Below, in pieces: positions 1 through 53,312 of a stretch of DNA of 53,312 nt (within the stretch, counting starts at the first letter, position 1; the number at the start of each line of letters is the position of its first letter). The notes beneath the pieces were generated by a model. That model saw nothing but the letters and a program-made list of their open reading frames with translations, was not told the origin of the DNA and did not search any database. The position numbers and the translations under genes are program-made. The stretch is from the NCBI GenBank assembly GCA_004292605.1, contig RDXK01000100.1, forward strand, positions 1 through 53,312, given 5' to 3'. The DNA comes from Bacteroidota bacterium. GTDB taxonomy: Bacteria; Bacteroidota; Bacteroidia; Chitinophagales; Chitinophagaceae.

Positions 1-1152
1 GTTACCGCATGGACCGTACCTTTAGCCTTTGGCATTCCTTATGCAGCAAGCACTACCAACCAAAGTACAGGAATTAAGTTAACCACTTTACCAGCTACCG
101 ATGGCGATTTATTGAACGCTGAAAATGCAGTGAGTTTTGCCTTTAGTTGGCAGCACTTGCAAGCACCTAAACTTTTGTACCAATTACAAAAAATGGGTGT
201 AGTTACCAAAGTGGCTACCCAACTGTTTACAGCAGTAAGCGGCAACCAACCCAAACAGTTTGGCTATGGCAGCATTGTTATTACGCCGCAGGCAAACCAA
301 CGATTGGTAAATCAATTACCCGATATATTACAAAAAGCGGCCAAGCAAACGGGTGTAACCATTTACGGTATACAAACAGGCTTAGCCCTGCAAGGAATCG
401 ACCTAGGAAGCGGTAGTTTACTCAATGTAAAAACACCCAAAATTGCGGTGGCTACAGGTAGTGGTGTGGCAGCCACCGATGTAGGTGAAATTTGGCATTT
501 ATTAGATGCTCGTTTACAAATACCGGTAACCCATTTAGATTGGGACCGCTGGGGCAGTGCAAACCTTGCTAAATACAATGTGTTAATCATTCCATCGGGT
601 AGCTATGGCAGTACGCCAGCACGCACTGTAGAAGCCGTAAAAACTTGGGTACAAAACGGTGGAACCTTAGTAGTAGCGGAAGATGCAGCCAAATGGGCAG
701 CACAAAATGGACTTACGAAAGTGCTTTTTAAACCAGAAGCAGAAAAGAAAGATAGTACCGCCAACCTACCCTATTTTTTACGTGCCGATGAGCAACGGGC
801 TAAAGAAATGACAGGCTCTATTTTTGAAGCGAATGCCGATACCACTCACCCACTTGCTTACGGCTTGCCGGCTGCTAATTTGAGTGTATTTAAAGGCAAC
901 ACATTTTTTATGGATCAAAATAACGAGGCGTATGATAGTCCTGTTATGTATACCAACAATCCATTACAAAGTGGCTATGTGTATAGGGAATACTTAGGAA
1001 AGATAAAAAACTCGGCCGTAGTAAATGTAGATGCTGTAGGCCGAGGCAGGGTAATAAGCTTTGCCGATAATATGAACTTTAGGGCATTTTGGCTAGGCAG
1101 TTCAAAACTATTTATTAATGCTGTTTTCTTCGGCGATTTAGTTCGGTTATAA
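1..1152 (+). CDS. M14-family zinc carboxypeptidase-like protein, C-terminal part (5' truncated by window)
   Basis: The frame is open from base 1, so the start lies upstream and about 383 residues are visible. The first residues (VTAWTVPLAFGIPYA) resemble the junction after the catalytic domain in the large secreted M14 peptidases of Bacteroidota. The visible part is then a glutamine-amidotransferase-like Rossmann module (IAVATGSG, later VLIIPSGSYGS and WVQNGGTLVVAED), the usual C-terminal half of these proteins. The zinc ligands and catalytic Glu would be in the missing N-terminal half, so peptidase activity cannot be confirmed here. The protein ends FFGDLVRL and is followed by a strong hairpin terminator. 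The family call is from recollected similarity; the alternative is a stand-alone ThuA/GATase-like protein. Confidence 0.72.
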   Translation, partial: VTAWTVPLAFGIPYAASTTNQSTGIKLTTLPATDGDLLNAENAVSFAFSWQHLQAPKLLYQLQKMGVVTKVATQLFTAVSGNQPKQFGYGSIVITPQANQRLVNQLPDILQKAAKQTGVTIYGIQTGLALQGIDLGSGSLLNVKTPKIAVATGSGVAATDVGEIWHLLDARLQIPVTHLDWDRWGSANLAKYNVLIIPSGSYGSTPARTVEAVKTWVQNGGTLVVAEDAAKWAAQNGLTKVLFKPEAEKKDSTANLPYFLRADEQRAKEMTGSIFEANADTTHPLAYGLPAANLSVFKGNTFFMDQNNEAYDSPVMYTNNPLQSGYVYREYLGKIKNSAVVNVDAVGRGRVISFADNMNFRAFWLGSSKLFINAVFFGDLVRL

Positions 1153-1180
1153 TGGGATAATTTTTCTACAAGACCCTAAC

Positions 1181-1218
1181 AAACAAAAAAGCTTCTATTA
1201 CTAGAAGCTTTTTTGTTT
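1181..1218. terminator. bidirectional intrinsic terminator
   Basis: A perfect 17-bp inverted repeat (1181-1197 and 1202-1218) with a 4-base loop (ttac). The stem has an A-run on one side and a T-run on the other, so it can terminate both the peptidase gene from the left and the minus-strand tRNA-Ser transcript from the right. Confidence 0.85.
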
Positions 1219-1223
1219 AGGAG

Positions 1224-1308
1224 CGGAGAGAGAGGGATTCGAACCCCCGGACCTGTTACAGTCAACAGTTTTCAAGACTGCCGCAATCGACCGCTCTGCC
1301 ATCTCTCC
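1224..1308 (-). tRNA. tRNA-Ser (anticodon UGA)
   Basis: Read on the minus strand, the acceptor stem GGAGAGA (1308-1302) pairs with TCTCTCC (1231-1225), followed by discriminator G. The anticodon loop CTTGAAA gives anticodon TGA (1274-1272), reading UCA and UCG serine codons. There is a long variable arm, as expected for class II tRNA-Ser, and a T-arm GGTTCGAATCC. Length is 85 nt; the 3' CCA is not encoded. It has its own terminator at 1181-1218. Confidence 0.97.
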
Positions 1309-1389
1309 GGGTGCAAAATAAAGGGTTGAGCGGTATTTAGCCAAAAAATAATTCCATGCTAGTTATTACCTTCGCCGCACAACTTTTTT

Positions 1390-2253
1390 ATGCGTAAAAA
1401 ACGGTGGATTTCCGTAGTACTTACTTGTTTAGTCGCAGCCTATTTGCTTACCATACATGGCTGGCAAAAGCTAAAGCTAAGGGTAGATAAAGCGAGCCTG
1501 GCTACTGCGGTGCACAAAACCAACCCGGCTGTAAGCATTGTAGATACGGTGTTTTCGCTCAACCCTACACCGGTACGGGCAGCGTTAATAGGCGATACTA
1601 GTTTACCTGTATTAGTGCTACTACATGGTGCACCCAGCTCCCTAAAAGGCTGGCAGGAAATTTACTTAGATACACAGTTTACGCGAAAATTTTGTTTGCT
1701 AGTAATAGATAGGCCTGGTTACGGTTATTCTAGTTTTGGGGAACCTCAACTTAACATCGCCACGGCGGGCTCGTTGGTAAACCAATGTATTCAAGCATTT
1801 GGTATTCGTAAAAAGGTAAGCATATTGGGCAGCTCCTACGGTGGCCCAGTAGCTATAGAAGCAGTAGCACAGCAGCCAACAAATTATCATAAACTTATTT
1901 TGCTATCTGCCTCCGTAAAACCTGAGGCTGAAAAAACCTATGCCATTAGTTATGCTATGGTACAGCCTTGGCTTCAGTGGCTATTCCCTACGGTACTGGT
2001 TACTGCATCTAAAGAAAAACTTAGTCATGCCCAGGAATTGGCGAAAATAAACGATTGGCAAAATATTCGTTGCGAAACCATCATTATTCATGGCACGGCA
2101 GATGATCTTATTTACTATTCCAATGCTGTTTTTGCACACAAAATGCTGTCGAAAGCAAGCCCAAATATCTTGGTAAGTTTACCCGGTAAAGGGCATGCAC
2201 TCATCTTTTCAAAACCTACGTACCTAAAGCGAATATTGAGGATATATTTGTAA
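1390..2253 (+). CDS. alpha/beta-fold hydrolase, membrane-anchored or exported
   Basis: A 287-residue protein with an N-terminal basic patch (MRKKR) and hydrophobic segment (about residues 7-22), probably a signal anchor. The hydrolase core shows the oxyanion HG pair (79-80), DRPGYG (107-112), the nucleophile elbow G-S-S-Y-G with Ser149, an acid in GTADD (Asp238 or 239) and the catalytic His269 in GKGHA. These make a complete Ser-Asp-His triad, but the substrate cannot be told. The stop is 4 bases before the ABC exporter start, so the two are probably one transcript. This suggests a role at the envelope, for example on a lipid or exported compound, but that is inference only. Confidence 0.85.
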   Translation: MRKKRWISVVLTCLVAAYLLTIHGWQKLKLRVDKASLATAVHKTNPAVSIVDTVFSLNPTPVRAALIGDTSLPVLVLLHGAPSSLKGWQEIYLDTQFTRKFCLLVIDRPGYGYSSFGEPQLNIATAGSLVNQCIQAFGIRKKVSILGSSYGGPVAIEAVAQQPTNYHKLILLSASVKPEAEKTYAISYAMVQPWLQWLFPTVLVTASKEKLSHAQELAKINDWQNIRCETIIIHGTADDLIYYSNAVFAHKMLSKASPNILVSLPGKGHALIFSKPTYLKRILRIYL

Positions 2254-2257
2254 CAGT

Positions 2258-4111
2258 ATGAAACATTTAGCGGCTCTCAATAAATATTTTTGGCGGTACA
2301 AGCGCCGCTTTTTTCTAGGAATGATTTTTATTATTTTGGCCAACTATTTCCGCATACTTTCGCCACAATTGACGGGTTTTGTAATTGACCATGTAACGCT
2401 AGAATTAATACAGAAAAACGATCCATCCAAGTACCAGACCGTACTGGAAGCCGCTCAGCAAAAGCATCAACATTATGAATGGTTGGTGCAGTGGTTTATT
2501 GCTTATAGTAAACAACATTTTACATCGTTCCAAACTACGGTAGTATTCAGTAGTGTATTGATATTACTAGTAGCTATACTAGGTGGTGCCTTTACGTACT
2601 TAATGCGACAAACCATTATAGTAATGAGTAGGCACATAGAATATGCTCAAAAAAATGAGATTTATACGCACTACCAAAAACTAAGTGCCACTTTTTACAA
2701 AGCAAATGCTACGGGTGATTTAATGACTCGAATTTCAGAGGATGTAAGCAGAGTAAGAATGTACACGGGCCCGGCACTTATGTACTTTATAAACCTGGTG
2801 GCACTCATTGGCTTTTGTGTATTTAGCATGCTACGGCAGGATGTTTGGCTCACCGTTTACGTTCTTTCACCATTACCCATTTTAGCTGCGGTAATTTATA
2901 TAGCCAATACAATCATTAATAAAAAAAGCGAAACCGTACAGCAAACGCTTAGCAGCATTACAAGCAATGCACAAGAAAGCTATGCAGGCATTAGAGTAAT
3001 TAAAAGTTTTGTACAAGAAAATAATATGCTTCGGCATTTTCAGCAGAATGCAGAAACTTACCGAGCCAATGCCGTAGGGCTGGCCCGTGTAGATAGTATT
3101 TATTTCCCCAGTATTACACTATTGATAGGCTTGAGTACTTTACTAACCGTATATTTTGGCAGCGTAATGGCGGTAGATAATCCTAGCAAATACAGTGTGA
3201 TAGTAGAGTTTGTAATGTATGTAAATATGCTCACCTTCCCGGTTAGTGCTATAGGGTGGACAGCCAGTATGATTCAGCGGGCAGCGGCATCGCAAAAACG
3301 TATTAATGAATTTTTACAAGTAGCAGATACAATGCCGGATGGTACAGTGCAAAATATTGCCCTACGCGGTGGCATCACTTTCCGTAATTGTAGCTACACC
3401 TACCCTAACACGGGTATTCAAGCTATTCAACATTTATCGCTGCAAATACAACCCGGCGAAAAAATACTCATCATGGGAAAAACGGGTAGCGGCAAAACCA
3501 CCTTGGCACAACTACTATTGAGGTTTTTTGATGTAAATAATGGTGAACTTTTGATAGATGAAAACCCTGTTCAAAATTTCCACCTGCAATGGTACAGGCA
3601 GCAACTGAGCTATGTACCGCAGGATGTTTTTTTATTTAGCGATACCGTGGCCAACAACATATTATTTGGTTGCCAAGATCAACAAATTACAAAGGAGGAA
3701 ATAATTGCCGTAGCAAAAAAAGCAAATATTCACCATGAAATAGAACAGTTACCCGACGGGTATGAAACCATGGTAGGCGAACGTGGGGTGACATTGAGTG
3801 GTGGACAAAAGCAACGCATTTGCATAGCTAGGGCACTGCTAAAAAAGCCAGCTGTATTATTACTAGATGATTGCTTAAGTGCGGTAGATGCTAAAACAGA
3901 ACATATCATTACGCAAAATTTCACTTCTACTTTGGCCCAAACTACCACCATTATTATTGCTCACCGGGTATTTACACAATTTCATTTTGATAGAATTATT
4001 GTTTTGGAAGATGGAAAAATAGTAGAAGAAGGTACCCATCAGCAACTTATTGATAACCAAGGTGCGTACGCCGAAACCTACTTAAAGCAAACGCAAAGCC
4101 ACACCCGTTAG
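2258..4111 (+). CDS. ABC exporter, fused permease and ATPase (MsbA/BmrA-like half-transporter)
   Basis: A 617-residue protein with the normal exporter order: a six-helix transmembrane domain (about residues 15-345, starting FFLGMIFIILANYF) then an ATPase domain (about 370-605). Visible motifs are Walker A GKTGSGKTT (407-415), Q-loop Gln455, signature LSGGQ (513-517), Walker B ending Asp537, and the switch His569. The residue after the Walker B Asp is Asp538 where most exporters have the catalytic Glu; the local sequence LLLDDCLSAVD resembles degenerate half-transporters that pair with a partner. No second half-transporter lies nearby, so it may be a homodimer or have a distant partner. It probably exports a lipid or drug. 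It is closely coupled to the upstream hydrolase. Confidence 0.9.
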   Translation: MKHLAALNKYFWRYKRRFFLGMIFIILANYFRILSPQLTGFVIDHVTLELIQKNDPSKYQTVLEAAQQKHQHYEWLVQWFIAYSKQHFTSFQTTVVFSSVLILLVAILGGAFTYLMRQTIIVMSRHIEYAQKNEIYTHYQKLSATFYKANATGDLMTRISEDVSRVRMYTGPALMYFINLVALIGFCVFSMLRQDVWLTVYVLSPLPILAAVIYIANTIINKKSETVQQTLSSITSNAQESYAGIRVIKSFVQENNMLRHFQQNAETYRANAVGLARVDSIYFPSITLLIGLSTLLTVYFGSVMAVDNPSKYSVIVEFVMYVNMLTFPVSAIGWTASMIQRAAASQKRINEFLQVADTMPDGTVQNIALRGGITFRNCSYTYPNTGIQAIQHLSLQIQPGEKILIMGKTGSGKTTLAQLLLRFFDVNNGELLIDENPVQNFHLQWYRQQLSYVPQDVFLFSDTVANNILFGCQDQQITKEEIIAVAKKANIHHEIEQLPDGYETMVGERGVTLSGGQKQRICIARALLKKPAVLLLDDCLSAVDAKTEHIITQNFTSTLAQTTTIIIAHRVFTQFHFDRIIVLEDGKIVEEGTHQQLIDNQGAYAETYLKQTQSHTR

Positions 4112-4132
4112 CGGATTTTTTTTAGAATAGCA

Positions 4133-4163
4133 TTTGCATAAATGCGAAACATATATATATTTG
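4133..4163 (+). promoter_or_regulatory. Bacteroidota-type promoter for the PUR-domain gene
   Basis: TTTG at 4133-4136, 19 bases, then TATATTTG at 4156-4163. This matches the TTTG / TAnnTTTG consensus of Bacteroidota primary sigma promoters exactly in both boxes. It lies 25 bases upstream of the GTG start at 4189. Confidence 0.75.
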
Positions 4164-4188
4164 TTAGCATCATTAAAACTACTGCGTT

Positions 4189-4599
4189 GTGAGTTACGAT
4201 AACAATGATAAAAAGCAAGAAAGCGTTTATAGCAAACGCATAAAGGCTGGAAAAAGGAGAACTTATTTTTTAGATGTTCGTTCCACCAAGGCCAATGATT
4301 ATTTTGTAACCATTACAGAAAGTAGAAAACGTGCCAATGATGATGGCTACGACAGGCACAAAATATTTTTATACAAAGAAGATTTTTCAAAATTTTGTGA
4401 GGGGTTACAAGAGGTAATACAGCATGTAAAAACCGAACTGATGCCCAACTTCGATTTTGATGCATTTAACCATTATTATCCCGATGCAGACACACAAGAG
4501 GTAGTAGTAGAAATAGCGGAGCCACATTCCACTGGCTTACAATCCCATTCAAATAACCAAACTGCCAATCAATCGAGCGAAGCGGTAGATAAGTGGTAG
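4189..4599 (+). CDS. PUR-family DNA/RNA-binding protein (DUF3276)
   Basis: A 136-residue protein. Residues about 13-88 form one PUR repeat: VYSKRIKAGKRRTYFLDVR, then YFVTITESRKR, then KIFLYKEDFSKF. This is the compact PUR domain found across Bacteroidota, related to eukaryotic Pur-alpha. The C-terminal tail (about 105-136) is Gln/Asn/Ser-rich and probably disordered. The start is GTG at 4189; no in-frame ATG sits at the domain boundary, and the promoter spacing supports this start. The family binds single-stranded nucleic acid in characterised members; the target here is unknown. It is probably monocistronic, with its own promoter. Confidence 0.88.
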   Translation: MSYDNNDKKQESVYSKRIKAGKRRTYFLDVRSTKANDYFVTITESRKRANDDGYDRHKIFLYKEDFSKFCEGLQEVIQHVKTELMPNFDFDAFNHYYPDADTQEVVVEIAEPHSTGLQSHSNNQTANQSSEAVDKW

Positions 4600-4662
4600 A
4601 CACACACAATGCCTTGCGAGGCTTGGTTGAATATTTGGTTCGTAGTTGGGGGTAGAAAAAAT

Positions 4663-4962
4663 TTAGGCCTTGCTACTTCCCCAAGCGTAAATGCCTTTTT
4701 TCTCTGCAATAAAAGTTCCGAATGGCAATAAAGACGCTAGAAAAGCCAATGCAACGCGTTTCAATTTCCAACCTTGCTCAAATGCTGCCAATACCACCAG
4801 CAAACAGTATAAAATAAATAAAAAGCCGTGGGCCATACCCACTACCATGTTAGGGCCTTTCAGCGCCCAAATGTATTTTAGTGGCATAGTAATAGCTAGT
4901 GCAAGAAATGAACACCCCTCCCAAAAAGCTACTATCGACAGCCATTTGTTGCCCTTATTCAT
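4663..4962 (-). CDS. small integral membrane protein, DUF3817 family
   Basis: About 99 residues from the preferred ATG at 4962; an upstream in-frame start at 4986 adds eight residues that do not fit the family start. There are three hydrophobic helices: WLSIVAFWEGCSFLALAITM, the segment GMAHGFLFILYCLLVVLAAF, and LAFLASLLPFGTFIAEK. The motifs EG-S-F near the start, GMAHGFLF in the middle and PFGTF near the end are the DUF3817 pattern. The function of the family is not established. The gene is convergent with the PUR-domain gene and stands alone. Confidence 0.85.
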   Translation of the reverse strand: MNKGNKWLSIVAFWEGCSFLALAITMPLKYIWALKGPNMVVGMAHGFLFILYCLLVVLAAFEQGWKLKRVALAFLASLLPFGTFIAEKKGIYAWGSSKA

Positions 4963-5339
4963 AGAAATTTTTGTGCAAAAGAACATATTCCTTTGTAAGA
5001 GCCCCGTAAAAACAGTGTAAATATTTGGTAAAACCTATAACGCTTACATACAGCCACACTCACACAACTCGGATGTAGCATAGCATGACACTGGAATGGC
5101 TCACTACACCCCGATGGTTGTTAACGGTTGTGTTTTATTACAAAAATCCTGTGTCGATTTTAAAAGACCAGGTTCCTAAGAATTCATCTCATAAAAACTA
5201 CCATCGCTGCCTTATTGTGCTTATAGTTCTATTTAGTACTTTTATCAATTAGAATTAATGAACAGCTGCGGAAGTTGTAGAGCATCTAATACTTCAAGCA
5301 GCAGTTAAGAAACAATACACGATAAAACGATTATAAGAA
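4963..5339. other. gene-poor spacer before the toxin-antitoxin pair
   Basis: A stretch of 377 bases between the DUF3817 gene and the antitoxin. The only content I can propose is a weak 55-codon frame (5085-5252). No tRNA, terminator or long repeat was seen. The last 60 bases before 5340 are A-rich and must hold the toxin-antitoxin promoter and operator, but I could not pick a convincing TAnnTTTG box. Confidence 0.6.
5085..5252 (+). CDS. possible 55-residue small membrane protein (doubtful)
   Basis: An ATG-to-TAG frame of 55 codons (start MTLEWLTTPRWLL). It has a hydrophobic C-terminal stretch, CLIVLIVLFSTFI, after a basic segment, which would suit a single-pass membrane peptide. There is no recognisable family and no clear ribosome-binding site or promoter. 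It may be a chance frame in an intergenic region; I list it because the region is otherwise unexplained. Confidence 0.2.
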   Translation: MTLEWLTTPRWLLTVVFYYKNPVSILKDQVPKNSSHKNYHRCLIVLIVLFSTFIN

Positions 5340-5549
5340 ATGAAGATTTTATTAGATATACCTGATAAGCAAGTGCCGTTTGCTATGGAAGTATTACGAA
5401 GTTTTTCTTTTGTGAAAAAAATAAAACCCATGAGTGAAGCTTCCGAAACATTATGGAACGACCTGCAAGACGCAGCCAAACAAGTACGCCAGCACAAAAA
5501 GGGAAAACTAAAACTAAAAACTGCCGAAGACCTACTGAATGAGTTATAG
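5340..5549 (+). CDS. putative antitoxin of a type II toxin-antitoxin pair
   Basis: A 69-residue protein starting MKILLDIPDKQ. A short N-terminal beta strand and helix are followed by a charged helix (KQVRQHKKGKLKLKTAEDLLNEL). This resembles the small unnamed antitoxins that precede RelE/ParE toxins in Bacteroidota; the C-terminal helix would be the toxin-wrapping part. It overlaps the toxin start by 11 bases, the usual arrangement for translational coupling with antitoxin first. I see no clear ribbon-helix-helix or HTH motif, so autorepression is presumed from the family context only. Confidence 0.7.
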   Translation: MKILLDIPDKQVPFAMEVLRSFSFVKKIKPMSEASETLWNDLQDAAKQVRQHKKGKLKLKTAEDLLNEL

Positions 5550-5871
5550 CATTTTTCCTACACACCGTTTCGAGAAAGAATTGAAGCGACTAGCCAAAAA
5601 ATTCCCCTCGCTAAAAAATGAATTTGCAGCACTTATAACGGGAATTCATAATACACCAGCATTGGGAGTTCATCTTGGAAATAACTGCTATAAAATTCGT
5701 CTTGCCATTGAAAGCAAGGGGAAGGGAAAAAGTAGCGGAGCAAGAGTTATTACGTATGTGTACGTAGTTACTCAAACAGTATACTTACTTACCATTTACG
5801 ATAAAAGTGAAAAAGCTGACATAAAACCCAATGAGCTAACCGAAATGATTACAAGTTTGGATTTAACGTAG
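5539..5871 (+). CDS. RelE/ParE-superfamily toxin
   Basis: A 110-residue protein. The N-terminus (HRFEKELKRLAKKFPSL) is the two-helix entry of the RelE/ParE fold. The core strands follow: YKIRLAIESKGKGKSSGARVITY, then VYLLTIYDKSEK, which is the typical end (KIRL, ARVI, LLxIYDKSE). The extra K/G/S-rich loop between KIRLA and ARVI is common in Bacteroidota members. Such toxins are either ribosome-dependent mRNA interferases or gyrase poisons; the sequence alone does not decide. It is the second gene of the pair, overlapping the antitoxin by 11 bases. Confidence 0.85.
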   Translation: MSYSIFPTHRFEKELKRLAKKFPSLKNEFAALITGIHNTPALGVHLGNNCYKIRLAIESKGKGKSSGARVITYVYVVTQTVYLLTIYDKSEKADIKPNELTEMITSLDLT

Positions 5872-5962
5872 GGCAAACTAGCAACCTCACCCTACCGGAA
5901 CCTGCCCCAAATATTCGGTCAAAAAATCAAACACAATCGCCAACCCCAAGCCGCTACTCACA

Positions 5963-7105
5963 TTATTTAGGGAAATTTACTGGTGGCTGCAAACGCCTAG
6001 GTATGGTGGTAATAGCACCCATAAAAGCTACTACAGCATCTACCTCCTTATCGGTTAAGTTCAGCTTTTGTAAAATAGGGTCTGTGGTGGGTAACAAGCT
6101 ATCCCTTGCTGTACCCAAGTATTTCTTTTGAATCGGTGCCGGATTTCCAAGATTGTAAAAGAAAACTACATCTTTCATAGTAGGAAAATTTCCGTGATGA
6201 AACCACGGCCCTGTATTCATAGTTTCACGTAAACTAGGGGTTTTAAATTTACCTATATCCGCTTTATTCTTGGTTACATTGTATTGCCCTAAATCCTCAC
6301 CTTCACTACCCCACAGTGTTTGTCCGTCGTTATGAAATTGATTGTCGGTAAAAGCTCCACCGTTGTGGCAATTGATACAGCGGGCTTTGGTTCTAAACAA
6401 ATGCAGCCCTAGCACTTCGTCATCTTTTAAAGCATCGGCTTTTCCTTGCACAAACAAATCGAAACGGCTGGGAGGCGACACTATAGAACGTTCAAAAGTG
6501 GCAATGGCTTTAAAAATTTCTGTTTTAGATATTTTACTTGAACCAAAAGCCTTTTCGAACAAGGGCCCATAGCCTTTGAACGACTGTACTTTTTTCTCCA
6601 TATCGTCCACACTTAAATTCATTTCTAAATGGTCTGCCACTGGAAAACGAGCTTGATCTTCTAAACTATTGGCCCGACCATCCCAAAATAATTTATCATA
6701 ATATGCTACATTCCAAAGTGTCATGGCGTTTCGGCCACCAAGCTTTCTATCATGACCAAAAGCTACTCGTTTACCATCGCCCCAACCTAATTGCGGGTCA
6801 TGACAGCTGGCACAGGCTATTTGTCCGCTTACCGATAATCTTGGATCGTAAAACAAGGTTTTACCCAATTCCTTTTTAGCGTCATTATAAGGGTTATCGG
6901 CGGGATGCTGCACTGCTGGCAACGGACCAATCTCAGTAAAATGAGCTTTGGCATCCACGTTTGCTTTTGGCCAAGTGGCAGGCTTTCCACTGCTATATAA
7001 AGCTCTTAATTGTTCCAACGAATACTCTTCGTTTATTGCAAAACTCGAAACCAGCACTACGCTTACTATACCAGCGGCTGTATAAAATAACTGGGAAAAT
7101 TTCAT
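5963..7105 (-). CDS. di-haem cytochrome c peroxidase (CCP/MauG family), periplasmic
   Basis: A 380-residue protein with an N-terminal signal or anchor helix (about residues 6-23). It has two haem-c motifs: CASCH (98-102) and CINCH (243-247). The segment LGKTLFYDPRLS before the first haem and the FKTPSLRE segment after the second are typical of bacterial CCPs. The family reduces hydrogen peroxide, or in MauG-like members carries out oxidative chemistry on other substrates. It is the last gene of the SusC-SusD-lipoprotein operon, 9 bases after the lipoprotein, so it probably acts in the periplasm on, or in support of, whatever this outer-membrane system imports. Confidence 0.92.
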   Translation of the reverse strand: MKFSQLFYTAAGIVSVVLVSSFAINEEYSLEQLRALYSSGKPATWPKANVDAKAHFTEIGPLPAVQHPADNPYNDAKKELGKTLFYDPRLSVSGQIACASCHDPQLGWGDGKRVAFGHDRKLGGRNAMTLWNVAYYDKLFWDGRANSLEDQARFPVADHLEMNLSVDDMEKKVQSFKGYGPLFEKAFGSSKISKTEIFKAIATFERSIVSPPSRFDLFVQGKADALKDDEVLGLHLFRTKARCINCHNGGAFTDNQFHNDGQTLWGSEGEDLGQYNVTKNKADIGKFKTPSLRETMNTGPWFHHGNFPTMKDVVFFYNLGNPAPIQKKYLGTARDSLLPTTDPILQKLNLTDKEVDAVVAFMGAITTIPRRLQPPVNFPK

Positions 7106-7114
7106 GCTATAAAA

Positions 7115-7702
7115 TTAAGGTGTAAACCTATACCTACGTATTACGGCAGTATCGCCACCAATGCTTGCTTCATTAAACTTTACACTTACTTCCATAAGGC
7201 CGGTACGTGTATCATAGGTTCCCGGTGTACTAGCTGCTGAAATTTTAATTATAAAAGTAGTTCGGTTACGGCGGGTAAGTACTACATCCTGCGGTATTAC
7301 TTCTACAGTTCCCGTAAAAGTAGAATCTACACTTTTGGGCACTAAGCGAAAACATTTAGGAATGGTAACATTGTAAAAACCCGAATCGGCAGTAAGTTGC
7401 TGACTGGTATATAAACTATTCATAAACAATGCATTGGTACCCCTACCCGGTACGAATGGATTACCAAAACCGATCACATCTGGTTCAGCTTCTGATGTAA
7501 ACGAAAATGAGAAAAAACTACGCCATGTACCAGTAGCGGGCATAAAAATTTGCGGATTCGGACTATAAAAGGGAGTACCTTTTGCCCAAGTTGCAGCCAG
7601 CGGATAATTGGCATACGTCAACTCCGCATTGAAGCCTTTTTTACAACCTGCATATACAACTAGCACAGCAAATGCCACAACAAGGATATATATTTTTTTC
7701 AT
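7115..7702 (-). CDS. small exported lipoprotein of the SusCD operon, function unknown
   Basis: A 195-residue protein with a lipoprotein signal peptide: MKKIYILVVAFAVLVVYAGC, lipobox YAGC, with lipidated Cys20. The mature part is strand-rich with no motif I recognise. Its second half (FTGTVEVIPQDVVLTRRN, TFIIKIS) could be an immunoglobulin-like fold. It sits between SusD (1-base gap) and the cytochrome c peroxidase. By analogy with other SusCD loci it may be an accessory surface ligand-binding protein; this is inference only. Confidence 0.75.
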   Translation of the reverse strand: MKKIYILVVAFAVLVVYAGCKKGFNAELTYANYPLAATWAKGTPFYSPNPQIFMPATGTWRSFFSFSFTSEAEPDVIGFGNPFVPGRGTNALFMNSLYTSQQLTADSGFYNVTIPKCFRLVPKSVDSTFTGTVEVIPQDVVLTRRNRTTFIIKISAASTPGTYDTRTGLMEVSVKFNEASIGGDTAVIRRYRFTP

Positions 7703-7703
7703 A

Positions 7704-9092
7704 CTAGTTTACAATTGGAATGGGTGATGCAAAATTACTGTTTGGGAAACTAAAACTACATGTAGGCGAAGCACAATCGGTTCTTACCAAATTCTGCTTA
7801 TTACGTGCTATATCAAAAAACAAATGGCCTTCAAAACAAAGTTCTCGTCTTCTCTCCAATAATATCGCCGCTAATACATCGGCTACGTTTGCACTGCTAA
7901 ACGGTACTGCGGAGGGATTGGCTCGCAAACGAATGATATTCAAATCGGCCAAAGCCGCTGTAATATTGCCTTGCTTTACTTGAGCCTCCGCACGGGTTAA
8001 ATACAATTCCGATAATCGCATGAGTTTAATATTGTTAATACTATCGGCTGTACCTTGGTATTTACGGGTGTAAATGAATCCGTTTACCGGGTTGGTAAAT
8101 AAAGTGTTTACGCCACGCACATCACCACTTTGAAATAGATTAGTAATATCAGTAGTAGCGGCCATTTGCAAATTAAAATTGGATGGTACAAATGGGTTAA
8201 AAAAGTTACCAATTCCGGTGCCAATAATATTACTACAATCAATCTCGAAAATACTTTCCGTCATGTTAGTGGTACCACGCCAGCTATTTACATAATTGGC
8301 ATTAGTGGTAAGTGCGTACTGGGTATTACTAATTACACTTGAAGCATTGGCTACTGCAGCGGCGTTATCTTCTTTATATAAATTTACTCTTGCTTTTAAG
8401 GCATTGGCGTAATTGGCAGAGAAGAATATTTTTTCGCTAGAACTTACATAAACGTTTACACTATTGGCGTAGCGTGCTATAGCACTGTCCAAGTCGGCCA
8501 AAACAGCTGCATACACTTCATTTACCGTATTTCGATCGGGTATGGGTTCTGTTACGCTAGCATTGCGTAAACGTAATACGATACCGGGGTGAGCACCATT
8601 ATTGGAAAAGGTATAAGGCTGTGCAAAAATACGAACCAAATCAAAATGGGTTAACGCTCGAAATACATAAGCATCTGCTACTAATCGGTTCCGCTGCTGT
8701 ACGGTGGCGTTACTAGCTCTACCAATATTTTCCAGCACATTGTTGGCACTGTAAATAAGCTTGTAAGCTTGCGTATAAAGATTCCGAAGATCTGTACTGC
8801 CAGCATCATTTTGAAAATTATAGGTTTGTAAAAGTACAGCACCACTAGTTCGGGAAAATTTGATGTTACCGCCTGTTACATCGGCATACAAGTACATATC
8901 TCTCAGATAATAATTCACGCCTCGTAGTGAATTATACATTTCTACCACGGTTAATCTTGCACCTTCAAAGTCTTTAAAAATATCATCAACGGTAACATTA
9001 TTTTGTACCGGTGTTTCTAAAAATTTACTACAGCCCAAGCTGCTTAAGGCTATAATAAAAAAAGCTACTGTATATAATCTTACACGCATCAT
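7704..9092 (-). CDS. SusD/RagB-family outer-membrane lipoprotein
   Basis: A 462-residue protein with lipobox SLGC (Cys21) followed by SKFLETPVQNN, the typical SusD start. It has TPR-like helical content: MYNSLRGVNYYLRDMY, NRLVADAYVFRALTHFDLVR, and the C-terminal LMRLSELYLTRAEAQV and LLERRRELCFEGH segments that are hallmarks of SusD. SusD proteins act as a lid over the SusC channel and capture ligand at the cell surface. It is adjacent to SusC with a 2-base gap. No glycosidase is encoded with the pair, so the ligand need not be a glycan. Confidence 0.95.
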   Translation of the reverse strand: MMRVRLYTVAFFIIALSSLGCSKFLETPVQNNVTVDDIFKDFEGARLTVVEMYNSLRGVNYYLRDMYLYADVTGGNIKFSRTSGAVLLQTYNFQNDAGSTDLRNLYTQAYKLIYSANNVLENIGRASNATVQQRNRLVADAYVFRALTHFDLVRIFAQPYTFSNNGAHPGIVLRLRNASVTEPIPDRNTVNEVYAAVLADLDSAIARYANSVNVYVSSSEKIFFSANYANALKARVNLYKEDNAAAVANASSVISNTQYALTTNANYVNSWRGTTNMTESIFEIDCSNIIGTGIGNFFNPFVPSNFNLQMAATTDITNLFQSGDVRGVNTLFTNPVNGFIYTRKYQGTADSINNIKLMRLSELYLTRAEAQVKQGNITAALADLNIIRLRANPSAVPFSSANVADVLAAILLERRRELCFEGHLFFDIARNKQNLVRTDCASPTCSFSFPNSNFASPIPIVN

Positions 9093-9094
9093 TC

Positions 9095-12000
9095 TTATAA
9101 ATTTAGTTTAGCGCCTACGGTAATGGTTTGAGCCTCGGGGAAAGCGGCAAATCGGTACTCCCTATAGCCGTTACGGCCGGCAGGCGAACCTTCCTTATAC
9201 CAATAAGCCACATTGGTAATATTGCCAAAAATATTACCACGTAAGCCTTTTAATTTGCGAGTTACGGCCTCAGGTAACTGGTAAGCTAAAGAAATATTTC
9301 CCAACTTTAAAAAAGTGGCATCGTACAAATAGCGAGTACTATTTACAACAGGCAGGTTAAAAGTTAATCTTCCCACATTAGTAATATCGCCAGGGCGTTG
9401 CCACCTGTCGAGCAGGTTTATGCTAGCATTTCTATTGGTTAAATTATTACCATCGGCTTCTAGGTTATAATCAATCAAATCTTTACCGCCTAAAGAGTAA
9501 ACAATGTTCACGGTAAGCGAAATATTTTTATAACCAAACGTATTTATAAAACCACCTTGTGCCCAAGGCAATCTATCGCCCAAATAGTAAGCGTTTCGCA
9601 TACTACGTAAGGGAGCATTAGCTGCCGCATTGGTAAAACTAAAGGTTAGTGTACGGCCCGTATTATCTAAGTATTGTGGGGCACCTGTAGCTGGGTCGAT
9701 ACCCAAAAATTCAAAGCCCCAAATAGCGGTAGTGCTAGTACCCGCCCGTAAAACTCCAGCCAAGTTTGAAGTGGAAAATTGCGAGCCACCATTACGTACT
9801 TCAAGTACCACTCCACGGTTTACACCTGCATTCAAGGTGCTTGTCCACCTAAATTTACCTGTAAATATCTTTGCCGTAAAACCTACATCAATACCTCTAT
9901 TGCGTAGCTTACTAGTATTGGCTAAAATATTGGTAAAACCGGTTTCAAAAGGTACGTTTACGGTGCTAATAGCATCGTCGGTTACATTATTGTATACATC
10001 CACCGCTAGGGAGTAACGCTTGTTAAAATTAAAGTCGATCCCTATATTGGTTTTGTAGCCTCGCTCCCAGCCTAAATTAGCATTGGGTGCAGTGCTTGGC
10101 CCAGCCCCTACCATACCACCATAACTAGGCGATACTAATGTATACAAGCCTCTTGCCTCATAGCTACCAATACGTGAATTGCCTGTAGTACCATAGCTTA
10201 TACGAAGTCGCAACATATCGAGCCAAGTGGCTTTACGTAAAAAATTTTCGCTGGAAATTAACCATCCGGCACCTATACTAGAGTTTAAGGTTGTATTGAT
10301 ATCGGTTCCAAAAATAGATGCAGCATCCACCCTTGTAGTAACATTGGCAAAATACCGTTGTTTGTAATTGTAGCCCACTTGCCCGTAGGCAGAAACGGTA
10401 TTGTTAAACTGTGTACTTGAGGCCGACTGCTGACGCCTAGCCATACTTAATTCACGTATTCTATTATAGCTAAAGCCTGACCCTGAACCTTTGAGCAAGC
10501 GGGTAGTTTGGCTTTGAGCTTCAAAACCGGCAGTGATATCAAAAGAGTGATCCTTTATTTTGGGAGTCCAATTCAATTGATTAAAACTTATCCAAGCAAA
10601 ATTTTGCCTATCAAATACTTGTAGTGTTCCACCATTGCTGCTGCCGGTGGCATTCTCCGGACTTTCAAAAACCGTTTGTTTATTTAAAAAAGCGTTGATG
10701 CCCACCGCAGAAGTAAACCTCAAGTTTTTAAGCACCTGATAGTTTACTTGCACATTACCATCTAGCGTTCCGCCCGTGTGGCTATTTTGGTTTTGTGCCA
10801 ATACCGCTAACGGATTAGGAACCAATAATGTGCTTAATTGATAAAAACTACCGTCGGCATTATTGGATGGCACATTCGGTATAATGGGTACGTTACTGTA
10901 AACATTTAATCCATTTTTATTGGTGATGCTAGGTGCCAATTTCACGGAAAAACTCAGTTTGTTATTCACCTTGTGGTCTACCCTAAGTGTAAAGAATAAC
11001 TTATTAAAATCGTTCCCTTTTTGCATAGACTGTTGCTGCATATAGCTGGCGGAAAACCGAAAACTTGTATTCTCCGTTCCACCGCTTACGTCAAAATCTA
11101 CATTATTAAAAACGCCATACCTATTTGTTAAACCAAACCAATTGGTATTCATAGTAGGGCTGCCCGCCAATAAAGATGCATCTAACGGCGACCGACCTTG
11201 GTTCAAATACAATTCTTTTACTAGCTCATGGTATTGCGGACCGGATAACCATTTTACTTGATTAATGGGTGCACTTCTACCCGTATTATAGCCCACATTT
11301 ATCCGGGTTTTACCTGCTTTTCCTTTTTTAGTAGTAATGACGATGACACCGTTATTAGCATTGGCCCCATAAATAGCGGCGGCTGCTGCATCTTTTAATA
11401 CAGATATGGATTCAATATCGTCTGGGTTAATACCTGCAATGGGGTTTAATAAAGTTTCATCGTTTAAAAACGCAATCGGCTCACTTCCTCGGCGTTGTTC
11501 TATTACCGGTACACCATCTACTACAAATAGTGGCTGACTGCTAGTGGTTAATGCAGTTCTGTTAGAAGAGAATAAATTACTCAACGAGTTTTGGCCACGT
11601 ATATTAATTTTCACCGGTGTACCCAACTCTGTATTGGTTTGCACTTGCAAACCCGGCACCAACCCTTCCAGCATTTTATCAAAACTCTCTATAGGGCGGC
11701 TGGTTTGTAATTGCTCGGCCGATACCGTGGCTATGCTACCTACCACTTCCTCCTTACGCTTGGGTTTGGAATAAGAACTCACTACTACATCGGTAAGTGT
11801 ACCCAATTCCCGAACCAACCGAATGGTAAGAAATTTCCTATTGGCTATACGTACTTCTTGTTTGTAAAATCCTACATAACTCACTAGCACGGCACCTTGT
11901 TCTAATTGGGCTTTCGATACCTGTACCGAAAACTTTCCATTATCCGAAGAGATGGCTTTTTTGTTGGAATTTTTGAGAATCACAGTTACACCACTTAAAG

Positions 12001-12103
12001 GCATATTATCATCGGCTTGCAGTATCACACCCTCTAGCGACACCTCCTGGGAGTGTACTAAAAGCGACGAGATAGTATAAAAGGCTATAAATAAAAAACG
12101 CAT
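9095..12103 (-). CDS. SusC/RagA-family TonB-dependent outer-membrane transporter
   Basis: A 1002-residue protein from the ATG at 12103; a TTG two codons earlier is less likely. A signal peptide ending LLVHSQ is followed by a carboxypeptidase-regulatory-like beta domain (about 22-100), then a plug with the SusC signature (DIESISVLKDAAAAAIYG, NGVIVITTKKGK), then a 22-strand-type barrel ending in aromatic strands. It imports a ligand across the outer membrane using TonB energy. It is the first gene of the minus-strand operon SusC-SusD-lipoprotein-peroxidase, whose internal gaps are 2, 1 and 9 bases. The ligand is unknown; the linked di-haem peroxidase makes an iron, haem or redox-active substrate worth testing. 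Confidence 0.95.
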   Translation of the reverse strand: MRFLFIAFYTISSLLVHSQEVSLEGVILQADDNMPLSGVTVILKNSNKKAISSDNGKFSVQVSKAQLEQGAVLVSYVGFYKQEVRIANRKFLTIRLVRELGTLTDVVVSSYSKPKRKEEVVGSIATVSAEQLQTSRPIESFDKMLEGLVPGLQVQTNTELGTPVKINIRGQNSLSNLFSSNRTALTTSSQPLFVVDGVPVIEQRRGSEPIAFLNDETLLNPIAGINPDDIESISVLKDAAAAAIYGANANNGVIVITTKKGKAGKTRINVGYNTGRSAPINQVKWLSGPQYHELVKELYLNQGRSPLDASLLAGSPTMNTNWFGLTNRYGVFNNVDFDVSGGTENTSFRFSASYMQQQSMQKGNDFNKLFFTLRVDHKVNNKLSFSVKLAPSITNKNGLNVYSNVPIIPNVPSNNADGSFYQLSTLLVPNPLAVLAQNQNSHTGGTLDGNVQVNYQVLKNLRFTSAVGINAFLNKQTVFESPENATGSSNGGTLQVFDRQNFAWISFNQLNWTPKIKDHSFDITAGFEAQSQTTRLLKGSGSGFSYNRIRELSMARRQQSASSTQFNNTVSAYGQVGYNYKQRYFANVTTRVDAASIFGTDINTTLNSSIGAGWLISSENFLRKATWLDMLRLRISYGTTGNSRIGSYEARGLYTLVSPSYGGMVGAGPSTAPNANLGWERGYKTNIGIDFNFNKRYSLAVDVYNNVTDDAISTVNVPFETGFTNILANTSKLRNRGIDVGFTAKIFTGKFRWTSTLNAGVNRGVVLEVRNGGSQFSTSNLAGVLRAGTSTTAIWGFEFLGIDPATGAPQYLDNTGRTLTFSFTNAAANAPLRSMRNAYYLGDRLPWAQGGFINTFGYKNISLTVNIVYSLGGKDLIDYNLEADGNNLTNRNASINLLDRWQRPGDITNVGRLTFNLPVVNSTRYLYDATFLKLGNISLAYQLPEAVTRKLKGLRGNIFGNITNVAYWYKEGSPAGRNGYREYRFAAFPEAQTITVGAKLNL

Positions 12104-12143
12104 AAGCAAAAAAATAGAAAATTCTGGTTGGGCAATAAAGATA

Positions 12144-12151
12144 CAAATGTA
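12144..12151 (-). promoter_or_regulatory. promoter -7 box for the SusC operon
   Basis: On the minus strand this reads TACATTTG, an exact TAnnTTTG box, 40 bases upstream of the susC ATG. A matching TTG -33 element is not obvious at the right spacing, so the call rests on the -7 box alone. Confidence 0.5.
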
Positions 12152-12168
12152 TTTACCGATTGCGTAAA

Positions 12169-12196
12169 TTGGAGGTGTTACAATTAACTACTTTCG
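12169..12196 (+). promoter_or_regulatory. promoter for the T9SS repeat protein
   Basis: TTG at 12169-12171, 17 bases, then TACTTTCG at 12189-12196 (consensus TAnnTTTG with one mismatch). It lies 22 bases before the ATG at 12219 and is divergent from the SusC promoter. Confidence 0.45.
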
Positions 12197-12218
12197 CAAA
12201 CCAAACAAATCATAGAGA

Positions 12219-14240
12219 ATGAAAAAATTATACTTTTTACTACTAATGTTTACCGCGGTAACATCTCAAGCACAATGGTGGACAAGCGATACCCTTCTAA
12301 ACAACGCTGTAGTTACCGGCTTTGGAACTACCTCGAAAAGTGGCAGTGTAACATGTAGTGATGGTGCAGGTGGTGTGTACATAGCGTGGCTAGATAACCG
12401 CAACAGCGGTACTACAGGCAGCGATATTTATGTGCAACGCTTACTGGCTAATGGTAGAACGGCATTGACGGACGATGGTGTATTAATTTGTAACGCCACG
12501 GGTAGTCAGCTTAATTTAAGCATTACGCCGGATGGTAGTGGCGGTGCCGTAATTGCATGGCAGGATCCACGTGCCACGCCATCATTGGTATATGCCCAAC
12601 GAATCAATTCCGTGGGTACCATACTTTGGGGCGGCAGTACAAACACACTTGGTGTAAACGTGTTCCAAAGCAACACAGCACAGCAAGTAGTACCCACCTT
12701 AGTAACCACTAGTAACAATGAAATTTTTGTAATTCTACGAGATAGCAGAAACGCTACTACTGGAAGCGATTTATATGCCCAAAAACTAAACCCTACCACT
12801 GGTGCACCCGTACTTACCACCGATTTGGCCATAGTAACCGCAGCAAATACCCAAACTGGCCAAGTAGCCGTAGCCGATAATAGCGGTAATGTATTGGTAG
12901 CGTGGGCCGACCCAAGATTAGGCACCACCAATTCCATGATTTATGTGCAAAAAATAACTAGTACAGGTACATTGGCTTGGGCCGGTGGCACCGCAGCTAA
13001 CGGAGGCGTAGCACTTACTACCAGTCCACTCTCCAACAACCGATCTGCCCCGCAAATTACTTATATGGGTGGCGGCAATGGTGCAGTGGTAGCTTGGGTA
13101 GATAATAGAAACGGTAATACAAATGCAGATATTTTTGCTCAATACATTACAGAAGCAGCTGGTGCTCCACAATGGACTACCAACGGCGTTGGAATTTGCA
13201 CCGAGACAACCACTAGTCAGTCTTCAGTATCCCTTGCTACTACTAGCGACGGACAGGTATTTTGTGCATGGACCGACCCACGTAACAACACCCTTAATAG
13301 CAATGATATTTTTGGAACCAAAATATCCATTACTAATGGAGCTCCTTTTTCCAGTAGCTGGCCAGTAAACGGTTTAGCCATAGTGGACACTACAGGAAGC
13401 CAAACCAATAGTGCCGCTACACTAGTACCAACAAGCAATGGTGGTGTAGTTATAAGCTGGACCGACGGCCGTGGTGCAGCCAACGATATTTATTACCAAG
13501 TAATTAGCAGCAATGCGGTAAAATTATTGGCCGATAAAGGCGCCCCTATTTCTGTGGCACCACAAGCACAAGGTAGCGGTACACTAACCAATGCTGGTAC
13601 CGATTTATTTATTTGCACCTTCCAAGATGGCCGAAATGGCACGAGCAACTCTGCCATTTACGCTGCGGCCATTAATGCTAGTACAGGTGTTTTGTTGCCC
13701 ATACAGTTTATTCAATTTTCAGGGCTGAGAAATGGTGGTAATACTCGACTTGCGTTTACCACAGCACAAGAATTTAATGTAGTAAACTACGTTATTGAGC
13801 AAAGTGAAAATGGTACTGTTTTTACCGCCATTGGTACCCTTACCAGCGAGCAACGGGCTAATGCCAGCTATGTATTTACTACCACTAACAGCACAGCAAA
13901 GGGTAACTTTTTTAGAATAATCGCCGTAACTAATGATGGCAAAAAAGTGTACTCACCCACTATAAAACTTGCTGCACAAACCAGTGCATTTACCGCAGTA
14001 CTTACACCCAATGTGGTAACATCTACAGCGTATTTGCAAGTGCAATCGCCTGAAGCAAAACGTTTGCAAATTCGTTTAGTAGGCAACAATGGTGTGGCTT
14101 TGCAATTGAAAACTTTGGATATCACCGCAGGTACTACTTCCTTACCTATAGATGTAAGTAACCAGCCAGCAGGCACTTACTGGTTACAGTTACAAACCAA
14201 TACACAAACCACCGAAACGTTGGTTTTAACAAAGAAATAA
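12219..14240 (+). CDS. T9SS-exported protein with eight repeats (probable beta-propeller)
   Basis: A 673-residue protein with a signal peptide ending TSQAQ (about 1-19). Eight repeats carry the pattern A-W-x-D-x-R-x(n)-D-I-Y-x-Q: YIAWLDNRN (~54), VIAWQDPR (~111), VILRDSRN (~171), LVAWADPR (~226), VVAWVDNRN (~290), FCAWTDPRN (~348), VISWTDGR (~411) and FICTFQDGRN (~464). Spacing is about 54-64 residues, which fits a propeller blade length. Residues about 494-590 form an fn3-like module typical of T9SS cargo (PIQFIQFSG, FTTAQEFNVVNYVIEQS). The last ~80 residues are a type A sorting domain (PNVVTSTAYLQV, PAGTYWLQLQT, ending VLTKK). It should be secreted or attached to the cell surface. No enzymatic motif was seen; adhesion or ligand binding is the most I can propose. 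Confidence 0.88.
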   Translation: MKKLYFLLLMFTAVTSQAQWWTSDTLLNNAVVTGFGTTSKSGSVTCSDGAGGVYIAWLDNRNSGTTGSDIYVQRLLANGRTALTDDGVLICNATGSQLNLSITPDGSGGAVIAWQDPRATPSLVYAQRINSVGTILWGGSTNTLGVNVFQSNTAQQVVPTLVTTSNNEIFVILRDSRNATTGSDLYAQKLNPTTGAPVLTTDLAIVTAANTQTGQVAVADNSGNVLVAWADPRLGTTNSMIYVQKITSTGTLAWAGGTAANGGVALTTSPLSNNRSAPQITYMGGGNGAVVAWVDNRNGNTNADIFAQYITEAAGAPQWTTNGVGICTETTTSQSSVSLATTSDGQVFCAWTDPRNNTLNSNDIFGTKISITNGAPFSSSWPVNGLAIVDTTGSQTNSAATLVPTSNGGVVISWTDGRGAANDIYYQVISSNAVKLLADKGAPISVAPQAQGSGTLTNAGTDLFICTFQDGRNGTSNSAIYAAAINASTGVLLPIQFIQFSGLRNGGNTRLAFTTAQEFNVVNYVIEQSENGTVFTAIGTLTSEQRANASYVFTTTNSTAKGNFFRIIAVTNDGKKVYSPTIKLAAQTSAFTAVLTPNVVTSTAYLQVQSPEAKRLQIRLVGNNGVALQLKTLDITAGTTSLPIDVSNQPAGTYWLQLQTNTQTTETLVLTKK

Positions 14241-14261
14241 ATTACCTATTTACTAAGAAAA

Positions 14262-14295
14262 AAAGAGGCTAATTTCAAATGAAATCAGCCTCTTT
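14262..14295. terminator. bidirectional terminator between the T9SS gene and carA
   Basis: Arms 14262-14277 and 14280-14295 (AAAGAGGCT... / ...AGCCTCTTT) are complementary over 16 bases except one G.U-type pair. The hairpin is flanked by an A-run and a T-rich run and lies between two convergent genes. Confidence 0.8.
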
Positions 14296-14329
14296 CTTTT
14301 ATTCACCACTTTATCAATAATGGAATTAG

Positions 14330-15418
14330 CTAGTTCATCAATGCTAAAAAATCATCAAACAAGTAACGGCTATCGTGTGGGCCCGGTGTAGCTTCTGGGT
14401 GGTATTGTACACTAAAAGCAGGCTTATTTTTCATGCGGATGCCTTCAATACTTCCGTCGTTTAAATTCACGTGGGTAATTTCAATATTAGGGTTGGCTTC
14501 CACATCGGCAGGTATTACACCAAACCCATGATTTTGTGTGGTTATTTCACACAAACCAGTAATTATATTCCTTACAGGATGGTTTAAGCCCCTATGGCCG
14601 TGGTGCATTTTAAATGTTCCGATACCATTGGCCAATGCCAATAACTGATGCCCCAAACAAATTCCAAAAACAGGCTTGTCATCATCCAATAATTGCTTTA
14701 CGGTTTCTACTGCGTAAGGCATGGCGGCTGGGTCGCCCGGGCCATTAGAAATAAAATATCCTGATGGATTAAAGGCTTGCAGTTCCGCCAAACTAGTAGC
14801 AGCTGGAAACACTTTTACAAATGCTCCACGCTCCACCATATTGGTAAGTATATTTTGTTTCACACCAAAATCCAATACCGCCACTCGCTTGCTAGAGTTT
14901 TCGTTTCCAAGTGTGTACGCTTGCTTGGTACTTACTGTGCTCGCTAATTCTAAACCAGCCATACTAGGGCAGCTGCTTAAAATATGCTGTAAGGTTTCTG
15001 TATTGTCATGCTCAGAACTTATTACACAGTTCATAGCACCTTTTTGCCTAATATGAGCTACCAAAGCTCGTGTGTCAATATCGTCTATGGCTACTACACT
15101 ATTTTGCTCTAAATATTCGTGTAGGTTTTTATTGGCCTGGTAGCGTGAAAATTTTTCTTCTAAATTTCTACCAATTAATCCATGAATGGTTACTCGGCCA
15201 CTTTCTACATCGGCGGGCTTGGTACCATAGTTACCTACGTGCACACTATTCATTATCAGTACTTGGCCCGTATAGCTAGGGTCGGTAAAAACTTCTTGGT
15301 AGCCAGTCATCCCGGTATTGAAACAAATTTCACCAGTAACCGTACCTATTTTTCCAAAAGCCCTACCTACCAACATGCTGCCATCCTCTAATAACAAATA
15401 GGCTTTTCTTGCTTCCAT
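14330..15418 (-). CDS. carA: carbamoyl-phosphate synthase small subunit
   Basis: A 362-residue protein from the ATG at 15418 (MEARKAYLLLEDG); a longer frame from 15448 adds residues not found in the family. The N-terminal CPSase small-chain domain has FNTGMTGYQEVFTDPSY. The C-terminal class I glutamine amidotransferase domain has the nucleophile in FGICLGHQ and the His/Glu pair in QYHPEATPG. It hydrolyses glutamine and passes ammonia to CarB to make carbamoyl phosphate for pyrimidine and arginine synthesis. The carB gene is not in this window. It follows rplQ with a terminator hairpin in between, so it probably has its own promoter; TTCATTTG just upstream of the start is a 7/8 match. Confidence 0.96.
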   Translation of the reverse strand: MEARKAYLLLEDGSMLVGRAFGKIGTVTGEICFNTGMTGYQEVFTDPSYTGQVLIMNSVHVGNYGTKPADVESGRVTIHGLIGRNLEEKFSRYQANKNLHEYLEQNSVVAIDDIDTRALVAHIRQKGAMNCVISSEHDNTETLQHILSSCPSMAGLELASTVSTKQAYTLGNENSSKRVAVLDFGVKQNILTNMVERGAFVKVFPAATSLAELQAFNPSGYFISNGPGDPAAMPYAVETVKQLLDDDKPVFGICLGHQLLALANGIGTFKMHHGHRGLNHPVRNIITGLCEITTQNHGFGVIPADVEANPNIEITHVNLNDGSIEGIRMKNKPAFSVQYHPEATPGPHDSRYLFDDFLALMN

Positions 15419-15490
15419 ACGTATTAATTTTCGGGTGCAAATGAACACTTTAATTTGCTCATTTGGCAGTTATATTATTGTGATAGCTAA

Positions 15491-15529
15491 AAAAAAGGCA
15501 AAACTGAAAAAATCAATTTTGCCTTTTTT
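15491..15529 (-). terminator. terminator of the infA-rplQ operon
   Basis: A 13-bp stem, AAAAAAGGCAAAA (15491-15503) with its complement at 15517-15529. On the minus strand it is followed by a U-run. It sits directly after the rplQ stop. Confidence 0.75.
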
Positions 15530-15546
15530 ACATTTCATCCTAAAAA

Positions 15547-16074
15547 CTATTCTTCAGTTTTAGCTTCTTCTGTAGGAGTTACTGCCTCTTCAGCGGCGGC
15601 AGCAGGTGCAACCTCTGTAGTAGCTTTCTTCTTACCAGCAGAGCTTCTTCTGGTTTTCTTGGCTGGTTCAGCAGCTTTAGCAACTGAGTTACCGTAAATT
15701 TCATTAAAGTCTACTAATTCAATCATCGCTTTTTCAGCATTATCACCAGGGCGGATACCCAACTTGATAATACGAGTGTAACCACCAGGACGAGTAGCTA
15801 CTTTAGGAGCTACCACCGTAAACAATTCTTTTACAGCAGTTTTATCGCCTAAATAGCTGAACACTACACGGTGATTGTGCATGATTTGTTCTTGACTTGC
15901 GTTTTTCTTGGTTTTGGTAATCAATGGCTCCAAGTGTGTACGCAACGCTTTGGCTTTGGCCAAAGTAGTAACAATACGCTTGTGCATAATTAACTGGCAA
16001 GAAAGGTTGGCTAGTAAGGCTTCTCTGTGAGCTTTCTTACGACCAAGATTGTTGATTTTGTCTCCGTGACGCAT
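15547..16074 (-). CDS. rplQ: 50S ribosomal protein L17
   Basis: A 175-residue protein. It starts [28 protein letters not shown], the L17 signature, and the core ends near VDFNEIYG (about residue 127). A roughly 48-residue tail rich in Ala, Lys and Glu ([12 protein letters not shown], then an acidic end) extends beyond the usual bacterial length; similar tails are common in Bacteroidota. L17 binds 23S rRNA near the exit tunnel. It is the last gene of the operon, after rpoA. Confidence 0.98.
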
Positions 16075-16091
16075 GGCTTATTTGTTTTAAT

Positions 16092-16138
16092 CACTCACAC
16101 CGTGCCGGGAATTGTGAGTGGTAACTGCCCTATGGGCA
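16092..16138 (-). other. stem-loops in the rpoA-rplQ gap
   Basis: An 8-bp perfect stem CACTCACA / TGTGAGTG (16092-16099, 16113-16120) is followed by a short TGCCC/GGGCA hairpin (16126-16138). There is no U-run on the minus strand, so it is more likely an RNA-processing or translation-control element than a terminator. Confidence 0.5.
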
Positions 16139-16152
16139 ATTGGTTATAAAAA

Positions 16153-17151
16153 TTAATCTAAATTATCTAATCCTAATTTACCTAAATCCATTCCAAAGCT
16201 TAAACCTCTTTCGGTAAGCACCAATTCAATTTCACTTAACGATTTTTGGCCAAAGTTTCTAAACTTCATCAAGTCTTCCTGCTCATACTGTACCAATTCA
16301 CTTAAAGAGTTGATTTTGGCAGCTTTCAAGCAGTTAAAGGCACGCACAGAAAGATCTAAATCTTCCAATGGTGTTTTAAGCACTTTACGTAACTGTAGTA
16401 CTTGCTCATCTACTACATCTTCTTTCTTATCTTCTTTGCTATCGAAAGTGATGTTTTCATCGGTGATGATCATCAAATGCTGAATCAAAATACGAGAAGC
16501 TTGTTTTACCGCGTCTTCCGGGTGGATGGTACCATCGGTAGCTACTTCCAACAATAATTTTTCGTAATCGGTTCTTTGCTCCACACGGTAGTTTTCAATA
16601 CTGTATTTCACATTTTTGATAGGTGTGTGGATAGAATCGATAGCAATAATGCCTAAAGCACTATCTTTTTGTTTGTTCTCTTCAGAAGGAACATAACCTC
16701 TACCTTTAGAAATGGTTAATTCCACATCTAATTTAGCAGATGTATCTAGCGTGCTGATAACTAATTCCGGGTTCATTACCTGAAAAGTTTGTGTGCCTTC
16801 GCCAATAGCGGCAGCAGTAAACTCGGTACGATTGCGGATAGCGATACTTATTTTTTCTGAAGAAACTTCATGATCTACCAATTTCTTAAAACGAACTTGC
16901 TTTAAGTTTAGAATCATTTCAGTTACATCTTCAGTTACACCTTTAATAGTTGCAAATTCGTGCTCAACACCTTCAATTTTGATGCTGGTAATAGCATAAC
17001 CTTCAAGGCTGCTAAGCAAAACTCTGCGTAATGCGTTACCAATAGTTAAACCAAAACCGGGTTCAAGCGGACGAAATTCAAAAAGGCCTTCAAAATCGGT
17101 TGCTTTTTGTAAAACAATTTTGTCGGGCTTCTGAAAATTTAAGATGGCCAT
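16153..17151 (-). CDS. rpoA: RNA polymerase subunit alpha
   Basis: A 332-residue protein. The N-terminal dimerisation domain has EPGFGLTIGNALRRVLLSSLEG. The C-terminal domain begins around residue 255 (LEDLDLSVRAFNCLKAAKI, then RNFGQKSLSEIE), the helix-hairpin-helix part that contacts upstream DNA and activators. It ends MDLGKLGLDNLD. It lies in the standard position between rpsD and rplQ. Length and motifs are normal. Confidence 0.99.
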   Translation of the reverse strand: MAILNFQKPDKIVLQKATDFEGLFEFRPLEPGFGLTIGNALRRVLLSSLEGYAITSIKIEGVEHEFATIKGVTEDVTEMILNLKQVRFKKLVDHEVSSEKISIAIRNRTEFTAAAIGEGTQTFQVMNPELVISTLDTSAKLDVELTISKGRGYVPSEENKQKDSALGIIAIDSIHTPIKNVKYSIENYRVEQRTDYEKLLLEVATDGTIHPEDAVKQASRILIQHLMIITDENITFDSKEDKKEDVVDEQVLQLRKVLKTPLEDLDLSVRAFNCLKAAKINSLSELVQYEQEDLMKFRNFGQKSLSEIELVLTERGLSFGMDLGKLGLDNLD

Positions 17152-17214
17152 TATTTTCTTTTTTAGTTTTTGTTACCCCAAGGGGCGATGTTAAGGCGAA
17201 AAAGAATTGTCTGA

Positions 17215-17249
17215 AAAAACCAAAGACCTGAGCGGTAAAACTCAGATCT
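17215..17249 (-). terminator. terminator-like hairpin between rpsD and rpoA
   Basis: On the minus strand AGATCTGAG (17249-17241) pairs with CTCAGGTCT (17232-17224): 9 bp with one G.U and an 8-base loop. TTGG and a T6 run follow. The geometry is that of an intrinsic terminator, but it lies inside an operon, so partial read-through (attenuation of rpoA-rplQ relative to the r-proteins) or RNA processing is likely. Confidence 0.55.
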
Positions 17250-17258
17250 AAGTGGCTA

Positions 17259-17864
17259 TTATTTAGAGTATAATTCTACAATTAATTGCTCCTTAATATT
17301 TTCCGTAACGCTTTCTCTTTCAGGATAAGTGATGAAAGTACCTTTTTTCTCGGCTTCATTCCAATCTAACCACGAGAATTTAGGATTTTTACCCTTAATC
17401 ATGCTAGTGATGCTGCTGTTAGCTTCACTTTTATGCTTTAAGGTAATGCTATCTCCAGGCTGTAATTGGTAAGAAGGTATGTTTACTACTTCACCGTTTA
17501 CAGCTACGTGCTTGTGCGATACAAGCTGACGAGCAGCAGGACGAGAAGGTGCAATACCTAAACGGAAAATTGTGTTGTCTAAACGTGCTTCCAATAACTT
17601 AATCAAGTTTTCACCAGTAACACCCTTTCTACGGGCGGCTTCGGCAAAAGTGTTTCTAAATTGCTTCTCCAATACACCATAAGTGTATTTTGCTTTTTGC
17701 TTTTCACGCAATTGCAAAGCGTATTCGCCTAATTGCTTACGCTTTCTGGCAGCACCGTGCTGACCAGGAGGATTGCTGTTTTTGTTCAACCACTTTCCGT
17801 TGCCTAAAATGGGCTCACCGAAAATTCTCGAAATTTTGGTCTTTGGACCTGTGTAACGTGCCAT
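17259..17864 (-). CDS. rpsD: 30S ribosomal protein S4
   Basis: A 201-residue protein starting MARYTGPKTKISRIFGEP. It has an S4 RNA-binding domain (LEARLDNTIFRLGIAPSRPAARQLVSHKHV, about residues 90-120). S4 nucleates 30S assembly and in other bacteria represses the alpha operon by binding its mRNA. It lies between rpsK and rpoA as usual. Flanking gaps of 146 bases (upstream) and 107 bases (downstream) both contain stem-loops. Confidence 0.99.
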   Translation of the reverse strand: MARYTGPKTKISRIFGEPILGNGKWLNKNSNPPGQHGAARKRKQLGEYALQLREKQKAKYTYGVLEKQFRNTFAEAARRKGVTGENLIKLLEARLDNTIFRLGIAPSRPAARQLVSHKHVAVNGEVVNIPSYQLQPGDSITLKHKSEANSSITSMIKGKNPKFSWLDWNEAEKKGTFITYPERESVTENIKEQLIVELYSK

Positions 17865-17896
17865 AGTAATTTATTTCATTCGATTTTTTTTGATGC

Positions 17897-17940
17897 GGTT
17901 TCACGATCGGTAAAAAATCGTAAAAAATTAATCGGAAACC
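17897..17940 (-). other. stem-loop in the rpsK-rpsD gap
   Basis: GGTTTC and GAAACC arms, plus an adjoining CGAT/ATCG pairing across a single bulge (17897-17907 with 17931-17940), enclose an A/T-rich loop. There is no U-run. It could be an S4-responsive or processing element upstream of rpsD; this is unproven. Confidence 0.35.
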
Positions 17941-18010
17941 CTTTGAATAATGAAAGCTCTAGGCTTATATGAATAAATGCTGTACCTAGCTAACCAAGCA
18001 CAGCAAATTA

Positions 18011-18421
18011 TTAAACTCTTCTCTTTTTAGGAGGGCGACAGCCGTTGTGAGGGATAGGCGTAATATCCTTAATGATAGTTACTTCTAAACCAGACTGTGC
18101 TAGTGAACGGATGGCACCCTCTCTACCGGCACCAGGACCTTTCACATATACATCTACTTTTTTCAAACCTGCTTCTAAAGCTACTTTTGCAGCATCAGCA
18201 GCGGCCATTTGGGCAGCATAAGGTGTGTTCTTTTTAGAACCACGGAAACCCATTTTACCAGCGCTTGACCAGCTGATAACTTGACCTTGTTTGTTTGTTA
18301 ACGATACAATTAAATTGTTAAAAGTAGCATTCACGTGTGCATCTCCGTACACATCTACCTTTACTACTCTTTTCTTGGCTGCGGCTTTCGCACTGTTTTG
18401 AGCCTTGTTTGGTTTTGCCAT
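18011..18421 (-). CDS. rpsK: 30S ribosomal protein S11
   Basis: A 136-residue protein. It has a basic Ala/Lys-rich start, then [50 protein letters not shown] and the C-terminal [18 protein letters not shown], all S11 hallmarks. It forms part of the 30S platform near the E site. It is separated from rpsM by 130 bases that hold a strong terminator-like hairpin. Confidence 0.99.
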
Positions 18422-18496
18422 TTTTTTGTTTTGAGGTAATCTTCTTAAAAAATCCGTCTAAACTTACGCTGTAAGTGGTCCAACGGTGTGGTATAT

Positions 18497-18537
18497 AAAA
18501 AAACACATTCCAACAACCTTATCGCTATTGGAATGTG
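18497..18537 (-). terminator. strong terminator-like hairpin between rpsM and rpsK
   Basis: On the minus strand CACATTCCAA (18537-18528) pairs perfectly with TTGGAATGTG (18513-18504) across a 14-base loop. It is followed immediately by a T7 run (18503-18497). This is a textbook intrinsic terminator placed inside the ribosomal protein operon. Confidence 0.65.
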
Positions 18538-18551
18538 CTAATTTCAACATA

Positions 18552-18932
18552 TTATTTCTTGGCTGCCTTCTTCTTACCGGCCACTGTTTTACGCTTACCT
18601 TTTCTGGTACGACTGTTAGTTTTAGTTCTCTGGCCACGGACAGGTAAACCTTTTCTGTGACGCAAACCTCTGTAACAAGCAATATCAAGCAAACGCTTAA
18701 TGTTCATAGAAACTTCGCTACGCAAAGCACCTTCTACCTTTAACTCAGCATTGATAAAGTTACGGATGGCACCTAACTCATCGTCGTTCCATTCGTGTAC
18801 TTTTTTATCCCAGCTAATGTTAGCGTTGGTTAAAATGCGTTGAGCGGTAGCACGGCCAATTCCGTAAATGTACGTTAAGCCTATTTCGCCTCTCTTGTTC
18901 TTTGGTAAGTCTATACCGGCAATACGAGCCAT
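18552..18932 (-). CDS. rpsM: 30S ribosomal protein S13
   Basis: A 126-residue protein. It starts [26 protein letters not shown], the S13 helix-two-turn-helix region. [25 protein letters not shown] lies near the C-terminus, followed by a Lys/Ala tail. It contacts the 50S subunit and the P-site tRNA. It follows rpmJ by 49 bases. Length and motifs are normal. Confidence 0.99.
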
Positions 18933-18981
18933 TATATATTCTGTTTAACTTTTAAATAATTCATCCAAACTTCGCTGGCTA

Positions 18982-19098
18982 CTAGCCTTGGCGCTGCTTG
19001 AAACGAGGATTCTTTTTGTTTACTACAAACAAAACGCCTTTGCGACGAACGATTTTACAATCGGCACTGCGTTTTTTGATAGATGCTCTAACTTTCAT
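18982..19098 (-). CDS. rpmJ: 50S ribosomal protein L36
   Basis: A 38-residue protein starting [19 protein letters not shown] and ending NPRFKQRQG. Of the usual L36 zinc-ribbon ligands (C-x2-C-x12-C-x4-H in the zinc form) only one Cys (Cys14) is present, so this is the zinc-free (C-minus) form. It lies between infA and rpsM, its usual place. Confidence 0.97.
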
Positions 19099-19126
19099 GT
19101 TGTTTTATTTTTCCTTCCTTGAAAGG

Positions 19127-19345
19127 TTATTTATACCTGAAAATGATTCGCCCACGGCTTAAATCGTACGGACTAAGCTCTACGCCTACTTTATCGCCTG
19201 GCAAAATTCGTATGTAATTCATTCTCATTTTACCTGAAATGGTGGCTAATATTTCGTGACCGTTTTCCAACTTAACACGAAACATGGCGTTACTTAACGC
19301 CTCTATAATTACACCATCCTGCTTTATTAACGACTGTTTAGACAT
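19127..19345 (-). CDS. infA: translation initiation factor IF-1
   Basis: A 72-residue protein from the ATG at 19345 ([13 protein letters not shown]), the family's normal length. An in-frame upstream extension to 19390 would cross the promoter and is rejected. The S1/OB fold shows [26 protein letters not shown] and [13 protein letters not shown]-1 binds the ribosomal A site during initiation. It is the first gene of the operon here: the expected upstream neighbours (secY and map in many Bacteroidota) are absent and tpiA lies upstream instead. Confidence 0.98.
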
Positions 19346-19358
19346 ATTTTTGGGAGTG

Positions 19359-19366
19359 CAAAGATA
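19359..19366 (-). promoter_or_regulatory. promoter -7 box for the infA-rplQ operon
   Basis: On the minus strand it reads TATCTTTG, an exact TAnnTTTG box, 14 bases upstream of the infA ATG. That leaves a very short leader. A clear TTG -33 element was not found. Confidence 0.6.
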
Positions 19367-19468
19367 GAAGTATTCCTGAAAAATATACACATTCCTAAAA
19401 AAAAATGTTTTCTATCTGATTCTCACCCAGTTACGAGGCAGATTTTTGCATTTTTCCCACCTAATTTT

Positions 19469-20230
19469 CTAGCGTAATGCCTGTGCTATGGCCGCAAATT
19501 CTGTGGCTACTAAACTAGCTCCGCCCACTAAACCGCCATCTACATCGCTTCGGCTAAATATTTCATTGGCGTTCGCAGCCTTAACGCTACCGCCGTACAA
19601 TATGCTGATGCTTTGAGCCACCTCTGCACCATACTGTATTTGTAACGCCTCCCTTATATGTGCATGCATATCTTGTGCTTGTTCGCTAGTAGCGGTTTTG
19701 CCCGTACCAATAGCCCAAATGGGTTCGTAGGCAATCACCACTTTTTGCAACTCATCGGCGGATAAGTGAAACAAACTTTCCTTTAATTGATGGGTAACAT
19801 AACCCGCTTGCTTTTCTTCTTCCCTTACATTTGACGGTTCACCACAGCAAAATATAGGTGTAATACCCGCCGCTAAACACTGGTTTACTTTTTGGGCAAG
19901 TAGTTCGTTGCTTTCTAGCTGATATTCCCGGCGTTCGCTATGGCCTACTAAAGCATATTGTACTCCAATACTTTGTAACATAGCCACACTTGTATCTCCC
20001 GTATATGCCCCTTTAGCGTGTGCACTACAGTCCTGCGCTGCCACAAATACCTGTGGAGTATCGGCTACTATCTGCTGTATGGCTGTTAAATAAGGAAAAG
20101 GAACGGCAAAAACTATTAATTGGTGGTTTTTTGCAGGTGTCATTTCCTGTAAAAATTGCTCCGCTAATGTGGTGGCTTCGGTAAGGCTTAAATTCATTTT
20201 CCAGTTGGCTGCCGCTATCTGTTTTCTCAT
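19469..20230 (-). CDS. tpiA: triosephosphate isomerase
   Basis: A 253-residue TIM barrel. Catalytic residues are Lys11 (AANWKMN), His97 (VGHSERRE) and Glu169 (AYEPIWAIGTGK). The phosphate-binding loop is near the end (ILYGGSVKAANA, DGGLVGGASL). It interconverts dihydroxyacetone phosphate and glyceraldehyde 3-phosphate. Its ATG overlaps the stop of the upstream GlmU-like gene by 4 bases (ATGA), so the two are translationally coupled. Confidence 0.98.
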   Translation of the reverse strand: MRKQIAAANWKMNLSLTEATTLAEQFLQEMTPAKNHQLIVFAVPFPYLTAIQQIVADTPQVFVAAQDCSAHAKGAYTGDTSVAMLQSIGVQYALVGHSERREYQLESNELLAQKVNQCLAAGITPIFCCGEPSNVREEEKQAGYVTHQLKESLFHLSADELQKVVIAYEPIWAIGTGKTATSEQAQDMHAHIREALQIQYGAEVAQSISILYGGSVKAANANEIFSRSDVDGGLVGGASLVATEFAAIAQALR

Positions 20231-21351
20231 TGTTTATTATATATGGTAAATAATTTCTGTGTTGCTTGTTCGCTCAATTCCTCGCCTTTGAACTGCATCC
20301 AATTGCGAATATGCGTAATTGCTTTCTCAAAACTATATTTTTCCGAACCCCAGCTAAAGCTAGGAATAAATTTGCCCGAAAGATCTGAAGAAAAAAAGTT
20401 GACACAAGTACCTATTACAGTACCGGTATTGATGCTGCTGTTAATAGCTAGGCGGCTAAAACTACCCATGAGTAAGCCAGCCTTATTGCCTGCGGATAAG
20501 AAGCTGCTACTAGCCACATGATGTGCCAAAACCTCCCCTGCTGTATTTTTTACATTACTTACGGTAGTACCAGCACCAAAATTACACCAAGCCCCCACAT
20601 AAGAATCTCCTAAATAGCCATCATGTGCTTTATTAGTGCCTGTAAGTGTGATAGTATTTTTTATTTCGCCACCGAGTGTGTTTAAACCTCGAAAGCTTCC
20701 TCCATAAATTTTCGCCCCCATTTTTACTACCGTTCCATCACCTAGGTACAGTGGGCCGCGTAAATAAGTTCCTTCCATAATTACTACATCGTTTCCTATT
20801 ACGATGGGGCCTGAAGTAGTATTGAAACTAGCTCCAAAACAAGTTAAGTTTTGGCCAAGAAACAATCGAGATGAGTCGCCCCACACAATACAGCCATTTG
20901 GGAGCGACTGTGTGTTACCAAAGGATGATTGCAGTAAAAAATCCGCAGCCAATATTTCACCGTTCATACGAACCAAATCCCATAGGGAATCTATAACGGT
21001 TATTGCACCATCGTACTGTTTTACGGATGGTGAAGAGGTATGTGCTGTGTTAACAAACGGCGTGCAAATAATTTCATTGCGCTGCTGCAAAACAGTATTC
21101 GGTGGAAGTACCTTGATAGCAGTAGCCAATGCAGGCGTAGGTAGTACAAAAGCGTTGAGCTTGTAGATATCATTATTATTGGAAACGGTACCTTCCGTCA
21201 ATTCATTGGAACCTAGTACGGGGGCAGACAAATATCTCGACCAACGTTCCGCAATAGTAAATAGCCCAGCAAATACATCCTGTAAGGGTGTAAACTCAGT
21301 GATGGGATACATTTTTTGGAGGGCATCAGCTTCATCTATTACAAAAAGCAT
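20227..21351 (-). CDS. GlmU-like protein: degenerate nucleotidyltransferase domain plus left-handed beta-helix
   Basis: A 374-residue protein. The N-terminal part (MLFVIDEADALQKMYPITEFTPLQDVFAGLFTIAERW) matches the NTP_transf_4-type domain of Bacteroidota GlmU-like proteins and lacks the GxGTRM nucleotide-binding loop of true GlmU. The C-terminal half is hexapeptide-rich (GPIVIGNDVVIMEGTYLRGPLYLGDGTVVKMGAKIYG, here given as its recognisable pieces IGNDVVI, YLGDGTVV and KMGAKIYG), a left-handed beta-helix typical of acyl- and acetyltransferases. It may act on a sugar nucleotide, but the reaction is unknown. It is upstream of tpiA and overlaps it by 4 bases. Confidence 0.82.
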   Translation of the reverse strand: MLFVIDEADALQKMYPITEFTPLQDVFAGLFTIAERWSRYLSAPVLGSNELTEGTVSNNNDIYKLNAFVLPTPALATAIKVLPPNTVLQQRNEIICTPFVNTAHTSSPSVKQYDGAITVIDSLWDLVRMNGEILAADFLLQSSFGNTQSLPNGCIVWGDSSRLFLGQNLTCFGASFNTTSGPIVIGNDVVIMEGTYLRGPLYLGDGTVVKMGAKIYGGSFRGLNTLGGEIKNTITLTGTNKAHDGYLGDSYVGAWCNFGAGTTVSNVKNTAGEVLAHHVASSSFLSAGNKAGLLMGSFSRLAINSSINTGTVIGTCVNFFSSDLSGKFIPSFSWGSEKYSFEKAITHIRNWMQFKGEELSEQATQKLFTIYNKQ

Positions 21352-21358
21352 TTACTAT

Positions 21359-21366
21359 TACATTTG
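21359..21366 (+). promoter_or_regulatory. promoter -7 box for the serine hydrolase
   Basis: TACATTTG is an exact TAnnTTTG box, 54 bases before the ATG at 21421, in the divergent gap with the GlmU-like gene. No clear -33 TTG was seen. Confidence 0.45.
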
Positions 21367-21420
21367 TGCCGCAAAATACTACTTTAGTTAGTTTCAAATA
21401 ATACCGCAAGTTTTTACCAC

Positions 21421-22581
21421 ATGATGAAGCAATTAACCGCTTTTTTGTTATCTGCCTTTTATATCTGTTCTAGTGTTAGTTGCCAGAATGTTTCCTCGGT
21501 TTCTGGCGAGCAAAGCAGCCCGCCTACGCCTGTAAATTTTAGAAAATTATCGAGTCAGGAAAAGCAATATTACCAACAACAATTGCAGAATTATTGTGCC
21601 AAAGCCTATCCCGATCATCTGTTTAGCGGCGGTATTTTGGTAGCGAAGAATGGTGATATTGTATACGAGCAATATAGCGGCTGGAAGAACCAACAAACCA
21701 AGGAATTAAACGCAGAAAATACGCCCTTTCATCTAGCATCTATATCAAAAACATTTACTGGCACAGCCGTGTTGAAACTGCATGAGCAGGGCTTACTAAA
21801 CATAGATGATGGTATTGAAAAATACTTCCCTAATTTCCCATACACGGGTATTACCATACGTTTATTACTTAGCCACCGAAGTGGCTTACCTAGCTACTTA
21901 AATTTTTTGGATAAAAATTGGAATAGAAAGAAAAAAGCAACCAACCAAGATGTGGTAAACTACATGTACACCTACAAGCCACCCAAGCAAGCAAATCCCA
22001 ATAGGAATTTCCATTATTGTAACACCAATTATGTTTTGCTAGCATTGATTATTGAAAAAGTAACACAGCAAAGCTTTCCGCAATTCATGAAGGACTCGGT
22101 ATTTACACCGCTTGGCATGACAAATACATTTGTATTTTCAAAAGTAGACAGTGCACAGTATGTACCTACTTACAGCTTTAACAACCGAATTTACCCGATG
22201 GATCACTTGGATTTTACCTATGGCGATAAAAATATTTATAGCACTCCGAGAGATTTATTGTTATGGGATTTAGCCATGTACCAAAACTCCTATGTATCCG
22301 CTGCTACCTATGAATTAGCCACTACCCCGCAAAGCCATGAACGAAAAAGTATGCACAATTATGGGTTGGGTTGGCGCCTTTTTGAAGGCCCTACACCACA
22401 AGAAACCTTTGTATACCATAATGGAAAATGGCACGGTAGCAATACAGTTTTCACTCGATTTGTAAACGACACCACTACTATTATTGTGCTAGGCAATAAG
22501 CTTAACCGTAATATTTACGGGGCAAGAAAAATGATTTCCATTTTTAATGGTTCGCAAAAGGAATTTGAGGTGGTAGAGTAA
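21421..22581 (+). CDS. class C beta-lactamase-like serine hydrolase, lipoprotein
   Basis: A 386-residue protein. The signal peptide ends in a lipobox-like SVSC (Cys21), so it is probably a lipoprotein. The catalytic S-x-x-K is Ser107-Ile-Ser-Lys110 (LASISKTFTG). The second motif Y-x-N is in HYCNTNYVLL, and the third K/H-x-G motif is HNG in VYHNGKWHG. This fold covers esterases, D-aminopeptidases and penicillin-binding proteins as well as beta-lactamases, so the substrate is open. It stands alone between a divergent promoter and ndk. Confidence 0.88.
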   Translation: MMKQLTAFLLSAFYICSSVSCQNVSSVSGEQSSPPTPVNFRKLSSQEKQYYQQQLQNYCAKAYPDHLFSGGILVAKNGDIVYEQYSGWKNQQTKELNAENTPFHLASISKTFTGTAVLKLHEQGLLNIDDGIEKYFPNFPYTGITIRLLLSHRSGLPSYLNFLDKNWNRKKKATNQDVVNYMYTYKPPKQANPNRNFHYCNTNYVLLALIIEKVTQQSFPQFMKDSVFTPLGMTNTFVFSKVDSAQYVPTYSFNNRIYPMDHLDFTYGDKNIYSTPRDLLLWDLAMYQNSYVSAATYELATTPQSHERKSMHNYGLGWRLFEGPTPQETFVYHNGKWHGSNTVFTRFVNDTTTIIVLGNKLNRNIYGARKMISIFNGSQKEFEVVE

Positions 22582-22645
22582 ATTTTAGCAGTTTAACTAC
22601 ACGAAGCCCATATTTTGTTGCTACCTTGCGGGGCAAAATTACAAT

Positions 22646-23062
22646 ATGAGCAATAGAACGTTTACCATGGTTAAGCCCGATGCTACTAGCAAAGGCTACA
22701 CAGGCGCTATTTTACAACAAATTACAGATGCTGGTTTTACCATAAAAGCCATGAAATGGATACACCTGAGCGAAAAACAAGCTGGTGCATTTTATGCCGT
22801 GCATAAAGAACGTCCGTTCTACGGCGAATTAGTTGCTTTTATGAGCAGTGGACCGATAGTTGCGGCCATTTTAGAAAAAGAAAATGCAGTAGCAGATTTT
22901 AGAACCTTGATAGGTGCTACCAACCCTGCACAGGCAGCCGAGGGAACCATACGCAAAAAATTTGCGAGCAGCATTGGCGAAAATGCCGTTCACGGAAGCG
23001 ATAGCGATGAAAATGCTGCTATTGAAGGAAGTTTCTTTTTCTCTGGATTGGAAATATTTTAA
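22646..23062 (+). CDS. ndk: nucleoside-diphosphate kinase
   Basis: A 138-residue protein, the normal size. It starts [11 protein letters not shown], and the catalytic His116 lies in the motif NAVHGSDS. It transfers the gamma phosphate between nucleoside triphosphates through phosphohistidine. Other family features are [15 protein letters not shown] and the [13 protein letters not shown] loop. It is followed by two hairpins that can terminate transcription. Confidence 0.98.
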
Positions 23063-23175
23063 CACTATTAGCATAATCTTTCCGGTAATTCAAACGTTTT
23101 TTATTGGAAATGGCAGCAATTACTGACAAATATTTCTGCCTAACATTTCATTAACAGAGATTACCTAAAAAAACC

Positions 23176-23200
23176 GTGCCTTCACCCTTTTGGCACAGTT
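23176..23200 (+). terminator. first hairpin after ndk (weak)
   Basis: GTGCC (23176-23180) and GGCAC (23192-23196) arms are followed by a short T-run. It is a short stem, possibly a minor terminator ahead of the stronger hairpin at 23242. Confidence 0.35.
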
Positions 23201-23241
23201 TTGGAAACTTATTATATGTTTTTAAGGGTTTAGGGTTGAAA

Positions 23242-23275
23242 GGGGCTGCCATTCTTGGCTGGCCCCCATTTTTTT
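23242..23275 (+). terminator. terminator after ndk
   Basis: A GGGGC...GCCCC stem, extended by TGCCA/TGGC pairing, is followed by a T7 run. It touches the 3' end of the convergent UbiD-family gene. Confidence 0.6.
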
Positions 23276-25115
23276 ATATACCTAGCTTACCTAAACTTCC
23301 TTTACTAGAAAATATAGTATCTACCCTTTTTTCCACCTGTGGGTCCAGTTCTAACACTGGTGCATGATGAGTTTTTATACGAGCATCAATAATTAACGGA
23401 CCGTTACAGCCCCAATGTTTGTTATTGGTAAATGCATCGAAGCCAAAAATATCATGCGACGGATTGCTTCTTGTATAAGTAACCCATAAATAATTTTTTA
23501 ATTTAGCACCTACAAAATCGGCATCGTCTACTAACACTACCAATGCTATTTCATTACTATTGCAGCTAGCGGCAGAATACTTTTGCTGCAGTGTAGCTAT
23601 TTCGGTTTCCGTTTGCTCCGCACTCACCCATTTCGGCAATTGTAGGGCCAATACACCTTTCATGGCCATTGCCTTATTGTAGCCTTCAAAAGCTTGGGAA
23701 AAAGGGGCAGGAATATCGGTAGCTAATTCACGTAATTTTTCACCGTAGGCCGCAAAAACTACCTTGCTACCAGTGTTCAAGCCAGTACCACTATAATCCA
23801 AGGTGTCTATACTGGTATTGGTATAGAAATGTGCATCTCGTTTCCAGTTGATTCTTTCGAAAACATAGGCCATATACTCGGCCACATGGTGTGTGTGAAG
23901 CTGGTTGGTATCGTCGGCGGTAATGAATAAATACTTGGCTAAGCTTAACTGTCCGGTTCCTAAAATATGGTTGGCTATGGTAATAAGTTCCGAAGGCTGT
24001 TTCGTAGGTGCGTAAGGCGTGTATCTTTCACTACCAATGGCGAGCAAAAGTGGGTGCACACCAGCTGCATCTACGGCATGTACTTCCTTTACACCAGGTA
24101 TTTCCGCAGGTATAGCGTCGCCCGTAATTTCATGAATTAACTCGCCAAAACTTGTATCCTCCTGTGGCGGCCTTCCTACCACTGTAAATGGCCAGATAGC
24201 GTTTTTACGAGCATATACTTTATGTACCCGCATCAGCGGAAACGAGTGTTGTAAACTGTAGTATCCTAAATGATCGCCAAAGGGGCCTTCAGGTTTATTT
24301 TCAAATGGGTGAACAGTACCGGTAATCACAAAGTCGGCATCGGTACTAACACAAAAACCATCTTTATAGGTATAGCCAAAACGCTTACCACCTAAAGCAC
24401 CCGCAAACATTAATTCACTCAAACCTTCGGGTAGTGGCATTACCGATGAGAGCGTGTGTGCAGGCGGACCGCCTACAAAGCAGCTCACTTTTAATGGTAG
24501 GCCCTTAGCGTTTGCTTTAGTTTGGTGTACGCCAATACCTCTATGTAATTGGTAATGGAGCCCTATTTCCTCATTGGGTACGTACTCGTTACCCGACAAT
24601 TGGATACGATACATACCTAGGTTTGATTTCATAATACCCGGACTGTCAATATCCTCACTATACACTTGTGGCAAGGTTACAAAGGCACCACCATCGTTCG
24701 GCCAGTGCACTATTTGAGGTACATCGGAAACCTTGATTTCTTCGTACAAAACCGGCTTATTCCAAGGGTTTTTCTTGGGCAGTGCGTTTAATGCAGAAAT
24801 GCCAGCTTGAAAACTTTGAAGTGGATTTTTCAAAGCTGCCAATGGGTTAATTTTTAAAGCTATCAACTGCTGAACCACGGGTAATGTATGCCTAAACATA
24901 AACTTACTACGCTCCAGCGTTCCAAAAATATTACTAGCTGCCCTGTATTTACAATTCTTAATGTTTTCAAATAATAATGCCGGGCCACCAGCTTCGTACA
25001 CTCGTAAATGGATAGACGACATTTCCAAATAACCATCCACTTCCTCCGTAACCCGAACTAAATGACCGTTTCTTTCCAAATCGAGTAAACAATCCTCTAA
25101 CGAATGATATTTCAT
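23274..25115 (-). CDS. UbiD-family decarboxylase (menaquinone-biosynthesis type)
   Basis: A 613-residue protein, in the range of the longer UbiD proteins of Bacteroidota. The start YHSLEDCLLDLERNGHLVRV and the region KPEGPFGDHLGYY (prenylated-FMN and metal site, with the conserved Glu) are diagnostic, as is DTSFGELIHEITGDAIPAEIPGVKEVHAVDAAGVHPLL in the middle (recognisable pieces GELIHEITG, IPGVKEVH and GVHPLL). UbiD enzymes use prenylated FMN made by UbiX. In quinone pathways they remove a carboxyl group from the aromatic precursor. Neither ubiX nor other menaquinone genes are in this window, so the exact substrate is inferred. Confidence 0.88.
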   Translation of the reverse strand: MKYHSLEDCLLDLERNGHLVRVTEEVDGYLEMSSIHLRVYEAGGPALLFENIKNCKYRAASNIFGTLERSKFMFRHTLPVVQQLIALKINPLAALKNPLQSFQAGISALNALPKKNPWNKPVLYEEIKVSDVPQIVHWPNDGGAFVTLPQVYSEDIDSPGIMKSNLGMYRIQLSGNEYVPNEEIGLHYQLHRGIGVHQTKANAKGLPLKVSCFVGGPPAHTLSSVMPLPEGLSELMFAGALGGKRFGYTYKDGFCVSTDADFVITGTVHPFENKPEGPFGDHLGYYSLQHSFPLMRVHKVYARKNAIWPFTVVGRPPQEDTSFGELIHEITGDAIPAEIPGVKEVHAVDAAGVHPLLLAIGSERYTPYAPTKQPSELITIANHILGTGQLSLAKYLFITADDTNQLHTHHVAEYMAYVFERINWKRDAHFYTNTSIDTLDYSGTGLNTGSKVVFAAYGEKLRELATDIPAPFSQAFEGYNKAMAMKGVLALQLPKWVSAEQTETEIATLQQKYSAASCNSNEIALVVLVDDADFVGAKLKNYLWVTYTRSNPSHDIFGFDAFTNNKHWGCNGPLIIDARIKTHHAPVLELDPQVEKRVDTIFSSKGSLGKLGI

Positions 25116-25126
25116 GTAATTAAAAC

Positions 25127-25154
25127 AAGGCTGCCACTAGTTGGTTGCAGCCTT
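25127..25154 (-). terminator. terminator after the Fic gene
   Basis: An 8-bp perfect stem AAGGCTGC / GCAGCCTT (25127-25134, 25147-25154) overlaps the Fic stop codon. A short T-run follows on the minus strand. It would separate Fic from the UbiD-family gene 21 bases away. Confidence 0.55.
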
Positions 25155-26111
25155 TTTAGATTTTCTACTGTTTTTATTGGAAATATAATTTTCTACGGCC
25201 TCCTTAGAGGTTACCCAGTTTCGGCCTTCCTTGTACGCATCTATTTTTCCAGTACGGGCCAATAACGATACATACTCTGCAGAGTAAGTGGCTGTTGGTT
25301 CACTGACGATGCTAGTAATGGGTTGGTAATCTTCGTAGCTTTTCCCAGGCATGGCCCCAATGTAAATATTTAAACTACGCTCCAAAGCTTGACAAACCAG
25401 CATGCAAATTTTTTGATAATTACCTGTGTTTGCTTGGTTTAGAGCATCGTAGTATTTTTTTCTATCGTTTTTTAGGATGATAGCAGCCGGAAACCCATAT
25501 TTCATTAACAATAAATTCATTACAAGCCTTACCGTACGGCCATTTCCATCAAAAAAAGGGTGTATCCAAACTAGCCTATGATGAAATACCCCCGCCAAGA
25601 TGGGTATGGGCAACCCCAACGGATTTCGATTCGTGAATTCAATTAATTCATCGAGTAAATCAGAAACCTTACTAGAAGCAGGTGGGGTAAAATTAGCCCC
25701 CGTAATACGAACCCCAGCATTGCGAAGCCTACCCGCAAAATCGAGGTCAATATTCTGCATTACCAGCTCATGAATTTTTAGAATATCAATGCTTCGTAAA
25801 GTGTAATTGTTACTTACCAAACCCATTAAATATTGGATAGCACGCTCATGGTTAAGGGTTTCAAAATATTCTCGGATAGATTTTCCACCCACTGTGATAC
25901 CATCTTCCAGCACTAACCTAGTTTCATGTAGGCTTAATGTATTGCCTTCAATGCTATTACTATTGTACGTCCATTCTAGGGCAAGTTCCGATTGCAGTTT
26001 ATTTAAAACCGTGGTGGGCAATGGCCTAGCCTGCTGTATTTTCTCCAGCTTTTCCTGTAGCCTCTCTACAAAAGGCACCAAGGATTCCCAACCATTCACA
26101 TCCCACTTCAT
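25137..26111 (-). CDS. Fic-family AMP-transferase with class II-type inhibitory motif and C-terminal DNA-binding-like domain
   Basis: A 324-residue protein. An inhibitory motif of the [S/T]xxxE[G/N] type is S51-N-S-I-E55-G-N57, ahead of the Fic core, so activity should be autoinhibited by Glu55. The catalytic motif is complete: H184-PFFDGNGR-192 (His184 the general base). Residues about 278-312 (YVSLLARTGKIDAYKEGRNW, then VTSKEAVENYI) resemble an excisionase/MerR-type winged helix. Fic proteins transfer AMP or another nucleotide to target proteins. The target is unknown; the C-terminal domain suggests a DNA-linked or autoregulatory role. A basic tail follows. Confidence 0.9.
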   Translation of the reverse strand: MKWDVNGWESLVPFVERLQEKLEKIQQARPLPTTVLNKLQSELALEWTYNSNSIEGNTLSLHETRLVLEDGITVGGKSIREYFETLNHERAIQYLMGLVSNNYTLRSIDILKIHELVMQNIDLDFAGRLRNAGVRITGANFTPPASSKVSDLLDELIEFTNRNPLGLPIPILAGVFHHRLVWIHPFFDGNGRTVRLVMNLLLMKYGFPAAIILKNDRKKYYDALNQANTGNYQKICMLVCQALERSLNIYIGAMPGKSYEDYQPITSIVSEPTATYSAEYVSLLARTGKIDAYKEGRNWVTSKEAVENYISNKNSRKSKKAATN

Positions 26112-26158
26112 AAATATCGTTTACACGAAAATACAACCTATCCGATGTTTTAAAAAAT

Positions 26159-28135
26159 TTATTTCAATACCACCGCTGCCAAAGCTGGCAAATGAATGGT
26201 TAGCTGGTACCGCTGAGATGGCTTGTCTACCAATATTGCCGGTATTTTAGGGTTAAAAACATCGCCTGTTCCCCAAAAATCAGTACTGTTACTATTGAAA
26301 ATTTCTTTCCAATTCTTTCTACCCGTTACTTCTATTTTCCAATTTTTACGCACTTCGGGCGTCATATTCATTACCACCAACACATCATCACTAGCTTTTT
26401 TACCTTTTCGTTTAAAAGCTATCACACTATCCGATCTATGATCCAAATCTACCCACTCAAAACCTGCATGATCAAATTGCAATTCGTACAAGGCGGGCTC
26501 CGACCGTAACAATTCATTCAATTTAGATACACAATATTGTAGCCCACCATGGCTCACAGTTTCTAATAATTCCCATTGCAGTTCCGCTTTATAATTCCAC
26601 TCGTTGGTAGCACCAAATTCGCTACCCATAAACAGCAATTTAGCTCCTGGGTGCGTAAACATATACGTATATAACAGTCTTAAGTTGGCAAACTTTTGCC
26701 ACATATCTCCCGGCATTTTGTACAGCATGGGGCTTTTACCGTGTACCACTTCATCATGACTAAAAGGCAGCATAAAATTTTCATCATAATAGTACATCAT
26801 AGCAAAGCTCAGCTCATCTTGATGAAACTGCCTGTAAACTGGGTCGCGTTTAAAATAACGAAGACTATCATGCATCCAGCCCATCATCCATTTCATGCCA
26901 AAACCAAGGCCTCCATCAAATATTGGCTTACTAATTTTTGGCCAATCGGTAGCTTCTTCTGCAATAGTTTGTACATCCGGAAAATCTCTATAAAGTGTGG
27001 CGTTCAAATCTTTCACAAAAGCTATGGCTTCCAAATTACCGTTACCACCGTGAATGTTGGGTTCCCACTGACCTTCATTTCTACTGTAATCTAGCCGTAG
27101 CATACTACTCACAGCATCTACCCGTAGTGCATCTGCATGAAAAAAATCGCACCAAAAACGGGCACTACTTATTAAAAAACTTTTCACCTCGCCACGGGCG
27201 TAATTAAATATATAACTGTTCCAATCTGGGTGATAGCCTTTACGCATATCGGCATACTCGTACGTATGTGTACCATCAAACATAAATAATCCATGAGCAT
27301 CGTACGGAAAGTGAGAGGGTACCCAATCTAACACTACACCTATACCAGCTTGGTGTAACGCATCTACCAAATACATAAAACCTTGTGGCTGGCCAAACCT
27401 ACTAGTAGCTGCAAAATATCCTGTGCCTTGGTAGCCCCAACTACCATCAAAAGGGTGCTCCATTACCGGCATAAACTCTACGTGGGTAAAACCCATTTGC
27501 TGTACATAAGGCACTAAATTTTCCGCAATCACCTCATACGTATTATAGGTTTCCTCATTAAACCTATCGGGCCTCATCCAGCTTGCTAAATGTAGTTCAT
27601 ACACACTCCAAGGTGCATCTAAAGCATTGTGTTTTTTCCGAGCTTTCATCCATTTTGTATCGCCCCACGTATAGGTTAGTTCATGTACAATACTGGCCGT
27701 TTTAGGCCGCAGCTCGGCATACACCGCAAACGGATCGGCTTTATCTAACTCCACGCCTTTGTAGCCCACTATATGATATTTGTAAGCAGTACCTTGGGTA
27801 ATATGCGGTATAAATCCTTCCCAAATACCACTACCATCCTGCCGAACATGCAAGGCGTGTGCAAACTTTTTCCATTTATTAAAATCGCCTATTACACTCA
27901 CCGCCGTAGCATTGGGCGCCCACACAGCAAAATAAACACCTTTAGTACCGGAAACAGTAAGCGTGTGTGAACCAAACAAATTATACAAAGAGTAATGTGT
28001 ACCCATTTGGTAATTCCTAATATCTTCATCCGTAAACAAGCTATAATTCCATACAGGGAGCTCTGTATTTACAAAAAAAGATTCTTCATATTTCTTATTG
28101 CCAGTACTAGTATTACTGTTTGCTTGCTTACTCAT
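26159..28135 (-). CDS. glgB: 1,4-alpha-glucan branching enzyme
   Basis: A 658-residue protein from the preferred ATG at 28135 (MSKQANSNTS); an in-frame ATG at 28195 adds 20 residues reaching into the divergent promoter. A CBM48 domain comes first (GVYFAVWAPNATAVSVIGDFN). The GH13 barrel follows: nucleophile Asp near residue 340 (DALRVDAVSS), acid/base Glu near 393 (IAEEATDWP), and SHDEVVHGK. A beta domain ends the protein. It makes alpha-1,6 branches in glycogen. No other glg gene is in the window. It is divergent from the outer-membrane barrel gene. Confidence 0.97.
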   Translation of the reverse strand: MSKQANSNTSTGNKKYEESFFVNTELPVWNYSLFTDEDIRNYQMGTHYSLYNLFGSHTLTVSGTKGVYFAVWAPNATAVSVIGDFNKWKKFAHALHVRQDGSGIWEGFIPHITQGTAYKYHIVGYKGVELDKADPFAVYAELRPKTASIVHELTYTWGDTKWMKARKKHNALDAPWSVYELHLASWMRPDRFNEETYNTYEVIAENLVPYVQQMGFTHVEFMPVMEHPFDGSWGYQGTGYFAATSRFGQPQGFMYLVDALHQAGIGVVLDWVPSHFPYDAHGLFMFDGTHTYEYADMRKGYHPDWNSYIFNYARGEVKSFLISSARFWCDFFHADALRVDAVSSMLRLDYSRNEGQWEPNIHGGNGNLEAIAFVKDLNATLYRDFPDVQTIAEEATDWPKISKPIFDGGLGFGMKWMMGWMHDSLRYFKRDPVYRQFHQDELSFAMMYYYDENFMLPFSHDEVVHGKSPMLYKMPGDMWQKFANLRLLYTYMFTHPGAKLLFMGSEFGATNEWNYKAELQWELLETVSHGGLQYCVSKLNELLRSEPALYELQFDHAGFEWVDLDHRSDSVIAFKRKGKKASDDVLVVMNMTPEVRKNWKIEVTGRKNWKEIFNSNSTDFWGTGDVFNPKIPAILVDKPSQRYQLTIHLPALAAVVLK

Positions 28136-28252
28136 ATTAATATGTTTGCCTCGGTAATTTACGCCACTCATACCATAAATAAACCATTGAAGCAACTTAT
28201 TGTAAGAATATAAAATAAATTAAGATATTTGAAGTACGAACAAAATCGTGCA

Positions 28253-31012
28253 ATGAAAAAAACATACCTCCTAATTTGCCTAGCCTTGTTTTACACCCAA
28301 TGTATTTTGGCCCAAGAAAACCAGATAACCGGAGTAGTGCAGGATACACTACAAAAACAAAATTTACACCTTGCCACCGCTAGTTTACTTGCTAGCAAAG
28401 ATTCCGTTTTACTCACCTTTGTTCGTACCAATACCAAAGGGGAATTTGTTTTAAAAAATCTTGTACCAGGTAATTATATTTTATTGGTTACTTACCCTGG
28501 CTATGCCGACTATGCCGAGAACCTAACCATCAACAGCAACGAAAAGAATACACTACTGAAAATAAGTTTGCTTACACAAGCCCGAATATTGGAGGATGTA
28601 ATAGTAAAACAAAAAGTGAGTGCCATTAAAATAAAAGGCGACACCACAGAATTTAAGGCAGATAGTTTTAAAGTAAATGCCAATGCAAACGTTCAAGAAC
28701 TATTAAAAAAACTACCAGGCTTTACCGTAAATAGCAAAGGAGAAATTACCGCCCAAGGCCAAAAAATAGAAAAAGTATTGGTAGATGGAGAGGAATTTTT
28801 TAGCGACGACCCAGCGGTGGTAACCCAAAACCTACGAGCCGATGTATTAGATAAAGTGCAACTATTTGATAAAAAGAGCGACCAAGCTGCCTTTACAGGT
28901 ATTGACGATGGCCAAAAAACCAAAACCCTAAACCTGCAATTGAAGGAGGATAAAAAGAAAGGATATTTTGGAAAGTTAGAAGGTGGAAGCAACTTTGATA
29001 ACTACCACAATGGTAAGGCGATGGTGAACGCTTTTAAGGGCAAGAAAAAAATAGCCGCTTACGTTACCGGCGATAATACTAGAGCCGAAGCATTGGACTG
29101 GAATGAACGTACCAATTTTGGTGAAGATTTAGATAGAACCACCGAAGTAAATGCCGATGGAGGCGTTAGTATTTGGAGCTCGGGCGATGAATTTACCAGC
29201 AACCAAGGCTTACCCACTGCCTATACCGCAGGAGCCCATTTTAGCAATAAATGGAACCAAGATAAAAACACCACCGCCAATACCTACCAATTTAACAGGT
29301 TAGATGTACGTGGTACCAACCAAAGTTTTTTGAAAACTATTTTACCCGATACCAGTTTTACCAACATAAACAAAGAAACCTTCAATAGCCAACGCCAGCG
29401 CCACAGAGGAAGAACCGTGTTTGACTGGAATATTGACAGTACTAGTCAGCTAAAAGCCACCATCAATGTAAGCAATGTACAAACCAATAGCAGTACTAGC
29501 AATTCCGGGGAAAGTAGAACCGAAGAAGATGCCTTATTAAACCAAAGCATACGTAGTCTTACCAATTTTTCAAATATTACCAATGCTAAAGCCAGTGTGT
29601 TTTGGCGTAAACGATTTGCAAAAAAAGGTAGAACCATTTCCGTAAATACCGATTTAGAATACATTACTCGTAATGGTAATGGCATGCTAAAAGCTAATAA
29701 TAGTTTTTTCACCAATGGGCAGCCTAGTAGTACACTATTAATAGACCAAGCAAAAAACCAAACCGAGCGGGAGAATGGTGTATCCATAAAAGCTGTTTAT
29801 ACCGAACCAGTTTGGAAAAATGTGTTTTTGGAACTCAACTATAAACTTGCTATCCGAAATAACGATGCCGAAAGAAACACCTTAGAAAAACCAGCCGGAA
29901 CCGATAAATACAGCCAATTGGTAGATACCTTAAGCAACCATTTTATTTTTAATACTACAGGGCACACAGCAGGTACCAGTTTACGATACCAAAATAAAAA
30001 ACTCAATACTACCATTGGCCTTGCCATAGGCAATATGGCATTTGACCAAAACAATTTACGCAATAGCACACAGCGTACCCTACACTTTATAAACTACCTG
30101 CCACAGGCCAGCATACAGTACAGTTTTAAAAAACAAACCAACCTAAATTTATCTTACAACGGAAATACACAAAACCCTACCATCCAACAAATTCAGCCGA
30201 TTATAGATAACATTGACCCACTAAACCTACAAATAGGAAACCCTAATTTAAAGCAAGAGTTTAGGCATAATATTCGCCTTTCCTTTAATGATTACAAAAT
30301 ATTGAAAAGCCGAGGCATTTACATGGGTGGTGGTTTTACTTTCGTAGATAACGCCATCAGTAACGCTAGTTTTATAGATGATAAGGGCCGCCGACTAAAC
30401 CAAGCTATAAACGTAAACGGGAATTATAACGGCTACATATGGGCTAGTGTAAACCGAGAATTTAATGGCGTAAACGTAAGCTTAAACTTAAACCCAAGCA
30501 TTAATCGTTTTAATAATATAGTAAACGGTTTGGCCAACCAAAGCGATAACCTGAGTTTAGGCATTGGCCCTAGCTTTGGCTATTGGAAAGATAAACCCGT
30601 AAACTTTTGGGTGAATATGGAAGCCAACTATAATTGGAGTCGCAGCAGCCTTCGCCCTACACAAAGTGTACAATACTGGAGCTTTAATAGCTACCCAAGT
30701 GTAGAAGTAAAACTGCCCAAAAAATGGTATTGGAATGTAAGTGGAGAAATTATGCTTTACCAACAAACCGAGTTATTCTCTGCCCGGAATGTATCCTTGA
30801 TTAATAGTTCCATCAAAAAATCAATCGGCAAAGCCGAATCTTGGCAAGTAAAACTTTCTGTAAGCGATTTGTTGAATAATAACCAAGGTATAGAACGAAA
30901 CATCAATACCAATTTTATTTCGGAAAATGTACGTCAAACCATCCGCAGGGTAGTACTAGTTTCTGTAGTATATAACTTCACTAAAAATGGCAAACCCAAT
31001 GGCAACTTCTAG
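28253..31012 (+). CDS. outer-membrane beta-barrel protein with carboxypeptidase-regulatory-like and plug domains
   Basis: A 919-residue protein from the ATG at 28253 (MKKTYLLICLALFYTQ, signal peptide ending ILAQ); an upstream TTG at 28229 is less likely. Residues about 24-110 form a carboxypeptidase-regulatory-like beta domain (ITGVVQDTLQKQ, GEFVLKNLVPGNYILLV). A plug-like segment follows (VQELLKKLPGFTVNSKGEI, KIEKVLVDGEEFF), then a long barrel rich in alternating aromatic strands. It belongs with the TonB-receptor-like outer-membrane proteins of Bacteroidota that pair with a GLPGLI protein. Its stop overlaps the GLPGLI start by 26 bases. Confidence 0.9.
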   Translation: MKKTYLLICLALFYTQCILAQENQITGVVQDTLQKQNLHLATASLLASKDSVLLTFVRTNTKGEFVLKNLVPGNYILLVTYPGYADYAENLTINSNEKNTLLKISLLTQARILEDVIVKQKVSAIKIKGDTTEFKADSFKVNANANVQELLKKLPGFTVNSKGEITAQGQKIEKVLVDGEEFFSDDPAVVTQNLRADVLDKVQLFDKKSDQAAFTGIDDGQKTKTLNLQLKEDKKKGYFGKLEGGSNFDNYHNGKAMVNAFKGKKKIAAYVTGDNTRAEALDWNERTNFGEDLDRTTEVNADGGVSIWSSGDEFTSNQGLPTAYTAGAHFSNKWNQDKNTTANTYQFNRLDVRGTNQSFLKTILPDTSFTNINKETFNSQRQRHRGRTVFDWNIDSTSQLKATINVSNVQTNSSTSNSGESRTEEDALLNQSIRSLTNFSNITNAKASVFWRKRFAKKGRTISVNTDLEYITRNGNGMLKANNSFFTNGQPSSTLLIDQAKNQTERENGVSIKAVYTEPVWKNVFLELNYKLAIRNNDAERNTLEKPAGTDKYSQLVDTLSNHFIFNTTGHTAGTSLRYQNKKLNTTIGLAIGNMAFDQNNLRNSTQRTLHFINYLPQASIQYSFKKQTNLNLSYNGNTQNPTIQQIQPIIDNIDPLNLQIGNPNLKQEFRHNIRLSFNDYKILKSRGIYMGGGFTFVDNAISNASFIDDKGRRLNQAINVNGNYNGYIWASVNREFNGVNVSLNLNPSINRFNNIVNGLANQSDNLSLGIGPSFGYWKDKPVNFWVNMEANYNWSRSSLRPTQSVQYWSFNSYPSVEVKLPKKWYWNVSGEIMLYQQTELFSARNVSLINSSIKKSIGKAESWQVKLSVSDLLNNNQGIERNINTNFISENVRQTIRRVVLVSVVYNFTKNGKPNGNF

Positions 31013-31763
31013 CGCTAACACCACTAAATTTTTATTCGGCCTTTGTTTACTGGTAATTGGTTTTACCAGCAATGCCCAAGCTATATTCCTACATACTGGC
31101 CGTATTACCTACGAAAAACGAACCAACCAGCATGCCCGTTTTCTAGATGAAAACGATACCAATATTTGGGCGGAAGAACAGCGAAAAGCCACCAGTAAAA
31201 TACTGATAGAAAACCCTGTGCTTACCTTTAATGAAACCTATGGCCTATACACCATAGGGGCAGAAAATGCCAACAACAAATACCTGTGGAATAGTAAAAC
31301 GCCAGAAACTGATAACACCATTATTAACTGGCAAAACAAAACCATTTCAAAACAAAAGGAAGTATTTGAAAAAACCTATTTGATACAAGATTCTATACAC
31401 AATATGCAATGGCGTATTACGGGCGAAACCCGTACCATCGCTGGCTTTAACTGTCGTAAAGCAGTAGGTAAAATAATGGATAGTGTGTATGTGGTAGCTT
31501 TTTATACCGATGATATTACGGCACAGGTAGGCCCTGAAAGTTTTAGCGGATTGCCAGGTGCCATTTTAGGATTGGCGATTCCTAGGCTACATACTACATG
31601 GTTTGCCACCAAAGTAGAAGCTATAAACCCACCGGAAACTACGTTTTCAGCGAAACAAAAAGGTATAAAATGTACCAGAAAAACTTGCCTAACAGAATTA
31701 CAAAAAAGCATAAAAGACTGGGGGAAATTTGGTATTCAAACCATTTGGAACAGCCAACTGTAA
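30987..31763 (+). CDS. GLPGLI-family protein, exported
   Basis: A 258-residue protein. A hydrophobic signal segment ends TSNAQA. It contains the family hallmark G-L-P-G-x-I as SGLPGAILGLAIP (about residues 188-200). The family function is unknown; members are typically found next to outer-membrane barrel proteins and are thought to be periplasmic or outer-membrane-associated partners. It overlaps the upstream barrel gene by 26 bases; an internal ATG at 30999 would reduce this to 14. Confidence 0.9.
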   Translation: MANPMATSSANTTKFLFGLCLLVIGFTSNAQAIFLHTGRITYEKRTNQHARFLDENDTNIWAEEQRKATSKILIENPVLTFNETYGLYTIGAENANNKYLWNSKTPETDNTIINWQNKTISKQKEVFEKTYLIQDSIHNMQWRITGETRTIAGFNCRKAVGKIMDSVYVVAFYTDDITAQVGPESFSGLPGAILGLAIPRLHTTWFATKVEAINPPETTFSAKQKGIKCTRKTCLTELQKSIKDWGKFGIQTIWNSQL

Positions 31764-31797
31764 CACAGTTTACACCACAGCACGCCCCAAAAAACTG

Positions 31798-31805
31798 TAC
31801 ATTTG
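31798..31805 (+). promoter_or_regulatory. promoter -7 box for valS
   Basis: TACATTTG is an exact TAnnTTTG box, 36 bases before the valS ATG. It is immediately followed by the terminator hairpin at 31808, so the two elements are almost superimposed. Confidence 0.5.
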
Positions 31806-31807
31806 CA

Positions 31808-31826
31808 AGCCCTAAAAGGGCTTTTT
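31808..31826 (+). terminator. terminator after the GLPGLI gene
   Basis: A 6-bp stem AGCCCT / AGGGCT with an AAA loop and a T-run. It would end the barrel-GLPGLI transcript just before valS. Confidence 0.55.
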
Positions 31827-31841
31827 ATATTCTATAGCATT

Positions 31842-34475
31842 ATGAGTACTACTACTAAAAACTTTGATCATACAGCGGCAGCACAGCATTGGTACCAGCA
31901 TTGGGTATCTAAAAAATATTTTTCAAGCGTTCCTAATCATCAACCGCCGTATACCATTGTAATTCCACCGCCCAATGTTACGGGAGTTTTACACATGGGC
32001 CATTGCCTTAACAATACTATTCAGGATGTATTGGCACGGCGTGCCCGAATGCAAGGCTTTAATGTATGCTGGGTACCAGGAACCGACCATGCAAGTATAG
32101 CCACTGAAGCCAAAGTAGTAGCCATGCTTAGAGAACGTGGCATCAACAAAAGCAGCCTAAGCCGCCCTCAATTTTTAGAATACGCTTGGGAGTGGAAAGA
32201 AAAATATGGTGGCATTATTTTAAATCAATTACAGGAACTGGGTTGTAGCCTAGACTGGGATAGAGTGAATTTTACCATGGATGCCAATTATTACCAAAGT
32301 GTAATACAAGTATTCAACGATTGGTTTAAAAAAGGGCTTATTTATCGTGGTAAAAGGATGATTAATTGGGACCCAAAAGCAAAAACAGCCCTAAGCGATG
32401 AAGAAGTAATCTATAGAGAAGTACAAAGCAAATTGTACAATGTGGCCTACCCCATTACGCTGGCAGACGGTACCCAAACTACCATCACTATTGCTACCGT
32501 ACGCCCCGAAACCATTTTAGGCGATACTGCCATTTGCGTACACCCTACCGATGAACGCTATGCACACCTAAAAAATGCTACCGCACAAGTACCGTTAACC
32601 AACCGACAAATACCCATTATTTTCGATGAGTATGTAGATAAGGAATTTGGTACAGGTGCCTTAAAAGTAACGCCGGCACATGATGTGAACGACTATGCTT
32701 TGGCCCAAAAGCACAGCCTGCAAGTAATAGATATTATGAACGATGATGGCACTATGAATGCCGATGCGGGTGAATTTGTAGGTCAGGATAGGTTTGAAGC
32801 ACGCAAAAGAATTGCAGAAAAACTAGACGCCGAAAAATACCTTTTAAAAGTAGAAGAATACACCAACCAAATAGGTTTTAGCGAACGTAGCGATGCTGTG
32901 GTGGAGCCACGTTTAAGCCTACAGTGGTGGGTAAGCATGAAACAATTAGCTGCCCCCGCGTTAGAAGTAGTAGAAAAAAATGATATTCAATTTTATCCTT
33001 CTAAGTTCAAAAACCTTTACCGCCATTGGATGGAAAATGTAAAGGACTGGTGTATTAGTAGGCAACTGTGGTGGGGGCACCAAATTCCTGCTTGGTACGA
33101 TGATGCTGGGAATGTTTATGTAGCTCAAACCGTGGAAGAAGCTACACAACAAGCCATTGAAAAAACAGGTGATAAGAATGTGGTACTAAAACAAGATGAG
33201 GACTGCCTAGACACTTGGTTTAGTAGCCAACTATGGCCAATAGAAGTGTTTAGAGGTATCAGCAACCCTAACAATGCAGAGATTAACTACTACTACCCTA
33301 CCAACACGTTGGTGACGGCGCCGGAAATTATATTTTTCTGGGTAGCGAGAATGATTATTAGCGGGCTCGATTACCAAAAAGCCATTCCTTTTAAGCAAGT
33401 TTATTTCACCGGAATAGTACGAGATAAACTGGGAAGAAAAATGAGTAAAAGCTTGGGGAACTCTCCAGATTTACTAGAACTTATTGCACAAAATGGTGCC
33501 GATGCCGTACGCTTTGGTATTATGATAGCATCGCCAGCTGGTAACGATTTATTATTTGATGAAAGCAGTATTGAACAAGGTAAACACTTTACCAACAAGC
33601 TTTGGAACGCTATGAAGTTACTAAGTATGTGGAAGGAAAAACAAGCTGATATTCCACCTACGGCGGAGGATGAGTTTGCCAGCGAATGGTTTGAAAATAG
33701 ACTATCTACCGTAATGCAGGAGGTAGATACCCTGCTACACCAATTCAAATTGAGTGAGGCTTTAAAAGTACTTTATAGCCTTATTTGGAACGATTACTGT
33801 AGTTGGTATTTGGAATGGATAAAACCCAATTACGAAACCGCTATAAGCACCCATGTTTTGGTAAAAGCCAATGAATTTTTTGGCAGATTATTGCAGTTAC
33901 TGCATCCATACATGCCATTTATTACAGAGGAACTACACCATACCATTGGTGCTGCAACTACCGATTTATGTGTTATCCAATTACCCGCTGCAAAACCTGC
34001 CAACGAAGGCATTTTACAAACGGGTACCTTGCTACAAAATGTAATTACACAAATACGTGATGCGAGAAACAAAAACCAACTAAAACCAAAGGATACCATT
34101 GAAGTATTTATAGAAACTGCCAACCCACAAGCCTATAGCAAAGTGTTAAGTGTGTTAGCAAAACAAGTAAATGCATCAAATATTTCCTTTACAAAGGAAG
34201 TTGTAAACAATGCTATTATAGCCACGTACGAGCAAGATAAATTTTACCTTACTACTACGGTAGAACTAAACACTGAAGCTCTGTTAGCCACGCTACAGAA
34301 GGATTTGGCTTATCAGCAAGGTTTTAAAACCAGCGTTGAAAAAAAGTTAAGCAACGAAAAATTTGTACAAAACGCTAAGCCAGAAGTAGTAGAAATAGAA
34401 AGAAAAAAACTGGCCGATGCCGAGGCACGCATACAAACAATTTTAGAAAGTTTGGCTAGTTTACAAAATTCATAA
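31842..34475 (+). CDS. valS: valyl-tRNA synthetase
   Basis: An 877-residue protein from the ATG at 31842 (MSTTTKNFD); the longer frame from a TTG at 31803 crosses the terminator and promoter and is rejected. It has the class I signature HMGH (51-54, in GVLHMGHCLN) and KMSKS (533-537). The editing domain lies between (ATVRPETILGDTA, VTPAHDVNDYA). A C-terminal coiled coil ends the protein (KPEVVEIERKKLADAEARI). It charges tRNA-Val and deacylates mischarged Thr-tRNA-Val. Length is normal. Confidence 0.98.
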   Translation: MSTTTKNFDHTAAAQHWYQHWVSKKYFSSVPNHQPPYTIVIPPPNVTGVLHMGHCLNNTIQDVLARRARMQGFNVCWVPGTDHASIATEAKVVAMLRERGINKSSLSRPQFLEYAWEWKEKYGGIILNQLQELGCSLDWDRVNFTMDANYYQSVIQVFNDWFKKGLIYRGKRMINWDPKAKTALSDEEVIYREVQSKLYNVAYPITLADGTQTTITIATVRPETILGDTAICVHPTDERYAHLKNATAQVPLTNRQIPIIFDEYVDKEFGTGALKVTPAHDVNDYALAQKHSLQVIDIMNDDGTMNADAGEFVGQDRFEARKRIAEKLDAEKYLLKVEEYTNQIGFSERSDAVVEPRLSLQWWVSMKQLAAPALEVVEKNDIQFYPSKFKNLYRHWMENVKDWCISRQLWWGHQIPAWYDDAGNVYVAQTVEEATQQAIEKTGDKNVVLKQDEDCLDTWFSSQLWPIEVFRGISNPNNAEINYYYPTNTLVTAPEIIFFWVARMIISGLDYQKAIPFKQVYFTGIVRDKLGRKMSKSLGNSPDLLELIAQNGADAVRFGIMIASPAGNDLLFDESSIEQGKHFTNKLWNAMKLLSMWKEKQADIPPTAEDEFASEWFENRLSTVMQEVDTLLHQFKLSEALKVLYSLIWNDYCSWYLEWIKPNYETAISTHVLVKANEFFGRLLQLLHPYMPFITEELHHTIGAATTDLCVIQLPAAKPANEGILQTGTLLQNVITQIRDARNKNQLKPKDTIEVFIETANPQAYSKVLSVLAKQVNASNISFTKEVVNNAIIATYEQDKFYLTTTVELNTEALLATLQKDLAYQQGFKTSVEKKLSNEKFVQNAKPEVVEIERKKLADAEARIQTILESLASLQNS

Positions 34476-34486
34476 AACCAACATTG

Positions 34487-34510
34487 GCCCGCCACAAAGC
34501 GGGCTTTTTT
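34487..34510 (+). terminator. terminator after valS
   Basis: GCCCGC / GCGGGC (34487-34492, 34499-34504) with a 6-base loop and a T6 run. It ends 2 bases before the ATG of the downstream GNAT gene. Confidence 0.8.
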
Positions 34511-34512
34511 AT

Positions 34513-35010
34513 ATGATTACCATAACGCAAGCTTCCGAAAGCCAATTACCCATCATCCGCCAGATAGCCGAGCAAACTTGGCCTACAGCTTACAGTACTA
34601 TCATTTCCCCAGAACAAATACAGTGGATGCTGGAATGGATGTATAACCTACCAGAATTAACCCAACAGTATCATGCAGGTACATTATTTTTTATTGCTAT
34701 GCAAAACCAAGAGCCTTTGGGCATGGCATCTATCTCTCCCGTAAAAGAAGGTATTTGTAAATTAAATAAGCTTTATGTACTGCCAAGTACCCAAAAAACG
34801 GGGGCAGGAAAACTGCTATTACATACAGCTGTACAGGCGGCCGCACAGCAGCATGCTACCCATGTACAATTGCAGGTAAACCGTGCTAACCCAGCAGTGG
34901 GCTTCTACCAAAAACAAGGTTTTGTAATCATTGCCGAGGAAGACTTTGACATCGGCAATGGCTTTTTTATGAACGATTATATTATGCAACTAACCCTTTC
35001 CGGCGAGTAA
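34513..35010 (+). CDS. GNAT-family N-acetyltransferase
   Basis: A 165-residue protein. It starts ITITQASESQLPIIRQIAEQTWP, typical of GNAT N-termini. The acetyl-CoA-binding motif A region is LYVLPSTQKTGAGKLLLHTAVQ (about residues 91-112), with the loop QKTGAGK in place of the canonical Q/R-x-x-G-x-G/A. Near the end it has NPAVGFYQKQGF. It acetylates an unknown small molecule or protein. It starts 2 bases after the valS terminator and its 3' end overlaps the convergent proline dehydrogenase gene by 29 bases. Confidence 0.88.
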   Translation: MITITQASESQLPIIRQIAEQTWPTAYSTIISPEQIQWMLEWMYNLPELTQQYHAGTLFFIAMQNQEPLGMASISPVKEGICKLNKLYVLPSTQKTGAGKLLLHTAVQAAAQQHATHVQLQVNRANPAVGFYQKQGFVIIAEEDFDIGNGFFMNDYIMQLTLSGE

Positions 35011-36175
35011 GCTCTTTTTCTATAAGGCCTAGCTCCCTACCTGTTTGTCCGCTAATACTACTATTCTCCTGAGCCCTACGCATCAGGTAAGGAATTACAT
35101 CTCTAATAGGACCAAAAGGCAAGTACTTACTTACATTACAGCCAGCTTTGGCAAGGTTAAAAGTGATATTATCGCTCATGCCAAACAGCTGTGAAAAATG
35201 CACATTAGGGTGGTTAAATGCTAAACCCTTTTCTGCCAATATTTCCGTTGCTAGTAAATTACTGCTTTCATTATGCGACGCTATAATAACCGATGTGTTA
35301 GCTATATGCTCCAAACAAAAACCAATAGCTTTATTAAAATCTTTATCGCTTGCATCTTTGGTACTTTGTATCGGGCTGGGATAACCTTTTTCTTGTGCAC
35401 GGGCACGCTCTTTTTCCATGTAAGCACCCCGTACCAGTTTTACACCTAAAATAAAATTTTTGCTCTGTGCTATTTTATGCGAAAGTTGTAGAAAAGCGTA
35501 CCTATCGTGGCGGTACAGCTGTACTGTATTATAAACCACGGCTTTTTGTGTATTAAACTTTTCCATCATTTCTATGGTTAGTCGGTCTACAGGGTCTTGT
35601 ATCCAACTCTCCTCCGCATCTACCAATACACCTACGCCTACTTCTGCGGCCTTTTTACAAATAGCTTCCATGCGTTGGCGTACACGGTTCCATTCTTGCT
35701 CTTCGGCTTCATGATCGTGTATACCGCTACGCAGACGGGGAGCTTCATTTAGTTTTTGTAACAATGCAAACCGTGCAAAACCCGTAACCTTAATACTAAT
35801 AATCGGAATATTAGGCTGCTTACTAGCGTACTCTAATACTTTTATAAATTCCTGAGTGGCATGGTCAAAATTATCTTCACCTTCGGCACCCTCTACACCA
35901 TAATCTAATATCACTTGTACATGATGCTTACCTAATTCAGCGGCTAAAGGAGCTGTTTGTTCCAGCGATTCGCCACCTACAAACTGTTTGAAAATAGTTT
36001 TACGAATTAACCCATGCACTGGCAAACCAGTTTTCATTAAAAACGGTGTAAGACGCACGCCTACTTTCACAAACCAATCGTAGGCCATGGTTTGAAATAA
36101 AAATTTGGCACCTTTTAGCTCCTTAGTGGATTTGTAGGCAAAAGCTACTTCGGTATTGTCGAAGGATATGTTCAT
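34982..36175 (-). CDS. proline dehydrogenase (monofunctional)
   Basis: A 397-residue protein with a TIM-barrel PRODH domain. Visible motifs are VQVILDYGVEGAEG near the start, ISIKVTGF, GVLVDAEESWIQD, and LGVKLVRGAYMEKERA near the FAD/proline site, with the C-terminal GRELGLIEKELTRRKG. It oxidises proline to pyrroline-5-carboxylate with FAD. The second step enzyme (P5C dehydrogenase) is not in this window, so the activity is monofunctional rather than a PutA fusion. Confidence 0.92.
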   Translation of the reverse strand: MNISFDNTEVAFAYKSTKELKGAKFLFQTMAYDWFVKVGVRLTPFLMKTGLPVHGLIRKTIFKQFVGGESLEQTAPLAAELGKHHVQVILDYGVEGAEGEDNFDHATQEFIKVLEYASKQPNIPIISIKVTGFARFALLQKLNEAPRLRSGIHDHEAEEQEWNRVRQRMEAICKKAAEVGVGVLVDAEESWIQDPVDRLTIEMMEKFNTQKAVVYNTVQLYRHDRYAFLQLSHKIAQSKNFILGVKLVRGAYMEKERARAQEKGYPSPIQSTKDASDKDFNKAIGFCLEHIANTSVIIASHNESSNLLATEILAEKGLAFNHPNVHFSQLFGMSDNITFNLAKAGCNVSKYLPFGPIRDVIPYLMRRAQENSSISGQTGRELGLIEKELTRRKGLVA

Positions 36176-36374
36176 ACCAATGGGTTATTGTGCAAATATC
36201 GGTTGTATATAATAAGTATTAACATGCTAGCTCACAAATAGTTAGCCGCTTTTACTAATCTAGCATACTGTTCGAATAAATTACGGTCACTAGGTAGTTT
36301 CTACCGCTGTTTGTACAGTAGCTTGGTACAATTTTCAATTACTAGCAGCAATTATTAGATAATATTAAAAGTGG

Positions 36375-36863
36375 CTACACCAAATCCTCGCTTGTAAAGC
36401 TCAACGGTAGCAGCATACTAGCTTGTGGTATTACGTATACTTTTCCCTCCAGCCCACCTAATATTAACCTTATGGGTAGTTTTACACGCTGCTCATATTC
36501 TAACAAACTCTGGCGGCAAACACCACACGGACTGATAGGGTGATTGCTCTCCCCGTTATTGTTATGGTAGCTAATAGCCATGGTATGTATAGGCACTTTT
36601 GGAAACACGCTGGCAGCAGTAGCTAGCAAAACCCTTTCAGCACATAGGCCCACGGGGAAACTGGCATTCTCTTGGTTGGTACCGGCCACTATTTCGCCGT
36701 TCATCAGCCTGGCCGCCGCACCTACTTGAAAATTGCTGTATGGTGCATACGCATGTTCTGTAACTTCCCTCGCTTCTTGCAATAACCAAGCATCTTCCTC
36801 GGTTAAATTTTCAATGCCATCATACACTTCAAACTCAAAGTGATAGGTATTTTTATGGGGCAT
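36375..36863 (-). CDS. cdd: cytidine deaminase
   Basis: A 162-residue protein. Zinc ligands and catalytic Glu are C74-A-E76 (LCAERVLL) and the P-C-x-x-C motif P112-C113...C116 (SPCGVCRQSLLEY). It also has the AYAPYSNFQVGAAA substrate-binding segment. It deaminates cytidine and deoxycytidine to uridine and deoxyuridine in pyrimidine salvage. It lies downstream of lepB on the same strand, separated by a terminator. Confidence 0.96.
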   Translation of the reverse strand: MPHKNTYHFEFEVYDGIENLTEEDAWLLQEAREVTEHAYAPYSNFQVGAAARLMNGEIVAGTNQENASFPVGLCAERVLLATAASVFPKVPIHTMAISYHNNNGESNHPISPCGVCRQSLLEYEQRVKLPIRLILGGLEGKVYVIPQASMLLPLSFTSEDLV

Positions 36864-36883
36864 ACTGGGTAAATTTTTGGTAT

Positions 36884-36917
36884 AAAAAAAGTCCTCAATA
36901 ATTTCTTATTTGAGGAC
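36884..36917 (-). terminator. terminator after lepB
   Basis: GTCCTCAA / TTGAGGAC arms (36891-36898, 36910-36917) with a T7 run on the minus strand (36890-36884), just after the lepB stop and before cdd. Confidence 0.8.
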
Positions 36918-36954
36918 CCCCACTTTTATTCGGTTGGCTAAGATAAGGCAATAT

Positions 36955-38466
36955 CTATTTAATAACCTTCATTATTCTGTTAAAACGTATCCCCGTTTTT
37001 CCATAACTCATCCAAATAAGCGATGCTTTACCCACCACATGTGTTTCTGGTACAAAACCCCAAAAGCGGCTATCCTGGCTGCGGTGTCTATTATCGCCCA
37101 TCATCCAGTAATAATTCAGCTTAAAGGTGTAACTATTAGTGGGCTTGCCATTGATGATAAACTGACCATCTTTTTCCACCAAAGTATTGGCTTCATATGT
37201 AGTAATTATGCGGCGATAAATAGCAATATTCTCCGCCGTTAATTGTACAGTACTACCTTTTGCTGGTACCTTTAACGGACCAAAATTATCCGTACTAAAA
37301 TTTGCATGGGCTTGGTCGTGCGGAAAGTTAATACCCTTGTAATTATCCTGCATCACGGTAGCACTATCTACATTGGGTTGTTGCTTTAGTTGAGCTAGTT
37401 CGCTGGGTGTAACGTTCATTCGGTATACACCATTGCTACCTGGCACAGCTTCCATTTGTCCGTTGTTATCAGTCACGTCGTCAATGCCTAAAACATTTAC
37501 CAAAAAATCGTCGGTAAAAGGTGCTTTTGTTTTTACTATATAATCTATTTGGGAACCTTCTGGTACTAGTGCTGGATTGTTGTTTATAAACAGCTGCCCG
37601 CCACGTAATTCTAAAACATCGTTGGGTATAGCTACGCAACGTTTGATGTAATTATCGGTTTTATCCATGGGATGCACCAATATAGGAAACTGCTGAAACA
37701 AAGCTTCTCGATTTCCTTGAAACTCGTATCGCAAAACATCGTAATAAGGTCGCTTGCTACCATAATCTGCCAAGTTTATAATGGTATCGCCTGCGGGGAA
37801 ATTAAATACTACCACATCATTGCGTTCCACCTTTTCGTAACCAGGTAAACGTGTATAAGGTATCTGAATCCATTGTAAATAACTTGGCGTGGTTATAGAA
37901 TAAGGCATGGTATTATGCACAAACGGAAAGCTAAGCGGCGTTTGAGGTATACGTGGCCCGTACGCTACTTTATTTACAAACAAAAAGTCGTTCACTAGTA
38001 GTGTTTTCTCCATACTTTCTGTAGGTATGGTATACGCTTCAAACACAAACGTTCTAATAATTGTAGCAGCTACTACAGCAAATATGGCGGCATCCGCCCA
38101 CTCCCTTACCGTACTTTTTTCATAGTGTTTTACTACCTCTTTTCCACGCCATTTTATATCCTTAGCATGTGCAGCGTAAGGAAAATAGATAAACGGTACT
38201 ACAGCAGCACCGGCATGATCAATAAAACTAAACCTACCAAAATGCATGGTGTAAATAATGGTTATCCAAATGGTAATAAACTGCCCTACCACCGGGATAA
38301 ACTGTAAGTAAAACCAAAATTTGGGTAGCTCCGTAGCTTGTACTATACACCAAGTATTATAAAAAGGCACCCAGGCCTTCCATGCTTCCAAGCCTTGTTT
38401 TTTAAATAAACCCATGATACCATAATGCCAACCAGCGGCACCTACTAAAAAAATTATCCAGCCCAT
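36955..38466 (-). CDS. lepB: signal peptidase I, long Bacteroidota form
   Basis: A 503-residue protein. The N-terminal ~105 residues contain several membrane segments (IIFLVGAAGWHYG, FWFYLQFIPVVGQFITIWIT, ending near YFPYAAHAKD). Another helix (about 124-141) precedes the catalytic part. The nucleophile is Ser151 (PTESMEKTLL) and the general base Lys275 (NYIKRCVAIPND). The box GDNRHRSQDSRFWGFVP lies near the C-terminus. A large insert of about 180 residues lies between the Lys box and the GDNR box. It cleaves signal peptides of exported proteins. Confidence 0.95.
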   Translation of the reverse strand: MGWIIFLVGAAGWHYGIMGLFKKQGLEAWKAWVPFYNTWCIVQATELPKFWFYLQFIPVVGQFITIWITIIYTMHFGRFSFIDHAGAAVVPFIYFPYAAHAKDIKWRGKEVVKHYEKSTVREWADAAIFAVVAATIIRTFVFEAYTIPTESMEKTLLVNDFLFVNKVAYGPRIPQTPLSFPFVHNTMPYSITTPSYLQWIQIPYTRLPGYEKVERNDVVVFNFPAGDTIINLADYGSKRPYYDVLRYEFQGNREALFQQFPILVHPMDKTDNYIKRCVAIPNDVLELRGGQLFINNNPALVPEGSQIDYIVKTKAPFTDDFLVNVLGIDDVTDNNGQMEAVPGSNGVYRMNVTPSELAQLKQQPNVDSATVMQDNYKGINFPHDQAHANFSTDNFGPLKVPAKGSTVQLTAENIAIYRRIITTYEANTLVEKDGQFIINGKPTNSYTFKLNYYWMMGDNRHRSQDSRFWGFVPETHVVGKASLIWMSYGKTGIRFNRIMKVIK

Positions 38467-38656
38467 AGTACAATTTTATGTGGTAAAAATAGGGTTTTGC
38501 TATTGGCTTGCAACAACAATCGCCCAGGTGTTAGTAAACAACAATTGGAAAATATTACAACAAGTTTTATAAGGTTTAAATAAACAGTTTCAATATTCCT
38601 GCATGATGTTTAAACAATGCATCGGTGCAAATAGCTATTCAAATACCTTTCGCCGG

Positions 38657-39550
38657 ATGAATAAGTTTACTATAAAAGATATAGAAAACCTAAGTGGTAT
38701 AAAGGCCCACACGCTACGAATTTGGGAGCAACGCTACCAGATTATAGTACCCAAAAGAAAAGATAGCAATCACCGCTATTATGATGCGGAAGATTTGAAA
38801 CATATTTTGCGGGTAGCATTTTTATACAAGAAAGGGGTAAAAATTTCTCAAATAGCTAAACTAAAAATTGAAGACTTAAAATCGCTAACGCTAATAGATG
38901 CGATAGAAGATAATTCCGACAAAAATTTAATTGCCAACCTGCTGGAACACACGCTGGATTTTGACGAAGTAGGTTTTGAAAGTGTGTTAGATACTGCTTT
39001 AGCTAAGTACGATTTCGGCAAATGTATTATCCAAATTATTTATCCGTTTTTGGTACAAATTGGGGCTATGTGGTTAAACGAAACCGCCTTGCCTGCACAA
39101 GAGCATTTTAGTACCAACATCATACGCAGGAAAATAATTACTGCCATAGATAAATTGGGCGTAAGAAACCAAAACACAGGAGCAGCTGAAAAATACTTGT
39201 TATTTACGCCAGAAGGCGAACTACATGAAATGCCTTTGCTGATGATGCATTATATGCTTAAAAGCCGAAATGTACAGCTACTCTACATTGGCTCAAATGT
39301 AAAAATAGAAGACATAGCTACTATTATAGACAGGCACCATGTAACCCATTTGTACTTTCATATTATTACCAATTTTGCTGCAAATTCGGTAGATGAATAT
39401 GTGTTTACGCTTGCCAAAACATTCAAACACCAGAAACTTGTATTTTCTGGCCCACTTACGGAAAGAGTAACGGTGAAACTGCCGAACTTATTTCTGTTAG
39501 ATTCCTTAGAAAAAACAATAGAGTTTGCTCAGGAAGGCGGTAAATTTTAA
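38657..39550 (+). CDS. MerR-family regulator with CarH-like B12-binding domain
   Basis: A 297-residue protein from the ATG at 38657 (MNKFTIKDIENLSGI); an upstream ATG at 38603 adds 18 non-conserved residues. The N-terminal MerR winged helix is about residues 3-72 (TLRIWEQRY, SNHRYYDAEDL). A helical domain follows that carries W139-x9-E149-H150 (W-LNETALPAQ-E-H), the motif that contacts adenosylcobalamin in CarH/LitR photoreceptors. A Rossmann-like C-terminal domain follows. There, His190 in E-L-H-E-M-P occupies the place of the cobalamin-ligating His in DxHxxG, although the flanking Asp and Gly are not conserved. It probably represses genes in response to light or B12. No carotenoid gene is nearby. 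Confidence 0.85.
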   Translation: MNKFTIKDIENLSGIKAHTLRIWEQRYQIIVPKRKDSNHRYYDAEDLKHILRVAFLYKKGVKISQIAKLKIEDLKSLTLIDAIEDNSDKNLIANLLEHTLDFDEVGFESVLDTALAKYDFGKCIIQIIYPFLVQIGAMWLNETALPAQEHFSTNIIRRKIITAIDKLGVRNQNTGAAEKYLLFTPEGELHEMPLLMMHYMLKSRNVQLLYIGSNVKIEDIATIIDRHHVTHLYFHIITNFAANSVDEYVFTLAKTFKHQKLVFSGPLTERVTVKLPNLFLLDSLEKTIEFAQEGGKF

Positions 39551-39569
39551 CTTAGCCCAAAAAAATTAT

Positions 39570-39926
39570 ATGAAAAAAATATGGATGCTGGCTTGCGTAT
39601 TAGGTAGTACACAGGCATTTGCCCAAAAGCAGATAGATATTGCTGACATTTCAAAACACATGGGCGATAGTGTAAAAATATGTGCCCAGGTATTTGGCGG
39701 TCGCTTTTTTGAACAAAGTAAAAACCAACAAACGCTTATTAATGTAGGTGCTGCTTTTCCTAACAGTCCGCTTACTGTAGTGCTACCAAAAGCATTAAGA
39801 GAGAAATACGCCAACCCAGAAACCAATTGGAAAGATAAGAATGTATGTTTTACAGGTAAATTAATAGAGTTTAAAGGCAAGCCTGAGATAATTGTATACG
39901 ATGAAAACCAAATAGCGTTGCCCTAG
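39570..39926 (+). CDS. small exported protein, possible OB fold
   Basis: A 118-residue protein from the ATG at 39570 (MKKIWMLACVLGSTQAFAQ, a signal peptide ending AFAQ). The start lies 19 bases after the MerR stop; an earlier in-frame start overlapping MerR is less likely. The mature part (DISKHMGDSVKICAQVFGGRFFE, ending GKPEIIVYDENQI) follows an OB-fold-like pattern of strands (VKICAQV, TLINVG, NVCFTGKLIEF, PEIIVYD), as in periplasmic OB-fold domains. The role is unknown. It may share a transcript with the MerR gene. Confidence 0.6.
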   Translation: MKKIWMLACVLGSTQAFAQKQIDIADISKHMGDSVKICAQVFGGRFFEQSKNQQTLINVGAAFPNSPLTVVLPKALREKYANPETNWKDKNVCFTGKLIEFKGKPEIIVYDENQIALP

Positions 39927-39946
39927 ATTTGGTGTGTATATGTAGA

Positions 39947-39981
39947 AAAGGGCTGCATTTTGTATTAAAATGCAGCCCTTT
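39947..39981. terminator. bidirectional terminator at the end of the trp-his operon
   Basis: A 15-bp perfect stem AAAGGGCTGCATTTT / AAAATGCAGCCCTTT (39947-39961, 39967-39981) with a 5-base loop. It lies between the plus-strand small exported protein gene and the minus-strand tlpA end, so it terminates both. Confidence 0.85.
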
Positions 39982-40041
39982 AGTCTTCTCACCATTATAG
40001 CATGATGCGGGGACTAAACACCAACTCATACCCTACAACGC

Positions 40042-41112
40042 CTATTTCAAAAGCGCCTGCAACTTAGCTGAAAGCTCCTCGCCACGAAGGTTTTTGGCGA
40101 TAATTTTTCCTGAAGGGTCAATCAATAAATTCTGTGGTATGCTGCTTATTTTATAAATGCGGCCTACTTCATTGCTCCAACCCTTTAAATCGCTTACCTG
40201 TGCCCAAGCCAATTGATCGTCCTTTACAGCTTTTAACCATTTATCTTTTTCTTGATCAAAGGATACACCCAAAATGGTGAAATTTTTGTTCTTGTAAGTC
40301 TCATAGGCCTTTACCACATTCGGATTTTCACGGCGACAAGGGCCACACCAACTAGCCCAAAAATCTACCAAAACATATTTGCCACGGAAACTACTTAACG
40401 TAATATCCTTGCCATTGGCATCTTTCTGTGAAAACTCTATGGCTTGTGTACCTACGGCACCTATACTAGCCTCGTCTATTTTTTGCTTAATCTGCTTACC
40501 GTAACTACTACTTTGTACAGAAGTACTAAGCATGTTAAACCGATTAGTTAACAATGAAATATCATCGTTCATTTGCAGCGTCGTAAGTATAGTTAACGCA
40601 CCAATGATGCTGTTTTTATGGGTAGCTACAAACTCATTGGTAAGCTTTTCAGCCTGTGTTTGCAACGCCGTGTATTGACTCCTTAATTCGTTGGTTACGC
40701 CCTGTTCTTGAGCCTTTTTACTAACTTCATTTAGCTGTTGAAAAACACCGTTGAATGATTGCTGAAAATCTACAAAATCTTGGTGTAGTTGGGAACCCTT
40801 CACCTGTAGTGTTCCAGCTGCATCGCCTTCTACGGAAAGCGTACTGTTATCTAAAAATATAAATGCTTTTGTTTGCTTGCCCAGGGCTAACTGGTACAAA
40901 CCTGGTTCCACTACGGCACCTTTTAGTACAAACTTGCCGTCGTTTGCTACAGCTTTTGCAGCTGGCTCCGTTGGCTTATCGGCTGAGGTGATTGACACTT
41001 CCGTACCATTGGTTAAACCCGTAACGGTACCATTTATTTGAAAACCTGCCGCTTGAGCTTGCGCCAATAATACAGCCCCTAAAAAACCTACTACGCCTAC
41101 TAATTTTTTCAT
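40042..41112 (-). CDS. TlpA-like thiol-disulfide protein with N-terminal DUF4369 domain
   Basis: A 356-residue protein. The signal peptide ends near LLAQAQA. The DUF4369-like domain is about residues 25-120 (FQINGTVTGLTNGTEVSI, FVLKGAVVEPGLYQL). A helical middle follows, then a thioredoxin fold from about 222 (DITLSSFRGKYVLVDFWASW). The redox motif is C256-G-P-C259. It is periplasmic and probably reduces or shuffles disulfides. Its start overlaps the hisIE stop by 4 bases (ATGA), so it is the last gene of the trp-his operon. The reason for this link is unknown. Confidence 0.92.
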   Translation of the reverse strand: MKKLVGVVGFLGAVLLAQAQAAGFQINGTVTGLTNGTEVSITSADKPTEPAAKAVANDGKFVLKGAVVEPGLYQLALGKQTKAFIFLDNSTLSVEGDAAGTLQVKGSQLHQDFVDFQQSFNGVFQQLNEVSKKAQEQGVTNELRSQYTALQTQAEKLTNEFVATHKNSIIGALTILTTLQMNDDISLLTNRFNMLSTSVQSSSYGKQIKQKIDEASIGAVGTQAIEFSQKDANGKDITLSSFRGKYVLVDFWASWCGPCRRENPNVVKAYETYKNKNFTILGVSFDQEKDKWLKAVKDDQLAWAQVSDLKGWSNEVGRIYKISSIPQNLLIDPSGKIIAKNLRGEELSAKLQALLK

Positions 41113-41699
41113 TTTGTATGTCGTTTTTGTAAAATATCTACTACTGCCTGCAAATTAGTTTCTTTTGCTCGCAAAAGAATCAAGTAATGAAAAAGCAAAT
41201 CTGCAGCTTCGTTCAAAAATAAGTGTTCATTGTTGTCTTTCGCCTCAATTACCACTTCTACAGCTTCTTCACCTACTTTTTGGGCAATTTTATTCAAACC
41301 TTTAACAAATAAACTGCTTACATAGCTTTCGCTAGCATCTGCTTGCTTTCGTTGTTCAATAATACTTTCCAATTTTGTAAGAAACCCAATACCTGTATTG
41401 CTTTCGGCAAAACAAGTATCCGTTCCCGTATGGCAAACTGGCCCCACAGGAATGGCTTTTACCAATAGTGTATCGGCATCGCAGTCTTCTTGCATGGAAA
41501 CAAATTCCAAATAGTTACCACTCTCCTCGCCTTTGGTCCACAACCTATTTTTCGATCTACTAAAAAAAGTAACTTTCTGTAGTTGCCTAGTAGCATCTAC
41601 CGATTCCTGATTCATAAAACCCAGCATCAATACCTTTTGGGTAATAGCATCCTGTACTATTGCCGGTATTAATCCATCACTGTATTTACTAAAATTCAT
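41109..41699 (-). CDS. hisIE: bifunctional phosphoribosyl-AMP cyclohydrolase / phosphoribosyl-ATP pyrophosphatase
   Basis: A 196-residue protein from the ATG at 41699 (MNFSKYSDG); a GTG two codons earlier is less likely. The N-terminal HisI domain (about 1-105) has VLMLGFMN, SRSKNRLWTKGEESGN and the metal site CDADTLLV...VCHTGTDTCF. The C-terminal HisE domain (about 108-196) has KVGEEAVEVVIEAKDN. Together they catalyse steps 2 and 3 of histidine synthesis. It is three bases beyond hisF in the same operon and overlaps tlpA by 4 bases. Confidence 0.97.
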   Translation of the reverse strand: MNFSKYSDGLIPAIVQDAITQKVLMLGFMNQESVDATRQLQKVTFFSRSKNRLWTKGEESGNYLEFVSMQEDCDADTLLVKAIPVGPVCHTGTDTCFAESNTGIGFLTKLESIIEQRKQADASESYVSSLFVKGLNKIAQKVGEEAVEVVIEAKDNNEHLFLNEAADLLFHYLILLRAKETNLQAVVDILQKRHTK

Positions 41700-41708
41700 G
41701 TACACTAT

Positions 41709-42467
41709 TTAAATACGAACTAAAACGTTTTTACTGGCCAAATATTGCTTTAAAGCAGGAATGGAAATACTACCAAAGTGAAATACACTAGCTGCTAGGG
41801 CCGCCGTAGCTTGTGTTTGTACAAATACATCTTCAAAATGCTGCATGGAACCGCCACCACCGCTAGCAATGACGGGAATATTTACGGCGGCTGCCACCTG
41901 CCCGGTAATATCTAAAGAAAAACCCGCCTTGGTACCATCGCTATTCATAGAAGTAAGTAAAATTTCGCCAGCACCTAATTGCTGTGCTTGCAGTGCCCAT
42001 TGCACACAAAGCACCCCTGTAGAAACGGTACCGCCCTTTGTGTAAACATACCAATTTCCGTCATCGGCTAATTTTGTATCTATAGCTACTACCACACATT
42101 GGCTACCAAATTCCGTGGCAAGTTCGGTAATAAGTTCTGGGCGATAAAATGCCGATGAATTCACAGAAATTTTATCCGCCCCGGCATAAATCAATCGTCT
42201 AGCATCTTCGACACTGCTAATACCACCACCCACTGTGAAGGGAATATTAATTTGCCGAGCCACATCGGTAACCAAACCCACCAGTGTTTTACGTTCCTCT
42301 AGTGTGGCGGTAATGTCTAAAAAAACCAGTTCATCTGCACCTTGCTCAGCATACAAAGCCGCTAGCTCCACCGGGTTACCAGCATCAACAATATTTTCAA
42401 AATTTACGCCTTTTACGGTTCGTCCATTTTTAATATCAAGGCAGGGTACAATGCGTTTAGTTAACAT
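41709..42467 (-). CDS. hisF: imidazole glycerol phosphate synthase, cyclase subunit
   Basis: A 252-residue (beta/alpha)8 barrel. It starts [19 protein letters not shown] with catalytic Asp11; the second catalytic Asp is in [13 protein letters not shown] (about 130). It has the phosphate-binding GGGISS and ASGGGGS segments. With HisH it forms imidazole glycerol phosphate and AICAR. It overlaps hisA by 11 bases (42457-42467), evidence of tight co-translation within the operon. Confidence 0.98.
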
Positions 42468-43194
42468 AGCTATTTTTTTCTATCCAAGTAGTTAATTCAG
42501 GCAAACGAATGGTTTGTTCATAAATGGCTTTGCCTACTATGGCAGCTTGGCAACCAACAGTTTTCAATTCATCTAAGTGCTGTAAAGTAGCCACACCGCC
42601 ACTAGCCACCAACTGTACACCGGGCACAGCATCTAGAATAGTTTGGTACAATGCTAATCCCGGACCCGCTAGCTTACCATCCTTTGAAATATCTGTACAA
42701 AAAATATGTTGAATACCTTTTTCTACATAGTGTTGTATAAAATCTATAGCCTGCCAACTGCTAGCTTCTAACCAACCTGCTGTGGCAATAAAATTATCTT
42801 TTACATCGGCTCCTAAAAAGAAATAATCACTTCCAAACTGTTCCAACCATTGTAAAAAAATGGCAGGCTTTTTTGCTGCTACGCTTCCTACCGTAATGTA
42901 CCTAGCGCCCGACGAAAGTACCGAACGGCAATGATCTTCGGTAGAAACACCTCCTCCAAAATCTATTACTAAACGGGTTTTACTCGCAATACTCTCTAAT
43001 ACTTTCCAATTGATAATTTGGCCCTGTTTGGCACCATCTAAATCTACCAAATGTAATCGCTGTATACCAGCATCTTCCAATTGCTTTGCTACCTCTAGTG
43101 GATGCTCGTTGTAAATTTTTTTCTCGGCGTAATTACCTTCTGTTAAGCGTACACATTTACCATCTATAATATCTATTGCTGGAATAATTGTCAT
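42457..43194 (-). CDS. hisA: ProFAR isomerase (phosphoribosylformimino-5-aminoimidazole carboxamide ribotide isomerase)
   Basis: A 245-residue barrel. It starts [19 protein letters not shown] with catalytic Asp8. It has [12 protein letters not shown] and [19 protein letters not shown] (second Asp region). It performs the Amadori rearrangement in step 4 of histidine synthesis. It overlaps hisH by one base and hisF by 11. Related in fold to HisF and TrpF, all encoded in this operon. Confidence 0.97.
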
Positions 43195-43787
43195 TAGGCC
43201 GACTTTATAAAGTTTTCAATAATGGTGGCACCTACTGCCGCACTTTTTTCCGGGTGAAACTGTACGCCGTAAAAGTTATTTTTTTGTAAGGCTGCACTAA
43301 ATGGCACTATGTAATTAGCTGTTGCTACCGTAGCATTACAGGCCTTTGCGTAATAGCTATGTACAAAGTAAACATATGCATTAGCAGGTATATTTTGAAA
43401 TAAAATACTATTGCTCATACTGATGTTATTCCAGCCCATGTGCGGAACTTTTTCACCTCCATCCAAAGGAAATTTTATCACTTCCGTATCAAAAATCCCA
43501 AGGCACTTAGTGTTGTTTTCTTCTGACGATTGGCACAACAACTGCATTCCCAAACAAACGCCCAACACTGGCTGTGTAAGGGTAGGAATTAATTGATGCA
43601 AACCATGCTGCTGTAAATACCGCATAGCCGTACTAGCTTCACCCACACCTGGGAAAATTACTTTATCGGCTGCTAAAATAGTTTCGGCATGGTTACTTAA
43701 TTCCGCTGTAATACCCAAACGCTCCAAGGCAAACAACACACTCTGCGTATTACCAGCATTGTATTGAAGCACTACTACTTTACTCAT
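43194..43787 (-). CDS. hisH: imidazole glycerol phosphate synthase, glutamine amidotransferase subunit
   Basis: A 197-residue protein from the ATG at 43787 (MSKVVVLQYNAGN); an in-frame start at 43802 adds five residues and a longer overlap. The nucleophile is Cys78 (GVCLGMQLL), and the His/Glu pair is in GVQFHPEKSA near the C-terminus. It supplies ammonia to HisF. Its start overlaps the 3' end of trpA by 8 bases, so the trp and his halves of the operon are physically continuous, with no promoter space between them. Confidence 0.97.
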   Translation of the reverse strand: MSKVVVLQYNAGNTQSVLFALERLGITAELSNHAETILAADKVIFPGVGEASTAMRYLQQHGLHQLIPTLTQPVLGVCLGMQLLCQSSEENNTKCLGIFDTEVIKFPLDGGEKVPHMGWNNISMSNSILFQNIPANAYVYFVHSYYAKACNATVATANYIVPFSAALQKNNFYGVQFHPEKSAAVGATIIENFIKSA

Positions 43788-44568
43788 GATAGCCCTCCGC
43801 AATTTGCTGAATAAAATTCGTTGTTACGCTCACTACATCGGTAGTTTGGGCTAGCTCCTTTATAAACGCAGTACCGACAATGCCGCCATCGGCAATTTCA
43901 CAAACCTTGTGTAAAGCCTTGCCCGTGGCAATTCCAAAACCTACCATTAATTTATTTTTCACAACCAAGGTTTTTGCTTGCAGCAAATAAGCTTCAATAG
44001 CTTCAGCAGAATTGTTACCCGCCTTACCTGTAATGGTATTACTACTTACAGCATACACAAAACCAGTAGCCAACGTATCTATCAACTTTATACGCTCTAC
44101 CGTGGTTTGAGGCGTAATAAGAAATACAATTTTTAACCCATACTTTTCAAAAATGGGTTGGTAGCTAGCGGCATATAATTCCGGTGGTAAATCGGGCAAA
44201 ATACAGCCTTTTATACCTACCGACTGTGCTAGTGTACAAAACCTGTCCACACCAAACTGCATGATAGGATTGATATAACCCATTAAATACAAGTGCGATT
44301 GTAAGGGTGGCAAATTTTTTAATTGTTGGAACAATAATTCTAGCGTCATTCCATTTTCAATAGCCTGTAAATTGCTCTGCTGAATTACCGGCCCATCTGC
44401 CACAGGATCGCTATAGGGCATGCCAATTTCTATAATGGGTACACCAGCGGCATCTAAGGATTGTATAATATCCACGGTACTATCTACCACCGGAAATCCG
44501 GCGGTGAAATACATGGCTAAATCTTTCCCATGCATAGCGGCAGATAAGGAAGAACTGTTATTTTTCAT
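43780..44568 (-). CDS. trpA: tryptophan synthase alpha subunit
   Basis: A 262-residue TIM barrel. The catalytic Glu47 and Asp58 lie in VPIIEIGMPYSDPVADGP. It also has the loop FVYAVSSNTITGKAG and the substrate phosphate region MVGFGIATGK. It cleaves indole-3-glycerol phosphate to indole and glyceraldehyde 3-phosphate; the indole is channelled to TrpB. Its start overlaps the preceding GNAT gene by 11 bases, and hisH starts within its last 8 bases. Confidence 0.98.
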   Translation of the reverse strand: MKNNSSSLSAAMHGKDLAMYFTAGFPVVDSTVDIIQSLDAAGVPIIEIGMPYSDPVADGPVIQQSNLQAIENGMTLELLFQQLKNLPPLQSHLYLMGYINPIMQFGVDRFCTLAQSVGIKGCILPDLPPELYAASYQPIFEKYGLKIVFLITPQTTVERIKLIDTLATGFVYAVSSNTITGKAGNNSAEAIEAYLLQAKTLVVKNKLMVGFGIATGKALHKVCEIADGGIVGTAFIKELAQTTDVVSVTTNFIQQIAEGYHE

Positions 44569-45028
44569 GTAAGGAATATCTCATTTTTATATTAGCTCTT
44601 TTGTATAAAGAGGCATCCAAAACCTCCTCTATAAAACCTACTTTTCGGTATAAGTGAATAGCAGGTGCCAACTTGGTATTGGAATACAAATAAATAAATG
44701 GCCATTGCTGTTGGCCTGCAAATTCGATGGCAAATGCTAATAATACTTTACCTACACCACCACCACGAATAGCGGGTAGAACCGCCATTTTTGTAAGCTC
44801 CATAAAACCCTCTGCATCTTTCTTAAACGCAAATGTTCCCACCACCTCATTATCTAGCTCGGCCATGAATATAAAACCACCGGGCTCTATAATTTGTTCT
44901 ATTGGGTTCGATAACACAAACTCATCTATTGGCTCTACCTCAAAATAGGTTTCCAGCCACTCAATATTGAGCTGCTTAAATATGGCAGCATCTTTTGGTT
45001 CAAAGGAACGAATGGTAATCATACTCAT
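44558..45028 (-). CDS. GNAT-family acetyltransferase inserted between trpB and trpA
   Basis: A 156-residue protein starting [21 protein letters not shown]. Acetyl-CoA-binding motif A is MAVLPAIRGGGVGKVLLAFA (about residues 77-96, with RGGGVG as the pyrophosphate loop). The C-terminal part is NTKLAPAIHLYRKVGFIEE. The substrate is unknown. It overlaps trpB by one base and trpA by 11, so it is fully embedded in the operon and should be made with the Trp enzymes. Whether it modifies a Trp or indole compound or is a passenger is open. Confidence 0.9.
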   Translation of the reverse strand: MSMITIRSFEPKDAAIFKQLNIEWLETYFEVEPIDEFVLSNPIEQIIEPGGFIFMAELDNEVVGTFAFKKDAEGFMELTKMAVLPAIRGGGVGKVLLAFAIEFAGQQQWPFIYLYSNTKLAPAIHLYRKVGFIEEVLDASLYKRANIKMRYSLHEK

Positions 45029-46215
45029 TATTTCAAAAAGGGCATATACGTTGCTAAATCTTTATCGCCGCGGCCACTAAAACAAACTACCACCACATCG
45101 CTAGGCTTCCAAGTAAGCTTGGATAGTATGGCCAACGCATGAGCGGTTTCCAATGCCGGAATAATACCTTCGGTTTTGGTAGTTGCAAACGCAGCTTCTA
45201 TAGCTTCCACATCGGTAACATTATAAAAACTAGCCCTTTCTGTTTTGTATAAATAGGCATGCAGCGGCCCTATGCCCGGATAATCGAGCCCTGCAGAAAT
45301 ACTGTGTGGTTCTATCACTTGTCCGTCCGCTGTTTGCATTACCAAACTTTTGCTACCATGCAATACGCCAACGGTACCTAACTGTGTGGTGGCGGCCGAC
45401 TTACCAGAATGTACGCCTTCGCCGCCAGCCTCCACTGAAATTAATTGCACACTAGGCTGCTCAATAAAATTATAAAAAGCACCCGCAGCATTGCTACCAC
45501 CCCCTACGCAGGCTATTACATGGGTGGGCAAAGCAGTGCCCGTTTGGGTCAATAACTGTTGTTCTATTTCTTCACCAATTATTTTTTGAAATTTTGTTAC
45601 TAAATCTGGATAAGGGTGTGGCCCCACCACGCTACCAATAATATAATGGGTATTTTCTGCATTGGTTATCCAATCCCTTATGGCTTCGTTGGTAGCATCT
45701 TTCAGGGTTTTACTTCCACTAGTGGCAGGTACTACGGTAGCACCTAACATACGCATACGAGCAACGTTTGGGGCTTGGCGTTGAATATCTTTTTCACCCA
45801 TGTACACTATACATTCAAGCCCTCGCAAGGCACACGCTGTGGCCGTAGCTACACCATGCTGGCCAGCACCTGTTTCTGCAATAATTCGGGTTTTACCCAA
45901 ACGCTCTGCCAATAGAATTTGGCCGAGAGCATTGTTAATTTTATGGGCACCAGTATGGCATAAATCTTCCCGTTTAAAATAAATATTTGTATTTAGTAGG
46001 CGGCTAGTATTGCTAGCAAAATACAAAGGGGTGGGCCTACCCACAAAATGCCTAAGTAAATCGTTTAACTCCTTTTGGAAAGATGGCTCTGCAATTATTT
46101 CTACATATTGCTGCTGTAACTGGGTTACATTAGCATACAACATTTCCGGAACAAAGGCTCCGCCAAACTCACCATAAAATCCATCTAACGATGGTTTACT
46201 TTTCACCACACTCAT
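45028..46215 (-). CDS. trpB: tryptophan synthase beta subunit
   Basis: A 395-residue protein of the TrpB1 type. The PLP Lys is Lys92 in [11 protein letters not shown]; the PLP phosphate loop is [10 protein letters not shown]. It has the [11 protein letters not shown] segment, the TrpB1 start [15 protein letters not shown] and the C-terminal [11 protein letters not shown]. It joins indole and serine to give tryptophan. It follows trpF by 4 bases and overlaps the GNAT gene by one. Confidence 0.98.
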
Positions 46216-46219
46216 AGTT

Positions 46220-46870
46220 CTATTGCTTTACACTTTTAATAAAATTGCTTACCAATTCTATATTCTTAATACCGGGTTCTATTTCAAACTTACTATTTAC
46301 ATCTACGGCAAATAAATCCTTCGCCACAATATCCTGTTTAAATATTTGCAGGGCCTCCGTATCCGTAGGACTAATGCCCCCACTCAAAAAGTAGGGCTTA
46401 CCTATTTGCAACCCTTTCAGTCGACTCCAGTTAAATTTTCTACCCGTTCCGCCATAGGCTCCTTCTCCTTCTGCGGTAATGCCGCTATCGAATAAAAACA
46501 AATCGCTATCGGCATAAAAATCTTTAATCTTCCACTCTACATGGTCGAACTCAGTGATGCGAAATGCTTTAATTACTTGGATATAGTTGCTAATTTTTTC
46601 GCATTGGTAGGGCGTTTCATTGCCATGTAGCTGCACCATATCTAGCCCAAACAAATCTATCTGCGTCATCACTTCATCGTAAGCAGCATTTACAAAAACG
46701 CCTACTTTATAGCTTTTTAGCTTAGCTTTTTTTACATCTACTCCTTGTAATGTTTTGGGAGCAAAACGAGGTGATTTGTGATAAAAAATCATCCCTACAA
46801 AATCGGCTCCTGCTTCATCAATAGCATGTAATTGCTGTAAACTTGTAACACCACAAACTTTAACTCTCAT
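46220..46870 (-). CDS. trpF: phosphoribosylanthranilate isomerase
   Basis: A 216-residue barrel. It starts [21 protein letters not shown]; the catalytic Cys is Cys6 of KVCGVTS (here V replaces the common I in KICGI). The second acid is in [25 protein letters not shown] (pieces FLFDSG and GGTGRKFNW). It has the product-site segment [10 protein letters not shown]. It catalyses the third step of Trp synthesis. It overlaps trpC by 11 bases. Confidence 0.97.
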
Positions 46871-47654
46871 AAATGCCCTGTTTTAATTGTTCTACAAATT
46901 GGGCAAATGCAATCGCCGGAATGGGTTGCTTCATAAAATGCTCTCCCATTAAAAAACCAACACAACCGTTTCTGTATAAATGTACAACAGTTTCGATAGA
47001 CTGTAAACCACTTTCTGCAATCAGTGGTATGTGGGTGGGTAACAATGGCTTTACGCTTAATACATGCAGCGGGTTAACTTCAAAGGTTTGTAAGTTTCTA
47101 TTATTTACGCCAATAGTGTCCACCGTTTCTACTACTTTATCTAATTCGGATGGGTGATGAAGTTCTAGCAACACCTGCATCCCCAGTTCATGAGCTAATG
47201 CGGTAAATGCTTCTATTTCCAGTTTTGAAAGTATAGCGGCTATTAGTAATATGATAGATGCACCAGCGGCTTTCGCTTCATGAATTTGATAAGCATCAAT
47301 CATAAAATCTTTACGAAGTATAGGCACTTGTATCTCTGCCATTTGCCTTACGTGCTGTAAATTTCCGTGAAAGCTAGGCTCATCAGTAAGTATAGAAACC
47401 GCCGAAGCATGAAGTGCGTAAGCCTCTACTGTTTCCTGTAAAGATGCATGGGCATTAATGATACCTTTTGATGGCGAAGCCCGTTTAAACTCCGCAATAA
47501 TGGGCACCGTACTTTTCTGCAAAGATTGGGTTAGCTGCAATGGTTGACGATGGTAGTAGGCAGAGTCCTTCAATTGTTCCAAACTTACCTGCTGCTTGGC
47601 AGCGGCAACTTCCTGCTGCTTGTACGCTACAATTTTATCAAGAATAGTGGTCAT
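46860..47654 (-). CDS. trpC: indole-3-glycerol phosphate synthase
   Basis: A 264-residue protein. It starts with an N-terminal helical segment (ILDKIVAYKQQEVAAAK). Catalytic motifs are IIAEFKRASPSKG (Lys and Glu), VPILRKDFMID (Lys), VGVNNRNLQTF, and IAESGLQS near the end. It closes the indole ring from the anthranilate-derived intermediate. It is separate from TrpF here, not fused as in enterobacteria. It abuts trpD with no spacer. Confidence 0.98.
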   Translation of the reverse strand: MTTILDKIVAYKQQEVAAAKQQVSLEQLKDSAYYHRQPLQLTQSLQKSTVPIIAEFKRASPSKGIINAHASLQETVEAYALHASAVSILTDEPSFHGNLQHVRQMAEIQVPILRKDFMIDAYQIHEAKAAGASIILLIAAILSKLEIEAFTALAHELGMQVLLELHHPSELDKVVETVDTIGVNNRNLQTFEVNPLHVLSVKPLLPTHIPLIAESGLQSIETVVHLYRNGCVGFLMGEHFMKQPIPAIAFAQFVEQLKQGIYES

Positions 47655-48653
47655 TTATATAGTTTGTAAATTCATTAATTGGGTAAATTTTTCCAGCGCT
47701 GCTTTCGATTCTAAACTTTCTACAGCTTGCTGGTATGCTTGCTGATAAGTACTACTTAACCCCGCCCCGTGAATAGCGGCAGCAGCATTGGCAAGCACTA
47801 CAGCATTTTGTGCCCAGGTACCTTGGCCTTGTAGAATTTGAAGAAACAAAGCAGCTGCATCATCCACAGAGCTGCCTACCGATAAATCTTCGCCAAATAC
47901 TTCTCGACCACCTAAATAAACACTGTCGTAAATATTCTCGCCTGCAGGAGTTATGAACTTTGTATCGGCCGTAAGACTTATTTCATCATAGCCATCTAAG
48001 CCATGAATAATGGTATAATTTTCTTCCGTTTGCTGCAATAAATAATTGTACAAACGAGCAATTTCTAGCGTTCCCGTACCAATGAGTTGATAGCTTGGGC
48101 GTGCCGGATTTACCAATGGACCGAGCATATTAAAGAACGTACGAACGGCTAAATTTTTTCGCATAGGAGCCACCCTTTTTAATGCCGGATGAAATAGTGG
48201 AGCATGTAAAAAACAAATACCTATTTTATCTAATTCGTTTTGAAGTTTTGCCTCGTTGTTACTAAACCGGTAGCCTAATTGCTCCAATACATTGCTGCTA
48301 CCACTAACGCTGGATGCACTATAGTTTCCATGTTTAATAATGGTACCACCGGCACCTGCCACTACAAAACATGCCAATGTAGAGATGTTGAAAGTATTTT
48401 TTCCATCGCCACCCGTGCCCACAATATCAATGCTATTAGTAGCTACCAATTTACAAGGGATAGCTAACTGCAGTAATGCATTTCTAAAACCCTGCAGTTC
48501 CGGCAGCGTGATACTCCTCATTAGGTACACTGTAGTAAACGCCGTAACCTCATAATCAGAATATTTACCATTGGCAATTTCTAATAATATGTTTTCTGCT
48601 TCCGTGGCCGATAAAGATTGGTGCCTAAATAATTTGGCTAAAATATTTGTCAT
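47655..48653 (-). CDS. trpD: anthranilate phosphoribosyltransferase
   Basis: A 332-residue protein. It has the PRPP-binding glycine-rich motif GTGGDGKNTFNIS, then KHGNYSASSVSGSSNVLEQLG (pieces KHGNYSASS and SGSSNVLEQLG), RTFFNMLGPLVNPA and VIHGLDGYDEISL-type segment (IIHGLDGYDEISLT). It transfers a phosphoribosyl group to anthranilate. It is separate from TrpG here. The gap to trpG is one base and to trpC zero. Confidence 0.98.
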   Translation of the reverse strand: MTNILAKLFRHQSLSATEAENILLEIANGKYSDYEVTAFTTVYLMRSITLPELQGFRNALLQLAIPCKLVATNSIDIVGTGGDGKNTFNISTLACFVVAGAGGTIIKHGNYSASSVSGSSNVLEQLGYRFSNNEAKLQNELDKIGICFLHAPLFHPALKRVAPMRKNLAVRTFFNMLGPLVNPARPSYQLIGTGTLEIARLYNYLLQQTEENYTIIHGLDGYDEISLTADTKFITPAGENIYDSVYLGGREVFGEDLSVGSSVDDAAALFLQILQGQGTWAQNAVVLANAAAAIHGAGLSSTYQQAYQQAVESLESKAALEKFTQLMNLQTI

Positions 48654-48654
48654 G

Positions 48655-49242
48655 CTATTGAATAGATAAAATCCAATTTTTTAATATGGTTTCTCCTTGT
48701 GGCGTTAAAATACTTTCGGGGTGAAATTGTACGCCAGTAATATGGTATTGTTGGTGCTGTAAAGCCATACAATTACCCCATTCATCTACGGCAGTAATAT
48801 GTAAACAACTCGGAAAATTTTCGTTGGCTACTACCCAGCTATGGTAACGGCCCACTTCAATACTATTGGGCAAGTTGTTAAAAATACCTGCCACATCTTT
48901 TTTCGAATCAATTTGAATAGGCGTGGCAATACCGTGAAATACCTGGGGTAAATTTAACAATGTACCGCCAAAATATTCTCCAATAGCTTGGTGCCCCAAA
49001 CATACACCCAGTATGGGTTTTGATGTATGTAATTGGTCAATCACTGGCAACGTTATACCACTTTCTGAAGGTAAGCCCGGGCCGGGTGAAATTACAATAG
49101 CATCAAAGGCTTTTAGCTGCTCTACGGTTACTTCATCGTTTCTAAAAACAGTGACTGCTGGTTCCACAATTTTTTCAAGATAGTGCACCAAATTATAAGT
49201 AAAGGAATCGTAATTATCTATTACTGCTATACGTAGGTTCAT
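48655..49242 (-). CDS. trpG: anthranilate synthase glutamine amidotransferase subunit
   Basis: A 195-residue class I GATase. The nucleophile is Cys81 (GVCLGHQAIGE), with His174 and Glu176 in VQFHPESILTPQG. It starts IAVIDNYDSFTYNLVHYLE and contains ISPGPGLPSESG. It delivers ammonia to TrpE. It may also serve p-aminobenzoate synthase; no pabB is seen here. It overlaps trpE by one base. Confidence 0.97.
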   Translation of the reverse strand: MNLRIAVIDNYDSFTYNLVHYLEKIVEPAVTVFRNDEVTVEQLKAFDAIVISPGPGLPSESGITLPVIDQLHTSKPILGVCLGHQAIGEYFGGTLLNLPQVFHGIATPIQIDSKKDVAGIFNNLPNSIEVGRYHSWVVANENFPSCLHITAVDEWGNCMALQHQQYHITGVQFHPESILTPQGETILKNWILSIQ

Positions 49243-50657
49243 TAGGAAATTTTTTCTGCGTTTTCAATAGCTTTTTTCAAAGCTGCCAATTTATTATTTA
49301 CCTCTTCCAATTCACTTTGCGGCGAACTATTTACTACTACACCAGCACCCGCTTGGTAATACAGCGTATTGTTTTTACTAAAAAAGCTACGAATTAATAT
49401 GGCATGGTTACAGCTACCATTACAGCCCCAAAAACCAATGGCACCGCCATAAGTACCCCTTGCAGTAGGTTCTAGTTCCGTTATAAGTTGCATAGCTTTT
49501 ACCTTGGGTGCACCAGATAAAGTACCTGCGGGAAATGTGGCTTTCATGGCACTCCAATAAGCATGTGTGGGCAGCAAATTCGTTTGCACCTCGCTTACCA
49601 TATGTATTACATGAGAAAAAGTTTGAATTTCTTTTAACTTGGTTACCCGTGTTTGTGTGCCCACCCGGCTTAAATCGTTTCTAGCTAAATCTACCAGCAT
49701 GGTATGTTCTGCGTTTTCTTTGGCATTGGCTAGTAAAAGATTGGCGGCTTCGGTATCTACCGCATCATCACCCGTGCGTTTTACCGTACCAGCTATTGGG
49801 TGCATGATGGCTACATTATTTTGGACGATCAACTGACTTTCAGGCGACGATCCCATGATACGATAATTACCATAATCAAAGTAGAACAAATATGGTGACG
49901 GATTTACATTGCGTAAGCTGCGATAAACATTAAAATCATCGCCCTTAAATCGCTGCTGAAAACGCCTACTTACCACTATTTGAAACACATTACCTAGTTG
50001 GCAATTTTTGATGCCTTCCTTCACCATAGTCAGGTATTCATCGTTGCTACAATTACTGGTTTCCGTTCCTTGTAAAGCAAATGGGTACGATGGCACATCT
50101 GTACTAGTAATTAGCTGTTCTACATAATCCATCTGCGACGGTATACCCGTAAAATGATTTTCCAGCAAATACATTTCATTTTTAAAATGATGTATAGCTA
50201 TTACATACTGAAACATACGGTACCGCAACTGAGGAATTTGAAGGCCATCTTCTTGCGGCCGCACCGGCACATTAGGTTCAAACATAGTGATGGCATCGTA
50301 GGCGGTGTAGCCATAAAAACCTTGGGCAAAAGCCTCTTCAGTACTGCCTTGTGTGGGCTGAAATGCTTGAAAAAAACTGGTTAATTGCTCCATGCATTCC
50401 TTACCATTGGGCAGGTTTAGCTTTTTAGCCTCTTGGTTGGGGTACTTCCATTCCACTTGTGTATTTACCAGTTCTATACCGGCTACTGCATTTACACAAA
50501 TAAAGGAATAGGCCTTATTACTAGCGTTAAAATCGGCACTTTCTAGCAAAAAGCTATCTCTAAACTTGTCGCGTATACGCAGGTAAATACCTACAGGCGT
50601 ACACAAATCGGCCAGGAGCTTTTTGGATGTGGTAGAAAAAACAATTTTTTTACTCAT
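49242..50657 (-). CDS. trpE: anthranilate synthase component I
   Basis: A 471-residue chorismate-utilising enzyme. The Trp feedback site LLES (37-40, in FRDSFLLESADF) is intact, so the enzyme should be inhibited by tryptophan in addition to control of its mRNA. The catalytic part has VFQIVVSRRFQQRF, IMGSSPESQLIV, MHPIAGTVKRTG, DLARNDLSRVG and TFPAGTLSGAPKVKAMQLI. It makes anthranilate from chorismate with TrpG. It is the first structural gene of the operon. Its ATG lies 13 bases after the leader terminator's U-run, so transcription must pass the attenuator to reach it. Confidence 0.98.
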   Translation of the reverse strand: MSKKIVFSTTSKKLLADLCTPVGIYLRIRDKFRDSFLLESADFNASNKAYSFICVNAVAGIELVNTQVEWKYPNQEAKKLNLPNGKECMEQLTSFFQAFQPTQGSTEEAFAQGFYGYTAYDAITMFEPNVPVRPQEDGLQIPQLRYRMFQYVIAIHHFKNEMYLLENHFTGIPSQMDYVEQLITSTDVPSYPFALQGTETSNCSNDEYLTMVKEGIKNCQLGNVFQIVVSRRFQQRFKGDDFNVYRSLRNVNPSPYLFYFDYGNYRIMGSSPESQLIVQNNVAIMHPIAGTVKRTGDDAVDTEAANLLLANAKENAEHTMLVDLARNDLSRVGTQTRVTKLKEIQTFSHVIHMVSEVQTNLLPTHAYWSAMKATFPAGTLSGAPKVKAMQLITELEPTARGTYGGAIGFWGCNGSCNHAILIRSFFSKNNTLYYQAGAGVVVNSSPQSELEEVNNKLAALKKAIENAEKIS

Positions 50658-50669
50658 AAATTATATCAT

Positions 50670-50700
50670 AAAAAAACCCCAATCATTTGAATGACTGGGG
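50670..50700 (-). terminator. attenuator terminator (regions 3:4) of the trp-his operon
   Basis: On the minus strand CCCCAGTCAT (50700-50691) and ATGATTGGGG (50686-50677) form a 10-bp stem with one G.U pair and a TCAA loop. A T-run follows directly (50676-50670). It is an intrinsic terminator inside the leader, ahead of trpE. Its 5' arm is shared with the antiterminator. Confidence 0.88.
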
Positions 50701-50745
50701 CTAGAAAACGTTTATACGTATATAGCGGTATACACCAATCATTCA
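50688..50745 (-). promoter_or_regulatory. antiterminator pairing (regions 2:3) of the trp-his leader
   Basis: Region 2, UGAAUGAUUGG (50745-50735), can pair with region 3, CCAGUCAUUCA (50698-50688): 11 bp with one G.U. Region 3 includes the 5' arm of the terminator, so the two structures exclude each other. The leader peptide's stop codon (50741-50739) lies inside region 2, so a ribosome finishing the leader would cover region 2 and favour termination. A weaker region 1:2 pairing is possible between AUCAU of the His codons (50761-50757) and AUGAU in region 2 (50742-50738). Confidence 0.8.
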
Positions 50746-50795
50746 CCAGAGCGAAGATGATGCCACCACCAATATGTTTTTTGAATTGTTTTCAT
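50739..50795 (-). CDS. trp-his operon leader peptide (Trp-Trp-Trp-His-His)
   Basis: An 18-codon frame, ATG at 50795-50793 and TGA at 50741-50739, encoding MKTIQKTYWWWHHLRSGE. Codons 9-11 are TGG TGG TGG (50771-50763) and codons 12-13 are CAT CAT (50762-50757). Five consecutive codons of the two rare amino acids made by the enzymes downstream are very unlikely by chance. The frame is placed correctly relative to the antiterminator and terminator. The peptide itself is probably only a sensor: scarcity of charged tRNA-Trp or tRNA-His should stall the ribosome at codons 9-13, leave region 2 free and allow transcription into trpE. No Shine-Dalgarno is seen. The function is inferred. Confidence 0.88.
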   Translation of the reverse strand: MKTIQKTYWWWHHLRSGE

Positions 50796-50802
50796 TGCAA
50801 AG

Positions 50803-50833
50803 CAAATATGGAAATAAAAATTTAACGACGCAA
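50803..50833 (-). promoter_or_regulatory. candidate promoter of the trp-his operon
   Basis: On the minus strand TTG (50833-50831), a 20-base spacer and CATATTTG (50810-50803), a 7/8 match to TAnnTTTG. The expected start point would be only a few bases before the leader ATG, giving a nearly leaderless leader peptide. Read-through from the amylase gene upstream is also possible. Confidence 0.45.
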
Positions 50834-50841
50834 TTTATTTT

Positions 50842-52176
50842 TTAAAATTTATACACTTGGTAACCCCAAGGTTCCACAGTTAGCTTTGAAGCTGAAAAAT
50901 CCACCACTTTGTTACTAAACATTTCAGTGGCTTTACCACGTATGGCTTTATCTACCAAGGTAATGGTTTGCGGCCTGCGAGATAAGTTTACCACCACCAG
51001 CACTTTGCTATTACCAGCCTCTCGTACAAATGCGTACACTACATTATCCTTGCCATCGGCCAAGCCCACTTTGTAGCCATTGGCATCGTAGGCCAACGCC
51101 GGAATACTATTGCGTAGCTGAATAAGTTTTTGGTAAAAAGGTGCACGGTTATAATTTTTAAATGGTATCGCATCTTTATAAAAAAAGCTAATGCTATCTG
51201 CCACTGGCTCTTCCTGTCCGCTATAAATTAAGGGCAAGCTGTTAGGCAATGTAAAAGTAAGTACGCCAAAGGGTGCATGAATGGCACCGGGCATGGTAGC
51301 GTAATCGGCCTTATTCCAGCTGTTTTCATCGTGATTGCTGGTAAAATACAGCTTCATAAAATTGGCTGGATAGGTATTTTTATACTTGGTTAAAACACTA
51401 TCTAAGGCAAAGGCTGGTCGTTCATGCATAGCTACTCTTTTACTCATAGCAAAATATTCCCAGCAGTAACTAGCATTAAAACCTGCTTCGTGTAGCCAAG
51501 CATCATCGCCTTCGGCCAACATGAATAACGGCTTGGTTTGCTGCAATGTTTTAATACACTTGCTCCAAAAACTAGCGGGTACTTCCATTGCTACATCGCA
51601 TCTAAAACCGTCTATTCCAGTTTCTGTAACCCAGTATTTCATGGCAGCAATCATACTATCGGCTAGTTCTGCATTAGCGTAATCCAGCTTTCTGGTATCG
51701 GTCCAGTCGTACGCCACCATGGCATTACCAGCAGCATCTCTTTTGAAGAATTGTGGGTGTTTGGTAAGCCAAGGATTATCGGCACCCGTATGGTTGGCTA
51801 CCCAATCTATAATTACTTTAAAACCCAAGGCATGGCATTGTTTTACCAATGCTTTCCAATCGGTTAGTGTGCCAAATTCTGGCGAAACCTGTGTGTAATT
51901 GGCTACGGCATAATAACTACCTAAATGGCCTTTTCTATCTTTTACGCTAATAGGTGTTATAGGCATAAACCACAGGGTTTGTACACCCATTGCTTTCAAT
52001 CGTGGCAAATGTTTTGCAAAGGCATTAAATGTGCCTTCTGGCGTGTACTGCCGCACATTTACTTCATATACATTTCCTTGTTTTATCCAAGGCACCACGG
52101 GGGCCGCATTATTTTGGGCGTAAGTAGAAGCACCTACCCAAAAAGCTAACATGGCAGCCAAAAACCTGTATTTCAT
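50842..52176 (-). CDS. secreted alpha-amylase-family glycoside hydrolase (GH13)
   Basis: A 444-residue protein with a signal peptide ending STYAQ (about residue 21). The GH13 barrel has the nucleophile Asp194 (GIDGFRCDVAMEVP), acid/base Glu222 (FMLAEGDDAW) and the transition-state Asp283 (FTSNHDENSW). VIIDWVANHTGADNPW is the conserved region I. A short C-terminal beta domain ends VEPWGYQVYKF. It hydrolyses alpha-glucans, probably in the periplasm. It is on the same strand upstream of the trp leader but functionally unrelated. Confidence 0.93.
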   Translation of the reverse strand: MKYRFLAAMLAFWVGASTYAQNNAAPVVPWIKQGNVYEVNVRQYTPEGTFNAFAKHLPRLKAMGVQTLWFMPITPISVKDRKGHLGSYYAVANYTQVSPEFGTLTDWKALVKQCHALGFKVIIDWVANHTGADNPWLTKHPQFFKRDAAGNAMVAYDWTDTRKLDYANAELADSMIAAMKYWVTETGIDGFRCDVAMEVPASFWSKCIKTLQQTKPLFMLAEGDDAWLHEAGFNASYCWEYFAMSKRVAMHERPAFALDSVLTKYKNTYPANFMKLYFTSNHDENSWNKADYATMPGAIHAPFGVLTFTLPNSLPLIYSGQEEPVADSISFFYKDAIPFKNYNRAPFYQKLIQLRNSIPALAYDANGYKVGLADGKDNVVYAFVREAGNSKVLVVVNLSRRPQTITLVDKAIRGKATEMFSNKVVDFSASKLTVEPWGYQVYKF

Positions 52177-52220
52177 TGTTGTAAATTTTCAGAGGCCAAA
52201 ATACAGTTTTTGTGTAGTAA

Positions 52221-52246
52221 AAAAGGCAACCGTTTTGGTTGCCTTT
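52221..52246 (-). terminator. terminator after murQ
   Basis: AAAGGCAACC / GGTTGCCTTT (52222-52231, 52237-52246) with a 5-base loop. On the minus strand a short T-run follows. It lies between murQ and the amylase gene. Confidence 0.7.
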
Positions 52247-52252
52247 ATTTTG

Positions 52253-53080
52253 CTATGCTGGTTCTTTAGTTACTGCCAGCAATACTTTTTTTACACTGCC
52301 ATGGGTAAGCAGCAAATTTTTCGCCTCGGTATAGTCGTTGGTACCTAGGCGGTTCATTACCATACGTATACCTCTATCTACTAATTTTTCATTGCTAAGT
52401 TGCATATTCACCATTTGGTTATCTTCTACCCTGCCTAGCTGTATCATAGCCGCTGTAGAAACCATATTTAATACCAGTTTTTGTGCCGTACCGCTTTTCA
52501 TACGGGTGCTACCTGTAACAAATTCTGGCCCTACCACTACTTCTACCGGATAATCGGCCGCTGCAGATACTGGTGCATTGGGGTTGCAGCAAATACTACC
52601 GGTGCTAATTCCGTTTTGGCGGCAATGCTGCAAAGCCCCTATTACATAGGGTGTGGTGCCGCTAGCCGCTAGGCCTATTACAAAATCCTTATCAGTAATA
52701 TTGAATCGCTGTAAATCGTTCCAACCTTCTTCGTTGCTATCTTCTGCAAATTCTACCGCTTCTCGTATGGCTTTATCGCCACCTGCTATAATTCCTATTA
52801 CCAAACCTTGTGGTACGCCGTAAGTGGGTGGACATTCGCTTGCATCTAAAATACCCAGCCTACCGCTAGTGCCAGCACCTAGGTAAAATAATCTACCGCC
52901 ATCTAGCATTTTTTCGGAAACGGCCGTTACTAGTTTTTCTATGTGCGGCATAGCTTTGGCTACTGCCTGTGGTACTTTTGTATCTTCTTCGTTTATATGC
53001 TGTACTAATTCAGCAATGGTCATTTGCTCTAAATGACGGTAATGCGAGGCAGATTCAGTTATGCGTTGGAACTCGCTCAT
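52253..53080 (-). CDS. murQ: N-acetylmuramic acid 6-phosphate etherase
   Basis: A 275-residue SIS-domain protein. It has RLFYLGAGTSGRLGILDASECPPTYG, the MurQ signature (pieces GAGTSGRLG and DASECPPTYG), then IAGGDKAIREAVE with the catalytic acid, and VTGSTRMKSGTAQKL. It starts SEFQRITESASHYRHLEQM. It splits the lactyl ether of MurNAc 6-phosphate to give GlcNAc 6-phosphate in peptidoglycan recycling. It follows the GlcNAc-kinase-like gene by 76 bases on the same strand, a coherent pair for amino-sugar salvage. Confidence 0.97.
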   Translation of the reverse strand: MSEFQRITESASHYRHLEQMTIAELVQHINEEDTKVPQAVAKAMPHIEKLVTAVSEKMLDGGRLFYLGAGTSGRLGILDASECPPTYGVPQGLVIGIIAGGDKAIREAVEFAEDSNEEGWNDLQRFNITDKDFVIGLAASGTTPYVIGALQHCRQNGISTGSICCNPNAPVSAAADYPVEVVVGPEFVTGSTRMKSGTAQKLVLNMVSTAAMIQLGRVEDNQMVNMQLSNEKLVDRGIRMVMNRLGTNDYTEAKNLLLTHGSVKKVLLAVTKEPA

Positions 53081-53156
53081 AGCCCAAATTTTATGGTATC
53101 ACTGCAAATAACTGCAAAAAACTGAAACTAAAGAATAAAAAGTGCGTTTTTCCGCT

Positions 53157-53312
53157 CTATTTTGCGGCATTTTGCTTGTGAAACTGAATTAAGCCCGGCA
53201 TAGGCGATTTTAGTACGGTACCCAACTCCAATTCGTAGCCGGTACACAAATCTTTCAATACATCTTTAAACCCGTGTGCCACGCTACCTACAAAATGTAT
53301 GGGTAGGCTCCA
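53157..53312 (-). CDS. N-acetylglucosamine kinase-like protein (BadF/BadG ATPase family), C-terminal end only
   Basis: The last 51 residues of a protein whose start lies beyond the window edge. The visible part, LPIHFVGSVAHGFKDVL, then LELGTVLKSPMPGLIQFH, matches the C-terminus of Bacteroidota BadF/BadG-type N-acetylglucosamine kinases. These phosphorylate GlcNAc (and in some cases MurNAc-derived sugars). The linkage to murQ supports a role in cell-wall sugar recycling. The ATP-binding part is outside the window. Confidence 0.8.
   Translation of the reverse strand, partial: WSLPIHFVGSVAHGFKDVLKDLCTGYELELGTVLKSPMPGLIQFHKQNAAK

Follow-up and report, generated by a model that had tools for sequence, protein, structure and literature searches.

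A putative leader-peptide attenuator with tandem tryptophan and histidine codons ahead of a trp-his operon in Chitinophagaceae

The trp-his operon and its leader frame

The window, by which we mean the whole 53,312-nucleotide stretch of DNA analysed here, belongs to a draft genome of 331 contigs from the family Chitinophagaceae and carries on its minus strand a cluster of tryptophan and histidine biosynthesis genes which, after a short leader frame, follow in the order trpEGDCFBA-hisHAFIE. Comparison with NCBIfam placed trpG (48655..49242), trpD (47655..48653), trpB (45028..46215), trpA (43780..44568), hisH (43194..43787), hisF (41709..42467) and hisIE (41109..41705) above the curated cut-offs, and for trpE (49242..50657), trpC (46860..47654), trpF (46220..46870) and hisA (42457..43194) the expected family was the best match at a score below the equivalog cut-off. 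A GNAT-like acetyltransferase gene with weak NCBIfam matches only (44558..45028, likewise on the minus strand) is found between trpB and trpA. The original prediction of an operon with the Trp genes and five His activities thus holds, with the amendment that HisI and HisE are encoded by one bifunctional fusion gene. The start of hisH adjoins the end of trpA, and there is consequently no room for a separate leader at this junction.

The leader frame (50739..50795, minus strand) extends from an ATG at 50795-50793 to a TGA stop at 50741-50739, 81 nt before the trpE start at 50657, and its ORF translation, kept in Chitinophagaceae, is MKTIQKTYWWWHHLRSGE. Its regulatory codons, W9-H13, are three TGG codons (50763..50771) followed by two CAT codons (50757..50762), just as had been read from the window alone, and they specify amino acids made by the downstream operon, as is the case in classical attenuators. 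A frame with a run of Trp codons is present before trpE in 118 of 119 Chitinophagaceae loci (all but L173) and, outside the family, in 18 of 20 loci of the class (it is absent in L302 and L312), in accordance with the predicted conservation of the frame and of its tandem Trp codons in relatives, and the run comprises two to four codons in every leader located. Since the frame recurs at the same site in all these loci and since the leader region folds much more stably than shuffled sequences (z = -4.0), it is not a chance reading frame. It is presumably translated. The usual Chitinophagaceae leader reads WWWHTNSxRGL, and WWW with a single His is the common form across the family, the His pair being found in the window genome only.

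Some relatives deviate from this picture. In a divergent group (L201-L205) the leader reads WWLSRWQ and has its third Trp codon further on. The sole genome of the same genus that was compared (G001, 80% complete) gave no match for trpE, trpF, hisF or hisG, so that either the genome is incomplete or the organism is an auxotroph for Trp and His alike. In Chryseobacterium and other Weeksellaceae (L219-L292) TrpE is about 56% identical to that of the window, which is near the values seen within Chitinophagaceae, and in the leaders, which are not linked to his genes, Leu, His, Pro or Gln comes after WWW; it is possible that the trp operon has been transferred horizontally.

The leader RNA and its relation to known attenuators

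The leader RNA of the window can form mutually exclusive helices. Hairpin 1:2, the anti-antiterminator (50723..50771, minus strand, -20.5 kcal/mol), holds the regulatory codons in its 5' arm, and the antiterminator segment 2, TGAATGATTGG (50735..50745), which overlaps this hairpin, is perfectly complementary over 11 bp to segment 3, CCAGTCATTCA (50688..50698), with a duplex energy of -15.0 kcal/mol. Folding shows segment 3 to be common to the antiterminator and to the intrinsic terminator (50670..50702, -17.3 kcal/mol), a 3:4 hairpin followed by T7, of which it forms the 5' arm. The terminator is preferred at equilibrium by the full-length leader RNA, so that the decision would have to be kinetic, as in other attenuators. 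When a ribosome was placed at W9, W10, W11, H12 or H13 and the RNA downstream of it was folded to the end of segment 3, the predicted fold was the 2:3 antiterminator at -18.2 kcal/mol; with the ribosome at L14 this helix was down to -12.1 kcal/mol, and with the ribosome at the stop codon it was absent. The predicted folds thus combine an intrinsic terminator before trpE with a mutually exclusive antiterminator that is favoured by stalling at the regulatory codons, as in classical attenuators.

These structures are widespread among the relatives. An equivalent intrinsic terminator was detected by an automatic scan in 125 of 137 leaders, and a consensus fold of 125 leaders, in which 89% of the pairs are canonical, contains both hairpins and shows many compensatory pairs in the terminator. 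The antiterminator duplex is stronger on average than in shuffled sequences (median z -1.7), and the RG or SG near the end of the peptide reflects the antiterminator segment, whose sequence TCGGGG is complementary to CCCCGA in the terminator. All three segments (2, 3 and 4) have been exchanged in the window, TGAATGATTGG standing in place of the usual GTCGGGG, and yet they are mutually complementary.

Promoters of Bacteroidota follow a -33/-7 type consensus. A candidate promoter resembling it (50803..50833, minus strand) consists of TTG at 50833-50831, a 20-nt spacer and the box CATATTTG at 50810-50803, with 7 nt between it and the ATG of the leader. Given this match, the transcript would start a few bases before the ATG and the mRNA would be nearly leaderless. 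In 99 of 125 leaders a -7-like box is found close to the start of the leader, with a 7-nt gap in 48 and with TTG 17-23 nt further upstream in 89, and for the many relatives having such a box about 7 nt before the ATG (L093-L211, L293-L311) almost no 5' UTR is to be expected.

The leader is similar to the trp attenuator of E. coli (Rfam Trp_leader, RF00513) in having tandem Trp codons and alternative 1:2, 2:3 and 3:4 helices, but the E. coli attenuator senses Trp only; RF00513 did not match the window leader up to an E value of 10 and gave a weak match among the relatives (32.0 bits in L067, gathering score 41). Likewise, the his attenuator of E. coli and Salmonella (hisL) has His codons in the leader that precedes the his genes, and leaders of this type are found before hisG in the window genome and in the family; hisL however has a run of His codons only, whereas the window leader belongs to a type in which Trp codons are followed by one or two His codons. 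The thr (Thr and Ile) and ilv (Ile, Val and Leu) operons have multi-amino-acid attenuators. As in these, a single leader here carries codons for two or more amino acids that its operon makes or is related to, WWWHH standing before both trp and his genes, although the amino acids of thr and ilv share pathway steps and Trp and His are independent products that operon fusion has brought together. Attenuation of thr and ilv is mentioned in PMC1183508.

Among Bacteroidota, Trp leaders have been described as the Bacteroid-trp leader RNA, Rfam RF01692 (Weinberg et al. 2010, PMC2864571). The window shares with this family its phylum, its position upstream of trp genes and a long hairpin whose 5' arm holds the tandem UGG codons (UGGUGGUGG) of a short frame, but in the consensus UGGUGGUGG is followed by UAC for Tyr (UGG UGG UGG UAC) and there is no His. 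The window scored 20.9 bits against RF01692, below its gathering score of 49, and a scan of the window with Rfam at gathering thresholds returned tRNA only. None of 197 genomes of the Chitinophagaceae contained RF01692 above the gathering score, although many matches below it are located directly ahead of trpE. The original prediction had named Proteobacteria, rather than Bacteroidota, as the group from which such attenuators are best known, and had been aware of no composite leader. With a Trp leader RNA of Bacteroidota already on record in RF01692, only the addition of His looks new. No composite Trp and His leader was found in the literature searched, most subscription journals lying outside the coverage of that search.

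The His codon and linkage of the his genes

A locus is here called linked if hisH and hisA follow the trp genes on the same strand, and the trait scored is the codon directly after the Trp run. Across the family and the class this codon is His in 68 of 69 linked leaders, the remaining one being WWWQH, as against 18 of 43 unlinked ones. Within Chitinophagaceae, linked leaders have His in 63 cases and Gln in one (the WWWQH leader), whereas unlinked leaders have 17 His, nine Gln, five Leu and one Ser; in the class outside Chitinophagaceae, His is found in all five linked and in one of 11 unlinked leaders. These five linked clusters come from two families and read WWHAG, WWHTS and WWWHT (f58) and WWWHS and WWWHL (f36), and two unlinked relatives from f36 have WWWHG and WWWQQ. 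Counted by genus, His occurs in 42 of 43 linked and 12 of 20 unlinked cases (p = 2e-4). Among unlinked named leaders, which are mostly from Weeksellaceae, 13 of 63 have His after the Trp run, and together with the 18 of 43 above this means that His at this position is not diagnostic. In one genus with hisH alone in the trp cluster (L194, L195, L211) the codon is Gln. WWW and HH had been expected to co-vary with the presence of hisHAFIE downstream, which applies to the first His and does so robustly with respect to phylogeny, but the relatives have WWWH and the pair itself is particular to the window.

The gene order suggests why a His codon might be of use. In 28 linked genomes, by comparison of coordinates by eye, hisG precedes trpE by 4-9 kb in the same orientation, contig ends hiding the distal part in five of them, and hisB is no more than about 1 kb upstream in 20 linked loci. 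These positions point to the order hisGDCB - leader - trpEGDCFBA - hisHAFIE, that is, to a trp operon nested within a his operon, and a Trp-only attenuator in this place would cut off the distal his genes. In many unlinked genomes, by comparison, hisG and hisF share a contig away from the trp genes and are separated by 5-6 kb, which resembles an intact his operon. A separate His leader before hisH was considered and rejected, since none of the 69 linked clusters has a His-rich leader there (the gap between trpA and hisH has a median of 43 nt), and with no leader of their own hisHAFIE would be silenced by a Trp-only attenuator whenever Trp is plentiful. In the window genome the remaining half of the His pathway (hisG, D, C and B) is on another contig (C16), where the hisG leader is the poly-His peptide VNNQIHIHHHYHLLAW followed by a terminator, GGCTTACTTAGGTAAGCC with T6. 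With the his genes divided between contigs, the putative Trp and His attenuator is the only leader-type element seen before hisHAFIE in this genome. On C16 (L212:10903-17060) a gene judged by eye to resemble a secreted sugar dehydrogenase is found between hisC and hisB. His-rich short frames precede hisG in nearly all of 30 loci (e.g. MHIHHHHHFLPxG, L314-L342), which looks like a family-wide His attenuator, and this genome, like its family, thus appears to make use of attenuation by His.

A correlation of this kind might also be expected if WWWH and his linkage had been inherited together and both had been lost for unrelated reasons, and indeed other leader positions correlate with linkage, some of them even after tree correction, while the independent contrasts are few: independent pairs are nearly all concordant (about 3-5 versus 0) but too few for significance. 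In a correlated-evolution test on a FastTree tree of TrpE (one protein, midpoint-rooted), however, a model in which gain and loss of His depend on linkage was strongly favoured over an independent one (2dlnL 32.9, p 7e-8), the fitted rate of His loss being 2.65 in unlinked and 0.075 in linked lineages. The His position is well apart from the control positions of the leader, which gave 2dlnL values of 2 to 16 (at most 15.8), and His simulated under the independent model reached 12.3 at most in 300 runs. Furthermore, WW(W)H is found in two other families with trp-his clusters of their own. Phylogenetic inertia was controlled for by the test, the control positions and the simulations, and we regard an explanation by shared ancestry as very unlikely.

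Somewhat less improbable, though still unlikely, is that the attenuator senses Trp only and that the His codons are incidental, CAU being kept for pairing in hairpin 1:2. The codon after the Trp run almost always has C as its first base, so that it encodes His, Gln, Leu or Pro. In 56 of 61 linked leaders its wobble base is paired, A being the usual partner, and U there has an advantage of some 1-2 kcal/mol over the other three bases. RNA pairing is thus a real second constraint that explains part of the preference for CAU, and the many unlinked leaders retaining His are in agreement with a sensor of Trp alone. That most relatives have a single His, which may not suffice for sensing, we count against the sensing of two amino acids. 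Pairing is however independent of the downstream genes and the codon is not. CAC for His and CAG for Gln have about equal pairing costs, and yet they occur 11 versus 0 times in linked and 4 versus 6 times in unlinked leaders (p = 0.004, relatedness ignored). His also persists where the remaining peptide has been replaced: linked leaders that have otherwise diverged still carry WW(W)H (L160, L183, L190, L196, L199, L209), as in WWWHGVSF, WWHVSRAYAV, WWWHNISS, WWHSISFPG and GWWHGISD. Pairing alone is consequently part of the explanation but insufficient in view of the co-variation with linkage. That there is no transcription attenuator at all, the short frame being untranslated or the leader acting on trpE translation only, is most improbable, since terminator, antiterminator and anti-antiterminator are all present in the window and conserved, and since the 81 nt between leader stop and trpE are too far for simple translational coupling, although 12 of the 137 leaders lacked a terminator in the automatic scan.

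A putative two-input attenuator and its evolution

The leader probably constitutes a ribosome-mediated transcription attenuator of OR type that senses Trp or His. The frame, the mutually exclusive helices, their conservation and the co-variation of the His codon with linkage are evident from the sequences compared, and translation of the frame, stalling and read-through are inferred. Transcription would start just before the leader ATG. With both charged tRNAs plentiful, the ribosome would pass through WWWHH to the stop codon and cover segment 2, and the 3:4 terminator would form before trpE. If either Trp or His were short, the ribosome would stall at any of codons 9-13 and mask segment 1, whereupon segment 2 (50745-50735) could pair with segment 3 (50698-50688), the terminator would not be formed in time and trpEGDCFBA-hisHAFIE would be transcribed. 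The His codon would be maintained because of the distal his genes that this attenuator precedes: with a sensor of Trp alone they would be turned off in cells rich in Trp but poor in His, and a His codon within the stall window would remove this conflict. Compared with the common WWWH with its single His, the HH of the window is the strongest candidate for stalling at His.

It seems likely that in Bacteroidota, and there in more than one family, operon fusion has retuned the attenuator codon by codon. Where the trp operon came to lie within the his operon or was joined to it, the codon following the Trp run would have been kept or recruited as His, which would have made the attenuator an OR-gate; where the his genes left, this codon would have drifted to Gln, Leu and others. 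If true, the leader would gate one operon by two amino acids whose biosyntheses are separate and would be a ready two-input RNA switch. The leaders furthermore provide a natural experiment, the order of the genes predicting one regulatory codon in some 110 genomes, by which the manner in which cis-regulation follows operon rearrangement becomes directly testable.
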